From assembly GCA_004298045.1 (NCBI GenBank), contig SCRM01000019.1, positions 62,001-126,000 of the forward strand: DNA of 64,000 nucleotides, written 5' to 3'. The translations under genes were made by a program, and so were the position numbers. The notes under the pieces were generated by a model that was not told the origin of the DNA, ran no database searches, and saw nothing but the letters and a program-made list of their open reading frames with translations. Shown in pieces: positions 1 through 64,000 of this stretch. The stretch's first letter is position 1; every line of letters begins with the position of its first letter. This DNA is from Rhodanobacter sp. (GTDB lineage: Bacteria > Pseudomonadota > Gammaproteobacteria > Xanthomonadales > Rhodanobacteraceae).

Positions 1-1652
1 TGCCGTTGAAAAAGGCCGGGCGCGAGTGGACGGCCTGCTGCCCGTTCCACGACGAGCGCACGCCCTCGTTCACGGTCAGCCCGACCAAGCAGTTTTTCCA
101 CTGCTTCGGCTGCGGCGCGCACGGCAGCGCGATCAAGTTTCTGATGGATTACGAGCGGCTCGAGTTTCCCGACGCCGTCGAGGAGCTGGCGCAATCCGTC
201 GGCCTCACCGTGCCGCGCGAAAACCGCGGCGGCGAGCGCCCGCGCGAAGACAAGACCGACCTCTACGCGCTGCTCGATGCCTGCGCACAGTGGTTCCAGG
301 ATCAATTGCCGACCAGCCCCGAGGCGCAGGCGTACTGCAAGCAGCGCGGATTGGACGCCGCCATCATGGCCAATTTCCGCATCGGCTGGGCGCCGGCCGG
401 GTACGACGGCCTGATCAAGGCGCTGGGCAACACGCCGCGGCGGATGGAACTGCTGGCCGAGGCCGGGATGGTTTCCAGCGGCGAGCGCGGCGGCAAGTAC
501 GACCGCTTCCGCGAACGGCTGATGTTTCCGATTCTTGACCGCCGCGGCCGCGTGATCGCCTTCGGTGGGCGGGTGATTGGCGCCGACCAGGGGCCGAAAT
601 ACCTCAACTCGCCGGAGACGCCGCTGTTCCACAAGGGTCGCGAGTTGTTTGCGCTGTGGCAGGTGAAACAGGCCAACCCCAAGCTCGCGCGCATCGTGGT
701 GGTCGAGGGCTACATGGACGTCGCCGCGCTGCACCAGGCTGGGCTGCCGATTGCGGTGGCAACGCTCGGCACCGCGACCACGTCGGAACACGCCGAACGG
801 CTGTTTCGCAGCGCCAACGACGTGGTGTTCTGCTTCGATGGCGACCGCGCCGGGCGTGCCGCGGCCTGGAAGGCGCTGGATGCTGCGTTGCCCTGCCTGC
901 GCGACGGCCGGCAAGCGTATTTCCTGTTTCTGCCCGACCCGGAAGACCCCGATTCACTGGTGCGCAAGGAGGGCAAGGACGGCTTTCTTGCGCGTCTGAA
1001 CGCCGCCACGCCGCTGTCCGAGTATTTCTTTGAGCACCTCGCGCAAGATGTGGATACCGCCAGCCTCGACGGTCGCGCACGACTGGCCGAGCATGCGCGC
1101 CCACTGATTGCAAAGCTGCCCGACGGCGCGTTCCGCGACCTCATGGCCGATGAGCTGGAAAAGCGCACCGGCGCCCGCGCCATTCTCGCGCCCAGCGCAC
1201 CACGCAGCGCGCCCCGCCACACCAACGCCCAGCGTTCGCTGGTCCGCAGCGCCATTGCCCTGCTGCTGGCACAGCCGGGCATGGCCGATCGGGTCGACAA
1301 GCCCTACCGCTTCCTGCGCCTGGACAAGCCGGGCGTCGCACTGCTCGCCGAGCTGATGGATGTGGCGCGCAGCCGCCCCGGCATCAACGCGGCGATGCTG
1401 GTCGAACACTTTGCCGAGCGCAGTGAATACGCCGCGTTGCAAAAGCTGATGGTGACCGCGGTGATCGGCACACCCGAGGCACAACGCATCGAGTTTCTGG
1501 AGGCGCTGACGCGCATGGACGAGCAGGCCACGGCGCTGCGCCGCGAAGCCTTGCTCGCGAAGATGCGCGCGGCACCGCTCGACGACGCCGAAAAAGCCGA
1601 ACTGCGCGATCTGCTGGCGGCGCGTGTGCGACCGACTGCCACACCGGACTGA
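1..1652 (+). CDS. dnaG: DNA primase DnaG (5'-truncated by window edge)
   Basis: DNA primase makes the short RNA primers for chromosome replication and works with the DnaB helicase. The reading frame is already open at base 3, and the first visible residues (PLKKAG) match an internal DnaG position, so about 30 N-terminal residues lie outside the window; the TTG at base 6 is not the true start. A CHC2 zinc finger comes first (CCPFHD, then CFGCG, within the first 40 residues). The Toprim catalytic core follows, with VVVEGYMD near residue 234 and CFDGDRAG near 275 supplying the metal-binding acidic residues. The last 150 residues correspond to the helicase-binding domain, which is usually weakly conserved. 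About 550 residues are visible, in line with a family length near 580. Strong call. Confidence 0.97.
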   Translation, partial: PLKKAGREWTACCPFHDERTPSFTVSPTKQFFHCFGCGAHGSAIKFLMDYERLEFPDAVEELAQSVGLTVPRENRGGERPREDKTDLYALLDACAQWFQDQLPTSPEAQAYCKQRGLDAAIMANFRIGWAPAGYDGLIKALGNTPRRMELLAEAGMVSSGERGGKYDRFRERLMFPILDRRGRVIAFGGRVIGADQGPKYLNSPETPLFHKGRELFALWQVKQANPKLARIVVVEGYMDVAALHQAGLPIAVATLGTATTSEHAERLFRSANDVVFCFDGDRAGRAAAWKALDAALPCLRDGRQAYFLFLPDPEDPDSLVRKEGKDGFLARLNAATPLSEYFFEHLAQDVDTASLDGRARLAEHARPLIAKLPDGAFRDLMADELEKRTGARAILAPSAPRSAPRHTNAQRSLVRSAIALLLAQPGMADRVDKPYRFLRLDKPGVALLAELMDVARSRPGINAAMLVEHFAERSEYAALQKLMVTAVIGTPEAQRIEFLEALTRMDEQATALRREALLAKMRAAPLDDAEKAELRDLLAARVRPTATPD

Positions 1653-1713
1653 ATCGCCATGTGCCACCAGCCGAATATGGGATCATGCGGACTTGCGTGC
1701 GACTGGGGCGCCG

Positions 1714-2337
1714 ATGGAACTGCTTGACCGACTGATCACGATTTTTGCCGAGAACGGCTATGTCGCAGTGTGGCTCGCGCTGCTCGTCTGCGGCCTCGGT
1801 CTGCCGTTGCCGGAAGACGTGACGCTGGTGGCTGGCGGCGTGATCTCCGGGCTGGGCTACGCCAACGTGCACACCATGTTCATGCTGTGCATGGCCGGTG
1901 TCCTGCTGGGCGACGCCACCATGTTCATGATCGGTCGCCGTTTCGGCAAACGCATGCTCAAGTGGCGCTGGGTCGCCCGCATCGTCACCCCGCACCGCTA
2001 CCACATGGTGCGGCGCAAGTTTGCCCGTTACGGCAACCGCGTGTTGTTCGTGGCGCGCTTCCTGCCCGGCATGCGCACCACGATCTACATCACCGCCGGC
2101 ACCACGCGCAAAGTTTCGCTGCTGCGCTTCGTGCTGATCGACGCGCTCGCTGCCGCCATCAGCGTGCCGATCTGGGTGTATCTGGGCTATTTCGGCGCCA
2201 ACAACCACGAGTGGCTGGCGAAATGGCTGCAACGCGGCCAAAACGGCTTGTGGTTGATCGTGGCCGCCGCCACGCTTGGCATCGGCTGGGCCTGGTGGCG
2301 CAGCTACCGGCGGCGCCAGCTGAACCGCGAGGAGTGA
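1714..2337 (+). CDS. DedA-family (SNARE-associated/VTT) inner-membrane protein
   Basis: A 207-residue polytopic membrane protein of the DedA family, whose members are linked to membrane homeostasis, polyprenyl-phosphate or phospholipid flipping and envelope-stress tolerance. It shows the family hallmarks: LPLPEDVTLVAGG near residue 30 and the amphipathic motif FVARFLPGMR followed by TAG near residue 110, plus hydrophobic segments at both ends and an Arg-rich C-terminus. The ATG at 1714 is chosen because the frame upstream encodes nothing family-like and the usual short N-terminus precedes the first membrane helix. It lies 61 bases after dnaG in the same direction. The substrate cannot be told from sequence. 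Confidence 0.9.
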   Translation: MELLDRLITIFAENGYVAVWLALLVCGLGLPLPEDVTLVAGGVISGLGYANVHTMFMLCMAGVLLGDATMFMIGRRFGKRMLKWRWVARIVTPHRYHMVRRKFARYGNRVLFVARFLPGMRTTIYITAGTTRKVSLLRFVLIDALAAAISVPIWVYLGYFGANNHEWLAKWLQRGQNGLWLIVAAATLGIGWAWWRSYRRRQLNREE

Positions 2338-2371
2338 TGGCGGCCGGCAGCGCACTGCCGGCCGCGTAGCG

Positions 2372-4825
2372 TCAGAACTTGTACGACAGACGCGCAAACC
2401 ATGCCGCGCCGTTCAGGCCGAACTGCACCGCCTCGTACCAGAAGCCGTTGTCGGTTTCGTTCGGATCCTGCCGGGTCGGGTATTTGCCAAACACGTTGTG
2501 GCCACCCACCGTGAGTTTCATCGCCGGCGTGAAATGGTAAGTGACGCCGACGTCGGCCGAGGTCTTGTCGGCGTAGTGCGCGTTCGGCACCGGCGGGCCG
2601 GAGAACGTGCCCAGCGTCATCGGGCCGAAGTAGATGAACTTGACGTCGGTATCCCACTTGCCCAGCGCGTAGTTGAAGCCGAGCACCGCCTTCTCGCGCG
2701 GGGCACCGTTGGTGATGAACAACGCGTCGCGCTCGCCCAGGAGTGAATCCTCGCGCCCCGCCAGCGACGGCGGCGTATGCACCTTCTGGATCGTCGTCTC
2801 GGTGTGGTTGAAGGAAAGGAAACTGTCGAGCCGACCGGCGCCGAGCGTGGTGTGGTAGTCGGCGGTGAGGTCGAAGCCCTGGGTGCGGGTATCCACCGAG
2901 TTCACGAAGAACTGCGCCTCGCCGATGTTCTGCGCCGCCAGCACGCTGCCGATGTTCGGATCGCTGGTGTCGAACGTGCCGCTGAGCACGATGCGGTGCT
3001 TGATGTCGATGCGGTAGCCGTCCACGGTGATCGACAGGTTGTCGAGCGGAGTCCAGGTAAACCCGAGCGTGGCGCTGCGCGACTTCTCCTGCTTGAGCGG
3101 CGGGATCCCGGCGGCATTCGCCAGCGGGCTGCCGTTCGGCGCGATCACCACGTTGGTCTGCACCCCGCTCACGAAATCGCTGAACGTGGAGGAAAAGTAG
3201 CGCTGCTGCAGGGACGGCGCCCGGAAGCCGGTGCTCACCGACCCGCGCAGGAGGAAATTCCCGTTGACGTGGAACGCGCCGGAGAGCTTGCCGATGGTGG
3301 TGGAGCCGAAGTCGCTGTAGTCCTCGTGGCGGATCGCCTGATCGGTCATGAAGCGATCGGTCCAGTCGGTTTCGACATCGACATACAGCGCCCAGCTGTG
3401 GCGGCTCTTGTTGGTCGCATCGCTGGGCTGGAAGCCGGGAAAACCCTGGCTGCCGGCGTTGCCGCCGCCGGGGCCGTCGGCGTCGATCCACGAGCCGACC
3501 GAGCCCGGGTAGATCTTGTACTGCTCGCGCCGGAACTCGCCGCCAAACGCGACGTTCACCCCGGACATCCAGCCGTCGAACAGCTTGGTGGCGTCAAAGT
3601 TGGTCGTGTCCTGGCCAAACGAAAAACCGCCCGCGCCAAACACGTTGGGACTCACGCCGGCGCCACCCAGTTCAAGATCGAGGTTGGCCATCGACGCGTT
3701 CAGCGTGTGCCGGATGGTGTCCATCAGGCGGTTGTAGCCAAGCGTCTGCGACGCGTCGAAGCGCCAGTCGCGCCACATCCACCAGATGCCGGCGGTAGCG
3801 TGGCGATCCTGGATGTACGGGTTGATGTACGGCACGAAGCCATCCGGATACATCGCTGCCGAGTTGCGCGCCGGGATGTCGTCCGAGCCAATGCCTCCGC
3901 GGGCGAACGCCGCCGACGACACGGCGCGGTTCTGGATGCCGCCGTCGAAATACACATGCGCATCGCTGGCGATCGGCACGTCGCCGTTCAAATAGAAGGT
4001 GTTCTCGTGTACCGAAGCGTCGCCAATGGTACGCAGCGGATCGAGCGCCGCCGAGGTGCGGTTCGAGCGGCCGCGATCCTGGTGCTGCACGGTCATCGCG
4101 ATGACGCCGTCGTTGCCGGTGGCAAAGCCGCAGTAGGCCGAGGCGAGGTAATCCTGGCCATCGCCCTGGGTGTACTGGTTGTAGCCCGCCACCGCCTCGC
4201 AGCCCTTGCTGCGCTTGAGCACGACGTTGACCACCCCGGCGATCGCATCCGAGCCGTACTGCGCCGCCGCGCCGTCGCGCAGCACCTGCACTTGGTCCAC
4301 GGCAAGCAACGGGATGGTATTGAGGTCGGTGCCCGAATCGCCGCGGTTGCGCGCGCCGAACAGGTTGACCAGCGCCATCTGGTGCAGCCGTTTGCCATTC
4401 ACCAGCACCAGGGTTTGATCCGAGCCCAGCCCGCGCAGCGCCGGGGTGTCCTCCGAATCGGCGTTGTCGGAGCCGGTCTGGTAGCCGGATACCAGCGACG
4501 GCACCTTGTAGCTCAAGGTTTCGGTCAGCCCTTGCTGGGCCCCCTGCGTGGCTGCGTTGTTCATCGGCAGCACGTCGACCGGTACCGGCGAGTCGGTATA
4601 GGAAACCTGCCCCGTGCGGCGGGTGCCAACCACCGTCACCTCTTGCAGGTTGGTGGCTTTCACGTTGCCTTTTTGCGCCTGGCCGGTACTCGGCGTGGCT
4701 GATTGCGGCGCATCCGCGTCGCCCCCCGCAGCCGGCATCGCGCTGGCTATCCCGGTGCCAAACAATCCCGTCAACCCGCAGCTGGCCAGTGCCAGCGCGG
4801 TCATGCGCATGCGCCGAATATCCAC
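2372..4825 (-). CDS. TonB-dependent outer-membrane receptor
   Basis: An outer-membrane active transporter of about 817 residues. The start is taken as the GTG at 4825 because GGGGAG lies 8 bases upstream and the protein then begins with a normal signal peptide (MRMTALALAS...GIASA). A TonB-box-like stretch (LQEVTVVGTRR) follows, then a plug domain with ALRGLGSDQTLVLVNGKR and VLRDGAAAQYGSDAIAGVVNVV, then a 22-strand-type barrel ending in the terminal aromatic signature LSYKF. The ligand is not evident; no siderophore, B12 or polysaccharide-use genes are adjacent. It lies 145 bases downstream of mgtA on the same strand, and I found no convincing terminator between them. TonB-dependent receptors are numerous in Xanthomonadales. 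Confidence 0.93.
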   Translation of the reverse strand: MDIRRMRMTALALASCGLTGLFGTGIASAMPAAGGDADAPQSATPSTGQAQKGNVKATNLQEVTVVGTRRTGQVSYTDSPVPVDVLPMNNAATQGAQQGLTETLSYKVPSLVSGYQTGSDNADSEDTPALRGLGSDQTLVLVNGKRLHQMALVNLFGARNRGDSGTDLNTIPLLAVDQVQVLRDGAAAQYGSDAIAGVVNVVLKRSKGCEAVAGYNQYTQGDGQDYLASAYCGFATGNDGVIAMTVQHQDRGRSNRTSAALDPLRTIGDASVHENTFYLNGDVPIASDAHVYFDGGIQNRAVSSAAFARGGIGSDDIPARNSAAMYPDGFVPYINPYIQDRHATAGIWWMWRDWRFDASQTLGYNRLMDTIRHTLNASMANLDLELGGAGVSPNVFGAGGFSFGQDTTNFDATKLFDGWMSGVNVAFGGEFRREQYKIYPGSVGSWIDADGPGGGNAGSQGFPGFQPSDATNKSRHSWALYVDVETDWTDRFMTDQAIRHEDYSDFGSTTIGKLSGAFHVNGNFLLRGSVSTGFRAPSLQQRYFSSTFSDFVSGVQTNVVIAPNGSPLANAAGIPPLKQEKSRSATLGFTWTPLDNLSITVDGYRIDIKHRIVLSGTFDTSDPNIGSVLAAQNIGEAQFFVNSVDTRTQGFDLTADYHTTLGAGRLDSFLSFNHTETTIQKVHTPPSLAGREDSLLGERDALFITNGAPREKAVLGFNYALGKWDTDVKFIYFGPMTLGTFSGPPVPNAHYADKTSADVGVTYHFTPAMKLTVGGHNVFGKYPTRQDPNETDNGFWYEAVQFGLNGAAWFARLSYKF

Positions 4826-4970
4826 GGACTCTCCCCAGTGAGCCAAACGTGGGCGCACGCTACCACGCCATGTTTGTCCATCGCCAGCAGACATTCGTCA
4901 AAGTTTGCGCGGACCGCGGACGCGGAGGGCGCCGACGCCGGCAACTACCGCATCGCGCGGGTTCCGGCAC

Positions 4971-7601
4971 CTACAGCCAGCGGCCGTAGCGGCGCATGTA
5001 GAGCATCTTCACCAATTGCGTCAGCACGCAGTAGGTCAGGACGGTGGCCGCAATCCAGGCGAAAAACGCCGGCGGCAGCGGCAGCATGCCGAGTTTGGCG
5101 CCAATGTCGAGATAGGGAATGGCGATGCCGATGGCGATGATCGCGGTGGTGAGCCCCAGCACCGGCGCCGCCGCCGCGCTCTGCAGGAACGGAATGCGGC
5201 GCGTGCGGATCATGTGCACGATCAAGGTTTGCGTGAGCAGGCTTTCGACGAACCAGCCCGACTGGAACAGCGCCTGATGCGTGCTCGAATTGGCGTCGAA
5301 CACGTGCCACATCAGCCAGAACGTGGTGATGTCGAAAATCGAGCTGACCGGCCCGATCCACACCATGAAACGGCCGATGTCGCTGGCATCCCACTTGCGC
5401 GGCTTGCGCAGGTAATCGTCGTCCATGCGGTCGAACGGAATCGACAGCTGCGAAATGTCGTAGAGCAGGTTCAACACCAGGATCTGCAGCGGCAGCATCG
5501 GCAAGAACGGCAGGAACGCGCTCGCCACCAGCACGCTGAACATGTTGCCGAAGTTCGAGCTGGCGGTCATCTTGATGTACTTGATGATGTTGCCGAAGGT
5601 GACCCGCCCTTCCAGTACGCCCTCCTCCAGCACCATCAGGTTTTTTTCCAGCAGGATGATGTCCGCCGATTCCTTGGCGATGTCGGTGGCGGTGTCCACC
5701 GAGATGCCGACGTCGGCGTCGTGCAGCGCGGGCGCGTCGTTGATGCCGTCGCCAAGGAAACCCACGGTGTGGCCCTGGCGCTGCAGCGATTTCACCACCG
5801 CGGCCTTTTGCAGCGGCGACATCTTGGCGAACACGACAGTGCGTGCGACCAGCGCATCGAGCGCGTCGGCGTCGAGCGCTTCGACATCCCGGCCCTGCAC
5901 CGAATGGGTGACATCCAGCCCCACCTCGCGGCAGATCTTGCGCGTCACCGCCTCGTTGTCGCCGGTGATGACCTTGACCGTCACGCCATGCTGGTGCAGC
6001 GCCGCGATCGCGGTGGCAGCGGAGTCCTTCGGCGGGTCGAGGAACGCGAGACAGCCCACCGCGGTGAGCCCGGCTTCGTCCGCCACGCTCCACGCGCGCT
6101 CACTGGCGGGCGCACGCCGCACCGCCACTACCAGCACGCGCAAGCCGTCCTCATTCAAACGGTGCGTCATCGCGCGGATGTCGCGGCGACGCTCGTCGGT
6201 CAGCGGCGCCACCTCGTCACCCACCTGCGCGAAGCTGCAGATCGCCAGCATCTCCTCGACCGCGCCCTTGCAGATCAGGAGATGCTCGCGCTCGTCGCGC
6301 GCCACCACCACCGACATGCGTCGGCGTTGGAAATCGAACGGAATCTCGTCCACCACGCGGTATTGCGCCGCGACCGGTTCGAGATCGCGGTGGGTGAGCA
6401 CCGCCTTGTCCATCAGGTTCCTGAGGCCGGTCTGGAATCGGCTGTTCAAGTAGCCGTATTCGAGTGCGTCCTCGGACTCTTCGCCGTTCAAGTCCAGGTG
6501 CCGCTCGAGCACGATCCGGTCCAGCGTGAGCGTGCCGGTCTTGTCGGTGCACAGCACGTCCATCGCGCCGAAGTTCTGGATCGCGTTGAGCCGTTTCACC
6601 ACCACCTTGCGCTTGGACATCGCCAACGCGCCCTTCGCCAGGTTCGCGGTAACGATCAGCGGCAGCATCTCCGGCGTGAGGCCGACCGCCACCGACAGCG
6701 CAAACAGGAACGCCTGCATCCAGTCGCCCTTGTCCAGCCCGTTGACCAGGAACACGATCGGCACCATCACCGCCATGAAGCGGATCAGGAGCCAGCTCAC
6801 CGAATTCACGCCGCGGTCGAAGCTGGTTTGCACCGCCTGCCCGGTCATGCTGTGCGCCAGCGAGCCGAGGTAGCTGCGCCCGCCGGTCGCCACCACCACC
6901 GCGGTCGCCGCGCCCGACACCACGTTGGTGCCCATGTAGCAGATCGTCGGCAGGTCGAGCGGCGCTGCCGCCGTGGCCCCGGCGGCATGCGTCGGCGCCA
7001 CTTTTTCCACCGGCAACGACTCGCCGGTGAGGATCGCCTGGCTGACGAACAGATCCTTCGCGGTCAGCAGGCGCAGGTCGGCCGGCACCATGTCACCGGC
7101 CCCCAGGTGCACGATGTCGCCGGCCACCAGCTCACCCACCGGCACTTCGATCTGCTCGCTGTGGCCGTCCGAGGCACGACGCGTCACCGTGGCGGTGTTG
7201 CGCACCATCGCCTTGAGCTTTTCCGCCGCGCGCGAGGAGCGGTACTCCTGCGCAAAGCTCAGCAGCACACTGATGCCGACCATCACCGCAATGATGATCG
7301 GCCCGGTCAGATCACTGCGATCGGTGGCCAGTTGCACACCGGCCAGCACCAGCAGCACCACGATGAACGGGTTCTTGAACGCCCGCAGCAACTGCAGCGA
7401 CCAGTGCGGCGGTTTCTCATGCGCAACCTCGTTGGCGCCGTCGCGATGCAGGCGTTCGTTGATGCGCGCCTCGTCAAGGCCTCGCACCGAGGTGTCGAGC
7501 GCGCGCAACAGCTCGTCGCCGGCGCGGAACGCATCGTCCGCCGCAGGCACATGCGCGGGTGCCACGACTTTCTCGGTCATGCGGGAAAAAGGCTTGTTCA
7601 T
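4971..7601 (-). CDS. mgtA: Magnesium-translocating P-type ATPase MgtA
   Basis: An 876-residue inner-membrane P3B-type ATPase importing Mg2+ (E. coli MgtA is about 898). The N-terminal cation-ATPase domain is followed by the actuator motif LTGESLPVEK, the phosphorylated Asp in CTDKTGTLT near residue 352, and the hinge motif GDGINDAPALHDADVGI. Several hydrophobic segments occupy the C-terminal third. The gene is preceded on its own strand by more than 600 bases without a large gene, holding a promoter-like pair, a structured region, a 65-codon leader frame and a strong terminator hairpin, which suggests transcription attenuation as known for mgtA in Salmonella (there through leader MgtL and PhoP). 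It lies downstream of recG on the same strand. Confidence 0.95.
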   Translation of the reverse strand: MNKPFSRMTEKVVAPAHVPAADDAFRAGDELLRALDTSVRGLDEARINERLHRDGANEVAHEKPPHWSLQLLRAFKNPFIVVLLVLAGVQLATDRSDLTGPIIIAVMVGISVLLSFAQEYRSSRAAEKLKAMVRNTATVTRRASDGHSEQIEVPVGELVAGDIVHLGAGDMVPADLRLLTAKDLFVSQAILTGESLPVEKVAPTHAAGATAAAPLDLPTICYMGTNVVSGAATAVVVATGGRSYLGSLAHSMTGQAVQTSFDRGVNSVSWLLIRFMAVMVPIVFLVNGLDKGDWMQAFLFALSVAVGLTPEMLPLIVTANLAKGALAMSKRKVVVKRLNAIQNFGAMDVLCTDKTGTLTLDRIVLERHLDLNGEESEDALEYGYLNSRFQTGLRNLMDKAVLTHRDLEPVAAQYRVVDEIPFDFQRRRMSVVVARDEREHLLICKGAVEEMLAICSFAQVGDEVAPLTDERRRDIRAMTHRLNEDGLRVLVVAVRRAPASERAWSVADEAGLTAVGCLAFLDPPKDSAATAIAALHQHGVTVKVITGDNEAVTRKICREVGLDVTHSVQGRDVEALDADALDALVARTVVFAKMSPLQKAAVVKSLQRQGHTVGFLGDGINDAPALHDADVGISVDTATDIAKESADIILLEKNLMVLEEGVLEGRVTFGNIIKYIKMTASSNFGNMFSVLVASAFLPFLPMLPLQILVLNLLYDISQLSIPFDRMDDDYLRKPRKWDASDIGRFMVWIGPVSSIFDITTFWLMWHVFDANSSTHQALFQSGWFVESLLTQTLIVHMIRTRRIPFLQSAAAAPVLGLTTAIIAIGIAIPYLDIGAKLGMLPLPPAFFAWIAATVLTYCVLTQLVKMLYMRRYGRWL

Positions 7602-7681
7602 GCAACGCCACCGCGGCTCTTGCTGCCGGCGTCGCGGCAGCGCGCGCCAGTCGGCGCGACCATTGGACGAAAGAAACGATC

Positions 7682-7713
7682 AAAAGGCGGCAGCCGCCAT
7701 GCCGGCGGCTGCC
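7682..7713 (-). terminator. Intrinsic terminator inside the mgtA leader (attenuator candidate)
   Basis: On the minus strand GGCAGCCGCC and GGCGGCTGCC form a perfect 10-bp stem with a 5-base loop, followed by GCC and four T residues. It sits 80 bases before the mgtA start and 50 bases after the stop of the leader frame, so if it forms it would end transcription before mgtA. That position is typical of an attenuator. The U-tract is short, so efficiency is uncertain. Confidence 0.7.
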
Positions 7714-7765
7714 ACGCGCGGTCACCTGCGCGCTGGCGATGGCCAGTCGCGGCGCCTTACCGCCA

Positions 7766-7963
7766 TCACGCGGCGCGCGCCGACGCGTGCGGCAACGAAC
7801 CAGTCGCAGCAACGGGGGCCGCCGGGGCTGCGCTCGCCCCCAGGGCAGCGCCCGTAAGCGGCGCCGGCACGGTCACGACAAACTCGCGTACGCGGGCATC
7901 ACGCTGCGCACCGAACGGGCCGCGGGAGGCCCGCAGACGAAAAACATCGCGAAGGAGCTTCAT
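7766..7963 (-). CDS. Putative mgtA leader peptide (65 aa)
   Basis: A 65-codon frame starting at an ATG with a good Shine-Dalgarno (GGAG, 7 bases upstream), between the promoter region and the terminator hairpin that precedes mgtA. The first half is basic (MKLLRDVFRLRASR); the second half is Ala/Pro-rich with Pro spaced through VPAPLT and APAAPVA. Salmonella mgtA is controlled by translation of a short proline-containing leader, MgtL, so an analogous role is plausible, but there is no sequence similarity that I recognise. Its Shine-Dalgarno can pair with an upstream segment (7970-8002). It could be a chance frame in GC-rich DNA; ribosome position and start signal favour a real translated leader. 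Confidence 0.4.
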   Translation of the reverse strand: MKLLRDVFRLRASRGPFGAQRDARVREFVVTVPAPLTGAALGASAAPAAPVAATGSLPHASARAA

Positions 7964-7969
7964 GGCTCA

Positions 7970-8120
7970 TCTCCAAAACAAGGCGCACAGCGCCGTTGGA
8001 GAGAGCCGGCGTTTCCTAGTCCAGGAAAAGACCGGCCGACCGCTGGCGGCTGCCGCAGGCAATCAGCTTGTGATGCAGTGCCGACACCCGAAGCAAGCAG
8101 GTGCCGACGTTGCGACTAGG
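7970..8120 (-). promoter_or_regulatory. Structured 5' leader of mgtA
   Basis: Two pairings are visible on the minus strand. A long-range stem joins CGTTT..CCTAGTC (about 8113-8126) with GACTAGG.AAACG (about 8009-8021), 12 pairs with a 2-base bulge, enclosing about 90 bases that contain further short stems such as GGCACC/GGTGTC. A second hairpin pairs TCTCCAA (7996-8002) with TTGGAGA (7970-7976) around an inner GGCGC/GCGCC stem, and would bury the leader-frame Shine-Dalgarno. I do not recognise the Mg2+ M-box consensus. This could be a metal-sensing or translation-coupled leader (inference). Confidence 0.4.
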
Positions 8121-8161
8121 GTAAACGTCCATATGCCTTGAGAAGTCAGGACAGGATGTCA

Positions 8162-8180
8162 CTGCGGACGGCGTCCGCAG
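8162..8180. promoter_or_regulatory. 19-bp palindrome next to the mgtA promoter
   Basis: CTGCGGACG and CGTCCGCAG form a perfect 9-bp inverted repeat with one central base. It lies just downstream of the -10 element, at about +3 to +21 of the predicted transcript. It could be a repressor operator or a 5'-end hairpin. It has no T-run, so it is not an evident recG terminator. Confidence 0.45.
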
Positions 8181-8189
8181 GACGCGCGT

Positions 8190-8218
8190 ATTGTGCTGGC
8201 CGAGGCCGCGCGCGTCAA
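8190..8218 (-). promoter_or_regulatory. Predicted sigma70-type promoter for mgtA leader
   Basis: On the minus strand TTGACG (8213-8218) and CACAAT (8190-8195) are separated by 17 bases, matching 5/6 and 4/6 of the consensus. The pair begins 15 bases after the recG stop codon and points into the mgtA leader, so mgtA need not depend on read-through from recG. Confidence 0.5.
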
Positions 8219-8233
8219 CGACTGGAAACTGAA

Positions 8234-10339
8234 TCAGGCGCGTGCAAAGCGCGCCGCGCCGCCCACCCAGCGCGCCATGAGCAGGTCGGCCTGATGCGGG
8301 TAGTCGGCCAACAGGCGTTCACCGACGCGCTGCACGGCGGGCAGCAGGTGGGCGTCGCGGGTGAGGTCGGCGATGCGGAAGCTGAGCTGGCCGGTCTGGC
8401 GGGTGCCGAGCACCTCGCCGGGGCCGCGCAGCTCGAGATCCTTCTCCGCAATGCGGAAGCCGTCGCTGGTTTCGCGCATTACCGCCAACCGTTCGCGCGC
8501 GAGCCGGCCGAGCGGCGGCTGGTAGAGCAGCACGCAATTGGAGGCAATCGCGCCGCGCCCCACGCGTCCGCGCAACTGATGCAACTGCGCCAGGCCCAGG
8601 CGCTCGCTGTTTTCGATCACCATCAGGCTGGCGTTGGGCACGTCGACGCCAACCTCGATCACGGTGGTGGCAACCAGCACGGCAATCTCGCCAGCCTGGA
8701 ACGCGTCCATCACCGCCTGCTTTTCCTTCGGCTTCAGCCGCCCGTGGATCAACCCGACGCGACAATCCGGCAACGCGGCGGCAAGTTCCGCATACGCGAC
8801 TTCGGCCGCCTGCGCACGCAGCTGCTCGGACTCCTCGATCAGCGTGCACACCCAGTACGCCTGCCGGCCCTCGCCGCAGGCGACGCGGATGCGCTCGATC
8901 ACTTCGACCCGGCGTGCATTGGACACCGCCACCGTCTGCACCGGCGTGCGCCCGGGCGGCAGCTCGTCGATCACCGAAACGTCGAGATCGGCATACGCGC
9001 TCATCGCCAGCGTGCGCGGGATCGGGGTGGCGGTGAGCACCAACTGATGCGGCACGCTGCCGTGCGCACGGTCGACGCCCTTGTCGTGCAGGGCAAGCCG
9101 CTGCTGCACGCCGAAACGATGCTGCTCGTCGACGATCACCAAGCCGAGCCGCGTGAACGCCACGCCTTCCTGCATCAGCGCGTGGGTGCCGATGGTGATC
9201 GGTGCGCCGTCCGCAACCCGGCGCATTGCCGCCTGACGCGCCTTGCCCTGCTGCTTGCCGGCCAGCCATTCGACCGCTACATCGAGCGACGCGAGCCAGT
9301 GGCGAAAATTGCGCAGATGCTGCTCGGCAAGCAGTTCGGTCGGCGCCATCAGCGCCACCTGCCAGCCGGCCTCGACCGCAGCCAGCGCGGCCAGTGCCGC
9401 GACGATGGTCTTGCCCGAGCCCACGTCGCCCTGCACCAGCCGCAGCATCGGGTGTGGACGCGCCAGATCCGCGCACACTTCGGCGTCCACCCGCCGCTGC
9501 GCCGCGGTCAGCGCGAAGGGCAGGCCCGCAAGCAGGCGGGCGCGTAGCGCGCCGTCACTGGCAAACGCCGGCGCCTGCCGTCGCTGCACCGCGGCGCGCA
9601 TGCGCTTCAGGCTCAGGTGCTGGCTCAGCAACTCCTCAAAAGCGAGCCGCTGCTGTGCCGGATGCCGGCCTTGCAGCAGCAGGTCGAGTCGTGCATCCGG
9701 TGGCGGGCGATGCACCGTGAGCAGGGCCTCGCGCAGCGAGGCGAGGCCGAGCGGTTCGCACAAGGCGGCAGGGATCAGCTCGAGCTCCGTTTCATCCGGC
9801 AGCAGCGCCAGCGCCTTCGCAATCACGCCGGCCAGGCGTTTCTGGCCGAGGCCCTCGGTAGTCGGATATACCGGACTCAGCCGGTCCTCGACTACCACCG
9901 TTTCGCCGGCGCCGATGCGCCGATACTGCGGGTGCACCATCTCGAAACCGAGCGCCGCATGGCGCACTTCGCCGAAACACAAAAGCCGCGCGCCGACCGC
10001 CAACTGCTCCGCCTGCGCGCGATTGAAGTGGAAAAAACGCAGCTGCAGGCTGTGTCCGGTGTCGTCGCCGATCGCCACCCTGAGCTGCGGGCGATAGCGG
10101 AAGCCTTTTTCCACCGCCTCCACCACACCGACCACCTGCGCATCTTGGCCAACACGCAGGTCGGACAGCGCGGTGATGCGGGTGCGATCCTCATAGCGCA
10201 GCGGCAGGTGGAACCACAAATCCTGCACGTGGTCCAGGCCCAGCTTGTGCAGCAGCGCCTGCAGCGCAGGGCCGACGCCGGGCAGCGTCGACACCGCCTG
10301 GAGGCCGGCACCACCGAGTGCGGGCGCACCATCGCTCAT
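8234..10339 (-). CDS. recG: ATP-dependent DNA helicase RecG
   Basis: RecG is a superfamily 2 helicase that remodels stalled forks and branched DNA. The 701-residue product matches the usual 690-700. The N-terminal wedge/OB region contains LWFHLPLRYEDRT; the motor carries Walker A GDVGSGKT, the DEQH box (VIVDEQHRFGVQQR), SATPIPRT-like TATPIPRT, and the C-terminal helicase motifs VLVATTVIEVGVDVPNA and QLRGRVGRG. The ATG at 10339 (MSDGAPALGG) is chosen because it lies 16 bases after the ridA stop and matches the family N-terminus (LPGVGPALQALLHKLG). It ends the rpoZ-spoT-ridA-recG group. Confidence 0.96.
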   Translation of the reverse strand: MSDGAPALGGAGLQAVSTLPGVGPALQALLHKLGLDHVQDLWFHLPLRYEDRTRITALSDLRVGQDAQVVGVVEAVEKGFRYRPQLRVAIGDDTGHSLQLRFFHFNRAQAEQLAVGARLLCFGEVRHAALGFEMVHPQYRRIGAGETVVVEDRLSPVYPTTEGLGQKRLAGVIAKALALLPDETELELIPAALCEPLGLASLREALLTVHRPPPDARLDLLLQGRHPAQQRLAFEELLSQHLSLKRMRAAVQRRQAPAFASDGALRARLLAGLPFALTAAQRRVDAEVCADLARPHPMLRLVQGDVGSGKTIVAALAALAAVEAGWQVALMAPTELLAEQHLRNFRHWLASLDVAVEWLAGKQQGKARQAAMRRVADGAPITIGTHALMQEGVAFTRLGLVIVDEQHRFGVQQRLALHDKGVDRAHGSVPHQLVLTATPIPRTLAMSAYADLDVSVIDELPPGRTPVQTVAVSNARRVEVIERIRVACGEGRQAYWVCTLIEESEQLRAQAAEVAYAELAAALPDCRVGLIHGRLKPKEKQAVMDAFQAGEIAVLVATTVIEVGVDVPNASLMVIENSERLGLAQLHQLRGRVGRGAIASNCVLLYQPPLGRLARERLAVMRETSDGFRIAEKDLELRGPGEVLGTRQTGQLSFRIADLTRDAHLLPAVQRVGERLLADYPHQADLLMARWVGGAARFARA

Positions 10340-10355
10340 CGCCCGCGACGACGAA

Positions 10356-10742
10356 TCAGCCCAGCACCATGATCGCGTCCACTTCCACCTTGACGCCCTT
10401 CGGCAAGGCCGACACCTCAATGGTGGAACGCGCCGGGTACGGCGCCTTGAAGTACTCGGCCATCACCGCGTTGACCGCAGCGAAGTTTGCCAGGTCGGTG
10501 ACATAGATGCCCACGCGTACGAACTGCGCAAACGAGCCGCCGGCTTCCTTTGCCACCGCGGCCAGGTTGTCGAACACCCGCCGCGCCTGCGCCGTGATGT
10601 CGCCCTCGACCACCGCGCCAGTGGCCGGATCAAGCGGGATCTGCCCGGAGAAATACACGGTATCGCCCGCGCGCACGGCCTGCGAATACGGGCCGATCGC
10701 GGCCGGTGCGTTGCTGGTGGTGATGATCTGGTGGGACGACAT
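10356..10742 (-). CDS. ridA: RidA family reactive intermediate/imine deaminase
   Basis: RidA (YjgF/YER057c/UK114) hydrolyses reactive enamines and imines made by PLP enzymes such as threonine dehydratase and so protects other PLP enzymes. The 128 residues are the family length. The signature [14 protein letters not shown] lies at the N-terminus, and the carboxylate-binding Arg sits in [14 protein letters not shown] near residue 105. GAGG lies 7 bases before the ATG. It is between spoT-linked isochorismatase and recG, as ridA is next to spoT in Pseudomonas. Confidence 0.95.
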
Positions 10743-10817
10743 GGGGAAACCTCGCGGCCGCGTAAAAGTCCAAGTGTAAACGAGTGGTGCAAGACGGCCA
10801 CAGTCCGTCGCTGGCAG

Positions 10818-11363
10818 TTACAGCTTCAATGCCACCGTGTCGTGCGTGGCCAGTTCCACTTCTACGCCCGGACGACGCAGGCTGCCCAGCGTGCGGTGGG
10901 TGTGCGCGATGATCTGCCTCGCATCGATGGTGACGCCTGCGAAGCAGGCGTCCTCGGTGGTATGCGCGTCGGCCACCAGCGCGATGGCATATCCTTCGAC
11001 CGCCGCGCGCTGCAAGGTGGCACCGACGCAGTAATCGCTTTGCGCACCGGCGCAGACCAGCCGCCCCACGCCCCGCGCATCGAGCTCGGCCCGCAGCGTG
11101 GTACCGGCAAACGCGTCACTGAACGACTTGCCCACCACCGGCTCGTCCGGCCGCGGCGCCAGTCCCGGCGCGAGTTGCCAGGCCGGGCTGCCGTGCGGCA
11201 AGTCCGCATCCACATGCTGCACCCAGATCACCGGCACGCTGCCGGCGCGGGCGCGTTCCACCAGCGCGGCCACCCGCCGGGTCACGCCGGCGGCGTCGAG
11301 ACAGGTTTCCAGCACGCCGACCTGCATGTCGATCACCAGCACGGCGGTAGCGGACGTGGACAT
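10818..11363 (-). CDS. Isochorismatase-family cysteine hydrolase
   Basis: A 181-residue hydrolase of the isochorismatase-like fold. The expected catalytic triad is visible: Asp in VLVIDMQVGV at the N-terminus, Lys in VVGKSFSDAF, and Cys in GAQSDYCVGATLQRA. Members hydrolyse isochorismate, nicotinamide, N-carbamoyl compounds or other amides; nothing here fixes the substrate. The start at 11363 is chosen over an ATG two codons earlier because GGGAG is 8 bases upstream of it. It lies between spoT and ridA, a position where related genomes have the two genes adjacent, so it may be a later insertion. Confidence 0.88.
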   Translation of the reverse strand: MSTSATAVLVIDMQVGVLETCLDAAGVTRRVAALVERARAGSVPVIWVQHVDADLPHGSPAWQLAPGLAPRPDEPVVGKSFSDAFAGTTLRAELDARGVGRLVCAGAQSDYCVGATLQRAAVEGYAIALVADAHTTEDACFAGVTIDARQIIAHTHRTLGSLRRPGVEVELATHDTVALKL

Positions 11364-11430
11364 TGCCATTTCTCCCTGGGGACGATTCAGTGCAGCCGGG
11401 CGATTTGCGCACCGGCACAGGCCGCGGGCT

Positions 11431-13590
11431 CTACAACGGGTAGCGGTAGACACCGCTCACCACGCCGGTGCGGCGCACGCGGCGAATGACGTCGGCGAGG
11501 TGCTTGCGGTTTTTCACTTCGATCGCAAACAGCAGCGTGGCGGCGGCGACATCGCGCTCGGCGTATTCGACGTTCTCGATGTTGGAGTCGGCAGCGGCGA
11601 TCGCGGCGGCGATGGTCGCCAGCACGCCGGGGCGGTTGATGACCTCCACCCGCAGCTCGGCGCGGTAGTCGCCCTGCACGTCGCGATCCCAGCCGATGGC
11701 TACGCAGCGCTCGGGCGACTTGCGCAGCTCCACCACGTTCGGGCACTCCTCGCGGTGCACGACGATGCCCTTGCCCGGCGAGAGGTAACCGATGATCGCG
11801 TCGCCCGGCACCGGGTGGCAGCAGTTGGCAAAACTCAGCACCCCGCGCTCGGCGCCGGTGATGCGGATCTTTTCGCGCACCAGCGGTGCGCCCGGCGCGG
11901 ATTCGTCCGGGCGGCCGTCGCGCAGCGCGAGCAGGTGGCCGGCGACGACGTCCGACATGCGGTTGCCGAGCGCAATGTCGGCCAGCAGTTCTTCCAGCCG
12001 CTTGAGCCGCGCTTCGACCAGGAATTGGTCGACCACCGCGGCCGGGATTGCCTCGATGCTGCTGCCGCGCGCGTCGAGCGCGCGGTCGAGCATGCGGTGG
12101 CCGAAATCCACCGCGTCCTCGTGCTGCATGTGCTTTAGGTGCTGGCGAATCGCGGTACGCGCCTTGCCGGTGACCACGGCTTCCAGCCAGGCCGGGTTCG
12201 GCACCGCGGACGGCGCGGTGATGATCTCCACCAGTTCGCCCGATGCCAGCCGCGCGCGCAGCGGCACCAGTTTCTTGTCGACCCGCGCGGCCACCGCGTG
12301 GTCGCCAACATCGGTGTGCACCGCATAGGCAAAGTCGAGCGCCGTGGCATTGCGCGGCAGCGCGAGGATGTCGCCGCGCGGGGTAAACACGTACACCTCG
12401 TCGGGAAACAGGTCGATCTTGACGTTTTCGATGAACTCGCGCGAGGACGGCGTGTTGACCTGGCTGTCGGCGAGCGAGGCGAGCCATTCGCGCGCGCGCG
12501 CCTGCGCACTGTTTGCCGGCGCCGAATCGGTCTTGTAGGCCCAGTGCGCAGCCACGCCGCTGACCGCGACGCGATCCATCTCGTCGGTGCGGATCTGCAC
12601 CTCGATTGGCGCGCCGAACGGCCCGAGCAGCACGGTGTGCAGCGACTGGTAACCGTTGGCCTTGGGAATCGCGATGAAATCCTTGAACCGGCGGTCGACC
12701 GGCTTGTACAGGCTATGCACCATGCCCAGCGCCATGTAGCACTGCATGGCGGTGTCGACCACCACGCGAAAACCGTAGACGTCCATCAGCTGGGCGAAGC
12801 TCTTGTGCTCGCTGCGCATCTTGGAATAGATGCTCCACGGCGACTTGATGCGCCCCACCACGTGCGCGCCGAGCTGCTCGGCCGCAAGCCGCGCAGACAG
12901 CGCCGTCTCGATCTTCGCCATCGCCTCGCGACGGTTGCCAAGCGCAGCGCGGATGCGCTCGCTGATGACGCGATACCGGTCGGGGTAGAGTGCGCGAAAG
13001 CCGAGATCCTGCAGCTCCGCCTTGACCTTGTTCATGCCCAGGCGCTGCGCGATCGGGGCGTAGATCTCCAGCGTTTCGCGCGCAATGCGCCGGCGCGAAT
13101 CGTGCTCCTTGGCGCCCAGCGTGCGCATGTTGTGCAGCCGGTCCGCCAGCTTGATGAGAATCACGCGCAGGTCGCGCGCCATCGCCAGCAGCATCTTGCG
13201 GAAGCTTTCCGCATCGGCCTCCTGGCGGGTACCGAAGCGCATCTTGTCGAGCTTGGTAACGCCGTCGACCAGCTCGGCCACGGTCTCGCCGAACTCGCCG
13301 ATCAGCTCGGCGCGGGTCAGTGCCGTGTCTTCGAGCGTGTCGTGCAGGATCGCCGCGACAATGGTCTCGACGTCCATGTGCATTTCCGCAAGCACGCCGG
13401 CCACGGCCACCGGATGGGTGATGTAGGGCTCGCCGCTCCTGCGCGTTTGCCCGGTATGCGCCTGCGCCGCCATGCGGTATGCGCCCAGCACCTTCTCAAG
13501 CTGCGCGGGTGGCAGGTAATCGAGCTTGGTTCGCAGCAACTGCACGTAAGGCGGCAGTGCGTTGGCAGCTGGCGGGCGGGTGGCACTCAT
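11431..13590 (-). CDS. spoT: Bifunctional (p)ppGpp synthetase/hydrolase SpoT
   Basis: A 719-residue RelA/SpoT homologue that makes and degrades the stringent-response alarmone ppGpp. The hydrolase domain is intact with AAILHDTLEDT and DGVTKLDKM (HD and ED motifs) and IKLADRLHNMRTL. The synthetase domain follows (GRIKSPWSIYSKM, DVYGFRVVVD), then a TGS domain (VYVFTPRGDILALPRNATALDFAY) and a C-terminal ACT domain (VEVINRPGVLATIAAAIAAADSNI). The ATG at 13590 is preferred because the open frame upstream runs into rpoZ and lacks family similarity; no clear Shine-Dalgarno is seen. It follows rpoZ as in enterobacteria and pseudomonads. Confidence 0.96.
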   Translation of the reverse strand: MSATRPPAANALPPYVQLLRTKLDYLPPAQLEKVLGAYRMAAQAHTGQTRRSGEPYITHPVAVAGVLAEMHMDVETIVAAILHDTLEDTALTRAELIGEFGETVAELVDGVTKLDKMRFGTRQEADAESFRKMLLAMARDLRVILIKLADRLHNMRTLGAKEHDSRRRIARETLEIYAPIAQRLGMNKVKAELQDLGFRALYPDRYRVISERIRAALGNRREAMAKIETALSARLAAEQLGAHVVGRIKSPWSIYSKMRSEHKSFAQLMDVYGFRVVVDTAMQCYMALGMVHSLYKPVDRRFKDFIAIPKANGYQSLHTVLLGPFGAPIEVQIRTDEMDRVAVSGVAAHWAYKTDSAPANSAQARAREWLASLADSQVNTPSSREFIENVKIDLFPDEVYVFTPRGDILALPRNATALDFAYAVHTDVGDHAVAARVDKKLVPLRARLASGELVEIITAPSAVPNPAWLEAVVTGKARTAIRQHLKHMQHEDAVDFGHRMLDRALDARGSSIEAIPAAVVDQFLVEARLKRLEELLADIALGNRMSDVVAGHLLALRDGRPDESAPGAPLVREKIRITGAERGVLSFANCCHPVPGDAIIGYLSPGKGIVVHREECPNVVELRKSPERCVAIGWDRDVQGDYRAELRVEVINRPGVLATIAAAIAAADSNIENVEYAERDVAAATLLFAIEVKNRKHLADVIRRVRRTGVVSGVYRYPL

Positions 13591-13717
13591 GAGGGGACAT
13601 GTTGGCCGAAACCGACGCGCCGCAACAGTCCGCCGGATAAACACCGGCTGCCGGACTTCGCGACGCGCACGAGGCCAGAGCCGGTGCGCGGTGGCGAAGG
13701 CCTGCAGCCAACCTGCA

Positions 13718-14008
13718 TCAGTCGTCGCCGACCTTGGACAAGTCGTCGTCGACTTCGGCTGCAGCCCACTCCAGCGCCTCACGCTCGGCACGCTCGCGCT
13801 CGGCCTTGTCGATCTCGTCAATGGTGGCCTGGTCGATGCGGCGACCGGCGATCTCGCGCAGCGCGAGCACCGTTGGCTTGTCGTTGTCGGGGTTGACCGC
13901 CGGCTCGGCGCCCTTGGCCAGCTGCCGCGCGCGCTTGGTCGCCATCAACACCAGCTCGAAGCGGCTGCCGACGACCTCGAGGCAATCTTCCACGGTAATG
14001 CGTGCCAT
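13718..14008 (-). CDS. rpoZ: RNA polymerase omega subunit
   Basis: Omega stabilises the beta' subunit and mediates part of the ppGpp response of RNA polymerase. The 96-residue product starts with the typical [13 protein letters not shown] and contains [26 protein letters not shown] and an acidic C-terminus. AAGGG lies 8 bases before the ATG. It is followed 127 bases on by spoT. In E. coli and Pseudomonas gmk lies directly upstream; here mla genes separate them. Confidence 0.96.
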
Positions 14009-14179
14009 ACCAAACCCTTGAAGAATAGAAACTTATGTGAGTCGCACAGTGTAGGGCAGCGTGCGTTCACGTGGCAAACGCGTACCATGCGCAGCTCGCT
14101 GCTTCATCAGCCGGCACGCGCGCGCGATAGAAAACCAGGCAGTACACTATTGAATCCCACCTCATATTGATGCGAGTCC

Positions 14180-15028
14180 ATGTTGACGCGTCCACTGCCC
14201 TTCCTGTTCACGCCGCGGCACTGGTTGGCGGCAATGGTGTTGCTGTTCCTGGCCGGCTGCGCCATCGCGCCACCGCGCACCGACGACCCGCTGCAAAACG
14301 TCAACCGCAAGGTCTACGCGTTCAACGACAGGCTGGACAAGGCCGTGCTGCGGCCAGCCGCGGTGACTTACCGCGCCATCACCAACCCACCGGTGCGGCG
14401 TTCGGTCAACAACTTTTTCACCAACATCCAGATGCCGGTGACGGTGGCCAACGACCTGTTGCAGGCACGACCGGCCGATGCACTGGGCGGTACCGGGCGG
14501 TTTCTCATCAACCTGACGATCGGCGTCGGCGGCATCTTCGACCCGGCCACGCGCATGGGCTTGCCGCTCAAGACCACCGATTTCGGCATCACGCTGGCAC
14601 GCTGGGGCGCCCCGGAAGGCGATTTCCTGATGCTGCCGCTGCTCGGCCCAAGCTCGATGCGCGACGTCTGGCACTACCCGGTCGACGGTTATTTCTTCGA
14701 CCCGCTCAGCATCATCGCGCGGACGCATTACTTCAGCTACGGGCAGTATTACCTCCCGCAGGTGCTGTTCGTCATCTCGGTGCGCTCGCAGTTGATCGAC
14801 GCGGAAAGTTATCTCGAAACCGCGTACGACCCCTATGCGTTCATGCGCGACGCATGGCGGCAACGTCGTCTGTACAAGCTGTATGACGGCAACCCGCCGG
14901 CGGACGTGATCGAAAAGATGCAGGGTGTGGATCAGCCTGGCTTCGACCCGGACGAGCTGCTCGAGCAGCAGCGCCAGTGGGAACAAAAGCACGCCAAATC
15001 GGCAACCGGAGCCGCGTCCGGGCACTGA
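14180..15028 (+). CDS. mlaA: MlaA (VacJ) outer-membrane lipid-asymmetry lipoprotein
   Basis: MlaA sits with porins in the outer membrane and removes mislocalised phospholipids from the outer leaflet, passing them to MlaC. The 282-residue protein has a lipoprotein signal with lipobox LAGC near residue 29, then the MlaA core: DPLQNVNRKVYAFND, PVRRSVNNFFTNI, FLINLTIGVGGIFDPA and ARWGAPEGDFLMLPLLGPS. The C-terminal tail is longer and polar (EQQRQWEQKHAK). It is divergent from rpoZ and convergent with mlaFEDCB, with 28 bases between the two stops, so both halves of the Mla pathway are linked here, unlike in E. coli. Confidence 0.95.
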   Translation: MLTRPLPFLFTPRHWLAAMVLLFLAGCAIAPPRTDDPLQNVNRKVYAFNDRLDKAVLRPAAVTYRAITNPPVRRSVNNFFTNIQMPVTVANDLLQARPADALGGTGRFLINLTIGVGGIFDPATRMGLPLKTTDFGITLARWGAPEGDFLMLPLLGPSSMRDVWHYPVDGYFFDPLSIIARTHYFSYGQYYLPQVLFVISVRSQLIDAESYLETAYDPYAFMRDAWRQRRLYKLYDGNPPADVIEKMQGVDQPGFDPDELLEQQRQWEQKHAKSATGAASGH

Positions 15029-15056
15029 CGGCCGGCCCGGATTCAGCCTGCCTGGC

Positions 15057-15359
15057 TCACCCCAGCAGGGTGTCGACGCCGCTGACCTGTGCCAACGTGC
15101 GCAGGCCGGTGGGAACGTGTTCCAGGGTCAGCTCGCGCCCTTGCACGCGCGCCTCGGCGAGCACCGCAAGCAGGCAGGCCATGCCGGCACTGTCACAGGT
15201 TTCAACGGCGGCCAGGTCGAGCGTGTGCCGTGTGCCGTCGCGCAAGCCGGCGCGCAACGCCGCGAGCGCGGCGGCGGCGGTCGCAAAACCGAGCGTGCCG
15301 GACACGCGCAGCGTGTCCGGTTCGCCGGCCGTCACGGCAAAGGCAGGCTCAGCCGCCAT
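15057..15359 (-). CDS. mlaB: MlaB-like STAS-domain subunit of the Mla ABC transporter
   Basis: A 100-residue STAS-domain protein that in E. coli binds MlaF and is needed for assembly and activity of the MlaFEDB complex on the cytoplasmic side. The key loop reads CDSAGMACL near residue 57, with Ser in the place of the functional Thr of E. coli MlaB. Its start overlaps the mlaC stop by 11 bases, suggesting translational coupling. Last gene of the mlaFEDCB operon. Confidence 0.88.
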   Translation of the reverse strand: MAAEPAFAVTAGEPDTLRVSGTLGFATAAAALAALRAGLRDGTRHTLDLAAVETCDSAGMACLLAVLAEARVQGRELTLEHVPTGLRTLAQVSGVDTLLG

Positions 15360-16026
15360 GGGCCTTGCTGTCCTGCTCCATCGACTTCAGCGCCTGATCA
15401 CCCTGCGTCTGCAGGTTCTTGATGAGCTGATCCAAGCCAACCTTGCGGACCTCGGCATCCACCTGATTGCGGTAGTTGGTGATGTAGGAAATGCCTTCGA
15501 TCACCACGTCATACGCCTTCCACTCGCCGCTGGCGGTCCTGCGGAAAGCGAAATCCACCGACACCGTCTTGCCGTCGTCAGTGGCGACCTGGGTGCGCAC
15601 GACCGTGCGCTTGGGGTTCAAGTCTCCCGCAGAGGGCAACACCTTGACAGCGCCCGAGGTGTACTTGAGCAGGCCTTCGGCGTAGCGATGGGTGATCGAG
15701 TCGTAGAACGCCTTGGCGAACGCGGAGCGCTGCTCCGGCGTGGCGGCACGTGCGTGCTGGCCGAGCACGAGGATGGCGGCGTAATCGACATCGAAGTGCG
15801 GACGAAACACCTGGTTGATCGCGTCGATCAGCTTCTCGCGGTTTTGCTGCAGCTCGGCCTTGTGGCCGGCAACGACGGTATCGAGCTCGTGGGCAATCGC
15901 CTGCACCACCTGCTCGGGCGTCTGCGCCGCGGCGGGTTGTGCGGCGGCGGCTGGCTGCGCCAACACCGGTGCCCCCGCCGTGCCGACAAATGCGACGGCC
16001 ACGGCAAAAGCCAATTGACGAATCAT
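15349..16026 (-). CDS. mlaC: MlaC periplasmic phospholipid-binding protein
   Basis: MlaC shuttles phospholipid across the periplasm between MlaA and the MlaFEDB complex. The 225-residue product begins at an ATG with an excellent Shine-Dalgarno (GAGGAG, 7 bases upstream) and a cleavable signal peptide ending GAPVLAQ. The mature part shows family features such as HFDVDYAAILVLGQHARAAT, FAKAFYDSITHRYAEGLLKY and YDVVIEGISYITNYRNQ. It lies between mlaD and mlaB in the usual order. Confidence 0.94.
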   Translation of the reverse strand: MIRQLAFAVAVAFVGTAGAPVLAQPAAAAQPAAAQTPEQVVQAIAHELDTVVAGHKAELQQNREKLIDAINQVFRPHFDVDYAAILVLGQHARAATPEQRSAFAKAFYDSITHRYAEGLLKYTSGAVKVLPSAGDLNPKRTVVRTQVATDDGKTVSVDFAFRRTASGEWKAYDVVIEGISYITNYRNQVDAEVRKVGLDQLIKNLQTQGDQALKSMEQDSKAHGG

Positions 16027-16063
16027 GCTTTGACTCCTCGTTGAACGTGAACGGCAGACGGCG

Positions 16064-16912
16064 TCACTTGCCTGCCGCAGCATCTTTCTTGTCGGCATTG
16101 CCTGAGCCATTGACCAGGAACTTGCCGATCAGATCCTCCAGTTGCATCGCCGACTGGGTAAGAATCATCTCGTCACCGTTCTTCAAGACATCCGGCGAGC
16201 CGCCAGGCTGGATCGCAACGTACTGGCTGCCGATCAAACCGCTGGTGAACACCGCAGCGGCGGAGTCGTCCGGGATCTGGTTGTAGCGGTTGTCGATCGC
16301 CAACGTGACCACCGCGTCGAGCTTGGTCGGCTCGGCCACCACGGAAACCACCTGCCCGATCGGCACACCGGCCATCTTCACGGAGGCGCCCGCCGACAGC
16401 GCGCCGACGTTGCTGAAATGCGCGGTGACCTTGTAGGTGCCGCCGATCGCGTCGGCGGCGCCGCCGGCACCGAAGAACTTGCCCAGCATTTCTTCCAGCG
16501 GCGGGCTCGAATGGGTCAGGCTGAACGTGCCGCCCGCGGCGACGTATTGCTTGGCGTGGCCATACTCGATGCCGACGTACTGGTCGCCAAGCAGGCCGCT
16601 GGTGAACACGGTGGCCACCGAGTCGGCAGGGATCTTGTCGTAGCGCAGGTCGATCGCCAGCTTGACGTCGGCCACCGCGGTGTTGGGTTCCAACCCGATC
16701 GACTCGACCTGGCCCACGCGCACGCCGGCGATCTTGACCGGCGCGCGCTCCTTCAACTGGCCGATGTTCGCGAACTTCGCGTCGACGGTATAGGTCGCAC
16801 CGGCATAGCGGTTGGCGATCGAGCTGGTCTGGGTGGCGAGATACGCCAACGCGGCAAACCCCAGCACGATGAACAGGCCGGTGCCGACGGCATAGGATTT
16901 TCTCTGGCTCAC
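16064..16912 (-). CDS. mlaD: MlaD with two tandem MCE domains
   Basis: MlaD is the membrane-anchored MCE-ring subunit of the phospholipid transporter. An N-terminal transmembrane helix (TGLFIVLGFAALAYLA, residues 11-26) precedes one MCE domain at about 40-118 and a second at about 158-237. The two repeat the same landmarks: VKIAGVRVGQVESI and VKMAGVPIGQVVSV; VFTSGLLGDQYVGIE and VFTSGLIGSQYVAIQ. E. coli MlaD has about 183 residues and one domain; this one has 282. A hexamer would therefore form two stacked rings, intermediate between MlaD and PqiB. It lies between mlaE and mlaC, so its operon role is clear. Confidence 0.92.
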   Translation of the reverse strand: MSQRKSYAVGTGLFIVLGFAALAYLATQTSSIANRYAGATYTVDAKFANIGQLKERAPVKIAGVRVGQVESIGLEPNTAVADVKLAIDLRYDKIPADSVATVFTSGLLGDQYVGIEYGHAKQYVAAGGTFSLTHSSPPLEEMLGKFFGAGGAADAIGGTYKVTAHFSNVGALSAGASVKMAGVPIGQVVSVVAEPTKLDAVVTLAIDNRYNQIPDDSAAAVFTSGLIGSQYVAIQPGGSPDVLKNGDEMILTQSAMQLEDLIGKFLVNGSGNADKKDAAAGK

Positions 16913-16937
16913 GGCAGCATCCTCGAAATCGGGGCAG

Positions 16938-17711
16938 TCACATCAGGAAGGCGGTCAGCACGAAGTCGAGCGCGAGAATGGCGATCGACGAGGCGACGAC
17001 GGTACGGGTGGTGGCATAGGCGACGCCTTCGCTGGTGGGCGGTGCGGTGAAGCCCTGGAACACCGCGATCAGCGCCACCACCGCACCAAACACGAAGCTT
17101 TTCCATACCACGCCGTTGATGATGTCCTGCCATACGTCGACGGTGGCCGTCATGTTCGACCAGAACGTGCCATTGTCGATGCCCAGCCAGTTCACGCCGA
17201 CCAGATGCCCGCCAAAAATGCCCAGCGCGCAGAACACGCTGGACAGGAGCGGCATCGCGATCAACCCGGCAAGAAACCGTGGCGCCACCACGTAGGCCAG
17301 CGGATCGACCGCCATGAGTTCCATCGCGGCGATCTGGTCGGTGGCGCGCATCAGGCCGATCTCGGCGGTGATCGCGGTGCCCGCACGGCCGGCAAACAAC
17401 AGCGCGGTGACCACTGGGCCAAGCTCGCGGTAGATCGAAATGGCGACCACGGTGCCGGTGGCCGCCGTGCCGCCGAAAATCGACAGCACGTGGTAAAGCT
17501 GCAGTGCCAGCACCATGCCGACGAACAACCCGCAGGTCATGATGATGGTGAGGCTCATCGCACCGACGAACCACAACTGGCGCACGGTTTCGCGCGCATA
17601 GCGCGTGCTGCGCGGCAGCGCGGCGAGGATCTTCAGCAAAAACAGGCCGCAATCGCCAATTTGCGCCAGCGAGCGCACCACGACGTTGTCCGGGCTCATG
17701 CGTGCGCTCAT
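16938..17711 (-). CDS. mlaE: MlaE permease subunit of the Mla ABC transporter
   Basis: A 257-residue integral membrane permease that pairs with MlaF and contacts the MlaD ring. Typical family stretches are MTCGLFVGMVLALQLYHVL, IYRELGPVVTALLFAGRAG, and AEIGLMRATDQIAAMELMAVDP, with about five hydrophobic segments. The start is the ATG at 17711 because it forms an ATGA overlap with the mlaF stop, indicating translational coupling. Confidence 0.95.
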   Translation of the reverse strand: MSARMSPDNVVVRSLAQIGDCGLFLLKILAALPRSTRYARETVRQLWFVGAMSLTIIMTCGLFVGMVLALQLYHVLSIFGGTAATGTVVAISIYRELGPVVTALLFAGRAGTAITAEIGLMRATDQIAAMELMAVDPLAYVVAPRFLAGLIAMPLLSSVFCALGIFGGHLVGVNWLGIDNGTFWSNMTATVDVWQDIINGVVWKSFVFGAVVALIAVFQGFTAPPTSEGVAYATTRTVVASSIAILALDFVLTAFLM

Positions 17712-18535
17712 GGCGAACCCTCGGGAAAGCCCAACGCCTGCGCGTAATCGCCGGCTGGATACTGGAACGGCACGGGACCGTCGGCCTCGCCGCCGAAGAA
17801 TTGCCGCGTCCACGGCGAGCCGTCGTGGGCGATGCCCTGCGGATCGCCTTGCGCCACGATCTTGCCGTTGGCGATGAGGCAGATGCGGTCGGCGACGCGC
17901 TGGATCGCGGACAGCTCGTGCGCTACCAGCACGCTGGTGATGCCGAGCGTCTGGTTCAACGTGCGGATGACCTTGAGCACCTGGTTCAGCGCGATCGGAT
18001 CGAGTCCCACGAACGGCTCGTCGTACAGGATGAGCATCGGGTCGAACACGATCGCGCGCGCCAGCGCGATGCGCCGCGCCATGCCACCGGACAGCTCGCT
18101 GGGCATCAGCCCGGCGGCGCCGCGCAGGCCGACCGCCTGCAGCTTGGTCAGCACCACGTTGCGGATCAGCACCTCCGGCAATTGCGTGTGCCGGCGCAGC
18201 GGGAACGCCACGTTCTCGAACACGTCGAAATCGGTCAGCAGGGCCGAGTTCTGGAACAGGTAACCGACCTTTTCGCGCAGCGCGTACAACGCCTCGCGCG
18301 ACATGTCCGGCACGTTCTCGCCGTTCACCTCGATGCTCCCGGCATCACCGCGCATCTGCCCGGTGATGTGCTTGAGCAAGGTGGTCTTGCCGGTGCCGCT
18401 CGGGCCCATGATGGCGGTGATCTTGCCGCGCTGGATGTCGAGATCGAGCGCATCGAACACCTTCTTGCGGCCCAGCACCGTGGTCAGGCCGCGGATGCGG
18501 ATCAGCACGTCGTCAATGGGTGCGGACGGGTTCAT
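17708..18535 (-). CDS. mlaF: MlaF ATP-binding subunit of the Mla ABC transporter
   Basis: The 275-residue ATPase that powers phospholipid transport. It has Walker A GPSGTGKTTLLKHI near residue 45, the Q-loop in YLFQNSALLTD, signature LSGGMARRIALARAI, Walker B LILYDEPF and the H-loop in LVAHELSA. The C-terminal extension (FFGGEADGPVPFQYPAGDY) resembles the MlaF tail that reaches over the partner subunit. First gene of mlaFEDCB; gmk lies upstream on the same strand at 69 bases. Confidence 0.95.
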   Translation of the reverse strand: MNPSAPIDDVLIRIRGLTTVLGRKKVFDALDLDIQRGKITAIMGPSGTGKTTLLKHITGQMRGDAGSIEVNGENVPDMSREALYALREKVGYLFQNSALLTDFDVFENVAFPLRRHTQLPEVLIRNVVLTKLQAVGLRGAAGLMPSELSGGMARRIALARAIVFDPMLILYDEPFVGLDPIALNQVLKVIRTLNQTLGITSVLVAHELSAIQRVADRICLIANGKIVAQGDPQGIAHDGSPWTRQFFGGEADGPVPFQYPAGDYAQALGFPEGSP

Positions 18536-18604
18536 GAATCGCCTACGTTAGCGGAGCACGCAACGGGCGCCAAGTCGGTGCGGAGCCGCACCGCGGCGCC
18601 GGGT

Positions 18605-19225
18605 TCAAGCCAGCAGCTCCGCGATCAATGCGGCATGCCGCTGACACTGTATCGCGCTGCGCAGGCGCACTGCATCCACCACCACCTGCAACGCGTCGAG
18701 CGCGTCATCGAGCTTGTCGTTGACGATGATGAAATCGAACTCGTGCGCATGGGCAATTTCCCCGCGCGAATTCGCCAGCCGACGTTCGATCACCGCTTCG
18801 CTGTCCGAGGCGCGCCCGCGCAGGCGGCGCTCCAGCTCGGCGCGCGACGGCGGCAGGATGAACACGCTGACGCAACCGGGCTGCTGCGCGCGTACCTGCG
18901 CCGCGCCCTGCCAGTCGATCTCCAGCAGCACGTCGCGGCCCTGCGCAAGGTTGGCGGCGACCTTGGCCCGCGAGGTGCCATACAGGTTGCCGTGCACTTC
19001 CGCGTGTTCGAGGAACAACCCTGCTGCGATGTCGCGCTCGAACGCGGCGCGGTCGACGAAGTAATACTGCTCGGCGTCGCGGTCGCCCGGCCGCGGCGGC
19101 CGCGTGGTGTGCGAGATCGACAGCGTCATCCCTGGCTCGCGCTTGAGCAGCGCGTTGACCAGCGTCGATTTGCCAGCGCCGGAAGGCGCGGCCACCACGA
19201 ACAACGTACCCGGCTCAACGCCCAT
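18605..19225 (-). CDS. gmk: Guanylate kinase
   Basis: Phosphorylates GMP to GDP with ATP; it also influences ppGpp-related nucleotide pools. The 206 residues match the family. Walker A is APSGAGKSTL, and the GMP-binding region has SISHTTRPPRPGDRDAEQYYFV and FLEHAEVHGNLYGTS. YicC lies immediately upstream, as in many proteobacteria, while rpoZ-spoT is displaced by the mla operon. Confidence 0.96.
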   Translation of the reverse strand: MGVEPGTLFVVAAPSGAGKSTLVNALLKREPGMTLSISHTTRPPRPGDRDAEQYYFVDRAAFERDIAAGLFLEHAEVHGNLYGTSRAKVAANLAQGRDVLLEIDWQGAAQVRAQQPGCVSVFILPPSRAELERRLRGRASDSEAVIERRLANSRGEIAHAHEFDFIIVNDKLDDALDALQVVVDAVRLRSAIQCQRHAALIAELLA

Positions 19226-19249
19226 GTGCAGATACCTTCCGCCGTGCGT

Positions 19250-20107
19250 TCATTCGACGTTCTGCACCTGTTCGCGCATCTGCTCGATCAGCACCTTGAG
19301 CTCGACCGCGGCGTTGGTGGTGCGGGCATCCACCGATTTGGAGCCCAGCGTGTTCGCCTCGCGGTTGAACTCCTGCATGAGGAAATCCAGCCGGCGACCG
19401 ACCGGCTCGTCGAGGCCCAGCACGCGGCGGGTTTCGGCGACATGGGTGCTGAGCCGATCCAGCTCCTCGTCGACATCGGCGCGGGTCACCTGCAGCACCA
19501 GCTCCTGTTCCAGCCGGCCGGGGTCGGTGCCCTGCCTGAACTCGCCGAGTCTGGCTTCAAGCCGCGCGCGCAGCGCGGCGTTGATCTGCGGCATCCACTC
19601 GCGCACTTGGGCAACGGCTTTTTCGATGGCGGCGAGGCGGTCACGCAGGATCTGGGCGAGCTTGGCGCCTTCGCGCTCGCGGGTGGCGACGAGCGCGTCC
19701 AACGCCTGGTCCACCACCGCCATCAACGCTGCCTGTTGCGCTTCCGGGTCGACCGCCGAACGACGCAGCACGCCGGGGTAACGCAGCAGCTCGGTGAACT
19801 CCACGCGCAGGCTGGGAAAGTGCGCGTCGATTTCGCGCGCCAACTTGGCCGCCTTCGCCAGAAACGCCTCGTCGACCTCCAGCGGCGCATCGGCAGCGTC
19901 GGCGCGGCGAACCGTGACGTCCACCTTGCCGCGCGCAAGCCGGGCGCCGATGCGTTCGCGCAGCGGCGATTCCAGCGCGCGCAGTTCGTCGGGCAGGCGC
20001 GGCGAGATTTCCAGATACCGGTGATTGACGGTGCGCAGCTCGCAGCCGAGTACCCCGGCGGGGCCGCTGGTTTCGGCGGAGGCAAAGGCGGTCATGCTGC
20101 GGATCAT
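19250..20107 (-). CDS. yicC: YicC/YloC-family endoribonuclease
   Basis: A 285-residue protein of the YicC family, members of which are endoribonucleases involved in RNA turnover. The start [10 protein letters not shown] and the following [26 protein letters not shown] are characteristic, as is the C-terminal [23 protein letters not shown]. It stands 24 bases upstream of gmk and is divergent from rph, the same neighbourhood as in Pseudomonas. Confidence 0.93.
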
Positions 20108-20175
20108 CGCGTAACCAGACAGGCAGGAAAGACCGCAATGGTAAACTTTTGCTCCCCACGTTGCCGAAGCACTCC

Positions 20176-20922
20176 ATGACCGACTTCACCCGCCCGAGCG
20201 GCCGCGCCAGCGACCAGCTGCGTACCGTCACGATCCAGCGTCACTACACGCGCCACGCCGAAGGTTCGGTGCTGGTGAGCTTCGGCGACACCCGCGTGCT
20301 GTGCACCGCCAGCATCGAGGAACGCGTGCCGCAGTGGTTGCGCGGCAAGGGCGAAGGCTGGGTGACCGCGGAATACGGCATGCTGCCGCGCGCCACCAAC
20401 ACGCGCATGCCGCGCGAAGCCGCGCGCGGCGGCCAGGGCGGGCGCACGATGGAGATCCAGCGCCTGATCGGCCGCAGCCTGCGCGCCTGCGTCAACCGCG
20501 CCGCGCTCGGCGAGCGCGTGATCACGCTCGACTGCGACGTGATCCAGGCCGACGGCGGCACGCGCACTGCGGCGATCACCGGCGGCTACGTCGCGCTGGT
20601 CGATGCGGTGAACACGCTGATGCAGCGCGAAGCCCTCAAGCGCAACCCGATCGTCGGCGCGATCGCCGCGATCTCGGTCGGCATCTACCGCGGCCACCCG
20701 GTGCTCGACCTCGATTACGCCGAAGACTCCAACTGCGACACCGACATGAACGTGGTGATGAACGACGGCGGCGGCTTCGTCGAGATCCAGGGCACGGCCG
20801 AGGGCCACGCGTTCCGCCGCGAGGAAATGGACCAACTGCTGGCGCTGGCCAACAAGGGCATCACCGAGTTGGTGACTGCGCAGCGTGCCGCACTTGAGAG
20901 CCAAGGCCAGGACAGGCGATGA
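20176..20922 (+). CDS. rph: Ribonuclease PH
   Basis: Phosphorolytic 3'-5' exoribonuclease that trims tRNA 3' ends. The start at 20176 gives the canonical N-terminus [16 protein letters not shown] and 248 residues. Core motifs include [30 protein letters not shown], and the phosphate/metal region [19 protein letters not shown] -10-like TAAACT lies about 30 bases upstream. It overlaps rdgB by ATGA, and is divergent from yicC. Confidence 0.96.
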
Positions 20923-21506
20923 CGCAAGTGGTGCTGGCCAGCAGCAACCCCGGCAAACTGGCGGAGTTTCGCGCGCTGCTGGCCGACAGCGGTTTCGAGC
21001 TTGTGCCGCAGCACGAGCTGGGCGTGGATGACGCCGCCGAGACCGGCGTGACATTCGTCGAAAACGCCTTGCTCAAGGCGCGCCACGCGGCACGTGCCAC
21101 CGGCCTGCCGGCGCTGGCCGACGACTCCGGCCTGTGCGTGGCCGCGCTGCACGGCGCGCCCGGTCTGTACTCCGCGCGCTACGCCGGTCGGCATGGCGAC
21201 AACGCCGCGAACAACATCAAGTTGCTGCAGCAAATGCAGGGCGTGCCGGAGGCGCAGCGCGGTGCGTTTTTCATCTGCGTACTGGTGCTGCTGCAGCACG
21301 CCGAAGACCCGGCGCCGATCATCGTCGAAGGCCGCTGGCACGGCCGCGTGCTGGACGCGCCGCGTGGCGCGCACGGCTTCGGCTACGACCCGTTGTTCCT
21401 GCCGGATGGCCAAACCGTGTCGTCGGCCGAACTCGCCGCCGAGGTGAAAAACCACCTGAGCCACCGCGGACAGGCACTGCGGCGACTGCGCGAGCAGCTG
21501 GGTTGA
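20919..21506 (+). CDS. rdgB: XTP/dITP pyrophosphatase (RdgB/HAM1)
   Basis: Hydrolyses dITP, dXTP and ITP to keep deaminated purines out of DNA and RNA. The 195 residues show [10 protein letters not shown] at the N-terminus, [37 protein letters not shown] and [12 protein letters not shown]. Its ATG overlaps the rph stop by four bases, so the two genes form an operon. Confidence 0.95.
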
Positions 21507-21513
21507 TTTTCGG

Positions 21514-21939
21514 TCAGCGCCGGTAGCTTGCGGCGGCTTCCTGCACGCGCTGTGGGCGCAAGTGGTCACGCAACCACGCGGCAAACGCATCGACCGAAAG
21601 GCTGCCGTCGACCAGCGCGAGAAAAGTCTGGTACTTGTCTTCGACCGTGGCGGCCAGCTGCCCGCCGTTCAGCGCCATGAAGGTTCGGCACACCACGTAA
21701 GCCGTGCGCTTGTTGCCATCCACGGACGGATGATTGCGCGCCAACCCGTGGGCCAACGCGGCGGCGAGATCCGCCAGATCCGGTTCCGGCTCGGCGTACG
21801 CCTGCAACTGCTGCGGTCGTGCCAGCGCCGACGCCAGCAAGCCCTCGTCGCGCACGCCGTCGGCGCCGCCATGTTCGGCCAACTGCCGGTCGTGGATGGC
21901 CAGCGCCAGTTCGCGATCGATCCAGACAATGGCGTGCAT
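21514..21939 (-). CDS. Doc/Fic-type death-on-curing toxin
   Basis: A 141-residue single-domain Fic protein of the death-on-curing type, whose best-known member phosphorylates elongation factor Tu. The catalytic motif is HPSVDGNKR at residues 70-78: the His, the acidic Asp, Gly-Asn, and the Arg are kept, but the hydrophobic residue normally in the third position (HxF) is Ser here. The N-terminal half carries ELALAIHDRQLAEHGG and GLLASALARPQ, typical of the family. It starts 3 bases after the stop of an AbrB-type gene, a classic antitoxin-toxin order. Whether the Ser weakens activity is unknown. Confidence 0.85.
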   Translation of the reverse strand: MHAIVWIDRELALAIHDRQLAEHGGADGVRDEGLLASALARPQQLQAYAEPEPDLADLAAALAHGLARNHPSVDGNKRTAYVVCRTFMALNGGQLAATVEDKYQTFLALVDGSLSVDAFAAWLRDHLRPQRVQEAAASYRR

Positions 21940-21942
21940 GGG

Positions 21943-22173
21943 TCAGCTCGCAGCCAATTGCCGGAGCACGTCGCGATCTTCGCGCATGATCGCCTCCGCC
22001 ACCTCCATCTGCGCCGCAAACACCGGGTCGTAGGCGGCGAGCTTGATGCCGTCCGGCAGTTCGGTGACGTAGAGCGTGTCGCCCTTTTCCACCCGCAGGC
22101 GCGCCAGAAGCTCGCGCGGCAGCACCACGCCTGCCGAGTTGCCGATGGCGGTGATCTTGAGCTTGGTGTTCAT
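21943..22173 (-). CDS. AbrB/MazE-type antitoxin
   Basis: A 76-residue swapped-hairpin DNA-binding protein: MNTKLKITAIGNSAGVVLPRE is the standard N-terminus, followed by ARLRVEKGDTLYVTE and a short acidic C-terminal tail suited to binding a toxin. GAGGG lies 6 bases before the ATG. It directly precedes the Doc-type gene and probably represses the shared promoter, where a tandem ACGTTAT repeat lies. Confidence 0.87.
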   Translation of the reverse strand: MNTKLKITAIGNSAGVVLPRELLARLRVEKGDTLYVTELPDGIKLAAYDPVFAAQMEVAEAIMREDRDVLRQLAAS

Positions 22174-22188
22174 CGCGTACCCTCGCTG

Positions 22189-22207
22189 ACGTTATAACCA
22201 ACGTTAT
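22189..22207. promoter_or_regulatory. Tandem ACGTTAT repeat between antitoxin and hemW
   Basis: ACGTTAT occurs at 22189-22195 and again at 22201-22207, a 12-base spacing, within the 63-base divergent gap. Read leftward it includes a -10-like TATAAC for the antitoxin; read rightward it covers the -35 region of hemW. It is a natural candidate operator for the AbrB-type antitoxin (inference). Confidence 0.5.
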
Positions 22208-22224
22208 TACGAAAGGCAGCCGAT

Positions 22225-22230
22225 TACAAT
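22225..22230 (+). promoter_or_regulatory. hemW: -10 element of hemW, very close to the ATG
   Basis: TACAAT (5/6 of consensus) ends 6 bases before the hemW ATG, and no Shine-Dalgarno lies between. Transcription would start at or next to the ATG, giving a leaderless message. The -35 region overlaps the second ACGTTAT repeat. Confidence 0.45.
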
Positions 22231-22236
22231 TCGCCC

Positions 22237-23403
22237 ATGCCGCTTTCCAACCTTCCCCTGTCGCTCTACGTGCACATGCCGTGGTGCGTGAAGAAGTGCC
22301 CGTACTGCGATTTCAACTCGCACGGCCTGGGCGCCAAGCCGCCGCCGTACGCGGAGTACATTGACGTGCTGCTGGCCGACCTCGACGCCGACCTCGCCGA
22401 TTTCGGCGCGACGGCCCACGGGCGCGACATCGTCAGCGTGTTTTTCGGCGGCGGCACGCCGAGCCTGTTCGCCCCCGATCTGATCGCAAGGTTTCTCGAC
22501 GGTGCGCAGCAACGCCTGCGCTTCGCCGATGACTGCGAGGTCACGTTGGAAACCAATCCCGGCACGGTCGAACACGGGCGGTTCGACGGTTATCTCGCCG
22601 CCGGCGTCAATCGCATCTCGGTCGGCATCCAGAGTTTCGACAACGACAAGTTGCGCCGGCTCGGCCGCATCCACTCGGCCGGCGAGGCGGAAACCGCGGT
22701 GAAACTCGCGCAGGACGCCGGCTACACCAACATCAATGTCGATCTGATGTACGCGTTGCCAACCCAAGCCCTGGAAGGCGCGCTGGCCGACATCGAACGC
22801 GCGGTGGCGCTCGGCCCCACGCATATCTCGCACTACCAGCTCACGATCGAGCCAAACACCGTGTTTGCGGCCTACCCGCCGCCGCTGCCCGACGACGACC
22901 ACGCGTGGGCCATGCAGGAAGCCTGTCAAGCGCGGCTGGCGACCGCCGGTTATCACCAATACGAGATTTCCGCCTACGCGCGCCCGGACCGACAATGCCG
23001 GCACAACCGCAATTACTGGCAATTCGGCGATTACCTCGGCATCGGCGCTGGCGCGCACGTCAAGATCAGCGACCCCGCAGCCGGCCATGTCCGCCGGCGC
23101 TGGAAAGCACGCAGCCCGCGTGCGTACGTCGAAGCGGCGGGCAGCCCGGCGCGCATTGGTGGCGAGGGCGTGGTCGCCCAAAACGAGTTGCCGTTCGAAT
23201 ACATGCTCAACGCGCTGCGTCTGATCGACGGCGTGCCCATGGATGATTTCTCTGCGCGTACCGGCCTGCCGGCGGACGCCATCGCCGCACCCTTGGCGCG
23301 GGCCCGGCAGCGCGGCTGGCTGACCGCCGAAAACGGACGATTGCACACCACGGCGCTCGGGCAGCGTTTTCTCAACGACGTGATCGAGCTGTTCATGGCG
23401 TGA
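22237..23403 (+). CDS. hemW: Radical SAM heme chaperone HemW
   Basis: HemW (formerly called oxygen-independent coproporphyrinogen oxidase-like) binds heme and an iron-sulphur cluster and delivers heme to respiratory proteins. The 388 residues include the radical-SAM cysteines C17, C21 and C24 (WCVKKCPYC), GGGTPSLF, and the heme-binding HNRNYW in CRHNRNYWQFGDYLGIGAGAH, which separates HemW from HemN. The gene adjoins rdgB in many proteobacteria; here a toxin-antitoxin pair lies between. Confidence 0.95.
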   Translation: MPLSNLPLSLYVHMPWCVKKCPYCDFNSHGLGAKPPPYAEYIDVLLADLDADLADFGATAHGRDIVSVFFGGGTPSLFAPDLIARFLDGAQQRLRFADDCEVTLETNPGTVEHGRFDGYLAAGVNRISVGIQSFDNDKLRRLGRIHSAGEAETAVKLAQDAGYTNINVDLMYALPTQALEGALADIERAVALGPTHISHYQLTIEPNTVFAAYPPPLPDDDHAWAMQEACQARLATAGYHQYEISAYARPDRQCRHNRNYWQFGDYLGIGAGAHVKISDPAAGHVRRRWKARSPRAYVEAAGSPARIGGEGVVAQNELPFEYMLNALRLIDGVPMDDFSARTGLPADAIAAPLARARQRGWLTAENGRLHTTALGQRFLNDVIELFMA

Positions 23404-23416
23404 GCGCAACTACCCG

Positions 23417-23445
23417 TTGGCGCGCCGAATAAAGCCGCCTAAACT
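23417..23445 (+). promoter_or_regulatory. Promoter-like pair upstream of the DUF1631 gene
   Basis: TTGGCG (23417-23422) and TAAACT (23440-23445) are 17 bases apart, each 4/6 of consensus, ending 28 bases before the DUF1631 ATG. The same CCTAAACT form of -10 is found before the 6S RNA. Confidence 0.4.
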
Positions 23446-23473
23446 CGGTGGCGAAGTTCTGTGGGGATGCGTC

Positions 23474-25903
23474 ATGGACGCCGAGCATCAATATCGGGGG
23501 ACCAGCACTTCTGCGGTGGTCGGCGCACGGCGTTGGCCTGCGCGCACGCAACAATTGCTCGGCACGGTGGCACCGCTGTGCGCGCAATGGCTGGAGCCGG
23601 CCCTGCGGCGCTGCCTTGAGCGTTTCGACGAAGAGCTCTACCAGCGCGCCGAACGCTCGCACGGCCATCAGGATCAGCAGCAGTGCTTCGACACCCGCGC
23701 CCTGCTGAAACAGCAGCGCGCGGCTTTCATGAAAGCCTTTGCCGATGCCGTGCGCGGCGATTTCCTGCATCTGGGCAAACCGGCCGAAACTGCCGAAGAG
23801 TCGCTCGAAAACCAGCCGCTGCGCCTGCTCGAACGCGGCGAACAGGAACTTGCCGCCACCCTGTCCAAGCTCGCCGCGCGCGGCGAAGCGCGGCACCGCG
23901 CACTACTGGCGCAGCTGGCGTACCGCTACGCAGTGCTGGTTGCCATGCCACCGTTGGAAGGTGCCGCACTGCCGGTCGGCCCGGACAGCCTCGCCGCCGC
24001 CCTGCGCGCCGCGATGGGCACGGTCGAGCTGCCGCAAACTCATCGCCTGATGCTGATACAAACCTTCGAGAAGGCCGTGCTCGGGGAAATCGGCACGCTC
24101 TACGAGCGCATCAACGACACCTTGAGCGGCGCGGGTCTGTTGCCGCAGCTGCGGCCGTATGCCAGCGTTCGCGTCACCAGCGGCGGGCACGCAACGGCGT
24201 GGGGTGGTTCGGGGCAAGCACCGGGTGAGGACGCTCTCGGCGAAGAAGCCATGCCGGCTGCGGCCACCGAAGGGCCAGCGTTCGGCGGCGTTACCAGCCC
24301 GGCTGGCGCCGCCGCCCCCATCTCGGTAATGGAGAATCTGCGCGAACTGCTGGCCGAACGCCGCCTGGGCGTGGGCACCGGCGGCGGTGGGCAAAGCGCC
24401 ACCACGGACGAGCTGCAATCCGCCCTCGGGGCGTTGCAAGAACACCTCGCACAGGTCACCGGCCAGGCCAGTCGCGAGCTGCGCAGCGCACAGCGCCTGC
24501 GCGACGAGCTGCTGTTGCAGCTCAACGCCAACAAACCGGCCGACGCGGCGCCGACCCGGCTCAGCCCCGAGCAGGACAACACGGTCGAGCTGATGGCCAT
24601 GCTGTTCGAGCAGCTCGGCCAGCACATGCAGCACGGCCCGCACGCCCAATCGGTGCTGAGCGGCCTGCAGTTGCCCATGCTGCGGCTTGCCGTCAGCGAC
24701 CACGAATTTCTCGAACAGCGCGAACACCCCGGCCGGCAACTGCTCAACGCCGTGGCGGAAGCCGCCAACGACTGGCTGGACGGTCCGGACGGCGATACCG
24801 ATCGCCAGCTCACCGATCGCCTGCAGCAACTGGTGCAACGGGCGCAAAAAGAGCCGCCGACCGCCGGGCTGTATACCAGCCTGCTGGCCGACATCGAACA
24901 CCAGCTCACGGCACTGAACCGCCGCGTGCAAGCCGCCGAGCGCCGCCACGTCGAAGCCATGCAGGGCCGCGAACGGCTGGATCAGGCCCGTCAGCGCGCC
25001 AGGGAGCTGCTGGCCGAGCGCTTCACGGACAACCCGCCACGCGGCCTGCTGCGCGCCCTGCTCGACCGCGCCTGGTCCGACGTGCTTTCGCTCACGCTGC
25101 TGCAACACGGCGAGGACGGCGAAGCCTTCCAGCAGCGCCTGCACGTCACCGATCAATTGCTGGGCCGCGAAGCGGTCACCGACGCAGCGTGGCTGCGCCG
25201 CGAAGTGCAGGCCGGCTTGCAGCAGATCGGCATGGACAGCGAAGAGGCCAGCCAGGTGGCGCAACGGCTGGTTGGCGACGAAGCCGGAGCCGCGCCCGCC
25301 GCGGCAAACGCCGCGCCGGCGGCACCGCGCCCGGCGCCAACTCCCACAACACCAGCCGTGCCGCCGGCCGCCGCCATGGCGACCCGCCAGGTCGATCCGC
25401 CAGCAACCAGCACAAAGACGCCTGCCCGTGCGCCGGTCACGCCGCCCGCGCCAGCAGCCGCACGCGCCCCTGCCGCAGCCGCTCCCAGTTCCACCGACCT
25501 GGCCATGCGCCTCAAGCAGCGCAAACGCCTGGGCGAATCGGCGGCATCGGCGCCTGACGACGACAGCGAGCGCCCGCTCGGCCCCCAGGAGGCCCGCGTG
25601 TACAACCGCCTGCGCCAGTTGCCATTCGGCACCTGGTTCGAGTTCCACGACGACCAGACTGGTGAAGCGGTACAGCGCAAGCTCGCCTGGTTCTCGTCGG
25701 TCACCGGCAACAGCCTGTTCGTCACCCGCCGCGGCGGGCGCGGCGAAGAAATGAACCTGCGCGAGCTGGCCCGCGGCATCGTCTACGGTCAGGTGCGTGA
25801 GGTGCCGGGGCGGCGCGAAGGCCTGCTCGACCGCGCGTGGCATTCGCTGGCCGGCAGCCTGCGCCAGGGTGAAGAGCGACGCACCACCGGAGTGCGCCCG
25901 TGA
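23474..25903 (+). CDS. DUF1631 family protein
   Basis: An 809-residue cytoplasmic protein of unknown function that I assign to DUF1631. The start at 23474 (MDAEHQYRG) has GGGGAT 6 bases upstream. The long N-terminal and central part is largely helical and Glu/Arg/Leu-rich, a Pro/Ala-rich low-complexity linker spans about 615-690, and the last 110 residues form a compact domain (LRQLPFGTWFEFHDDQTGEAVQRKLAWFS, then LFVTRRGGR). That C-terminal segment looks like a small beta-barrel resembling atypical PilZ domains but lacks an RxxxR motif. A true PilZ gene overlaps its stop by GTGA, so the two are probably made together and may act in c-di-GMP signalling (inference). Confidence 0.82.
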   Translation: MDAEHQYRGTSTSAVVGARRWPARTQQLLGTVAPLCAQWLEPALRRCLERFDEELYQRAERSHGHQDQQQCFDTRALLKQQRAAFMKAFADAVRGDFLHLGKPAETAEESLENQPLRLLERGEQELAATLSKLAARGEARHRALLAQLAYRYAVLVAMPPLEGAALPVGPDSLAAALRAAMGTVELPQTHRLMLIQTFEKAVLGEIGTLYERINDTLSGAGLLPQLRPYASVRVTSGGHATAWGGSGQAPGEDALGEEAMPAAATEGPAFGGVTSPAGAAAPISVMENLRELLAERRLGVGTGGGGQSATTDELQSALGALQEHLAQVTGQASRELRSAQRLRDELLLQLNANKPADAAPTRLSPEQDNTVELMAMLFEQLGQHMQHGPHAQSVLSGLQLPMLRLAVSDHEFLEQREHPGRQLLNAVAEAANDWLDGPDGDTDRQLTDRLQQLVQRAQKEPPTAGLYTSLLADIEHQLTALNRRVQAAERRHVEAMQGRERLDQARQRARELLAERFTDNPPRGLLRALLDRAWSDVLSLTLLQHGEDGEAFQQRLHVTDQLLGREAVTDAAWLRREVQAGLQQIGMDSEEASQVAQRLVGDEAGAAPAAANAAPAAPRPAPTPTTPAVPPAAAMATRQVDPPATSTKTPARAPVTPPAPAAARAPAAAAPSSTDLAMRLKQRKRLGESAASAPDDDSERPLGPQEARVYNRLRQLPFGTWFEFHDDQTGEAVQRKLAWFSSVTGNSLFVTRRGGRGEEMNLRELARGIVYGQVREVPGRREGLLDRAWHSLAGSLRQGEERRTTGVRP

Positions 25904-26229
25904 GCCCGCACGAGCAGCGCCGCACCCCACGCCGGCCGGTCGCCGCCGGCGTGGTTGCCACCGATGTCATCAGTGAGCGGCCGCTGGGCCACCTGTGCAA
26001 CCTGTCCACCGGCGGCATGCTGCTGATCGGCAAGCACGAACCGCGCAGCGAGGCGATCCATCAGGTGCGCGTGACCCTGCCCGGCGAGCGCCACCCGATC
26101 GAGCTGGGCGTGCAGGAGCAGTGGCACGATGCGGCGGCCACGCCGGGCCAGTTCTGGGCGGGCTACCGCATTATCGCCATCACCAAGGAACACGAAAAGC
26201 TGCTGGAAACCTGGCTCCGCATGGCCTGA
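25900..26229 (+). CDS. PilZ-domain c-di-GMP-binding protein
   Basis: A 109-residue single PilZ domain. Both halves of the c-di-GMP-binding signature are present: RRTPR near the N-terminus (RxxxR) and NLSTGGM ([D/N]xSxxG). The start is GTG, overlapping the DUF1631 stop as GTGA. PilZ proteins act as c-di-GMP effectors on motility, polysaccharide export or regulators; the target here is unknown. An alternative use by the overlapping partner protein is plausible. Confidence 0.9.
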   Translation: MSPHEQRRTPRRPVAAGVVATDVISERPLGHLCNLSTGGMLLIGKHEPRSEAIHQVRVTLPGERHPIELGVQEQWHDAAATPGQFWAGYRIIAITKEHEKLLETWLRMA

Positions 26230-26277
26230 ACCGACGCGGCGCTAGACTGGCCGATCCCATCGGTCAGGCTATTTTTG

Positions 26278-27591
26278 ATGAACGCCACGCTCGCCGCCTT
26301 CTACCCCGCCCATCTCGCCGCCGTGCGCCGCCACGCGGACGAAGCGCTCGCCACCGGGGGCTGCGATCACCTGCTGGTGGCCGCCGGCACGCCCTTGGGC
26401 AAGTTTCTCGACGACCAGGACTACCCGTACGTGGCCAGCCCGCATTTCAAGTACTGGCTGCCGCTGACGACCGCGCCCGGAAGCTGGGTGGTGCACACGC
26501 CGGGGGCCAAACCGAAGCTCGTCTTCGTGCAGCCGAACGACTACTGGAACGTGGTGCCGCAAACGCCGAGCGGCTACTGGGTGGAACACTTCGACATCGT
26601 GGTCGTGCGCAGCGCCGCCGAAGCGCTGGCGCAATTGCCGAAGGGCCACAACGCGATCATCGCGCCGGATGCTGCCGCCGGCAGCGTCGGCCTGAACCCG
26701 TCGCCGGTGCTCGACTACCTGCATTGGCAGCGCAGTTTCAAGACGCCCTACGAGCTGGCGCTGATGCGCGAGGCCAACCGCATCGGTACCCGCGCGCACC
26801 GGGCCGCGGCGGCGGCATTCCGCGCCGGCAAGAGCGAGTTCGACATCCACCTTGCCTATCTCGCCACTGCGCGCCAGACCGACGCCGAGCTGCCCTACGG
26901 CAACATCGTGGCCTTGAATGAACACGGTGCCACGCTGCATTACATGACGTTCGACCGCACGCCGCCGGCCACGCATCGCTCGTTCCTGATCGACGCTGGC
27001 GCGAGCTGCGCCGGCTACGCCGCCGACATCACCCGCACCTACGCCGCGCCGGATGCCGGCGAATTCCAGGCCCTGATCGACCGCATGGACGCCGCGCAGC
27101 AAGGCTTCGTGGCGAAGGTGCGTACCGGCCAGAACTACACGGCGCTGCACCTGCACGCGCATCACGTCATTGCCGAAGTGCTGCGCGAGCACGGCTTCAT
27201 CCGCATGAACGCCGAGAGCGCCGTAGAATCGGGCGTCACGGCGGCTTTCCTGCCGCACGGCCTGGGCCATCAGATCGGCGCGCAGGTGCACGATGTCGCC
27301 GGTTTCCAGGTGGACGAACACGGCGGTCGCATTGAGCCGCCCACCGGCCATCCGGCGCTGCGTCAGACCCGCACGCTCGCGCCCGGCATGGTCACCACCG
27401 TCGAGCCGGGCCTGTATTTCATCGACATGCTGCTGGCAAAGCTCCGCGAGCAGCCGGTTGCCGCCGACATCGACTGGGCGAAAGTGGATCACTTTCGCCA
27501 ATTTGGCGGCATCCGTATCGAGGATGACGTGGTGTGCACCGAAGACGCACCGGAAAACCTCACGCGCGACGCGTTCGCCCTGGCAGGCTGA
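26278..27591 (+). CDS. pepQ: Xaa-Pro dipeptidase PepQ
   Basis: A metallopeptidase of the M24 family that splits dipeptides with C-terminal proline. The 437 residues fit PepQ (443 in E. coli). Metal ligands can be read in LIDAGASCAGYAADITRTY (Asp, Asp), FLPHGLGHQIGAQVHD (His), TVEPGLYFID (Glu) and GIRIEDDV (Glu). The N-terminal creatinase-like domain has the PepQ style (DYPYVASPHFKYWLPLT). ATG at 26278 is chosen over the TTG one codon earlier. It is convergent with pepP, 12 bases apart. Confidence 0.94.
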   Translation: MNATLAAFYPAHLAAVRRHADEALATGGCDHLLVAAGTPLGKFLDDQDYPYVASPHFKYWLPLTTAPGSWVVHTPGAKPKLVFVQPNDYWNVVPQTPSGYWVEHFDIVVVRSAAEALAQLPKGHNAIIAPDAAAGSVGLNPSPVLDYLHWQRSFKTPYELALMREANRIGTRAHRAAAAAFRAGKSEFDIHLAYLATARQTDAELPYGNIVALNEHGATLHYMTFDRTPPATHRSFLIDAGASCAGYAADITRTYAAPDAGEFQALIDRMDAAQQGFVAKVRTGQNYTALHLHAHHVIAEVLREHGFIRMNAESAVESGVTAAFLPHGLGHQIGAQVHDVAGFQVDEHGGRIEPPTGHPALRQTRTLAPGMVTTVEPGLYFIDMLLAKLREQPVAADIDWAKVDHFRQFGGIRIEDDVVCTEDAPENLTRDAFALAG

Positions 27592-27603
27592 AAACCCCGT
27601 GGG

Positions 27604-28944
27604 TCAGCGCTTGGCCAGCAGCACCTCGATTTCCGCTGCATCCTTCGGCACCGCCGCGCTGAGCACTTCGGGCGCGCCGCGGGTGACGGCAACGTCGTCC
27701 TCGATGCGGATGCCGATACCGCGCCAGCGGGCGTCCACGCCGGGTTCGTCGGGCGGCACGTAGATGCCGGGCTCGACGGTGACGACCATGCCGGGCTCAA
27801 GCACGCGCGAGGCGCCGTCGATGCGATAGTCGCCGACGTCGTGGACATCCAGGCCAAGCCAATGGCCGGTCTTGCCGGGGAAGAAGCGCTGGTAGCCGCC
27901 ATCGGCAATCGCCGCATCGGCATCGCCAGGCAACAGGCCCAGCGCGCACAGCCCTTGGGCAATCACCCGCACGGCGGTGCGGTGCGCCGCATCGAACGCG
28001 CGGCCGGGGCGTACCTCGGCGATCGCGGCCTGCTGCGCGGTGAGCACGACGTCGTACAGCGCCCGCTGCTCGTGACTGTAGCGGCCGCTGACGGGAACCG
28101 TGCGACTGACATCGGAGGCGTAACAATCCAGCTCGGCACCAGCATCGATCAAGAGCAGGTTGCCGGCGGCAAGCGTGCCACGCGGGTGCTGGTAATGCAT
28201 GACGCAGGCATTGGCCCCGGCGGCGACGATCGGGGTGAACGAGGGCACCGCGCCGCGCCGGCGCAGCGCGTGCAGCAGTTCGGCCTCCACCTCGTACTCG
28301 CGGCGGCCGGGCAGCGCCACCCGCCACGCCGCGACGTGCGCTTCGGCAATGACGTCCGCGGCAGCGCGCATGAGCTGCAGCTCGGCCGCGGATTTGTACA
28401 GCCGCAAGTCGTGCAAGAGATGGCCCAGCGCGACAAACTCCTTCGGCACCACGCCGCCGCCGCGCAACTGGCGCAGGCGCCGCATCCAGCCCATGAGCTG
28501 CGCGTCGAACGCGGACTCGCGGCCGAAATGGCAGTACACCCGCGCGCGCCCCTCGATCATGCCGGGCAGGATGTCGTCGATGTCGTCGATCGGGAAGGCA
28601 TCGTCCATGCGGTAATCGGCCACCGCGCGTTCGGTCCCCACCGCGTGGCCCTGCCAGCGCGCACGCGCCGGATCGTCCTCGCGGCAAAACAGCACCACCT
28701 CGCCATGTGCGCGGCCGGGCAGCAGCGCCAGCACGGCGCCCGGCTCGGGGAAGCCGGTGAGGTACTGGAAATCCGAATCCTGGCGATACGGCCACGCCGC
28801 GTCGGCGTTGCGCAGGCGCTCCGGCGCGGCGGCCACCAGCAGCACCGCTTCCTCGCCTGCCATGCGCATCAACTGCCGGCGGCGCGCGGCGAATTCCTCG
28901 CGCGCGATCGGGGCAGCGGTGTGCGGGTCGCCCGGCGCGTTCAA
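27604..28944 (-). CDS. pepP: Xaa-Pro aminopeptidase PepP
   Basis: Aminopeptidase P II removes an N-terminal residue preceding proline. The 446 residues show REEFAARRRQLMRMAG and YRQDSDFQYLTGFPEPGAVLALLPG at the N-terminus, and M24 metal ligands in LLIDAGAELDCYASDVSRT, GHWLGLDVHDVG, VVTVEPGIYVP and GIGIRIEDDV. The ATG overlaps the ygfB stop by four bases (ATGA). The ygfB-pepP pairing next to zapA and 6S RNA matches the E. coli order. Confidence 0.95.
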   Translation of the reverse strand: MNAPGDPHTAAPIAREEFAARRRQLMRMAGEEAVLLVAAAPERLRNADAAWPYRQDSDFQYLTGFPEPGAVLALLPGRAHGEVVLFCREDDPARARWQGHAVGTERAVADYRMDDAFPIDDIDDILPGMIEGRARVYCHFGRESAFDAQLMGWMRRLRQLRGGGVVPKEFVALGHLLHDLRLYKSAAELQLMRAAADVIAEAHVAAWRVALPGRREYEVEAELLHALRRRGAVPSFTPIVAAGANACVMHYQHPRGTLAAGNLLLIDAGAELDCYASDVSRTVPVSGRYSHEQRALYDVVLTAQQAAIAEVRPGRAFDAAHRTAVRVIAQGLCALGLLPGDADAAIADGGYQRFFPGKTGHWLGLDVHDVGDYRIDGASRVLEPGMVVTVEPGIYVPPDEPGVDARWRGIGIRIEDDVAVTRGAPEVLSAAVPKDAAEIEVLLAKR

Positions 28945-29504
28945 TGCACGCGGTTGCCGCGCGGCGCGTGGCGCGCGAGCGACTCGGTGTACAGCAGCAA
29001 CGCGCCGACACGCAGAAACTCCTGCACTTCGATCAACGCGTCTTCATCCTCGTCGGCGTCGCCATAGGCAAACGCGGAGGCCGCAATGGTGCCGAAATCG
29101 CGCAGCACTTCCTGCGCGTCGTCGGAAAGCTCGGCATGCGCCTGCGGGCCGGCGAGGCCGAAGCCACCGAGGAACCCGCGGCACCATGCGGCGATGGCCT
29201 CGGCGCGGACGTCGAGCGGACGGTCGTCCTCGGGCAGCAAGGGCTCGAAGCCCAGATCGCTGTCGTCCAGCGCATCGCGGCATTGCGCCAGGAGGCCGTC
29301 GAGCAGCGCCTGATCGGCCTCGCCGAGCGCGTTGTCGGCGCTTTCCAGCTGCAATGCCGGCAGCAGGTCGTGCCCATGCGGTTGCGCGCCGCCGGCAAGG
29401 TAGCCGCACAGCGAACCATGCAGCTCGCTGGCCTCCACGCCGAGGCGCAGGCGCACCACGAAGGCGTCGAGCTGGTCGTGACTGAGCGGTTCGCTGGCCG
29501 GCAT
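28941..29504 (-). CDS. ygfB: UPF0149 family protein (YgfB/YecA-like)
   Basis: A 187-residue acidic, helical protein of the UPF0149 family. Typical features are LHGSLCGYLAGG near residue 35, EAIAAWCRGFLGGFGLAG, and the terminal QEFLRVGALLLYTE. In Pseudomonas aeruginosa YgfB affects an intrinsic beta-lactam resistance pathway, but its general role is unresolved. The start at 29504 has AGGAG 6 bases upstream. It is translationally coupled to pepP and divergent from the TIGR02449-zapA pair. Confidence 0.9.
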   Translation of the reverse strand: MPASEPLSHDQLDAFVVRLRLGVEASELHGSLCGYLAGGAQPHGHDLLPALQLESADNALGEADQALLDGLLAQCRDALDDSDLGFEPLLPEDDRPLDVRAEAIAAWCRGFLGGFGLAGPQAHAELSDDAQEVLRDFGTIAASAFAYGDADEDEDALIEVQEFLRVGALLLYTESLARHAPRGNRVH

Positions 29505-29583
29505 GGCGCACTCCTGGAAACAGGGCGCCATTTTACGCCGCGGGGCGCGTACTTCGTCGCTCCTTGGCGCGGTTGCGCACTGC

Positions 29584-29589
29584 TATAGT
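29584..29589 (+). promoter_or_regulatory. Extended -10 promoter element before the TIGR02449 gene
   Basis: TGCTATAGT gives an extended -10 (TGnTATAGT). Seven bases separate it from the ATG at 29597, so the transcript would begin at about the start codon, again without room for a Shine-Dalgarno. No good -35 at 17 bases is seen. Confidence 0.45.
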
Positions 29590-29596
29590 GCCGCGC

Positions 29597-29836
29597 ATGA
29601 CTTCGCTCGATGCCAGTGCGCCCGATGCCGTCCAGCAAGAGCTGGATGCACTCAGCCGTCAAGTCGATCGGCTGCTGGATACCGTGCGCCGCCTGAGCGA
29701 GGAAAACCGCAGTCTGCGGCACAGCCAGGATCAGCTTGCCGGCGAGCGCGCCAACCTCCTGGCACGCAACGATCAGGCGCGCAGCCGGGTGGAAGCCATG
29801 ATCCAACGCCTGAAATCCCTCGAAGGCAACGGCTGA
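29597..29836 (+). CDS. TIGR02449-type small coiled-coil protein
   Basis: A 79-residue protein that is almost entirely coiled coil: leucines recur at heptad spacing through ALSRQVDRLLDTVRRLSEEN and the helix continues to LKSLEGNG. The small size and position just ahead of zapA match the family called TIGR02449, which resembles ZapB-like cell-division proteins in form. It lies 4 bases from zapA, so the two are an operon. A direct role with ZapA at the Z-ring is inference. Confidence 0.82.
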   Translation: MTSLDASAPDAVQQELDALSRQVDRLLDTVRRLSEENRSLRHSQDQLAGERANLLARNDQARSRVEAMIQRLKSLEGNG

Positions 29837-29840
29837 AGCG

Positions 29841-30182
29841 ATGGACGCCACCAACGAACCGGTCACGCTGCGGCTGATCGACCGCGAGTTCCTGATTGCC
29901 TGCGCGCCCGAGGAGCGTGACGGCCTGGTCGCCGCCGCCGCCTTTCTCGACCACAAAATGCGCGAACTGCGCGGCGCCACCCGCGTGCCGAGCTTCGAGC
30001 GCCTCGCCGTGCTGGCCGCGGTAAGCGTCGCGCACGAGTTGCTGACCTTGCGCAAGCAGCAAGGCGGCCATCAGCAACAAGCCGTCGACCGCCTCGCGGC
30101 GCTGCGCCAGCGGCTGGAGGTTGCGATGGAAGGCGTGGTGGCGCAAGGCCGGGATGCGGGATTGGGGGATCAGAAAGGCTGA
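29841..30182 (+). CDS. zapA: Cell division protein ZapA
   Basis: ZapA cross-links FtsZ filaments at the division site. The 113-residue product has the family N-terminus (EPVTLRLIDREFLIACAPEERDGLVAAAAFLDHKM) and the helical region with FERLAVLAAVSVAHELL. The last 10 or so codons and the stop fall within a dispersed GGGATTGGGG-type repeat, so the extreme C-terminus (GRDAGLGDQKG) is repeat-derived. Downstream lie the repeat region, 6S RNA and 5-FCL, the conserved order. Confidence 0.93.
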   Translation: MDATNEPVTLRLIDREFLIACAPEERDGLVAAAAFLDHKMRELRGATRVPSFERLAVLAAVSVAHELLTLRKQQGGHQQQAVDRLAALRQRLEVAMEGVVAQGRDAGLGDQKG

Positions 30183-30262
30183 GATTCGGCATTGGAGATT
30201 CGAGATTGGGCAGATCGGAAAGGCCGAGATTGGGGATGCGGGATTGGGGATTCGGAAGATCA
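30155..30262. repeat. GGGATTCGG-type dispersed repeat, several units
   Basis: Degenerate units of GGGATTGGGGATTCGG recur: GGATGCGGGATTGGGGG with ATCAGAAAGGC, then GAGATTCGGCATTGGAGATTCG and GGGCAGATCGGAAAGGC, then GGATGCGGGATTGGGGATT and GGAAGATCAG. Such short intergenic repeats are common in Xanthomonadales genomes. The array begins inside zapA. The rest of the 300-base stretch to 30480 shows no gene that I can support. Confidence 0.75.
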
Positions 30263-30402
30263 GGAGCCCAACGCCAAAGCTCGACACGTCGCTCTTGTGC
30301 AGGACATGCGGGCTCGCGCACCGTGCACTTGACCAGTGCAATCCCGTCGCACACGGTGGCGTGAAAATCCTCTTATCCGCGTACGCCACCACGCCTTTGG
30401 TC

Positions 30403-30422
30403 TGCCCAATCCCGAATCCCCG
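30403..30422. repeat. Inverted copy of the dispersed repeat
   Basis: GCCCAATCCCGAATCCCC is the reverse complement of the unit found at 30223-30252. With the array 150-240 bases upstream it could close a long stem between zapA and the 6S RNA. It ends about 45 bases before the probable 6S promoter. Confidence 0.6.
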
Positions 30423-30483
30423 CCTGCAAGCCCGACAAGCGGATGCTTTCTGCCGGGCAACAGCCTAAACTGGCGTTGGCGTT

Positions 30484-30662
30484 TTCTGCGGTGTTCGCCG
30501 GCACACTCTTACATTTGCCTTGTTCCTAAATACGGCCCCGGGTCGGCTTTACCATCGGTCGTTGCGCATGTCCGCCACGTGCGGGAAGCCTTGAGACCAT
30601 GTGGCCCTCCCACCTGATCCTCGTGGATCAAGGTCGTTTGGTGGGCAGCGGCATTGCGGTTG
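30484..30662 (+). ncRNA. ssrS: 6S RNA
   Basis: 6S RNA binds the sigma70 holoenzyme and mimics an open promoter, reducing transcription in stationary phase. The ends pair (CTGCGGTG at 30486-30493 with CATTGCGG at 30652-30659), and the interior has the conserved landmarks: TGTTCGCCGGC near the 5' end, GCATGTCCGCC...GTGCGGGAAGCCTTGAGACC in the middle, and ATCAAGG with a GGGCAGCGGCAT stretch near the 3' end. A -10-like TAAACT lies at 30466-30471. The position between zapA and the 5-formyltetrahydrofolate cyclo-ligase gene is the classic one. Exact ends are approximate. Confidence 0.92.
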
Positions 30663-30675
30663 ACGCCACCTTCCT

Positions 30676-30710
30676 GCGCCCCGTCCGTCACCCGATGGAC
30701 GGGGCGCCTT
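30676..30710 (+). terminator. Hairpin after 6S RNA
   Basis: GCGCCCCGTCC and GGACGGGGCGC make a perfect 11-bp stem around a 10-base loop, followed by CTTTCG. It ends 19 bases before the 5-FCL start. It may terminate or process the 6S transcript, with partial read-through into the downstream gene; the T-run is only three bases. Confidence 0.6.
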
Positions 30711-30729
30711 TCGCTGGAGAACCCGTATC

Positions 30730-31335
30730 GTGGAAGCCGACGACCGCCGCCGCGCGCTGCGCGATGAGATGAGCCGGCGCCGGCGTGCCTTGCCGCCGCC
30801 GGCTCGCATGGCCGCGGCGCAGGGTCTGCGCCGCTCGCTGGAGCAGCTGCCCGAGTATTTCACCGACCAGCGCGTGGCCGGCTACTGGGCGATGGGCGGC
30901 GAGCTGCCGCTGAACTTGGTGATCCCCCCGCTGTTCGAACGCGAACAGCGCTTTGTGCTGCCGCTGCTGGCGAAGGGGCATACCCTGCAATTTGCGCCGT
31001 GGCGGGCCGGCGACGCGGTGGCGCCCAACCACTACGGCATCCCCGAGCCGGTGGCGCCAAAGGAGTGGTTTGCGCCGTTCCAGCTCGACCTGGTGCTGGT
31101 GCCACTGATCGCGTTCGACCGCGCCGGACACCGGCTTGGCCAAGGCGGCGGCTATTACGACCGCAGCTTCGCGTTCTTGAACGACGAGACACGTCCGGCG
31201 GTGCCGCTGCTGGTGGGCGTGGCCTACGATTTTCAGGAGGTGGACGCACTCACCGCCGAAGCCTGGGACGTGCCGCTCGACTACGTCGCCACCGACCACG
31301 AACTGATCGATTGCAAGCAAGGTCACCCCGCATGA
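30730..31335 (+). CDS. 5-formyltetrahydrofolate cyclo-ligase
   Basis: Converts 5-formyl-THF to 5,10-methenyl-THF with ATP. The 201-residue product carries the signature [11 protein letters not shown] near residue 140, with [18 protein letters not shown] just before, and an N-terminal helix of Arg-rich sequence. The start is GTG at 30730 with GGAGAA about 10 bases upstream. It is directly downstream of 6S RNA, as ygfA is in E. coli, and overlaps the EVE gene by ATGA. Confidence 0.93.
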
Positions 31336-31799
31336 AAAAAGCCGCACGCCAGTACTGGCTGATGAAATCCGAACCCGAGGCCTTTTCCATCGACGATCTG
31401 GAACGCAACCGCCAGGAGCCGTGGGACGGCGTGCGCAATTACCAGGCGCGCAACTACATGCGCGACGGCATGCGCATCGGCGACGGCGTGCTGTTCTACC
31501 ACTCCAACTGCGCCGAGCCGGGCATCGTCGGCCTGGCCGAGGTGGCGACCGACGCCTACCCCGACCCCACCCAGTTCGATCCCGAGGCCCTGCATTTCGA
31601 TCCCAAGAGCTCGCGCGCAGCGCCGCGCTGGGCACTGGTGGACGTGAAGTTCGTGCGCCGGCTCAAGCGCATCATCACCCTGCGCGAAATGCAGGCGGAT
31701 GCAGCGCTGGCCGACATGGCGCTGGTCCGCCGCGGCAACCGCCTGTCGGTGATGCCGGTGACGCCGGCGCAGTGGAAACATCTGCTCGCGCTGGAATAG
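31332..31799 (+). CDS. EVE-domain protein
   Basis: A 155-residue single EVE domain (PUA-like fold, related to human THYN1). Characteristic are [18 protein letters not shown] at the N-terminus, [37 protein letters not shown] and [17 protein letters not shown] domains are thought to bind modified bases in DNA or RNA. The ATG overlaps the 5-FCL stop by four bases, so it belongs to that transcript. Physiological role unknown. Confidence 0.92.
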
Positions 31800-31849
31800 C
31801 CGCAGGCAAATCGCCGATCATGGCGACTTCTCATCACGGAATGGCGGCC

Positions 31850-32494
31850 ATGGGCAACGCAAACGAAAAGCAGCTCGCCGGCGAAGCCGCGCTGCGCTAC
31901 GTCGAGGATGGCGCGATCGTCGGTGTCGGTACCGGCAGCACCGTCGCCTTTTTCATCGACGCGCTGGCCGGCATCAAGGATCGCATCCGCGGCGCGGTCT
32001 CCAGCTCCGAACAATCCAGTGCGCGGCTCAAGGCGCACGGTATCGAGGTGATGGACCTGAACGCCGTCGGCCCGCTGGCGCTGTACGTCGACGGCGCCGA
32101 CGAGTGCGACCCGTTCAAGCGCCTGATCAAGGGCGGCGGTGCCGCACTGACGCGCGAAAAAATCGTGGCGGCGGCAGCGCAAAAGTTCGTCTGCATCATC
32201 GATTCGAGCAAGCGGGTGGATATCCTCGGCAAGTTTCCGCTGCCGATCGAGGTGATTCCGATGGCGCGCAGCCTGGTCGCGCGCGAGATCGTCAAGCTCG
32301 GCGGACAGCCGGTGTGGCGCGACGGTGTGGTCACCGACAACGGCAACTGGATCCTCGACGTGCACAACTGGCAAATCACCGACCCGGTCGGCCTCGAACG
32401 CCAGCTCAACCAGCTCGCCGGCGTGGTCACCGTCGGCCTGTTCGCTCTACGCCCCGCGGATGTGGTGCTGGTGGGCGATCGGGTGATGGCTTGA
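31850..32494 (+). CDS. rpiA: Ribose-5-phosphate isomerase A
   Basis: Interconverts ribose 5-phosphate and ribulose 5-phosphate in the pentose phosphate pathway. The 214 residues include [54 protein letters not shown] and [17 protein letters not shown]. The start at 31850 is chosen by alignment with E. coli RpiA (18 residues before VGVGTGST region); ATGs at 31820 and 31841 are in frame and possible. A stem-loop with a T-run follows the stop. Confidence 0.95.
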
Positions 32495-32495
32495 C

Positions 32496-32579
32496 CCGGG
32501 ATCCGGGATTCGGAAAGTCAAAGGCTCCGCGCTTCTGATCTGCCGAATCTCGAATCTCGTATCCCCAATCCCGGTTTTT
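32496..32579 (+). terminator. Repeat-derived stem-loop terminator after rpiA
   Basis: CCGGGAT (32496-32502) pairs with ATCCCGG (32568-32574) and CGGGATTCGG (32504-32513) pairs with CCGAATCTCG (32543-32552), followed by TTTTT at 32575-32579. The arms are copies of the same dispersed repeat family seen after zapA. It ends rpiA transcription on the + strand, and the T-run overlaps the TAA stop of the convergent GGDEF gene. Confidence 0.7.
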
Positions 32580-34491
32580 ACCCCCCCGCCACCGCCACCT
32601 GGTTGCGGCCGGAGGATTTCGCGCGGTACAGCGCGCGGTCGGCGCGCTCCACCAAGGCGCCAAACTGGCTGTCGCCGACGTGGCTCACGGTGACGCCGAG
32701 GCTGACAGTCACCACCAGGGCGGGCGCCAGGTCGTGAAAGGCCAGGTCGCTCACGGTGAGCCGCAAGCGTTCGGCGATGTCGCGCGCCGATGCGATCTCC
32801 GCGCCCGGCAACAGCACCACGAACTCCTCGCCGCCGATGCGGCCGATGGCATCGCCCTCGCGCAAGGCATCGCGGCAAGCCTGCGCCAGGCGTACCAGCA
32901 CCGCGTCTCCCGTCTGGTGCCCATGGGTGTCGTTCACCTGCTTGAAGTGGTCGATGTCGAGCAGCACCACGGCCAGCGACTTCCCTGCGCTCATGGCGCG
33001 ATCAAGCGCGCGCTGCCCGCGCCACTCGATGTTGCGCCGGTTGGCAATGCCGGTCAGTGGATCGGTATCGGCGATTTCGCGCAACCGCCGCGTCATGCGA
33101 ATCTGGCGGATCGCCAGCCAGGTCAACAGCGCAATCAGCACCGCGCCCAGCAGCAGCGCCAGTTGCTGCCAGCGCCGTGCACGCTGCAGCGAAGCCAATT
33201 GTTGCTCCTGCAGTCGTTGCTCGTTCTTGAGTCGCTGGTTTTCGGCCTCGCGCTGCGCGGTGTCGAACTGGTAGCGCATCAGCGTCGCGGTATCCGAGCG
33301 CGCACGCTGGTCGAGCGCGGCCTGTACCTTGATCGCGCGTTGCAGGTCGGCCAGCGCAAGCTTGGTGTTGCCCTGTGCCTCATAGGCGCGTGAACGTTGC
33401 TGCAGCAGCATGCCGTAGTAACGCAAGTTGCCGCTTTGGTGCAGCAATTGTTCGGCTTGATCGAAAGCCGCCAGCGCCTGCGGCAACTGCCCCAGCCCGG
33501 CAAGAGCGACACCCCGCTGGAGCGCGATCATGTCGTTGCTCCACTGGTTGTGCAGCGCGGCCATGCCGGCGCTGGAGGCATCGAGCATTTTGAGCGCGTC
33601 GTTCCACTGGCCCGCCTGGTTGTCGACCTGCGCCAACCCCAGTTGCGCCGAGGCCAGCGTAAGCGCGGCCTGTGCCTTGCGCGCCAACGGCACCACGATG
33701 TCGAAATGCGCGCGCGCCGCATCGGTACGCGGCGGCTCCGCACCGAGGTCGATAAACCCCAGCTCCATGTGCGCGGTCATTTGCCGCCCGACGTCGCCAT
33801 CGGCCGTGCCGGTGGTCAGCGCCTGCGTGAAATAGCCGCGCGCCTTCGCGTATTCGCCCATCTGCCGGTAGGCAGTGGCAATGTTGAGCAGGTTGTCCTG
33901 CTCCTGCTTGGAGGCGCCGATGCTTGCGTAGTAGCGCTGGGCTTCCAGCAGGTCGACCGTGGCCTTCGCATACTCGCCGTCCACTGATTGCAAACGGCCG
34001 CGCCAGGTCAGGCCATCGGCAAGCAATTGGTTGTTTTCCGTCCGGCGCGCCAACGCAATGGCCGCGTCGTAATCGGCCATCGCCGCCTTGGTATCGGGGA
34101 CCCCTTCCTGGTTGCTGCCGCGGCAGAACAGAAAATTGATCTCGGCGTCCACGTAGCCAATGCGCCGCGCGGCGGCGAGCCCGCGGTTGGCGTACGCGAT
34201 GCCGGCCTGCGGTGTTTCGGTCGGGCCGATGACGCAATACAGGTACTGATAACGCAGCTCGCGCCGCGCATCGCCGGGCGGAACGTCGCGCTGCAACCGT
34301 TCAAGCAGGTGCATCAGATCGCCCTGCGAGGTGAACGCGATTTCGCCGCGGTCGAGGCGGCCGGCCAACTGGTCGAACGCTGCCGCGTTGTCGGTTGACG
34401 TGGCGCCTTGCGCAGGCAATACACCGCCCGCCAGCACCAGGATCAGCCCAAGCTGCCACCACCGCCCGCCGCACCCAGCCCGCTTGCGCAC
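32578..34491 (-). CDS. Diguanylate cyclase with periplasmic TPR-type sensor
   Basis: A 637-residue membrane protein predicted to make the second messenger c-di-GMP. It has a signal peptide (LGLILVLAGGVLPAQG), a periplasmic region of about 390 residues with TPR-like helical repeats (for example LNIATAYRQMGEYAKARGYF and LALADLQRAIKVQAAL), a coiled coil with many Gln/Arg (NEQRLQEQQL), one transmembrane helix (LALLLGAVLIALLTWLAI near 455), and a C-terminal GGDEF domain with DTDPLTGIANRR and active-site GRIGGEEFVVLLPG. No RxxD inhibitory site is obvious five residues before GGEEF. The start is GTG with AGGAGG 8 bases upstream. Signal sensed unknown. Confidence 0.92.
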   Translation of the reverse strand: MRKRAGCGGRWWQLGLILVLAGGVLPAQGATSTDNAAAFDQLAGRLDRGEIAFTSQGDLMHLLERLQRDVPPGDARRELRYQYLYCVIGPTETPQAGIAYANRGLAAARRIGYVDAEINFLFCRGSNQEGVPDTKAAMADYDAAIALARRTENNQLLADGLTWRGRLQSVDGEYAKATVDLLEAQRYYASIGASKQEQDNLLNIATAYRQMGEYAKARGYFTQALTTGTADGDVGRQMTAHMELGFIDLGAEPPRTDAARAHFDIVVPLARKAQAALTLASAQLGLAQVDNQAGQWNDALKMLDASSAGMAALHNQWSNDMIALQRGVALAGLGQLPQALAAFDQAEQLLHQSGNLRYYGMLLQQRSRAYEAQGNTKLALADLQRAIKVQAALDQRARSDTATLMRYQFDTAQREAENQRLKNEQRLQEQQLASLQRARRWQQLALLLGAVLIALLTWLAIRQIRMTRRLREIADTDPLTGIANRRNIEWRGQRALDRAMSAGKSLAVVLLDIDHFKQVNDTHGHQTGDAVLVRLAQACRDALREGDAIGRIGGEEFVVLLPGAEIASARDIAERLRLTVSDLAFHDLAPALVVTVSLGVTVSHVGDSQFGALVERADRALYRAKSSGRNQVAVAGG

Positions 34492-34677
34492 GCAATCCCC
34501 TCCTTACAAGGAACGGGTCAACGCCATGCAAATGCAAGGCCACTGTCTTTGATAACGGCCGGCAATGGAATGACTTGAGCCACACCGCCCATTGCCGCCA
34601 AGTACGCCAACCGCCAAGCCGGTGCGGTTTGACCGCGATCTGTTAGCGTGTTGACCCCGTTCGTCAGTAGTCGCCCC

Positions 34678-36666
34678 ATGTCGCTGCGCACCCTTGCCCT
34701 GCTGCCCGCACTTGCGTTGGTCGCCTGCGCCCATGCCCCCACCCGACCGGCGGCGCTCCCCGACGGCACCCGCGCCACGGTGGCGATCCTCGAAACCACG
34801 GATATCCACGCCAACGTCCTCGGCTACGACTACTACCAAGGGAAAGCCGACCCGACGCTGGGCTTCGACCGCACCGCCACGCTCATCGCGCAGGCGCGGG
34901 CCGAGTTTCCCAACCACTTTCTGTTCGACAGCGGCGACACCATCCAGGGCACCGCGCTCGCCGACTACCAGGCGCAGGTGCACCCACCGGCCTGCGACGA
35001 GGAGCTGGCGGTATATCGCGCGATGGATGCCATCGGCTACGACGGCGGCACCGCCGGCAACCATGAATTCAACTATGGGCTGGATTACCTCGCGCAGGTG
35101 ACCGGCACGCCGATGGACGTGGATGCCGGCACCCGGCGCCGGTGCGCCGGTCCGCATTTTCCGCTGGTGCTGGCCAACGTCGATGCCGCTCGCAACGACA
35201 AGCCAATCTTTCCGCCATGGACCATGGTGACGAAACCCATCACCGTGGCGCGTCCCGACGGCAGCCAGGCGAGCGTACCGCTGCGCGTCGCGATCATCGG
35301 TTTCACCCCGCCGCCGATCATGCAGTGGGATCACGCGAACCTTGCCGGCAGGGTCACCGCCGACGGCGTGCTGGAAGCCGCCCGCAAATACCTGCCGCAG
35401 ATTCGCGCCGCCCGCCCCGACCTCGTCGTGGCCATCGTGCATGGCGGACTCGACACCGCGCCGTACACCCCACGAATGGAAAACGCCGGCTGGCACCTCG
35501 CCGGCGTACCCGGCATCGATGTGCTGCTGCTCGGCCATTCGCACGCGAGCTTTCCCGGCCCGCGCTTTGCGCACCTGCCGGACGTGGACGCCGTGCGCGG
35601 TTTCGTGCGCGGCAAGCCGGCGGTGATGGGCGGCTTTTTCGGCAAGGATCTGGGCGTGATCGCGCTGACGCTCGACCGCCAAGGCGGCCGTTGGGTGATT
35701 GACCCCGCGCACACGCACAGTGAGGTGCGACCGATCTGCCACCAGTCGAACGATCCGCACACCTGCGTGGCGCCCGACCCCGTGATCGCGCCGCTGGTGG
35801 CCAACGTGCAGGCAGCCACCGTGACGCATCTGGACACCCCGATCGGGCGCAGCACGCTGCGCCTTTCCAGCTACTTTGCCGATGTCGGCGACATGCGCGC
35901 ACTGGCCGCGGTCAATGCCGCGCAGCGCGACTACGTGCGCCGCGAACTGCCGCGCGTCCACCCGGAGCTGGCCGGCGTGCCGGTGCTTTCCGCCGCGGCC
36001 GCGTTCCGTACCGGCTTCGGCGGCGCGGGCGACTACACCGATGTCGCACCGGGCGCGCTCACGGTGCGCAGCGCGGCCGATCTCTACTACTACCCGAACA
36101 CGCTGGCCGCCGTGCTCACCGACAGCGCCGGGATCAGGGCGTGGCTGGAAAAATCCGCCGCACGCTTCAACCGCATCGATCCCGCCCGGCGCGAACCCCA
36201 GGCACTGGTCAATGCGCGCTTTCCCGGCTTCAACTTCGACCAGATCCAGGGCGGGCTCACCTATGCCATCGACGTCTCCAAGCCGGTCGGCGCACGCATC
36301 GTGGCGCTGACCTGGGACGGCAAGCCGGTCACGCCGGGCCAGCGCTTCGTGGTCGCCACCAACAACTACCGCGCCAGTGGCGGTGGCGGGTTCCCCGGCC
36401 TCGACGGCAAGACCATCGTGCTGGCCGCGCCGGAGGGGACGCGGGAGATCCTCGCGCGCTGGATCGCGGCACATGGCACGCTCGACCGCGCCACGCTGCC
36501 GCCAGCGTCATGGCGATTTGCGCCGCTCAAGACCGCCGGCCCGGTGACCTTCATCAGCGCCGCTGGCAAAGCCGCCATCGCCCACGCCGATGGCCTGCCC
36601 GGCGTGCGTGAACTGCGTGCCAACGGCGACGGCACGGCGGTCTACACCGTCGACCTCACGCGCTGA
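34678..36666 (+). CDS. 2',3'-cyclic-nucleotide 2'-phosphodiesterase/3'-nucleotidase, lipoprotein
   Basis: A 662-residue enzyme of the 5'-nucleotidase/CpdB family that breaks down extracytoplasmic nucleotides. A lipoprotein signal (LALLPALALVAC) is followed by the calcineurin-like phosphatase domain with metal ligands in ETTDIHANV, DSGDTIQG, GNHEFNYG, VAIVHGG and GHSHASFPG. The C-terminal nucleotidase domain contains the substrate stretch DLYYYPNTLAAVLTD and NYRASGGGGFPG. E. coli CpdB is soluble in the periplasm; the lipobox Cys here suggests membrane anchoring. Divergent from the GGDEF gene, convergent with the cytochrome genes. Confidence 0.9.
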   Translation: MSLRTLALLPALALVACAHAPTRPAALPDGTRATVAILETTDIHANVLGYDYYQGKADPTLGFDRTATLIAQARAEFPNHFLFDSGDTIQGTALADYQAQVHPPACDEELAVYRAMDAIGYDGGTAGNHEFNYGLDYLAQVTGTPMDVDAGTRRRCAGPHFPLVLANVDAARNDKPIFPPWTMVTKPITVARPDGSQASVPLRVAIIGFTPPPIMQWDHANLAGRVTADGVLEAARKYLPQIRAARPDLVVAIVHGGLDTAPYTPRMENAGWHLAGVPGIDVLLLGHSHASFPGPRFAHLPDVDAVRGFVRGKPAVMGGFFGKDLGVIALTLDRQGGRWVIDPAHTHSEVRPICHQSNDPHTCVAPDPVIAPLVANVQAATVTHLDTPIGRSTLRLSSYFADVGDMRALAAVNAAQRDYVRRELPRVHPELAGVPVLSAAAAFRTGFGGAGDYTDVAPGALTVRSAADLYYYPNTLAAVLTDSAGIRAWLEKSAARFNRIDPARREPQALVNARFPGFNFDQIQGGLTYAIDVSKPVGARIVALTWDGKPVTPGQRFVVATNNYRASGGGGFPGLDGKTIVLAAPEGTREILARWIAAHGTLDRATLPPASWRFAPLKTAGPVTFISAAGKAAIAHADGLPGVRELRANGDGTAVYTVDLTR

Positions 36667-36669
36667 CGA

Positions 36670-37956
36670 TCAATCCACCGGCGTGTGCCGCAGCCGGCTC
36701 ACGTCGCCGGCGGCCACCGGCGCCGCGTGGTTGCCCCACGACTGGCGCACGTAGTTGACCACCGCGGCAACCTCGGTATCGCTCAGGGATTGCGCGAACG
36801 GCGGCATCGAATACGGCTGCGGGTTGCCGGCGGTGGCCGGGGCGAAACCGCCGAGCAGCACACTGCGCACCGCATTGATGCCGGTCGGCTCGGTCACCGA
36901 AGTGTTGTCGTCCAGCGGCGGGTAGGTGCCAGCCACGCCCTGGCCGTTGTCGCCATGGCAATCGGCGCACCGCTTGGCATACAACTCGCCGCCATGGGCA
37001 TGGTCGGACGCGCGCACGACGGGGGCCGCGGCCACGGGCTGGCGCGGTGGCAACGACTGCAGATACACCGCGACCGCCGCCAGGTCGGCGTCGTTCATGT
37101 GCTGCGTGCTTAGGCGCACCACATCGGCCATCGGGCCAAACGCCGAGCCCTTCGTCGACGTGCCAGTCTTGAGCAGGGCGACGATCTCCTGCTGGCTCCA
37201 GCCGGCAAGGCCGCCGCCGGGCTGCATGCTGAGGTCGGGCGCATACCAGCTTTGCGCGGGAATCTGCCCGCCGGCGAGGCGCCGCTCTTCATCCATAGCG
37301 CCGAACGCATTGCGCGTGGTGTGGCACTCGTTGCAATGACCCAGGCCTTCGACCAGATAGGCGCCGCGGTTCCACTCGGGCGACTGCTTCGGGTCGGGCT
37401 GGTATTCACCAGGCTGGAAGTACAACGCCCGCCACGCCACCAAGCCCTGGCGCACGCTGTAGGGAAACTGCAGCTCCGGCGCACGTGCCGGCTGCTGCAC
37501 CGGCGGCAGCGATTTCAGATAGGCGAACAGGGCCAGCGCGTCGTCGCGGCTGACCTTGGTGAACGAGGTATAGGAAAACACCGGGTACAGCGGCTGGCCG
37601 TGGCGCCCGATGCCCTCGTGCAGCGCGCGCCAGAAGTCGGCAAAGTGCCAGGCGCCGATGCCGGTGGCCGCATCCGGCGTGATGTTGGGCGCGCTGACTT
37701 CGCCGAACGGCGTGGTCAACGGCCGCCCACCGGCGTACGGCGCACCGCCGCGCGTGGTGTGGCACGCGGCGCAATCGCCGAGTTTGGCGAGGTAGGCACC
37801 GCGCTCGATCAGCGCCGGGTCATGCAGCTTTGCCGCGTCCGCCTGCGCCTGCGCCGGCACCACCTGCGGCGCCCGCGCCGGCACGAACAACCACGCGCCG
37901 ACACCGATCACCGCCAACAGCAGGACGCCCGCGGCGCCCATGATCCACCGCTTCAT
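36670..37956 (-). CDS. Membrane-anchored triheme cytochrome c
   Basis: A 428-residue electron carrier with an N-terminal anchor (GAAGVLLLAVIGVGAWLFV) and three CxxCH heme sites: CAACH near residue 62, CNECH near 210 and CADCH near 340. Three-heme proteins of this layout are the cytochrome subunits of PQQ- or flavin-dependent alcohol, aldehyde or sugar dehydrogenases (AdhB type). No dehydrogenase gene is adjacent in the window. The start at 37956 has GGAGG 8 bases upstream and forms an ATGA overlap with the preceding diheme gene, so the two are made together. Confidence 0.9.
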   Translation of the reverse strand: MKRWIMGAAGVLLLAVIGVGAWLFVPARAPQVVPAQAQADAAKLHDPALIERGAYLAKLGDCAACHTTRGGAPYAGGRPLTTPFGEVSAPNITPDAATGIGAWHFADFWRALHEGIGRHGQPLYPVFSYTSFTKVSRDDALALFAYLKSLPPVQQPARAPELQFPYSVRQGLVAWRALYFQPGEYQPDPKQSPEWNRGAYLVEGLGHCNECHTTRNAFGAMDEERRLAGGQIPAQSWYAPDLSMQPGGGLAGWSQQEIVALLKTGTSTKGSAFGPMADVVRLSTQHMNDADLAAVAVYLQSLPPRQPVAAAPVVRASDHAHGGELYAKRCADCHGDNGQGVAGTYPPLDDNTSVTEPTGINAVRSVLLGGFAPATAGNPQPYSMPPFAQSLSDTEVAAVVNYVRQSWGNHAAPVAAGDVSRLRHTPVD

Positions 37957-38696
37957 CGCCGCGCCTCCTCGTTGCCCACCACGCACCAGCCCGGCAGGGG
38001 CTCGGTCTGCGCACTCGCCGGCAGCGGGTGCGGGTTGGCCGGCGGCGGCTGGCTGGCCAGCCAGGCGGACACCGCGGTGACATCGCCCACCGTCATGCGG
38101 TTGGCCACCACCGTCATGCATCCGGGGCCATCGGAAGACCTCTGGTGCGTGCGCCAGGCGTCGAGCTGGGCCTGGATGTAGGCGTAGGACAAACCAGTCA
38201 GCCCGGGCATCAACGGCTGCACGCCGGTCAACGTGCTGCCGTGGCAGCTCTCGCAAGAAGGAATGCCGCGTGCCGGGTCGCCGTGATGCACCAGTTGTTC
38301 GCCGCGCCGCAGCGCGTCGGCCGACGTCGCCGGCACCGGTTGCGGGTGGAACGGCACCTGCTGCGCCGAGAAGTAATCGGCGATCTGTTGCAGGTAAGCC
38401 GGGCTCAACTGGCGCACGACGTATTCCATCGGCGCGTGGTGGCGGCGGCCATCCTGAAACGACTGCAACTGCTGCAGCAGATAGGCGGCAGGCTTGCCGG
38501 CCAGGCGCGGAATCTTGACGTCGCCCGGCAGGCCCTCGCCGTGCGCACCGTGGCAACTGGCACAGGCGGCCACGCGCTGCTGCATGGTGTCGGGAACCGT
38601 CGGTACGGCGGCAGCGTAGAGGGCGTTGGCGGCGCCAAACGCAAACAAAGCCGCCGCTGCGCGGGTGGTCTCGCGCACGAAATCATGGGGGTTCAT
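37953..38696 (-). CDS. Diheme cytochrome c
   Basis: A 247-residue periplasmic cytochrome with signal peptide (TTRAAAALFAFGAANALYAAA) and two CxxCH sites, CASCH near residue 45 and CESCH near 145, each followed by the usual ligand Met region (RHHAPMEYVV and PGCMTVV). It resembles the cytochrome c4/c553 two-domain type. The first gene of a pair with the triheme cytochrome. A second in-frame ATG lies 7 codons upstream (38717) and is an alternative start. It is divergent from the thr operon. Confidence 0.85.
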   Translation of the reverse strand: MNPHDFVRETTRAAAALFAFGAANALYAAAVPTVPDTMQQRVAACASCHGAHGEGLPGDVKIPRLAGKPAAYLLQQLQSFQDGRRHHAPMEYVVRQLSPAYLQQIADYFSAQQVPFHPQPVPATSADALRRGEQLVHHGDPARGIPSCESCHGSTLTGVQPLMPGLTGLSYAYIQAQLDAWRTHQRSSDGPGCMTVVANRMTVGDVTAVSAWLASQPPPANPHPLPASAQTEPLPGWCVVGNEEARR

Positions 38697-38810
38697 CCCG
38701 TCATTGTAGAGTTTCATGCCTGACGCGACCGCACCGGGTGGCCTGCCCGCGACATCCTGCCGCAGTCGTTCGGCCATCCAGACGGCCGCAAATGGTTGCA
38801 TCTGCACCTG

Positions 38811-38840
38811 TTGACTGCAGTGCAACATTGGCCGTATGGT
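38811..38840 (+). promoter_or_regulatory. Predicted promoter of the threonine operon
   Basis: TTGACT (38811-38816) and TATGGT (38835-38840) match 5/6 and 4/6 of consensus with an 18-base spacer. The expected transcript start is at about 38847, immediately before the leader-peptide ATG at 38848. Confidence 0.5.
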
Positions 38841-38847
38841 CACTGCC

Positions 38848-38994
38848 ATGTCGCTCCATTGCGCCCCTGTCAACCGCGTGTTTCGCCTGATTCCGATCGG
38901 GTGCGGTGCGGCATGCGCACGCGGCATCGCCACCACGAGCATTACCACCGGCACCGGTACTAGCGGCTGCCGGGGTGCGTTCGTGCGCGAGTAA
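38848..38994 (+). CDS. thrL: Threonine-operon leader peptide
   Basis: A short frame of 48 codons (52 if the upstream ATG at 38836 is used) whose second half is rich in regulatory codons: IATTSITTGTGTS holds six Thr and two Ile in 13 codons. This is the hallmark of ribosome-mediated attenuation of thr operons, as in E. coli thrL, where Thr and Ile codons are monitored. It ends 88 bases before hom. No Shine-Dalgarno is visible and the predicted transcript begins at the ATG, so the leader may be leaderless. The call rests on codon content and position, not on overall similarity. Confidence 0.8.
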   Translation: MSLHCAPVNRVFRLIPIGCGAACARGIATTSITTGTGTSGCRGAFVRE

Positions 38995-39009
38995 CTTCAC
39001 ACACGCAAC

Positions 39010-39085
39010 GGCCCCCTCCACGAGGCGGGCCGGTGCAAACCGACACGCCACGACGAACGGGGCCTCCAATGGAGAGGCTGTCGTG
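39010..39085 (+). promoter_or_regulatory. Attenuator/RBS-sequestering structures before hom
   Basis: GGCCC (39010-39014) can pair with GGGCC (39027-39031) extended by CTC/GAG, or GGCCCC (39010-39015) with GGGGCC (39059-39064); these exclude each other. A third stem, GCCTC (39062-39066) with GAGGC (39074-39078), covers the hom Shine-Dalgarno GGAGAGG and competes for the same GGGGCC. No clear T-run follows, so control may act on translation start rather than by an intrinsic terminator (inference). Confidence 0.5.
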
Positions 39086-40237
39086 ATTACCTGTGCACCC
39101 GAGCAAGTTTCCCCCGCTTTGCCGCCCTCCATGCCGATGCCGCGCGTCAGCACGCGCCACACCCGCACGCTGGCCGTTGGCGTGATCGGGCCGGGCCGGG
39201 TCGGCAGCGCCCTGCTGGAACAGTTGCGCGCCGCACAACCCCGGCTGCAACAAGACCACGCGCTGGAACTCAAACTGTGCGGCGTGGTGGCGCGCAAGCA
39301 GATGTGGCTGGATTGCGACGATGCCGAGCTCAACGCGCGCCACGGGGGTGCGCAGGTGTGGCGACCCAACGACCTGGATGCGTTCGCCCAGCACGTGCGC
39401 GGCAACGACGGCCGGCACGCGCTGCTGATCGACTGCAGCGCCAGCGACGAGGTGGCCGCGTTCTACCCGCACTGGCTGGCCAACGGCATCCACGTGGTCA
39501 CCCCGAACAAGCTCGCGGGCAGCGGCCCGCTCAAACGCTGGCAGGCTATCCGTCGCGCCTGCGCCGAAAGCGGCGCGCGGTTTCGCTACGAGGCGACGGT
39601 GTGCGCCGGGCTGCCGGTGGTGCAGACCCTGCGCGATCTGCTCGACACCGGCGATCAGCTGCTGGCCGTGCACGGCATGTTTTCCGGCACCTTGGCCTGG
39701 CTGTGCAACCGCCACGACGGCGCGCAGCCGTTTTCGGCCCTGGTGCGCGAGGCGCACGCCAAGGGCTATACCGAACCCGACCCCCGTGACGATCTCTCCG
39801 GGCGCGACGTGGCGCGCAAGCTGGTGATCCTTGCGCGCGAAGCCGGCTGGCCGCTGTCGCTTGAGGACGTCGATCTCGAAAGCCTGGTGCCGGAAGATCT
39901 GGCCGCGCTGCCGCGCGACGAGTTTCTCCAGCATCTGACGGCGCTCGATGCACCCATGGCGGCAAAACTGGCCGAAGCCCACGCGCAAGGCGGCGTGCTG
40001 CGCCACGTGGCGCAACTGGATCGCGACGGCCGCGCCAGCGTGCGCCTGCAGGTGCTGCCGGCCAGCCACGCCTTCGCGCATACCCGGCTCACCGACAACA
40101 TCGTGCAGTTCACCACCCGCCGCTACTGCGACAATCCGTTGTGCGTGCAAGGCCCCGGCGCCGGCCCCGAAGTGACCGCCGCCGGCGTCTTCGGCGACCT
40201 CCTGCGCATCGCCGAATCACTGGAGGCGCGCGCATGA
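39083..40237 (+). CDS. hom: Homoserine dehydrogenase (ThrA C-terminal type, no aspartokinase domain)
   Basis: Reduces aspartate semialdehyde to homoserine, the branch step to threonine and methionine. The start is GTG at 39083 with GGAGAGG 5 bases upstream, giving 384 residues. The NAD(P) site is [34 protein letters not shown], and [27 protein letters not shown] match the homoserine-dehydrogenase half of E. coli ThrA closely, but no aspartokinase domain precedes it. Aspartokinase activity must come from elsewhere in the genome. First enzyme gene of hom-thrB-thrC. Confidence 0.94.
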
Positions 40238-41220
40238 ACGCCACTGTCATGGAACCCCGCATGTCCCGTACCCGCATCACCCCCGCCCGCATCGCGTGCG
40301 CCTTTGCCCCGGCCAGCGTCGGCAACGTCGGCGTCGGTTTCGACCTGCTCGGCCACAGCCTGGCCGGGGCCGGCGACCACGCCTGGGTGCGCCGCATCGA
40401 CGCGCCCGAAGTGCGCATCGCGGCGATCCACGGCTGCGTGCCCGGGCTGCCGATGGACCCCGCACGCAACACCGCCGGTGCGGCGCTGCTGTCGCTGCGA
40501 CAGGCGCTTGGCCTCGAATACGGTTTCGAGCTCACGCTGCACAAGGGCATCGCGCTCGGTTCCGGCATGGGCGGCTCGGCGGCCTCCTGCGTGGCCGCGC
40601 TGGTGGCCGCGAACGCGCTGCTCGCCGAGCCGCTGTCGCGCGAAGCGCTGTATCGCTTTGCGCTCGACGGCGAAGCGGTTTCCAGCGGCAGTCGCCACGG
40701 CGACAACCTGGGCCCGATGCTGCTCGGCGGGCTGGTGCTCGCCAGCCCCGAACACCTGGTGCGCTGGTCGGTGCCGCGCGCGTGGTACTGCGCCTTGGTG
40801 CACCCGCACGCGGTGCTGGAAACCCGCCGCGCACGTGCCGCGCTGGCCGGCAGCTATGAGCTGCATGATTTCGTCACCCAAAGCACCAACCTTGCGCTGG
40901 TGCTGGCCGGCTGTGCCCGCAGCGACGCGACGCTGGTGCGTGCGGGCCTCAAGGATGTGCTGGTGGAACCGCGCCGCGCGCCGCTGATCCCGTACTTTGC
41001 CCAGGTCAAGGCGGCGGCGCTCGACCACCACGCGCTCGGCGCCAGCATTTCCGGCGCCGGCCCCAGCGTGTTCGGCTGGTACGAAACCCGCGCGCTGGCC
41101 GAAGCGGCCGCCGCCGCGATGCAGGCCGCGTTCGCCGCCGGCGGCGTGGCAAGCGATACCTGGGTGTCGCCGATCAACGGCCCGGCCGCGAGCCTCTGCG
41201 ACGAGGCGCTGCCCGCATGA
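40234..41220 (+). CDS. thrB: Homoserine kinase
   Basis: Phosphorylates homoserine to O-phosphohomoserine. A GHMP kinase of 328 residues: [22 protein letters not shown] at the N-terminus, the phosphate-binding loop [19 protein letters not shown] near residue 110, SSGSRHGDN, and [15 protein letters not shown] near the C-terminus. Its ATG overlaps the hom stop by four bases and GGAGG lies 7 bases upstream. It overlaps thrC in turn. Confidence 0.95.
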
Positions 41221-42575
41221 CCCCGCAATCACCGACCCGAGGCCAACCGCCAGCAATGGATGCCCCGATCCGCTACCTCAGCACCCGCGGCCACGCGCCG
41301 GCGGCCTCGATCAGCGCGGCGATTGCCGCCGGCCTGGCGCCGGACGGCGGGTTGTATGTGCCCGAAGCGCTGCCGCGGCTCGACCCCGCCACCTTCGATC
41401 CACACGCCAGCCTGGCCGCCACCGCCGCCACCCTGCTGGTGCCGTTCTTTGCCGGCGATCCGCTTGCCGCCGAGCTGCCCGCGATCTGCGCCGAGGCACT
41501 TACCTTCGACACCCCGCTGCGCGCACTGCCAGCGCACCCGCACAGCGCGATGCTGGAGCTGTTCCACGGCCCGACTTCGGCGTTCAAGGATGTCGGCGCA
41601 CGGTTCCTTGCCGCCTGTCTCGCGCGCCTGCCGCGCGCCGATGCCCGGCCGCTGACCATCCTCGTGGCCACCTCGGGCGACACCGGCGCCGCGGTCGGCG
41701 CGGCGTTCTTCCACCGCCCCAACCTGCGCGTCGTCATTCTTTACCCGGATGGCCTGGTCTCCCCGCGTCAGGCGCACCAACTCGGTTCCTTCGGCGACAA
41801 CGTGCAGGCGCTGCGCGTGGCCGGGCGCTTCGACGACTGCCAGCGCATGGTGAAAGCCGCGCTCGGCGACGCGGCGCTGCAGGCGGAGGTGCCGCTCAGC
41901 TCGGCCAACAGCATCAGCCTCGGCCGCCTGCTGCCGCAGATGAGCTATTACGCGCACGCCGCGCTGGGCTGGTGGCGAGCGCACGGCGCGCCGCTCAACT
42001 TCATCGTGCCCACCGGCAACCTCGGCAATGCGCTGGCCTGCCTGTGGGTGCGCCAGCTCGGGCTGCCGGTAGGTGAGGTGCGCTTGGCCTGCAATGCCAA
42101 CGCCACCTTGCCCGAATTCTTTGCCGGTACCGACTACCGCCCGCGCGAAGCGGTGGCCACGCTGGCCAACGCGATGGATGTCGGCGCACCGAGCAATTTC
42201 GAGCGACTGCGTTGGACCTTTGCCGACACGGCCACCCTGCGCGCCGCGGTCAGCGCCAGCAGCACGGACGACGCCGCCATCCGGCAGACCCTCGCGCGCC
42301 ATGCGCATGCCCACGACGAGGTGTTCTGCCCGCACACAGCCACCGCGATGCACGTGCTCGACACGCTGCGCGAAGGCGGCGACACCCGGCCGTGGGCGGT
42401 GGTCGCCACCGCCCACCCGGCCAAGTTCGACAGCATCGTCGAACCGCTGGTCGGCCACCCCGTGCCCGCGCCGGCAGCGCTGGTCGCCATGCTCGAACGC
42501 TCGGCCAGCGCAGCGCCCCTGACGGCGGATCCGATCGCACTGCAGCATTGGCTGCGCCAGCCCGGCCGAGGTTGA
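41217..42575 (+). CDS. thrC: Threonine synthase
   Basis: Converts O-phosphohomoserine to threonine with PLP. The 452-residue protein has [19 protein letters not shown] at the N-terminus, the PLP lysine in [27 protein letters not shown], and [15 protein letters not shown] overlap with thrB supports the start at 41217; an in-frame ATG 13 codons on (41256) is also possible because homologues begin there. Last gene of the threonine operon; no strong terminator is seen before the polysaccharide promoter. Confidence 0.95.
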
Positions 42576-42614
42576 TCGTCGACGCGGAATTCACGCGCTG
42601 CGGCTATCTCGCTT

Positions 42615-42667
42615 GCTGAACTGTTTCCTGCTCACCCGCTGAACTGTTTCCCGTATACTGTGAACTG
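42615..42667 (+). promoter_or_regulatory. Phased GAACTG repeats and -10 at the polysaccharide operon
   Basis: GCTGAACTGTTTCC occurs twice (42615-42628 and 42638-42651), and a third GAACTG lies at 42662-42667; the three GAACTG cores are 23 and 21 bases apart, about two helical turns. A -10-like TATACT is at 42654-42659 but no -35 consensus is found 16-18 bases upstream, which suggests activator dependence. The operon start ATG is at 42696. Confidence 0.5.
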
Positions 42668-42674
42668 CGTCACA
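42659..42674. promoter_or_regulatory. CRP/Clp-type site TGTGA-N6-TCACA
   Basis: TGTGA (42659-42663) and TCACA (42670-42674) with exactly 6 bases between form the perfect CRP-family operator. Xanthomonads use the CRP homologue Clp, which is inhibited by c-di-GMP and controls polysaccharide genes. The site overlaps the end of the -10 and the expected start point, a repressor-like position. The flanking ACTGTG/CACAGT followed by TTTTT could also be read as a weak terminator. Confidence 0.6.
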
Positions 42675-42695
42675 GTTTTTAGGGGGCAGGGCATC

Positions 42696-43316
42696 ATGAA
42701 ACGATTCGTGAAACGGGTTGCCTGTGCGACGGCCCTGGTACTGGCCGGCTGTGCCTCCGTGCGGCCGTCCACCCAGGCGCCGCCGATCACCCGCACCACC
42801 GGCGTCGCCCAATACAACATCGGCGTGGACGATCAGCTGCAGGTTTCGGTGTGGAACAACCCCGAACTTGGGGTTTCGGTGCCGGTGCGCCCGGATGGCA
42901 AGATCACGGTGCCGCTGATCGGCGACGTGCAGGCCGGCGGGGAAACGCCGGAACAGGTCGCGGCCACCATCAAGGACAAACTCAAGGCCTACGTGCGCGA
43001 CCCGCAAGTGGCGGTGATCCTTACCCAATTGCGCAGCCATGAATACCTTGCCCGCGTGCGCGTCACCGGCGCCGTGCGCAACCCGGTTTCGCTGCCCTAT
43101 CGTCCGGGCATGACCGTGCTCGATGTGGTGCTGGCCGCCGGCGGCGTCACCGAGTTTGCCGCGCCGGATCGCACCGAGCTGTACCGCCAGACCGGGCAAG
43201 CCTCGAACCAGGCATACGCGGTTCGCCTCGGCACGATCCTCAACGACGGCAACCTCAAGACCAACTACCCGCTGCAACCCGGCGACGTGATCACCGTGCC
43301 GCAGCGCAGCTTCTGA
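42696..43316 (+). CDS. Polysaccharide export outer-membrane lipoprotein (Wza/GumB-like)
   Basis: A 206-residue lipoprotein (lipobox LAGC near residue 18) of the polysaccharide biosynthesis/export family. It has the export domain (YNIGVDDQLQVSVWNNPELG, VRPDGKITVPLIGDVQAGG) and a following SLBB domain (ARVRVTGAVRNPVSLPYRPGMTVLDVVLAAGG). It is short, lacking the long C-terminal part of E. coli Wza, as in GumB-type proteins. GGGGGCAGGG lies 5-14 bases before the ATG. First gene of the rightward operon and probably forms the outer-membrane exit with the chain-length protein. Confidence 0.93.
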   Translation: MKRFVKRVACATALVLAGCASVRPSTQAPPITRTTGVAQYNIGVDDQLQVSVWNNPELGVSVPVRPDGKITVPLIGDVQAGGETPEQVAATIKDKLKAYVRDPQVAVILTQLRSHEYLARVRVTGAVRNPVSLPYRPGMTVLDVVLAAGGVTEFAAPDRTELYRQTGQASNQAYAVRLGTILNDGNLKTNYPLQPGDVITVPQRSF

Positions 43317-43363
43317 CGACGACGGCCTTGAGGGCTTTCCTCTGGGGAGGAGTGGCAAGTGCC

Positions 43364-44911
43364 ATGAACGAACAACCCATGTCGATTCAGGCGCTCGTGC
43401 CTGTCGTGCTGGAAGAGGCCCGTCGCCGACGCGTGGCGCTGGCGGCGGTATTTGCGGCCATCGCGTTCATCGCGCTGGTGGTCGGCGTGCTGTGGCCGAA
43501 AAAGTACGAAGCCTCGACCACCATCCTGGTGCAGGAGAGCAACATCATCGCGCCGCTGATGAAAGGCGCAGCCACGCCCACCGGCACCGCCAACCGCGCC
43601 GACATTGCGCGCGCCGTGATCCTGAGCCAGCCGGTGCTGCACCAGGTGCTCGCGATCGGCGGCTGGCTTGCCGCGCACCCGAGCCCGGTCGAACTCGACC
43701 ACATCACCACCGGCATCAAGGACCGCACCACCGTCAAGTTTTCGCGTGACAACTTGCTGACGATCCACTACTACGACTCCGATCCGGAGCGGGCCTATCG
43801 GGTCACCCGCCTGTTCGGCCAGCTGTTCATCAGCGACAGCCTTGCCTCCAAGCAGCGCGAAAGCCGCGACGCCTTCGACTTCATCAACGGCCAGGTGCAG
43901 GCCTACAAGCAAAAACTCACCTCGGCCGAGGACAAGCTCAAGACCTACCGCGAGGGCAACCCCGACGCCCGCACCGGCAGCGAAGCCGCCACCCAGTCGC
44001 GCATCAACGAGCTGCGCTCGCAGGTGGAAAACGCGCGCATGGACCTGATGGAGAAACGCTCGCAGGCAGCCTCGCTCATGGCCCAGCTGTCCGGCGAATC
44101 CGAAGTCTCCGCGATACAGACCACCGCCGGCCTGTACCAGGCCCAACTGGCCGAGCTGCAGGGCAAGCTGGACAAGCTTCTGCTGACCTACACCAACGAC
44201 TACCCCGACGTGGTGCGCACCCGCCACCAGATGCAGGATTTGCAGCAGCAACTGGCGCAAGCCAACGCGCGCAGGGCGGTGGCGAGAAACGGCAAGCCCG
44301 CCGCGCTGGATGCCAGCGTGCAGATGAACCCGCTCTACCAGCAGATGAAAGGCGACCTCTCCGCGTTGCGCGGGCAGATTGCCGCCACCACGGCGCGCAT
44401 GAACGCCAGCCAGGCGATGCTCGACAACGAGATGGCGCGCAGCCGCCGCATCGCCGGATCGGAAAACGTCACCGCCGAGCTGACGCGCGATTACGACGTC
44501 AACCGCGACGTCTACCAGGATCTGCTGAAACGCCGCGAAAACGCGCGGGTGTCGATGGACCTGGACGCGACCAAGCAGGGCCTGACCTTCACCGTGCAGA
44601 ACCCGGCCACCAAGCCGCTGCTGCCAACCGGACTGCGCTTCATGCACTTTGCGCTGGGCGGCATCGGGCTGGGTCTGGCCCTGCCCTTCGGGTTGCTGTT
44701 CGGTCTGGCCCGCTTCGACCCGCGCGTGCGCTCGGCCGAGCAGCTGGAACGCCTCACCGGCCTGCCGGTGCTCGCCACCGTGCCGTACTACGCCACACCG
44801 GACGACCGCCGCCGCAACCATGCGCGCAACCTCAAACTTGCCACCATCCTCGCCGCCGTGGCGGCGGCGTATCTGATCCTGTTCGTGCTGAAGCTCAAGG
44901 GGGCAGCATGA
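43364..44911 (+). CDS. Polysaccharide chain-length/co-polymerase protein (Wzz/GumC type)
   Basis: A 515-residue inner-membrane protein with two membrane helices (VALAAVFAAIAFIALVVGVL near the N-terminus, GIGLGLALPFGLLFGLA near 440) bracketing a long periplasmic coiled-coil region rich in Gln, Lys and Glu. A third hydrophobic stretch lies at the C-terminus. The family regulates polymer length and links inner-membrane polymerase to the export pore. The ATG at 43364 is 11-14 bases from a strong GGGGAGGAG; a GTG four codons upstream is too close to it. It overlaps the next gene by ATGA. Confidence 0.92.
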   Translation: MNEQPMSIQALVPVVLEEARRRRVALAAVFAAIAFIALVVGVLWPKKYEASTTILVQESNIIAPLMKGAATPTGTANRADIARAVILSQPVLHQVLAIGGWLAAHPSPVELDHITTGIKDRTTVKFSRDNLLTIHYYDSDPERAYRVTRLFGQLFISDSLASKQRESRDAFDFINGQVQAYKQKLTSAEDKLKTYREGNPDARTGSEAATQSRINELRSQVENARMDLMEKRSQAASLMAQLSGESEVSAIQTTAGLYQAQLAELQGKLDKLLLTYTNDYPDVVRTRHQMQDLQQQLAQANARRAVARNGKPAALDASVQMNPLYQQMKGDLSALRGQIAATTARMNASQAMLDNEMARSRRIAGSENVTAELTRDYDVNRDVYQDLLKRRENARVSMDLDATKQGLTFTVQNPATKPLLPTGLRFMHFALGGIGLGLALPFGLLFGLARFDPRVRSAEQLERLTGLPVLATVPYYATPDDRRRNHARNLKLATILAAVAAAYLILFVLKLKGAA

Positions 44912-45678
44912 AACCCGACAAGTCAGCCACCGCCGTGGTCCGCATGGAGTCCGATGCCGGCACCACCGACCGCCTCCCGCAGGCGGTGCCCGACCACACC
45001 ATCGCGCTGATGGCCGAGCCACGCGCGCTGGTGCCGCAACAGCTCGAGGAGCGCCGCCTGATCCATCGGGACGCCTCCTCGCGCGTGCAGTCGGACGCCT
45101 TTCGCGAACTGCGCACGCGCCTGCTCAGCCTGGCCAACGGCAATAACTTCATTACCCTCGTGGTCGCGGTCAGTCCGCGCAGCGGCGCCAGTTTCGTGGC
45201 CCGCAACCTGGCCGCGGCGTTTGCGCTGGACGAAACCAAGACCAGCCTGTTGCTCGACTGCAACCTGCGCTATCCCGACCAGCATCGCGCGTTGGGGGTT
45301 GCCACCGACAACGGCGGGCTGGTGGATTTTCTCGACCAGCCCTCGCAGGGCATTGCCGCGAAGATCTACGCCACCGGCGTGCCGCGCCTGCGCCTCATCC
45401 CCGCCGGCAGCGCGCGCGAAGACGGCGGCGAGTATTTCTCCTCGTTCCGCATGCAGGCGCTGCTGCAACACCTGCGCAGCCGCTACGGCGACCGCTACCT
45501 GTTCCTCGACGGTCCGGCGGTAAAGGGCTCGCCCGACGCGCGCATCCTTTCCGAGCTGGCCGACTTCGTACTGCTGGTCGCCGGCTACGGGTGCGACACG
45601 CCGGCCGCCATCAGCCAGGCAGCCGCGCATTTTGCGCCGGAGAAATTCGCCGGCGTCGTGTTCAACCAGGTGCCGTGA
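44908..45678 (+). CDS. BY-kinase-like protein with degenerate P-loop
   Basis: A 256-residue protein related to bacterial tyrosine autokinases (CpsD/Wzc C-terminal domain), normally the cytoplasmic partner of the chain-length protein. It keeps the fold: SDAFRELRTRLLSL, the P-loop position VVAVSPRSGASFVARNLAAAFAL, Walker A' LLLDCNLRYPDQH, and Walker B YLFLDGPAV. The P-loop lacks the essential Lys (SGAS instead of GKS/T), and no Tyr cluster ends the protein (stops at FNQVP). It is probably a pseudokinase or scaffold. ATGA overlap with the chain-length gene shows it is a partner of it. Confidence 0.85.
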   Translation: MKPDKSATAVVRMESDAGTTDRLPQAVPDHTIALMAEPRALVPQQLEERRLIHRDASSRVQSDAFRELRTRLLSLANGNNFITLVVAVSPRSGASFVARNLAAAFALDETKTSLLLDCNLRYPDQHRALGVATDNGGLVDFLDQPSQGIAAKIYATGVPRLRLIPAGSAREDGGEYFSSFRMQALLQHLRSRYGDRYLFLDGPAVKGSPDARILSELADFVLLVAGYGCDTPAAISQAAAHFAPEKFAGVVFNQVP

Positions 45679-45796
45679 GCACTGCCCACCACCCGGCAAC
45701 GGAAACCCACCGCTACGCTGCACGCCATCACCCAAACCGCCCGCCCGTCGCCGGCTTCCCGCGGCCCTTGGCTCATCCACAGGGAGGGATGAACCC

Positions 45797-47098
45797 ATGT
45801 CGTCCACCACCTTGCACCGCGCCATTGCCATGGCATTGCTCGCCACCGGCGCGCCCGCCGTGGCCAGCCAGTTCGACTACGACCTGTACGCTGGCGTTGC
45901 GCACAGCGACAACGTGCGGCTGACCACCAGCCGGCCGATCAGCCAGACCATCCTGATCCCCGGCATCAATTTCACCTGGGACCAGCAGGGTGCGGCTCTG
46001 CAGGCGCACGTGATCGGCAATCTCGAATACCGCAGCTATCTCGGCAACCGCTTCAGCGACCAGCAGTCCGCACAGTTGAATGGCCAGGCCCTGTGGACGC
46101 TCTCCCCGCGCCGGCTGGATCTCAACGTGCAGGACTATGCCGGCATCCAGCCGCTTGATTCGCTCGCCAGCGATGCGCCGAACAACCGCCAGCAGACCAA
46201 CGTGTTCATGGTCGGCCCGGTGCTGCATTTCCGCCTCGGTGAAACCGTGCGAGGGCAAGCGGAGCTGCGCTACATCAATAGCTACGCGGAGAAAACCCGC
46301 GACTTCAACTCCAACCGGGCGCAAGCCGCGTTGCGCCTGATCAAGGACCTCAGCCCCACGGCGCGGATGTCGCTCAACCTCGACACCGAACGCGTGCGTC
46401 TGCACACCACGACCATCTATCCGAACTACGACCGCCACGAGCTGTTCGCCCACTACGTGAGTACCCTGCCCAAGGTGGATCTCGACCTGGAACTGGGAGC
46501 CACGCGCATCGACTACGACCGCGCCGGTGCGCGTGCACATACGAGCCCGCTGGTGCGCGCCAGCGCCACCTGGCGCATCTCGGCCCGCAACAACCTGACG
46601 CTCGACGGCCGCCGCCAGTACTCGGACGCCGCGCACGACCTCATGCTGCGCCCCGGCACCAACCCGCTGCGCAACGACTACGGCGTCGGCATCGGCGACA
46701 CCATGGTCAACCCGCAGGTGTTCCTCGAGCACAAGACGGAGCTGGTCTATGGCTTTCGTGGCGAGCGGGTGTCCTTCACGCTGGCGCCGTACTACCGCAA
46801 GCTCGATTATCTCGGGGGCTCGGTGTACGACCAGCGCGGCACCGGCGCCACCACCGCCCTCGACTACCGCATGCGCCCGACGCTAACCGTCTCGCTCTTC
46901 GCCAGCCGCGAAAACCTGCGGTACACCACCATGCACCGGGTGGACAAGACCCTGCTGGCCGGCATCGGCATCGTCGGACAGCGCAACAGCCACTGGAGCT
47001 GGCGCGCGGCGCTCACCCGCCAGCAGCGGCATAGCACAGCCGCCGGCCAGAGCTATCACGAGACCCGCATCTACTTCGGGCTGGTCTACAAGCGATGA
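45797..47098 (+). CDS. Outer-membrane beta-barrel protein of polysaccharide locus
   Basis: A 433-residue protein with a signal peptide (AIAMALLATGAPAVAS) and a repeating pattern of amphipathic beta strands ending YFGLVYKR. Strands such as QLNGQALWTLSPRRLDLNVQDY and VRASATWRISARNNLTLDGRR recall the outer-membrane barrels found in exosortase-A type EPS clusters (TIGR03016-like). It may help export the polymer through the outer membrane. GGGAGG lies 9 bases before the ATG. 118 bases of non-coding DNA precede it, without visible signals. Confidence 0.75.
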   Translation: MSSTTLHRAIAMALLATGAPAVASQFDYDLYAGVAHSDNVRLTTSRPISQTILIPGINFTWDQQGAALQAHVIGNLEYRSYLGNRFSDQQSAQLNGQALWTLSPRRLDLNVQDYAGIQPLDSLASDAPNNRQQTNVFMVGPVLHFRLGETVRGQAELRYINSYAEKTRDFNSNRAQAALRLIKDLSPTARMSLNLDTERVRLHTTTIYPNYDRHELFAHYVSTLPKVDLDLELGATRIDYDRAGARAHTSPLVRASATWRISARNNLTLDGRRQYSDAAHDLMLRPGTNPLRNDYGVGIGDTMVNPQVFLEHKTELVYGFRGERVSFTLAPYYRKLDYLGGSVYDQRGTGATTALDYRMRPTLTVSLFASRENLRYTTMHRVDKTLLAGIGIVGQRNSHWSWRAALTRQQRHSTAAGQSYHETRIYFGLVYKR

Positions 47099-47877
47099 GC
47101 ACCCGCAACGGTGCCGACGAGCCCATCCAGTTTGGTCCACAGTCCCTGTTCGGCATGTATTGCCCGGCGGCCGGTTCGACGCCGCGGGGCGGCGTTCTGC
47201 TGTGTGCGCCGATCGGCCAGGAGCAGATCCGCGGCCATCGGCTGTACCGCCAGCTGGCGCACGCCATGGCCGCAGCCGGTTTTGCGGTGCTGCGTTTCGA
47301 CTGCTATGGGACGGGCGATTCGCCCGGCGAAAGCCTCAAGGTGAGCTGGCCGCAATGCCTTGCCGACACCGCCACCGCCGCCGCGGAACTGCGCCGGCGC
47401 AGCGGCTGCGACCAGCTTGCCGCCTACGGCACACGTATCGGCGGCAGCTTGGCCCTGGCTGCGGCGCCCGCGGCCGGGCTTGCGCGGCTCATCCTCTGGG
47501 ATCCCATCCTGGATGGCGCCGCCTACGTCGTGCAGCTCGATGCATGGCAGGAGTGGCTGCGCAAGGATCCAGGCCGTTATCCCCGACCGCGTCCGGCGGC
47601 CGACGCCGCAGGCCAATGGTTGGGTTTTGCCGTCAGCCCCGCCCTGCGCCACCAGCTGCTGCAATGGCGCCCCGAGCCGCCAGCCGTACCGACGGTGCTG
47701 CTGCAATCCGCCGAGGTCGCCACCCAGCCGGTACCTTCGAGCTTCCTTGCTGCCGGGGTGCAACGCCGCACGCTGGCCACACCCTCGCCATGGCTCGACC
47801 CCGGGCGCCTGGAAACCACCGTGTTCGCCCCCGACATGGTGCGCGCTGCCTGCGACTGCCTGCTGGGCACGGCATGA
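47095..47877 (+). CDS. Alpha/beta-hydrolase-like protein, nucleophile replaced by Arg
   Basis: A 260-residue alpha/beta-hydrolase fold protein resembling the exosortase A system-associated hydrolase 2 family (TIGR03101). The core reads GVLLCAPIGQEQIRGHRLYR, AVLRFDCYGTGDSPGE, and at the nucleophile elbow YGTRIGGSLAL, so the usual GxSxG is GTRIG with Arg for Ser. That change is family-like and argues against ordinary esterase activity. ATGA overlap with the barrel gene and with the next hydrolase ties it to the operon. Confidence 0.8.
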   Translation: MSTRNGADEPIQFGPQSLFGMYCPAAGSTPRGGVLLCAPIGQEQIRGHRLYRQLAHAMAAAGFAVLRFDCYGTGDSPGESLKVSWPQCLADTATAAAELRRRSGCDQLAAYGTRIGGSLALAAAPAAGLARLILWDPILDGAAYVVQLDAWQEWLRKDPGRYPRPRPAADAAGQWLGFAVSPALRHQLLQWRPEPPAVPTVLLQSAEVATQPVPSSFLAAGVQRRTLATPSPWLDPGRLETTVFAPDMVRAACDCLLGTA

Positions 47878-48692
47878 CGGCCGAACAGGCTTTTCGCTTC
47901 GGGCGCGCCGATCACCTGATCGGCATCGCCGGACTGCCGGCAACCCCCGCTCCGGTCGGCGCGATCGTGCTGAACGCCGGCATGGTGCACCGGGTCGGGC
48001 CGTTCCGCCTGCACGTCGACCTGACCCGCCGCCTGAATGCGGCCGGCTATCCCACGCTGCGCATGGATCTTTCGACGCTGGGCGACAGCGGCGCCAGCGG
48101 GCAGAACCAGTCGCACGCGACGGAAGTGCTGGCCGACGTCGCCGATGCGATGAACCTGCTCGGCACGCACGCCGGATGCGAACGTTTCGTGCTGATCGGC
48201 CTGTGCGCCGGCGCCGCCAATTCGCACACCGTGGCCTGCGTCAACCCGCGCGTGGCTGGCGTCGTTTTCATCGACGGCTACGTCTATCGCACCTTCGGCT
48301 TCAACCTGCGGCACTACCTGCCGCGGCTGCTGAGCCCGGTGCGCGTCCTGCGCCGGGTCGCACGCATGGCCAGGCAGCGGCGGAAGCCGGAGGGGCGGGC
48401 GGTATTCGAGGTGACCGTGCCGCCGCGCGACCAGGTGCGCCGCAACTACGCGGACATGCTCGCACGCGGCCTGAAGCTCTGTTTCATCTACAGCGGCGGC
48501 ATCAGCGAGCACTTCAATCACGCCCGCCAGTTTGGCGAAATCTACGGCCCGCTGGCGCGCGACCCGGGCGCCAGCGTGCATTACCTCGCGCACACCGACC
48601 ACACCTACGCGCTGACCGCCGACCGCAAGCTGCTGATCGACACCATCACCGACTGGTTTGCCGACCGATTCCCGCTCGCGAACCGGCGTTGA
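47874..48692 (+). CDS. Alpha/beta-hydrolase-like protein with Cys nucleophile
   Basis: A 272-residue alpha/beta-hydrolase fold protein resembling exosortase A system-associated hydrolase 1 (TIGR03100). The oxyanion region has IVLNAGMVHRVGPFRLH, then TLRMDLSTLGDSG, and the nucleophile elbow is IGLCAGAANSH, with Cys in the Ser position. A possible catalytic His lies in AHTDHTYAL near the C-terminus. A Cys nucleophile suggests an acyl- or thioester-transfer role. It overlaps its hydrolase partner by ATGA and is the last gene of the rightward operon, 3 bases from the convergent glycosyltransferase. Confidence 0.8.
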   Translation: MTAEQAFRFGRADHLIGIAGLPATPAPVGAIVLNAGMVHRVGPFRLHVDLTRRLNAAGYPTLRMDLSTLGDSGASGQNQSHATEVLADVADAMNLLGTHAGCERFVLIGLCAGAANSHTVACVNPRVAGVVFIDGYVYRTFGFNLRHYLPRLLSPVRVLRRVARMARQRRKPEGRAVFEVTVPPRDQVRRNYADMLARGLKLCFIYSGGISEHFNHARQFGEIYGPLARDPGASVHYLAHTDHTYALTADRKLLIDTITDWFADRFPLANRR

Positions 48693-48695
48693 CTG

Positions 48696-49445
48696 TCAGC
48701 CGTAGCGCTTGCGGACGGCGCCGAGCAGATAACTGGCAAAGCAGCGCGAGGATGCGGGCCACGACAGGCCGAGATGGCGGCGATAAATGCGCCAGGTCCA
48801 GCGCGCCGAACGCGGGAGGCTGGACGACAGCGACGCGCCGCCGTCGCTGTACACCGCGAGCGGCTCCTGGATGGCCACCGCCGAGCCGCTGCGCTGCAGT
48901 ACCTCCAGCCACATGAGATAGTCTTCGTGGCCGATCGACTCCTGGCGAAACGTGCCCAACACTTCGCGATCGTAGGCCCCGGTCAGGTTGCCGATGCAGT
49001 TGCCGCGCAGCAGGTGGGCAAAATCGAATTGCGCCGGTGGCGTGACCAGCCGGCGCCCGCTGGCGCCCTCACGGAAATACGCCGAGCACACCACGCTGGC
49101 GCCCGCGGCGAACGCCTCGCGCTGGCGGGCAAGTTTTGTCGTCAGCCAGTAGTCGTCCGCATCCAGAAAGGCGAGATAGCGCCCGCGCGCGGCGTCGATG
49201 CCGGCGTTGCGCGCCCTCGCCACGCCACCGTTGCGCTCCAGCACCAGCAGGCGGATGCGGTCATCGCGCTGCACGAACTGGTCGACCCGTTCGCGCGTGG
49301 CATCGCGCGAGCCGTCGTCGATCACGATCAGCTCGAACCCCGGGTCGGTCTGCGCCAGCACGCTGTCGATCGCGCGGCCAATGGTGGCGGCACCGTTGTA
49401 GGCCGGCATGATGATGCTGAATATCGGCTGGTCCACGGCGCTCAA
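48696..49445 (-). CDS. Glycosyltransferase family 2
   Basis: A 249-residue GT-A glycosyltransferase that adds a sugar to the growing repeat unit in the cytoplasm. Visible motifs are FSIIMPAYNGAATIGRAIDSVLAQT, the nucleotide-sugar DDGS, RNGGVARARNAGIDAARG, and the metal-binding DADD in AFLDADDYW. Sugar specificity cannot be read. Its ATG overlaps the upstream gene by four bases. Last gene of the leftward operon. Confidence 0.92.
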   Translation of the reverse strand: MSAVDQPIFSIIMPAYNGAATIGRAIDSVLAQTDPGFELIVIDDGSRDATRERVDQFVQRDDRIRLLVLERNGGVARARNAGIDAARGRYLAFLDADDYWLTTKLARQREAFAAGASVVCSAYFREGASGRRLVTPPAQFDFAHLLRGNCIGNLTGAYDREVLGTFRQESIGHEDYLMWLEVLQRSGSAVAIQEPLAVYSDGGASLSSSLPRSARWTWRIYRRHLGLSWPASSRCFASYLLGAVRKRYG

Positions 49446-50611
49446 CCCGGCGCCGCCGCGGACGGCCGCGGCAGTTCAAAGTCGCGGTAAACGTTCGGGT
49501 TGCCGGCCTTGCCGGCCTCCGCCGCCTTGATGATGTTGTACATCTCGCGCGTGGTGACGTAATGCAGCACGTGGCGGGTGCCGTCGTTGTAGGCGCTTTC
49601 GAGATACGCGTGCATGCGTTCCGCCGGCTCGCCCAACAGCGTGTCCATGTCGCGCTCCTGGGTGCCGTGGGTGTGGATCTTGATGAAGATCCACTCCGGC
49701 CGCCCCTCGACGTGGATGCCGGTGCGCACCCAGTGGTCCACGCGATCCGACGTGGGCGGGCAGGCTCGGCGCACGTCGGCATTCTCGATGCGCGGAATGA
49801 TGCCGAAGCGACGGCGCTTCCAATTGAGGCCGAGCGGCCCTTGCACGATCATCAGATCGCCCGATGGCTGTCCGCCCACCCGCACCGGCACGCCCTTGTC
49901 GTGCGATTTCGGCCGCAGCGGGTCGTCGGTGGCGTAGTAGATGCTGTTGACCGTGCTGGTCTGGGTGTCGCTGGGTGCCGACGGCAGAGTGAAATCGGCA
50001 TAGCAGCCAAGTTCGCGCAGCAGGATCAGCTCGTTGTTGAGACCGCACCAGCGGCCATCGGCGCGCGAGTTGTCGAGGCTCCAGTTGCCATGCACGAAGG
50101 CAAACCGCAATTGCCCGGTCTTCGGATCGCGCGGCAAGGCGCCGTGGCGCTCGTGCAGCAACTGGTTGAAGCGCGCGATCACTGTGCGGAAGTTCGCCTC
50201 GGTGTCATGGTCGTGGTGCAGGTGGATCTCGATCTCGCCGAAGCCCTCCTTGCACAGGGCCGCCAGCTTGGTCAGGTGCTCCTCCGCGTATTCCTCCTCC
50301 GGATAGAAGAAGCAATGCTGCGGGTGGCGGCCGTCTGCATCGACATGGCGCGACGCCAGCGCGCGGTAGTCGCGGCACCAGCGATCCACCCGCGCGCGCT
50401 GGGTCGCCAGGTCCACCCGGCCCCAGTTCGGCTCGAAGTGATCGACGAAGCAGAACATCACGTGCACCGGGCCGACCGGCGGCGCCGGCACCCGGCGGCG
50501 CAAATAGCTGCCCAGCCAGATCTGCATGTTGCGCGCGTGGATCGCATAGCGCAGTGCGACGACCGCGCCTGCCACCAGTAAGGCCGCCATCGCGAGGATT
50601 CCCATCAACAT
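49442..50611 (-). CDS. Membrane-anchored protein of unknown function, deacetylase-like
   Basis: A 389-residue protein with one N-terminal membrane helix (GILAMAALLVAGAVVALRY). The body contains FCFVDHFEPNWG, IEIHLHHDHDTEANF, GNWSLDNSRADGRWCG and IHTHGTQERDMD, a pattern of Asp/His and Glu residues that recalls polysaccharide deacetylase or glycoside-hydrolase barrels, but I do not recognise the family. GGGAG lies 7 bases before the ATG. It sits between a glycosyltransferase and a NodB-type deacetylase and so probably modifies the polymer in the periplasm (inference). Confidence 0.6.
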   Translation of the reverse strand: MLMGILAMAALLVAGAVVALRYAIHARNMQIWLGSYLRRRVPAPPVGPVHVMFCFVDHFEPNWGRVDLATQRARVDRWCRDYRALASRHVDADGRHPQHCFFYPEEEYAEEHLTKLAALCKEGFGEIEIHLHHDHDTEANFRTVIARFNQLLHERHGALPRDPKTGQLRFAFVHGNWSLDNSRADGRWCGLNNELILLRELGCYADFTLPSAPSDTQTSTVNSIYYATDDPLRPKSHDKGVPVRVGGQPSGDLMIVQGPLGLNWKRRRFGIIPRIENADVRRACPPTSDRVDHWVRTGIHVEGRPEWIFIKIHTHGTQERDMDTLLGEPAERMHAYLESAYNDGTRHVLHYVTTREMYNIIKAAEAGKAGNPNVYRDFELPRPSAAAPG

Positions 50612-50663
50612 CCGTCAGCTCCCTGGTCGAAGAAAATGGACGCAGCCGTGGCCGCCACCCGCA

Positions 50664-51308
50664 TCATTGGCTGCGCTCCGGTGACAACGACAAGAACCGG
50701 AAACCGGTAGCGCACCAGACCGGCAGCAACTGGGCAAGGGCATCGCACGCCAACGCGTTGTCGTCGTGCATCAGCACGATGTCGCCCGCCATCGGCGGCA
50801 CGCGTTGCAGGCGTCCCACCAGCTCGGCCACCGGTGGCTTGCGGTAATCGAGGCTGTCGTAGGACCAGTACGCGACGCTGCGCCGGCGGCGCGCGAGCGC
50901 AAACAACAGCGGCAACGGCAGCACGCCCTGCGGTGTGCGCACCCGATGCCGGGCACGTCCGTCAAACCGGGCCAGCAACGCGTCGGTGCGGTCCAGCTCG
51001 GCCAGCTGTTCGGCGAGACCAAGATGGTCGTAATGGTCGTGGTTCCACGAGTGGTTGCCGAGCAGATGACCGTCGGCCACGATGCGCTCGACGAGGCGCG
51101 GATAGCGCTCGGCATGTTTGCCGATTACGAAAAAGCTCGCGCGAGCGCCGTTTGCCTGCAACAGATCGAGCAGGCGCGGAGTGTGCTCCGGGTGCGGGCC
51201 GTCGTCGAACGTGAGGTAGCGCGCACCGTCGCCCACCGCGCCACGAGTTTGCGCGATGCCGGTGGGCAACAGGCCGAGCAGCTGCCGCTTGGAGGGTTTG
51301 AGTCTCAC
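50664..51308 (-). CDS. NodB-type polysaccharide deacetylase (short)
   Basis: A 214-residue protein with the NodB homology domain: the metal/catalytic TFDDGPHPEHT near residue 34, the His pair in GNHSWNHDHYDH, RTPQGV, and VLMHDDN near the C-terminus. It would remove N- or O-acetyl groups from a sugar. There is no signal peptide. The start is the GTG at 51308, which overlaps the stop of the upstream glycosyltransferase as GTGA. Confidence 0.88.
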   Translation of the reverse strand: MRLKPSKRQLLGLLPTGIAQTRGAVGDGARYLTFDDGPHPEHTPRLLDLLQANGARASFFVIGKHAERYPRLVERIVADGHLLGNHSWNHDHYDHLGLAEQLAELDRTDALLARFDGRARHRVRTPQGVLPLPLLFALARRRRSVAYWSYDSLDYRKPPVAELVGRLQRVPPMAGDIVLMHDDNALACDALAQLLPVWCATGFRFLSLSPERSQ

Positions 51309-52474
51309 GTGGCGTTTCCCGTCCGTACCGGTGCAGCGGCAACCGCCGCGCACAAGCTGCGTTCAAGCCGGTCGACATTGTCTTCCCAGCGGAATTCAGC
51401 TGCGTGACATGCGATGCGTGCGGCATCCCACGGCCGCCCGAGCACGTCCTGCAGTGCCGCGCACAACGCCTGCGGGTCATGCGCCGGCACCAGATTCCCG
51501 GCATAGTCGGGCACCACTTCGGGGATGCCGCCAACCCGCGTCGCCACCACCGGCGTGCCGCTGGCCATGGCTTCCAGCACCACGTTGGGTACGCCTTCAT
51601 TGTGGCTCGGCAGGCAGAGCACGTTGGCGGCGCGAAACCAGTCCGCGAGGGCAGCGTGATCCACCGCCCCGACCAGCCGCACATGACTGCCAATGGCACC
51701 CGCGCTGGCGCGTTGCTTGATGTCGTCGCGCGCCGCGCCGGCGCCCACGTAGACCAGCATGGCCTGGGGCTGGGTCTCGCGCAGCCACAAGAAGGCCTCG
51801 ATCAAGTCGAGACACCCCTTCGCCGGCTTGAGGTTGCCCACGTACAGCACCAATGGAACCGCTGCCGGCACACCCAGCCGCTCACGCGCTTCGACGCGTG
51901 ACCCCGGCGCAAACAGCTTTCCATCCACGCCGTTGTAAATCACTTCGGTGCGTGCCGGGTCGGCGCCGATCGCGACCGCTTTCTCCGCCAGCGCACGGCT
52001 GACGGCAACGACGCCACCGGCACGCCGCAGGGCGCGGGCAATCTGCCAACGCCGCAGCGCATGGGTGGCGATCACGTTGAGGTCGCTGCCATGCACCTTG
52101 ACCACGTACGGCACCCCCAGGCGCCGCGCCACCCAGCCGGCCGCCACGGCGTCCGGGTACCCCCAGCTCGCCAGCACGCAATCGAAGCCCGCGTGCCGCA
52201 AAACCCGGCCACGCTGGGCCCAAAGCGAGAGCCCCCAGCAAACCGCGTGCAAGACGCGGCCAACGCCCGGCGGGTAAAAGTAGGTGAACCAGCCGGCCAC
52301 CACGCCCGGCACCTCCACCGCACTGCGCTGGCCGTGCCGTTCGCGGAAATCCACCGCCGTCAGCACCTGCACCTCATGCCGACGGCCCAGTCGCTCGAAC
52401 TGCTGGCGATTGAACGCCCCACGCCGCGGATCCCACGGGGTGGGAAACAGGTTGGTGAGGACAAGGATCTTCAT
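51305..52474 (-). CDS. Glycosyltransferase family 4
   Basis: A 389-residue GT-B glycosyltransferase. N-terminal MKILVLTNLFPTPWDPRRGAFN and the acceptor region VKVHGSDLNVI, then the donor domain with VLYVGNLKPAKGCLDLIEAF and the EX7E motif SHNEGVPNVVLEAMASGTPVV. The ATG overlaps the upstream glycosyltransferase stop by four bases (ATGA). Part of the repeat-unit assembly set. Confidence 0.92.
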   Translation of the reverse strand: MKILVLTNLFPTPWDPRRGAFNRQQFERLGRRHEVQVLTAVDFRERHGQRSAVEVPGVVAGWFTYFYPPGVGRVLHAVCWGLSLWAQRGRVLRHAGFDCVLASWGYPDAVAAGWVARRLGVPYVVKVHGSDLNVIATHALRRWQIARALRRAGGVVAVSRALAEKAVAIGADPARTEVIYNGVDGKLFAPGSRVEARERLGVPAAVPLVLYVGNLKPAKGCLDLIEAFLWLRETQPQAMLVYVGAGAARDDIKQRASAGAIGSHVRLVGAVDHAALADWFRAANVLCLPSHNEGVPNVVLEAMASGTPVVATRVGGIPEVVPDYAGNLVPAHDPQALCAALQDVLGRPWDAARIACHAAEFRWEDNVDRLERSLCAAVAAAPVRTGNAT

Positions 52475-53592
52475 GGCTGCTGCGCCGGATCGCGGTACAG
52501 CGTCAGATAGCGCTGCGCCATGGTCTCCAGCGACCCCTCCGCCAATGCCCAGCGCCGCGCCGCCGCGCCGTACTCGCGCGCCGCCCCCCCATTGGCCAGC
52601 GCCGCCGCCATGGCATCGGCCAGCGCGGTCGGAGCACCTGGCGGCACCAGCCAACCGGTGCGGCCGGCCTGCACGATCTCGCCATTGCCGCCGACCTCGG
52701 TGGCGACGATGGGCAAGGCCGTGGCGCTCGCCTCCAGCAGCGCCATGGAATACGCCTCGCTGCGCGAGCACAGCACAAACAGGTCGAAGCCCTGCAGCAA
52801 GTCGCGTACGTCATTGCGGTCGCCGAGAAAGTGCACCGCCGCCGCCACGCCGGCTGCGCGCGCGCCTTGCTCCAGTTCGGCACGCAAGGGACCATCCCCG
52901 ACCAGCACCAGCACCGCATCCGGCACGCCCGCGTGCAGCTGCGCAAAGGCACGGATGAGATTGGCCTGATCCTTGATCCGCGTGAGCCGCCCCACGGTGC
53001 CGACGATGCGGCTGGCCTGCGCCACCCCCAGCGCCACGCACAACTGGCGATGCCTCGCCGCGTTGGCCGGAGCGAACGACGCCACCGGAATCCCGTTGCG
53101 CACCACCCGCGACTTGGCCGCTGGCACGATGCCCAGTGCGACCGCATCGGCCCGCGCCGCCTCGCACACGGCCACCACCGCGTCGGTGCGCGCCAGGGCG
53201 CGGCGATACAGCCATTCGAGCCGCGGTGCGCGGCGATTGCTGCTCATGCTGTGGCGGGTGTTGATGACACGGCGGATACCGAGCCCGGTGCATGCCAGCA
53301 CCGCCTGGTAATGCGCCATGGCGTTGTGGGTATGCAGCACTTCGGTGCCGTGCCGGCGCACGGCGCGCCGCGCGCGCCAAAGCGCGCGCACATCCAGCCC
53401 GCGGCGTTTGCCGCATGCGTACACCGGCACCCCCATGGCCGCCACTTCCGGCGCCAAAGTGCCCGCTTCATACAGGCAGACGATCTGGCAATGCTGGCCC
53501 TGCGCATGCTGCACGCGCACCAGTTCGATGACCATGCGTTCCAGGCCGCCGCGATTCAGGTTTTCAACCACATGCGTGATGTTCAACGTCAT
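52471..53592 (-). CDS. Glycosyltransferase family 4
   Basis: A 373-residue GT-B glycosyltransferase: ITHVVENLNRGGLERMVIELV at the N-terminus (the GGLERM signature), VLHTHNAMAHYQAVLA, VGTVGRLTRIKDQANLIRAF and CSRSEAYSMALLEASATALPIVATEVGG. It starts at ATG 53592; a TTG three codons upstream is less likely. About 100 bases without recognisable signals separate it from the flippase gene. Confidence 0.92.
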   Translation of the reverse strand: MTLNITHVVENLNRGGLERMVIELVRVQHAQGQHCQIVCLYEAGTLAPEVAAMGVPVYACGKRRGLDVRALWRARRAVRRHGTEVLHTHNAMAHYQAVLACTGLGIRRVINTRHSMSSNRRAPRLEWLYRRALARTDAVVAVCEAARADAVALGIVPAAKSRVVRNGIPVASFAPANAARHRQLCVALGVAQASRIVGTVGRLTRIKDQANLIRAFAQLHAGVPDAVLVLVGDGPLRAELEQGARAAGVAAAVHFLGDRNDVRDLLQGFDLFVLCSRSEAYSMALLEASATALPIVATEVGGNGEIVQAGRTGWLVPPGAPTALADAMAAALANGGAAREYGAAARRWALAEGSLETMAQRYLTLYRDPAQQP

Positions 53593-53696
53593 CGCCCACA
53601 AGAATGTTCATTGGCAATCCGCCGGCGGTGCAGGGTGCGAACCGTACACGCCGCAGCATCCATTCGCCGCCGGCTTCGCACCGGCGCGGCCGGCGC

Positions 53697-55253
53697 TCAT
53701 GCCTGTTCGCGCCTTGCAGCGCGGCCGCCCGCCCACGCCAGCAGCAGCCCGACCGCCCGCGGCCGACCGCCCGCGAACCGCCGGTGCAACTGCCCGAGCT
53801 GATCGAGGTCGTCCTCGGTCCAGCACCCAAAGACCAGGGTGAACAGCAGATAGCTCGCGGTCACGCAGATGCCGCCGATCAGCAACGCCGCGATCGGCGG
53901 CAACGCGAGACCATGCACCGGCACGGCGACCAGAGCCGCACCGCCGCCGGCGATGACGATGCGCAGCAGCCGCGACCAGTCCAGTTGCGTGGCGCTGACG
54001 CGAATGCCGACGACGAAGTAGGTCGCGCTGCCGATCAAGCCGCCCAGCACCACCGCCGCGATCGCACCTTCGAGTCCAAAGCGGGAGATCAGGATCACGT
54101 CCAGCGCCACCTTCAGCGCCCCGAAAACGATCGTCAGCACCAGGATCACGTGCTGCCGATCCGCGCTGACCAGCAGGCTGGTCGCCCCTTGCGTCACGCA
54201 GCCGATGCCACAGGCAAACGCGACCCACGCGAACACCACGGCGGCAGGTGCATAGGAGGTGCCGTACAGGAGCCGGATCACTGGGCCGGCAAACACCGCG
54301 CAAAACACGATCACCGGCACCGCAAGCAGCGCGAGGTAACTGGTTACCACCACGAAACGCCGACCGGCGACCTGCCCGCCCTGGCTGAGCGCCTTGGCCA
54401 TCATCGGCAACAACAATTCGGCAAACACGCCGGGCACCAGCAGCGTGACGCCCGTGGCCAATTGATACGCCACCTTGAAATAGCCCGCGGCCTGCGTGCT
54501 GTCGTACATGGTGAGGAACAGCACTTCCACGCCACTGGCGATGAAGAAACCGATCACCACCGTGGCCGAAACCAGACGCAGATGGCGGCTCATGCGCTGG
54601 CGCAAATCGGCGGGCAATGCCGCGTCCCGGGGCAACCGCTGCGTCAGCCGCCGCACTTCGTATTGCGAGATCGCGAGAAACACGACGCTGGAGAGCGCGT
54701 ACACCACGATGAACCAGTAGATCGAGCCCTGCAGCAGCATGGCAACCACGATCATCACCAGGTTTGCCGGCGCCGCGACCATGGCGACGCGCGCGGTCGC
54801 ATCGAAGGCCTCGAACCCCTTGGCGGTCGACACGTTGAACATGTACGTCGTGCGCATCGCCATCGCGACCAGCAACATCAGGAACTCGTCCAGCCGCATC
54901 GCCACCGGCAGCCGCTGGCGCAGGAAGGCATACGCGCCGACCGCCAGGATGGCCGCCACGACCAGGTGCATGCGCTGCGCAAACTGCAGGCGGCGGATGA
55001 CCGGCACGATCTGCTCGGCGTGCCCGGCGCCACGCGCCTCGGCCACGAACTTGATGACGCCGGTGGTGATGCCCGAGTTGCTGATCACCACGCCGATGGC
55101 GACAAACCACATGAACAACCCGTACACGCCGTACGCGGCCGGGCCGAGATGACGGGCAACGAGAATCGCCGCGACCATGCCGAGGAAATACTCGGTGTAG
55201 ATGCCCACCGAAGAGAACATCGTGTTGCGCAGCGCGCCGTCGCGGGTCTTCAT
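53697..55253 (-). CDS. Wzx-like oligosaccharide flippase
   Basis: A 518-residue polytopic membrane protein of the polysaccharide transporter (PST/MATE-like) family, expected to flip undecaprenyl-linked repeat units to the periplasm. It begins MKTRDGALRNTMFSSVGIYTEYFLGMVAAILVARHLGPAAYGVYGLFM as homologues do, carries about 12-14 hydrophobic helices, and ends with a basic cytoplasmic tail (GGRPRAVG). The ATG overlaps the ligase gene stop by four bases. Confidence 0.88.
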   Translation of the reverse strand: MKTRDGALRNTMFSSVGIYTEYFLGMVAAILVARHLGPAAYGVYGLFMWFVAIGVVISNSGITTGVIKFVAEARGAGHAEQIVPVIRRLQFAQRMHLVVAAILAVGAYAFLRQRLPVAMRLDEFLMLLVAMAMRTTYMFNVSTAKGFEAFDATARVAMVAAPANLVMIVVAMLLQGSIYWFIVVYALSSVVFLAISQYEVRRLTQRLPRDAALPADLRQRMSRHLRLVSATVVIGFFIASGVEVLFLTMYDSTQAAGYFKVAYQLATGVTLLVPGVFAELLLPMMAKALSQGGQVAGRRFVVVTSYLALLAVPVIVFCAVFAGPVIRLLYGTSYAPAAVVFAWVAFACGIGCVTQGATSLLVSADRQHVILVLTIVFGALKVALDVILISRFGLEGAIAAVVLGGLIGSATYFVVGIRVSATQLDWSRLLRIVIAGGGAALVAVPVHGLALPPIAALLIGGICVTASYLLFTLVFGCWTEDDLDQLGQLHRRFAGGRPRAVGLLLAWAGGRAARREQA

Positions 55254-56686
55254 GGGTTGTGCAGCAGCAAGGTGACGATGACAAACAGGAGCACCACGGC
55301 ACCCAGGGCATAGAACACCCAACGCCACCAGCCCTCGCCGAGTGAAAACTCGGGCAGGGCCGGGAATTGCCGGCGCAAGCCGAGGTAATGGCCCACGGCC
55401 ACCGCCATGATCAGGTACAGCATGATCGTGTAGCTGCGACTGAGGAAAAACGCCGCGGCAAACATACCGCTCAGCGACAGCAGCAACGTCAACCCGATCC
55501 GGCGTTGCGCCTGCCAGTCTTCCCCAGCCGTGGACGCGTCCGCCGCTGCCACCGTGGCCGCCGCCACCACGGGTCGCACCAGTGGCAGCCGGGTCGGCAC
55601 CGCGGTGCGCATTGCGGTTGCGGTTGCCGCAACCGCCGCAGGCCAGCGCCCGGCGACCGGTGCCAGCGCATTGGTATGGGATACCTTCGCCGCGTCGCCC
55701 AGGTTGGCCGCCGTCAGCGGCGGCGTCACCATGCGCAGTACCGCGATCATCATCAGAAAGCTGTAGCCGACAAACGCAAGCCAGGTAATGAATCCGAACA
55801 GGCCGGTCTCGGCCAGCACCAGCACAAAGGAATTGTGCGCGGTCAGGTTGTTGTAGTCGGTGAAGTTGCCCGCCCCCACGCCGAACAGGGGCTTGGACAT
55901 GAACATGTGCAGCCCCTCGTACCAGGCATCGACGCGTCCGGCCGCCGAGCTCTCGTCGGCATCGAGATCCTGCATGCGCGCAGACAACAACCGCATGGCG
56001 ACCAGGCCGACCAGCGCCAGCGAGCCGGCGGTGACCAGCCCGCGGCGGTACCAGAGGTAACCGCCGCCAACCACCAGCACGGCCAGCAACGCGCCGCGCG
56101 AATTGGTCAGGTAGATGCCATACAGCAACAGCAGCACCGACGAACCCCAGAGCAGCCGGCGCAGCACGCCACCGGCGCTGAGGTAGGCGGCCATCGGCAG
56201 CACCGAGACGAACAGCATGCCCAGGTCGTTCGGATCCTTGAAGATGCCGACATAGCGGATGCGGCCGTCCTCGACCATTCCGACTCCGGTCCAGCCCACG
56301 CCATTGAGTTTCTGGTCGATGCCGTGCACCGCCAGCACCGTGGCGCACCCTACCAGCAGGGCAAATACCGTGCGCAGCCGCTGCGGCTTCGCGGCCAGCG
56401 CCGTCGCCAGCACAAAGAACAGCGCCACCGACGGGCCAAAGATGCCGATCTGCTCGATCGCGCCACCCATCCAGCCATTGACGACCTGCGAAACCATCAT
56501 CGCGACCAGAAACAGCGGCAGCAGCCAGAAGTGCGGCGCCGCGAACGTCTTGACCGACGACAGCAGCCAGCTCGCCATCGCCAGCACGATCACGCTGGAC
56601 AACAGCGGCACCCCGACCAGGCCGGGCAGGTAGTCCTGCGGCCGGACGATGGTCAGCGCGATATACAAGAGCGTCAGGGCAAACAC
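55250..56686 (-). CDS. O-antigen ligase/polymerase family membrane protein
   Basis: A 478-residue polytopic membrane protein of the Wzy_C family, which polymerises or ligates polysaccharide units in the periplasm. Many hydrophobic helices surround the periplasmic loop with GRVDAWYEGLHMFMSKPLFGVGAGNF and AHNSFVLVLAETGLFGFITW, the family signature. A 70-residue Ala/Thr/Val-rich insertion (about 320-390) interrupts the C-terminal helices. The start is a GTG just 14 bases after the upstream gene, with no clear Shine-Dalgarno. Confidence 0.85.
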   Translation of the reverse strand: MFALTLLYIALTIVRPQDYLPGLVGVPLLSSVIVLAMASWLLSSVKTFAAPHFWLLPLFLVAMMVSQVVNGWMGGAIEQIGIFGPSVALFFVLATALAAKPQRLRTVFALLVGCATVLAVHGIDQKLNGVGWTGVGMVEDGRIRYVGIFKDPNDLGMLFVSVLPMAAYLSAGGVLRRLLWGSSVLLLLYGIYLTNSRGALLAVLVVGGGYLWYRRGLVTAGSLALVGLVAMRLLSARMQDLDADESSAAGRVDAWYEGLHMFMSKPLFGVGAGNFTDYNNLTAHNSFVLVLAETGLFGFITWLAFVGYSFLMMIAVLRMVTPPLTAANLGDAAKVSHTNALAPVAGRWPAAVAATATAMRTAVPTRLPLVRPVVAAATVAAADASTAGEDWQAQRRIGLTLLLSLSGMFAAAFFLSRSYTIMLYLIMAVAVGHYLGLRRQFPALPEFSLGEGWWRWVFYALGAVVLLFVIVTLLLHNP

Positions 56687-56700
56687 GGAATGGCTACCTG

Positions 56701-57747
56701 TCAGTGGGCACGGCTGGTGGAGGGGTAACTGATGATTTCAGGCAACGTGAGCATGGCCGCAAACCAGCCGGTATCCATCTCGCGCTCCACCGCCAGCCGG
56801 TGCAGCGCGTAAGGGTCGGCGGTTTCGTCATTGGTGCCTCTGATGTAACTGCAGCCGGCGCGATACCCCATGTCCTTGGCGGCGGTGGTCACGCGGCCGT
56901 CGAACGCGTCGTTGCCGCCCACCGGGTAGGCAATGAGCGAGGCCGGCGCTCCCAGCTCGCGCTCCAGGGTTGCCTTGGAATCGCGCAACTCGCGTTCCAT
57001 CTCGTCGGCCGACAGCTTGGCCAGCATGCGGTGGTGCACGCCGTGCGAGCCGATCTCGAAACCGGCGGCATGCATCTCGCGCAGCTGGTTCCAGTTCATC
57101 GGCTGGCAGTCGGCATGCCGCCGCGTGCGCGGCATGTCCCATTCGGTCTCCAGGCGCTGGATCACCGCCGTCTGGATCTGCCCCTCCATCGCCTTGAGGT
57201 GATCCAGCGCGTGGCCCGCCACCTGCCTGCGCTGTACACGATCGGCCGGCAACGGCTCAACGATGCCGATCTCCGGCAACGAGAGCACCATCGCCGGCGT
57301 GTACAGGATCATGTGCACCAGCCAGTCGTAGGCATACGGCAAGCCACTATCGATGTGCCCGGTCGAGACGAAGAACGTGGCCGGCACCTGCAGCTCGCGC
57401 AGGATCGGAAATGCATTGTGATAGTTGTCGTCATACCCGTCGTCAAAGGTCACCACCACGGCGTCGGCAGGCAACGCGACATCCGCCTCCAGCGCCGACA
57501 CCACATCGCCCAACCGCATCGGCCGGAAACGCCGGCTCAGCCATTGCATCTGGCGGCGGAACCCATCCACCGACGCGCTCACCAATTCCAGGTCGAAACC
57601 GAATCGCGCGGCATCCTCCAGCGTCAGCACCCGGTGGTAGGCAAGCACGCGTACATCCCGCCGCCACCACCGGCGCGCGCGCTGCAAGCCGCGCAGCAGG
57701 CCGGTTCGGTAGCACCACCTTCCCAACCGCCCGCGCATCCCGGGCAT
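56701..57747 (-). CDS. NodB-type polysaccharide deacetylase
   Basis: A 348-residue protein with the NodB domain: LAYHRVLTLEDA near the N-terminus, VVVTFDDGYDDNYHNAFPIL near 120, ATFFVSTGHID, and the His motif IGSHGVHHRMLAKLS. It is of the PgaB/IcaB-like or exosortase-locus deacetylase style, and would deacetylate an amino sugar. The ATG at 57747 or 57738 can serve as start; GAGGG lies before them. It is separated by 116 bases from the NRPS gene. Confidence 0.9.
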   Translation of the reverse strand: MPGMRGRLGRWCYRTGLLRGLQRARRWWRRDVRVLAYHRVLTLEDAARFGFDLELVSASVDGFRRQMQWLSRRFRPMRLGDVVSALEADVALPADAVVVTFDDGYDDNYHNAFPILRELQVPATFFVSTGHIDSGLPYAYDWLVHMILYTPAMVLSLPEIGIVEPLPADRVQRRQVAGHALDHLKAMEGQIQTAVIQRLETEWDMPRTRRHADCQPMNWNQLREMHAAGFEIGSHGVHHRMLAKLSADEMERELRDSKATLERELGAPASLIAYPVGGNDAFDGRVTTAAKDMGYRAGCSYIRGTNDETADPYALHRLAVEREMDTGWFAAMLTLPEIISYPSTSRAH

Positions 57748-57863
57748 CAACCCTCTTTGTTCAATTCGTTCCACGGCTCCCCCCCCAGGCGCAATGGCTG
57801 CAACCAGCCTCCAGTCCTCCCCATGCGGCAGTGCCGTCGGCGGGCCCATCTTTGTCTGCCCCC

Positions 57864-60800
57864 TCACCGTCGACCAAACCAGCGCCGAACCCGGCCACCC
57901 AGGCCGCCCGTCGTTTGCTTGCCCGCCTCCGGCATGCCCGCGGCAAGCGTCGCCAGCGTGCCGGTGGCGACGTCGATCAGCTTGAGCGTGACACCCAGCT
58001 CGCGCTGCACGCGCGTCACCATTTCCACCGCCAACAGCGAATGGCCGCCGAGATCGAAGAAGTTGTCCTCGGGGCGGATGTCGCCGGCGCCGATCAACTC
58101 GCGCCAGATCGCGGCCAGCTGCTGCTGGCGCGCGTCCACCGAAACGTCGTTGCCTTTGAGCATGACGGGTGTCGATGTCACCACCGCGACGGCCGGCGAT
58201 GGCGCCGGTTCGCCAGCGCCGACCGGCTGCAACGGATGGGCCACCAGCCCGGCCAGCAGGGTTTCGTACTGGGCGCGGAACCGGGCCACCGTGGCGGCGT
58301 CGAACAGGTCGGCGTTGAAGCTCATGCCGCCCAATAACCCGGCATCCTGTTCGATGAACCACAGGCCGATGTCCTCGGCGCTGCCGCGCTGGAACACCGG
58401 CAGGTGCTCGTGCGCCAGCCCGCCCCATTGGGTCACCCGGCCGCGCACGTCCTGAAACGAGAACATGGCCTGCGCCAGCGGCGGGCGGCTGTCGTCGCGC
58501 GGCAGGTGCAGCGCGCGCACCAGTTCCTCGAACGGCACGCCCGGCGCGGAAAACCCGTCGAGCACGGCGCGGCGCACACTGCCAACGCAATCGGCGAACG
58601 ATGCCGTGTCCGCCACCGCCAGGCGCAGCGGCAGCGCATTGACGAAGAACCCCATGACCGACTCCAGCTCCGCCTCGTCGCGGTTGCGCACCGGTACGCC
58701 GACGATCATCTCGTGCTGGCCGCTGAGCCGATGCAGCAGCACGGTGAAGGCCGCCAGCAGCACCACGAACGGCGTCGTGTTCTGCTGCGTCGCCAGCGCG
58801 TGCACGGCCGCCAGTTGATCGCCGGGAATGCGCACCCACTCGGTGGCCCCGGCGCCGCTCATGCGTGCGGGGCGCGGATGATCGGCGGGCAATTCGAGCG
58901 GGGCCGGCGGATTGCGCAGGCGTTCCAGCCATGGCGCCAGCTGGCGGGCCAGCTCTTCGCCCTGCATCTGCGCGCGCTGCCACAGTGCGAAATCGCCGTA
59001 CTCGATCGCCAATGGCGGCAGCGGGTTCTCCTGGCCAGCGGCATACGCGGCGTACAGCGCGCCCATTTCGCGATAGAGCAGATCGAACGACCAGCCATCC
59101 CAGATCACGTGATGGGCCATGAAGAAGAACACGTGGTGCTCGGCACCCAGCTTGAACAAGCGCACGCGGAACAGCGGCGCCACGGTGAGATCGAACGGCT
59201 CGGCGATCAGCGCCGCCAACCGTTGCTGCAGGTAGGCGTCGCGCCCGGTCCCCGGCAGCGCGGTCAAATCCTCCAGCGGCAGCGCCACCTCCAGCTCGGT
59301 GTGGATGCACTGCGTCGGGCCGTCGTCGGTCAACTGGATGGCCGTGCGCAGCACCGCCTGACGTCGCACCACGGTTTGCAGCGCGCGCGCGAAGGCGGCG
59401 TGATCGAACAGCCCGCACAGCCGATGCGCCGACGGGGTGTGCCAGGCGGCACTGCCGGGGTGCAGTTGTTCCAGGTACCAGACGCGCTGCTGCATCAACG
59501 ACAGCGGCGCATGTGCGCGGTCGGCGCGGCGTGCAATCGGCGCCGCTGCGCATGTGCCGCGTGCGCGTGCGGCGCGGATCAGGTCGGCCAGCCGCGCCAC
59601 CGTGGGCGCGTCGAACAAGTCACGCAGCGTGAGGTCGACATCCAGCGCGCGGTCGAGCCGCATGGCCAGTTGCGCGGCCAGCAGCGAATGCCCGCCGAGG
59701 GCGAAGAAATCCTCGTCGCTGCCCACCGCCGGGCAACCGAGCACGTCGGCCATCGCGGTCGCCACCTGGCGCTCCAGCTCGTCGCGCGGCGCGGTCGGCG
59801 CCACTGCGGACATGGTGCCGACCGGCGGCGGCGGCAGGCGTTTGCGGTCCAGCTTGCCGTTGGGCGTGAGCGGCATGGTGGCCAGCGTGACGACGTGCTG
59901 CGGCAGCATGTAGTCGGGCAGACTGCCGCGCAGATGCTCGCGCGCGGCGCGTGCATCCACCGGCGCATCCGCCACCACATAGGCCACCAGCCGCTGGTCG
60001 CCGGGACGATCCTCGCGCACGATCACCACCGCCTCGCGCACCCCGGGGCAGCTCGCAAGACGCGACTCGATCTCGCCCGGCTCGATGCGGAAACCGCGCA
60101 GCTTGATCTGGAAATCCGCGCGACCGAGATGTTCCAGCGTGCCATTCGGCAACCAGCGACCACAGTCCCCGGTGCGGTACAGGCGCGCGCCCGGCGCGGC
60201 GGAAAACGGGTCGGCGATGAAGCGTTCGGCGGTGAGATCATCGCGGTGCAGATAGCCCAGCGCCACACCGGCGCCGCCGATCCACAACTCGCCGGGCACG
60301 CCAACCGGGCAACGCTCGCGGCGTTCATCCAGCACCCACACCGTGGTGTTGGCGATCGGCGTGCCGATGTTGATCGGCGCACCGGGTTCGATCTTGGCGC
60401 AGGTCGACCACACCGTGGTTTCGGTCGGGCCGTACAGGTTCCACAGCTCGCCGCAACGCGCCAGCAAGGCGGTCGCCAACTCCGGTGCCAGCGCTTCACC
60501 ACCGCACAATGCACGCAGTTTGCCGTCGCCCTGCCAGCCCGTCTGCAGCAGCATGCGCCAGGTCGCCGGGGTGGCCTGCATGACGCTGATGCGGTGCTGT
60601 GCCAGCAGTGTCTGCAAGGCCGCGCCATCCGCCGCCTGGTCGTGCGTGGCGAGCACCACCTCGCCACCGACGCCCAGCGCGCCGAACAGTTCGAGCACCG
60701 CAATGTCGAACGAAAGCGTGGTGACCGCGAGCACGCGATCTTCGGCATGCAAACCGGGGCGCTCGGCCATGCTGGCGAGAAAGTTCGCGGCGGCGCGATG

Positions 60801-62753
60801 CGGGATGGCCACGCCCTTGGGCTTGCCGGTCGATCCCGAGGTGTAGATCACGTAGGCGATGGCTGCCGGGTCGATTGCCACCCGCGGCCGCGTGGTGGGC
60901 AACCGTGCCCAGTCCGCCGGCAGCGCATCCAACGCCACCACGGGGCAGCCCACCGATGCAAAGCGCGCCAGCTGCGAGCCTTGGGCAAGCAGCAACGCAA
61001 GTCGCGCATCGCCCGCCATGTAGCTCAGGCGATCGGTCGGGAAACCGGGATCGAGTGGCACGTAGCCAGCGCCGGTCTTGAGCACGCCAAGCACGGCAAC
61101 CAGCATGTCCGCCCCGCGTTCCAGCGCCACGCCGACGAGATCGCCGGGCTGGACGCCGCGCGCCACAAGGCCATGAGCCAACTGGTTGGCGCGCTCGTCG
61201 AGCGCGCGATAGGTGAGGCCGAGCACGCCGACCGTCAGCGCGACGCGATCCGGCGTTTGCGCTGCCTGCCGCTCGAACGCGGCGTGCATGGCGGCTGCAT
61301 CGGCGCCCCATGCGCGAGGCACGGGCTGCCAGCCCTGCAATTCGCGCACGGCCTGCGCATCCAGCAACGGCAGTACACCCAAGGCGCACTCGGAGTGTTC
61401 GATGCCCGCGCGCAACAAGGTTTCGAAGGCGCGCATCCAGCGCCGCACCGTCGTGGCGTCGAACAAGTCGGTGGCGTACTGGCACTCCAGGCGCAGCGCG
61501 CCGGCCTCCTGCACCGCGTTGACGGAAAGCTCGAACTGCTCGAACCTGCGCGGCACACTGGCAAACGCAAGCTCAAGGCCACTGAACGCAGCGCTCTCCT
61601 GATCCAGCGCCTGGTCGATGTTGAACATGACGCTGACCAGCGCCGGCCGAGTGTTGTCGCGCGGCAGGTCGAGCTGGCGCACGAGGCTGCCGAAGGTGCA
61701 GCGCTGGTGATCCAGCGCATCCAGCAATGTGCCGCCGGCCTGCTTCAGCAGCTGCCTGAACGGCAGTGCCGCATCCGCCCCGCAGCGCAACGGCAACAGG
61801 TGCACGCCGTGCCCGACGAGATCGCCCATGCCCGCGCTGGCTTGCGCCGCGGCCGGAATGCCCAGCACCACTTCGGTACTGCCGGCGAGCCGTCCGAGCA
61901 GGCCGGCAAAGCTGCCCAGCAGCGCAGCGAACAGGCTCACCCCGTGATGCGCGGCAAGGTGGCGCAAATCGCCGACGAGCGCTGCGGGCAAGAGGTAATC
62001 CTCGCGTGCCGAGGCAAAGCTGCGCCGCGTCGGGTGCGGCCGGTCACCAGGCAAGTCCAATACGCCCGGCGGCGCGGCATACTGCGCCACCCACCATGCC
62101 TCGTCGGCGGCATCCGCGCCGCGCGCGGCCGGCTCGCCGAGCGCCAGGGCGTAATCGGCAAACGCCGGCGCTGACGCCAGCGTGGCGGTTGCCGCACCGG
62201 CGCGCTGGGTATACAAGGCACCCAGCTCGCGCACGATCACCCACCACGACCAGCCATCGCACACCAGATGGTGGGCGCACAGCAGCAGCACGTGTTCGTC
62301 CTCCCCCAGCTGCAGCAGCTCGGCACGCCAGAGCGGCCCATGTTCGAGGTCGAACGCGGTGGACACCATCGCCGTGCGGCGCGCGTCCAGCGCTGCGGCC
62401 CGGGCGCTCGCATCCAGCGCGGAAAGGTCTGACCGGACTACCGCAAAGTGCAGCGCTTCCGCCACGCAAAACGTCTCGCCGTCCGGGCCGAAGGTGGCGC
62501 GCAGGGAGTCGTGGCGATCCACCAGATCCTGCAGCGCATCCAGCAGTGCGTCGCGCCTGAGCGCGCCGCGCAGGGTGAGCGCCACCGCTTCGTTGTACGC
62601 CAGCGACGCGGCGTCGCCCTGCTTGGCCGCCAGCCAGATCTCGCGTTGCGCCTCAGTGCTGGGTACCACGCGGGCCAGCGCCGGCGCCGCGAACGGGTCG
62701 TAGTCGACCGCGGGCGCGCCGCTGCCGCGGGCGGGTTCGACCGGCGTGTTCAT
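57864..62753 (-). CDS. Nonribosomal peptide synthetase, C-A-PCP-C-PCP, no thioesterase
   Basis: A 1629-residue synthetase. Condensation domain 1 has the active-site HHLVCDG near residue 160. The adenylation domain (about 489-960) shows YTSGSTGKPKG near 638, LYGPTETT near 774, YRTGDCGRW and NGKLDRKRL; my manual 10-residue code reads DILQLGLVWK, close to glycine-activating domains. Carrier domain 1 has FFALGGHSLLAAQ near 1019, condensation domain 2 has HHVIWDG near 1214, and carrier domain 2 has FFDLGGHSLLAVE near 1569. It ends in the basic tail RRWFGRR without a thioesterase or reductase. The second carrier has no adenylation domain of its own. Its ATG overlaps the aminotransferase stop (ATGA). 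Within a polysaccharide locus the product may be transferred to a glycan or lipid (inference). Confidence 0.95.
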   Translation of the reverse strand: MNTPVEPARGSGAPAVDYDPFAAPALARVVPSTEAQREIWLAAKQGDAASLAYNEAVALTLRGALRRDALLDALQDLVDRHDSLRATFGPDGETFCVAEALHFAVVRSDLSALDASARAAALDARRTAMVSTAFDLEHGPLWRAELLQLGEDEHVLLLCAHHLVCDGWSWWVIVRELGALYTQRAGAATATLASAPAFADYALALGEPAARGADAADEAWWVAQYAAPPGVLDLPGDRPHPTRRSFASAREDYLLPAALVGDLRHLAAHHGVSLFAALLGSFAGLLGRLAGSTEVVLGIPAAAQASAGMGDLVGHGVHLLPLRCGADAALPFRQLLKQAGGTLLDALDHQRCTFGSLVRQLDLPRDNTRPALVSVMFNIDQALDQESAAFSGLELAFASVPRRFEQFELSVNAVQEAGALRLECQYATDLFDATTVRRWMRAFETLLRAGIEHSECALGVLPLLDAQAVRELQGWQPVPRAWGADAAAMHAAFERQAAQTPDRVALTVGVLGLTYRALDERANQLAHGLVARGVQPGDLVGVALERGADMLVAVLGVLKTGAGYVPLDPGFPTDRLSYMAGDARLALLLAQGSQLARFASVGCPVVALDALPADWARLPTTRPRVAIDPAAIAYVIYTSGSTGKPKGVAIPHRAAANFLASMAERPGLHAEDRVLAVTTLSFDIAVLELFGALGVGGEVVLATHDQAADGAALQTLLAQHRISVMQATPATWRMLLQTGWQGDGKLRALCGGEALAPELATALLARCGELWNLYGPTETTVWSTCAKIEPGAPINIGTPIANTTVWVLDERRERCPVGVPGELWIGGAGVALGYLHRDDLTAERFIADPFSAAPGARLYRTGDCGRWLPNGTLEHLGRADFQIKLRGFRIEPGEIESRLASCPGVREAVVIVREDRPGDQRLVAYVVADAPVDARAAREHLRGSLPDYMLPQHVVTLATMPLTPNGKLDRKRLPPPPVGTMSAVAPTAPRDELERQVATAMADVLGCPAVGSDEDFFALGGHSLLAAQLAMRLDRALDVDLTLRDLFDAPTVARLADLIRAARARGTCAAAPIARRADRAHAPLSLMQQRVWYLEQLHPGSAAWHTPSAHRLCGLFDHAAFARALQTVVRRQAVLRTAIQLTDDGPTQCIHTELEVALPLEDLTALPGTGRDAYLQQRLAALIAEPFDLTVAPLFRVRLFKLGAEHHVFFFMAHHVIWDGWSFDLLYREMGALYAAYAAGQENPLPPLAIEYGDFALWQRAQMQGEELARQLAPWLERLRNPPAPLELPADHPRPARMSGAGATEWVRIPGDQLAAVHALATQQNTTPFVVLLAAFTVLLHRLSGQHEMIVGVPVRNRDEAELESVMGFFVNALPLRLAVADTASFADCVGSVRRAVLDGFSAPGVPFEELVRALHLPRDDSRPPLAQAMFSFQDVRGRVTQWGGLAHEHLPVFQRGSAEDIGLWFIEQDAGLLGGMSFNADLFDAATVARFRAQYETLLAGLVAHPLQPVGAGEPAPSPAVAVVTSTPVMLKGNDVSVDARQQQLAAIWRELIGAGDIRPEDNFFDLGGHSLLAVEMVTRVQRELGVTLKLIDVATGTLATLAAGMPEAGKQTTGGLGGRVRRWFGRR

Positions 62754-64000
62754 GGTTCCACCTTGAGGTATTTGCCGGGCTGGGCGGGGTTGGGCACAAA
62801 CCAGCACGGCGTGCCATCGGGCTCGCGTCCAAGCCGCGCGCCGGGCACCGGCGGGTGCGCGGCATCCATCGCGGTATGGGCAACAGCCGCCTTGCGCGGC
62901 AGGAATTCGGCCTCCTGCAGCTCGACCACCGACGCCTTGAACGCCTGCGTGATGAGCCGGAAATCCGCCTCGCTGTGCGCGGTGGTGAAGAAACACGGAA
63001 AGTGGTCGAGGATGTGCACGCCGCGGCTGCGCATCATCGCGAACAGGAGATCCTGCAGCGGATGCTCTTCGAGAAACTGCGTGCGCCACAGCGAGGCGGA
63101 TTGCTTGATCGCGATCGGCGCCCCCACTTCCACGCAGAAGCCATTGAGCTCGTCGGCGAATGCCGCGGTGCGCGCGTTGAGCCGCTCCTGCAGCGCCGGG
63201 CCTTCGCGTTTCAGGTGTTCCAGCACAGCCTTCGCCGCGGCCAGCGCCAGCGGATGGCGCACGAAGGTGCCGGCGAAATAGGTGACGCCCACGGTGGGAA
63301 TCGAAGCATCCCCGTACTGCCACTGGCCGCCATCCAGCGCATCCATGTACTGCCGCTTGCCGGCGATCACGCCGATCTGATAACCGCCGCCGATCACCTT
63401 GCCGTAGGTGGCGAGATCGGCGTCGATGCCGAACAGGCCCTGGGTGCCGCGCGGGTGCGCGCGAAAGCCGGTGACGATCTCGTCGAAGATGCACAGCGCG
63501 CCCTGCTCGGCGGTGAGCCTGCGCACCTCGCGCAAGAACGCCACCGGCTGGAAATCCGGGCGCCGGCTCTGCACCGGCTCGATCAGCACGGCGGCCAGCT
63601 CGCCCGCATGCGCGGCAATCCAGGCGAGCGACTCCGGCGTGCCGTAGTCCAGCACGATCACGTGCTCGGCGGTGTTGCGCAAAATGCCCGGCGCCGCCGG
63701 CACCGCATGCAGCTTCCTGGTGCCGCGCACGATCACTTCGTCGACGATGCCGTGATACGAACCGCTGAACAGCACGATGGTTTCGCGCCCGGTCACCGTG
63801 CGCGCGATGCGGATCGCGCCCAGCACCGCCTCCGAGCCGGTATTGCACAGCGCCGCGCGCTCGTGCCCGGTGACTTCGCACACGAGGTCGGCCACCTCAC
63901 CGGCCAGCGGGTGCTGCGGGCCGATTTCGTAACCGAGGTCGAGCTGCCTGCGGATCGCCTCCAGCACGAAATCCGGCTGCCAGCCGAACAGGCTCATGCC
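62750..64000 (-). CDS. Class III aminotransferase (cut by window end)
   Basis: A PLP enzyme of the glutamate-1-semialdehyde/class III type, at least 416 residues, continuing past the right edge. The visible N-terminus (MSLFGWQPDFVLEAI) is internal. PLP contacts include NTGSEAVLGAIR, SGSYHGIVDE, FDEIVTGFR and the Schiff-base Lys in TYGKVIGGGY. Such enzymes accompany NRPS/PKS systems (for example the aminotransferase domain of mycosubtilin synthetase that aminates a carrier-bound beta-ketoacyl). Overlap of its stop with the NRPS start ties the two together. The C-terminus has an unusual extension (PCWFVPNPAQPGKYLKVEP). Confidence 0.9.
   Translation of the reverse strand, partial: GMSLFGWQPDFVLEAIRRQLDLGYEIGPQHPLAGEVADLVCEVTGHERAALCNTGSEAVLGAIRIARTVTGRETIVLFSGSYHGIVDEVIVRGTRKLHAVPAAPGILRNTAEHVIVLDYGTPESLAWIAAHAGELAAVLIEPVQSRRPDFQPVAFLREVRRLTAEQGALCIFDEIVTGFRAHPRGTQGLFGIDADLATYGKVIGGGYQIGVIAGKRQYMDALDGGQWQYGDASIPTVGVTYFAGTFVRHPLALAAAKAVLEHLKREGPALQERLNARTAAFADELNGFCVEVGAPIAIKQSASLWRTQFLEEHPLQDLLFAMMRSRGVHILDHFPCFFTTAHSEADFRLITQAFKASVVELQEAEFLPRKAAVAHTAMDAAHPPVPGARLGREPDGTPCWFVPNPAQPGKYLKVEP

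Follow-up and report, generated by a model that had tools for sequence, protein, structure and literature searches.

The window, the 64,000-nucleotide stretch of DNA analysed here, carries recG and mgtA on its minus strand, and the leader region between the two genes runs from 8233 down to 7602 with its elements ordered from high to low coordinate (Table 1). An earlier note on this DNA had proposed an attenuation layout for the region, beginning with a good promoter and a 19-bp palindrome. The promoter is indeed present (TTGACG-17-CACAAT, 8218-8190), and where the palindrome was placed there is a hairpin (8183-8158), in which 11 pairs were found; GC-rich hairpins analogous to it were seen in relatives by eye only. 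The note had overlooked a short frame, uORF1 (8132-8016), as well as the use of the element beyond mgtA. When the whole leader RNA was folded, a z of -3.3 was obtained and 0/100 shuffles were equally stable.

Table 1. Genes and elements of the mgtA leader in the window. SD, Shine-Dalgarno sequence.
Feature	Position	Strand	Remark
recG	10420-8234	-	upstream neighbour; the leader lies between recG and mgtA
Promoter of sigma-70 type, TTGACG-17-CACAAT	8190-8218	-	mean 0.0 in shuffles
5' hairpin at the start of the leader RNA, 11 pairs	8158-8183	-	folding
uORF1, 38 codons, MDVYPSR...GLFLD, stop TAG	8016-8132	-	overlaps structured RNA
P1, 5' strand CCTAGTC (uORF1 codons 5-7)	8114-8120	-	
Hairpin P2, within uORF1	8080-8108	-	covariation count
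Hairpin P3 and extension, within uORF1	8033-8055	-	covariation count
Hairpin P4, alternative to P1 and the P5 base	8005-8036	-	part of the uORF1 stop in the loop
P1, 3' strand GACTAGG (includes the uORF1 stop codon)	8015-8021	-	
Hairpin P5/P6, pairs the stretch directly before the uORF2 start codon (SD hairpin)	7964-8007	-	
uORF2, 65 codons, M-K-L-L-R-D...V-T-V-P-A-P-L	7766-7963	-	
GC-rich 13-pair hairpin (7715-7687) followed by TTTT, intrinsic-terminator-like	7681-7715	-	not conserved
mgtA, Mg2+-translocating P-type ATPase	4971-7601	-	TIGR01524 equivalog, 1285.9 bits (cut-off 610.75)

The leader was matched in all 14 other genomes of the genus (15/15 with the window's own), and when the best 80 mgtA relatives were taken from the named genome collection, nhmmer found it at 74 of their loci. 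The six loci without an nhmmer match are one from the family (L062) and five from other groups (L109, L110, L111, L112 and L114). L062 (1700-2560) carries a Rhodanobacter mgtA, and the leader was not found in the 2500 upstream bases examined. We considered a conserved recG-mgtA linkage as the cause of the conservation and ruled it out, because tblastn (E 1e-10) matched the last 300 residues of RecG at 0/80 of the mgtA loci, with as much as 2500 bases of flank included; the leader is thus retained with mgtA and not owing to its neighbour. The alignment contains 82 leaders after seven duplicates were collapsed and a second copy (L029) was omitted, and the uORF1 counts use 81 of them, L069 being truncated by a contig start; all these counts are of copies, not of independent events. 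A TTGAC box and a NANAAT box at a spacing of 16-18 nt, no more than 150 nt upstream of uORF1, were present in 81/81 aligned leaders. The earlier note had asked whether the stems and the leader frame are conserved in relatives, and both are. By comparison among relatives, the leader is real and strongly conserved. Weak matches on the opposite strand (19.5 to 32.3 bits) were regarded as mirror images of hairpins. Of several matches to the promoter region at other places in the genome, the one examined (L024, a 28-base repeat) lies antisense to a coding sequence, which we take to be dus-like, and was regarded as chance.

Of 398 genomes from the order, 101 were matched by a covariance model built from the mgtA leaders (R1); 100 of these belong to the window's family and one is a weak match outside it, and many genomes carry more than one copy. 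A second covariance model, covering all classes of leader (R2), matched 157 of 233 family genomes and, among 369 genomes drawn from the class, only the window's own; the R1 search of the order and both R2 searches were run under Infernal's stricter filters. An mgtA homologue (E 1e-100) was present in 9 of 21 tested genomes, which were 20 listed family genomes of the 297 without an R1 match and the one with the weak outside match, and the closest of these homologues is 58% identical to the window protein.

From the match lists we chose 45 further loci, excluding L193 (a partial match) and weak partial matches, and assigned the first gene behind each copy to the reference protein that it matched best, the references having been drawn from these loci and from the window. 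This gene belonged to the AdoMet decarboxylase class at 15 loci, RND adaptor at 10, MgtA at 7, Na/Pi transporter at 5 and porin at 3, with one TonB receptor, one Nramp and three loci given no class, among which L178 and L190 reach the end of their contigs; the copy at L192 precedes a protein that, by its sequence, looks like a Na+/H+ antiporter. Within the decarboxylase class the next gene was Nramp, followed by a porin-like gene, at 9 loci and a TonB receptor at 6. One representative of each was scored with Pfam (AdoMet_dc 37.5 bits with a cut-off of 25, Nramp 263.1, Na_Pi_cotrans 167, HlyD_D23 152), and the NCBIfam models for the decarboxylase and the Nramp protein gave scores under their cut-offs. 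The best PDB match of the Nramp protein was 7qia with 178.3 bits, the next chain scoring 65.5. The structure 7QIA has been described as EleNRMT, a transporter of Mg2+ and also of Mn2+ in which Trp229 replaces the histidine of classical family members (PMC10115441); our query has a tryptophan aligned with W229, the residue having been counted by hand. Judged by these neighbours, the element is not specific to mgtA. The TTGAC box was found at 44/45 of the further loci and the stricter two-box pattern at 17/45; the exception, L161, has lost both the uORF1 stop and the TTGAC box.

uORF1 begins with ATG GAC in 81/81 aligned leaders, and an in-frame TAG follows after 37-39 codons in 78 of them, the remaining three stopping at 27 or 41 codons. 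The 81 contain 75 distinct uORF1 DNAs, and the 126 rows available in all contain 116. Asp2 was present in 126/126 rows, hence in 116/116 distinct copies, a proline at position 4-6 in 125/126 and a further acidic residue at positions 3-10 in 75/126; the EPDP motif was not found in uORF1. The frame was maintained across length differences of whole codons and across a change of the stop from TAG to TGA. The hexamer CCTAGT, formed by the Pro5-Ser6 codons CCT AGT, was kept in 80/81 aligned leaders, and both codons are seldom used in a small sample, three long GC3-rich frames taken from the window (CCT in 3/161 Pro codons, AGT in 7/89 Ser codons).

These codons also form one strand of P1, in which CCTAGTC (8120-8114) pairs with GACTAGG (8021-8015). 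It corresponds to the long-range 12-pair stem of the earlier note: the stem exists with 7 pairs, and 12 in a row were not recovered. In the mgtA class P1 (CCTAG:CTAGG) was near-invariant, 60 or 61 of 62 rows being identical at five of six pairs, so that covariation cannot test it within this class. Across the classes it was mostly preserved, as seen from alignments by eye and from the stop-partner counts. Among the 45 further loci, the partner and the stop were CCTAGT with TAG in 27, CCCAGT or CCCGGT with TGA in 10 and other combinations in 8; the stop and its P1 partner change together, TAG being present in 27/29 CCTAGT loci and TGA in 9/11 CCCAGT loci. By these counts, uORF1, whose codons 5-7 can pair with its own stop region, is the core and the most conserved part of the leader.

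Covariation was counted in an alignment of 62 of the 81 leaders (A1). The fraction of paired cells was 98.4% in P2, 94.0% in P3, 95.9% in P4, 95.9% in P5 and 93.3% in P6, with two-sided changes at 3/10, 4/10, 4/11, 2/6 and 6/7 pairs, respectively. P4 uses strands of P1 and of the P5 base, which is the layout of an attenuator. Structure A (P2, extended P3, P5 and P6) had 95.5% of its cells paired and 15 two-sided pairs against 7.6 in shuffles, with 0/500 shuffles as high on any measure, and structure B (a local stem at the uORF1 start, P2, P3, P4 and P6) had 93.0% paired and 16 two-sided pairs against 7.6, with 0/500 shuffles reaching the observed values, although related sequences may outscore shuffles even without structure. 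The weakest helix of structure B was the local stem at the uORF1 start, with 86.0% of cells paired. Controls in which the pairing was slid gave 23-52% paired, and given these controls, together with the changes on both sides of pairs in P6, P5 and P4, a chance origin of the pairing signal is unlikely. The hairpin that the earlier note described as hiding a Shine-Dalgarno sequence (8007-7964) is supported by the covariation of P5/P6.

The pN/pS of uORF1 was 0.89 in the mgtA class (0.89, 0.89 and 0.99 over three classes), so that the constraint acts mostly on the RNA and most uORF1 residues are free of protein-level constraint. Synonymous sites conserved like replacement sites are what speaks for a ligand-binding riboswitch, responding to a metal or a polyamine, in which P1-P4 would be the aptamer, P5 the expression platform and uORF1 a passenger frame. 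The near-invariant CCTAGT and a multi-helix domain closed by P1 point the same way, as does the two-sided change of P3 from G-C to A-U (pair 87-100, 6/62 rows), which swaps two amino acids, Asp to Asn and Ser to Leu. A passenger frame, however, agrees poorly with a start codon and Asp2 kept in every distinct copy and with a stop that stays in frame through the changes of length and stop codon described above, and no Rfam riboswitch was matched; we regard this reading as unlikely.

Folding with parts of the RNA masked, as a ribosome would mask them, bears on how the alternative helices could exchange. In the naked RNA of 62 leaders the mean pairing probability was 0.77 for P1, 0.03 for P4b and 0.93 for the P5 base, and when codons 1-9 were masked it became 0.00 for P1, 0.62 for P4b, 0.24 for P4a and 0.78 for the P5 base; in the window leader alone this mask changed the P5 base from 1.00 to 0.97. 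Masking the stop region brought the P5 base to 0.00, which is a direct consequence of the mask and depends largely on the assumed footprint. The mean SD accessibility in 78 leaders (those with a uORF1 of 27 or 41 codons omitted) was 0.26-0.28 for every ribosome position within uORF1. A mask 15-24 nt past the uORF1 stop raised the mean accessibility of the start codon from 0.28 to 0.40-0.47, and that of the SD reached only 0.26-0.34. From these calculations, a P1-to-P4 helix switch is plausible, and the step from the switch to an open SD appears weak in equilibrium folding. Early ribosome pausing as the sole cause of SD opening is unsupported by equilibrium folding; pausing was kept in the model set out below because P1 does yield to P4 on masking. 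Simple helix-energy sums had given a clean two-state switch with which the full ensemble disagrees, and the sums were not used as evidence.

The 65-codon frame of the earlier note (7963-7766) is uORF2, whose SD is hidden by P5. In 82/82 leaders, with no selection on TVP, a frame of 40-86 codons that includes TVP starts at the aligned ATG, and in 81 uORF2 frames the TVP residues were invariant with synonymous variation. The residue after TVP is A, Q, R, P or E and is followed by P or S; pN/pS, in rows chosen by the TVP motif, was 0.33 at the VTVPAPL motif and 0.76 overall. In the decarboxylase class RPP (RPPSR) is carried by the frame that follows the element at 14/15 loci, and in a separate analysis the uORF2 rows of that class were chosen by RPP. 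The Na/Pi leaders L154 and L157 have no uORF2, and there the hairpin conceals the transporter's own SD; a third Na/Pi leader (L165) has a 27-codon frame between the element and the gene, and L176 and L188 have no ATG frame at the uORF2 point.

The conserved motifs raise a second alternative, in which termination-coupled translation is the whole device: a ribosome ending uORF1 would open P5, and arrest by the nascent uORF2 peptide (TVPxP or RPPSR) would be the sensor that controls mgtA. The gain in start-codon accessibility under a mask past the uORF1 stop is what this predicts, and both the constancy of TVP with its low pN/pS and the RPP of the decarboxylase loci accord with it. We nevertheless hold it to be quite improbable, since two Na/Pi leaders dispense with uORF2, the uORF2 tails differ by class, and TVP lies well before the uORF2 stop in many rows.

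Several features of the second frames were noted by the way. In the Rhodanobacter RND/porin class (L147-L151, L180, L182 and L189) an HGG motif occurs close to the end of the second frame, as DHGG in seven loci and as HHGG in L189; L185 is without an ATG frame there. A W....G.L.C.W-like stretch occurs in the decarboxylase-class uORF2 of L158-L162, L164, L177, L179, L181, L183, L184 and L186 and, by eye, also in the tail of some mgtA-class uORF2 proteins, and its presence in both uORF2 classes suggests a common origin.

Between uORF2 and mgtA, counts were made at 66 of the 71 loci (out of 81) where the mgtA start could be placed. A TGGCCTCC-like box (window 7746-7733, minus strand) was present in 43/66; in many rows it can fold into a small hairpin whose loop resembles an anti-SD. 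With RNAalifold, no consensus structure emerged for the stretch from uORF2 to mgtA. Hairpins of at least 7 pairs, regardless of T residues, were found at 59/66 loci as against 0.56 of shuffles, and a terminator T-run (at least 5 T in the 8 nt after the longest hairpin of at least 7 pairs) at 3/66, the window included. Classical transcription attenuation at an intrinsic terminator, which the earlier note had proposed, can point to the 13-pair hairpin at 7715-7687 and its TTTT in the window. With the T-run so rare while the remaining leader is conserved, we rejected an intrinsic terminator as the conserved output and consider this explanation very improbable. What stands of the proposed attenuation layout is the conserved leader frame and stems; the terminator of the window exists and is not conserved, and as a general output it is unsupported.

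In a search of Rfam nothing reached gathering score for the leader, and seven further loci scanned had no match either; the M-box was absent at this score from the whole window, and the lack of similarity to it stated by the earlier note holds, for the leader, with the other Rfam families as well. In the window interval 7000-9000 there were four weak sub-threshold matches to unrelated families (E 3 to 5), and the M-box (ykoK) was absent from the matches up to E 5. The Rfam model of the enterobacterial mgtA leader (Mg2+ sensor) had no match in the window or the seven further loci. No publication on the leader was found in the open-access literature among the matches listed, and the control switch is apparently undescribed.

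Among published systems, the closest mechanism found is that of Salmonella mgtQ, in which the mgtB ribosome-binding site is freed through residues Asp2 and Glu5 of a small uORF together with helices 1:2/3:4 versus 2:3 (PMC8092293); the resemblance is one of working, not of membership. Both leaders have a short Asp2 frame upstream of a Mg2+ transporter, and in both the uORF overlaps alternative helices, one of which hides the next SD. Translation of mgtQ frees the hidden site, and translation of uORF1 may do so too; folding shows the change from P1 to P4, with an SD opening that is small or absent. mgtQ has 8 codons and lies between mgtC and mgtB, whereas uORF1 has 38 codons and follows its own promoter; in the present leaders another uORF separates the switch from the gene, and there are several target genes. 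MgtL, a peptide whose early acidic residues are described to destabilise ribosomes at low Mg2+ (PMC11282234), likewise belongs to an mgtA leader; the present leader differs in having no Rfam match, two uORFs and, in uORF1, Asp2 and Pro5 but no EPDP motif. The mgtM/mgtP leader of Salmonella mgtCBR, likened here by its description, also combines two short frames and alternative stems in one Mg2+-transporter leader but acts by transcription attenuation with ATP and proline signals (PMC3641672). In the pe20 M-box leader of Mycobacterium tuberculosis, a hairpin of the Mg2+ leader controls the SD of a conserved uORF before the operon, and uORF translation is proposed to keep Rho/polarity away; that leader carries an M-box aptamer, whereas none was found in the window leader (PMC12810186). 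M-boxes are also reported before Nramp-related Mg2+ transporters (PMC4072509).

Taking these results together, we think it somewhat more probable than otherwise that the element is a lineage-specific, cis-acting leader family of the Rhodanobacteraceae that works as a uORF-driven translational attenuator for Mg2+ homeostasis. With no ribosome on uORF1, the RNA would stay in P1 and P5 with the next frame off. At low Mg2+, a ribosome would pause or lose stability on the initial uORF1 codons (Asp2, Pro5 and the rare CCT-AGT) and mask P1, so that P4 could form, and a ribosome arriving at the uORF1 stop would cover P5 on its 5' side. In either case the start of the following frame would become open, this frame being uORF2 or, for two Na/Pi leaders, that of the transporter, and translation of uORF2 would then allow mgtA expression, most simply by keeping Rho/polarity away; we infer the direction of regulation. 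The genes controlled (MgtA, an NRMT-type transporter, polyamine synthesis and a porin) suggest Mg2+ as the signal, and the RND pumps and the Na/Pi and Na+/H+ transporters, which are not obvious low-Mg2+ genes, fit it less directly.

This attenuator is supported by the conserved loci, the uORF1 start and stop, the co-change of the stop and its partner, the covariation of both alternative structures, the folding under masks, the constancy of Asp2 and the proline, the genes controlled, and the analogues mgtQ, MgtL and the mycobacterial M-box leader. Counting against it are an SD that barely opens in folding, the pN/pS of uORF1, the near-invariance of P1, the weak stem of structure B, the incomplete occurrence of the TGGCCTCC-like box, the leaderless L062, and L161 with its lost uORF1 stop and TTGAC box.

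A wider reading, to which we give tentative and less than even credence, is that a translation-abort uORF switch became a portable Mg2+ module within one bacterial family and was duplicated before several gene sets. In each place the module would combine one type of promoter with uORF1, the start-stop helix, the SD hairpin and a class-specific second leader peptide, and its targets would be MgtA, an NRMT-type Mg2+ transporter with AdoMet decarboxylase and a porin, RND pumps and Na/Pi transporters. If this is true, a regulon would be run by ribosome stability instead of a repressor or an aptamer: the uORF-based Mg2+ controls compared here are single enterobacterial leaders, and a portable version would show ribosome-based sensing organising a regulon. 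Given the list of genes, the Mg2+ hypothesis is open to direct testing, and the Nramp-type and RND genes of this soil bacterial family become candidates for Mg2+ physiology.

Two other features of the window were recorded. A gene for a TonB-dependent receptor (2372-4894, minus strand) lies about 76 nt past mgtA on the same strand; it had no tblastn match (E 1e-10) at the 80 related mgtA loci, and it matched the receptor beside the leader copy L158 over 77 residues only, with 45% identity. A 6S RNA was found at 30480-30666 on the plus strand with 73.5 bits.
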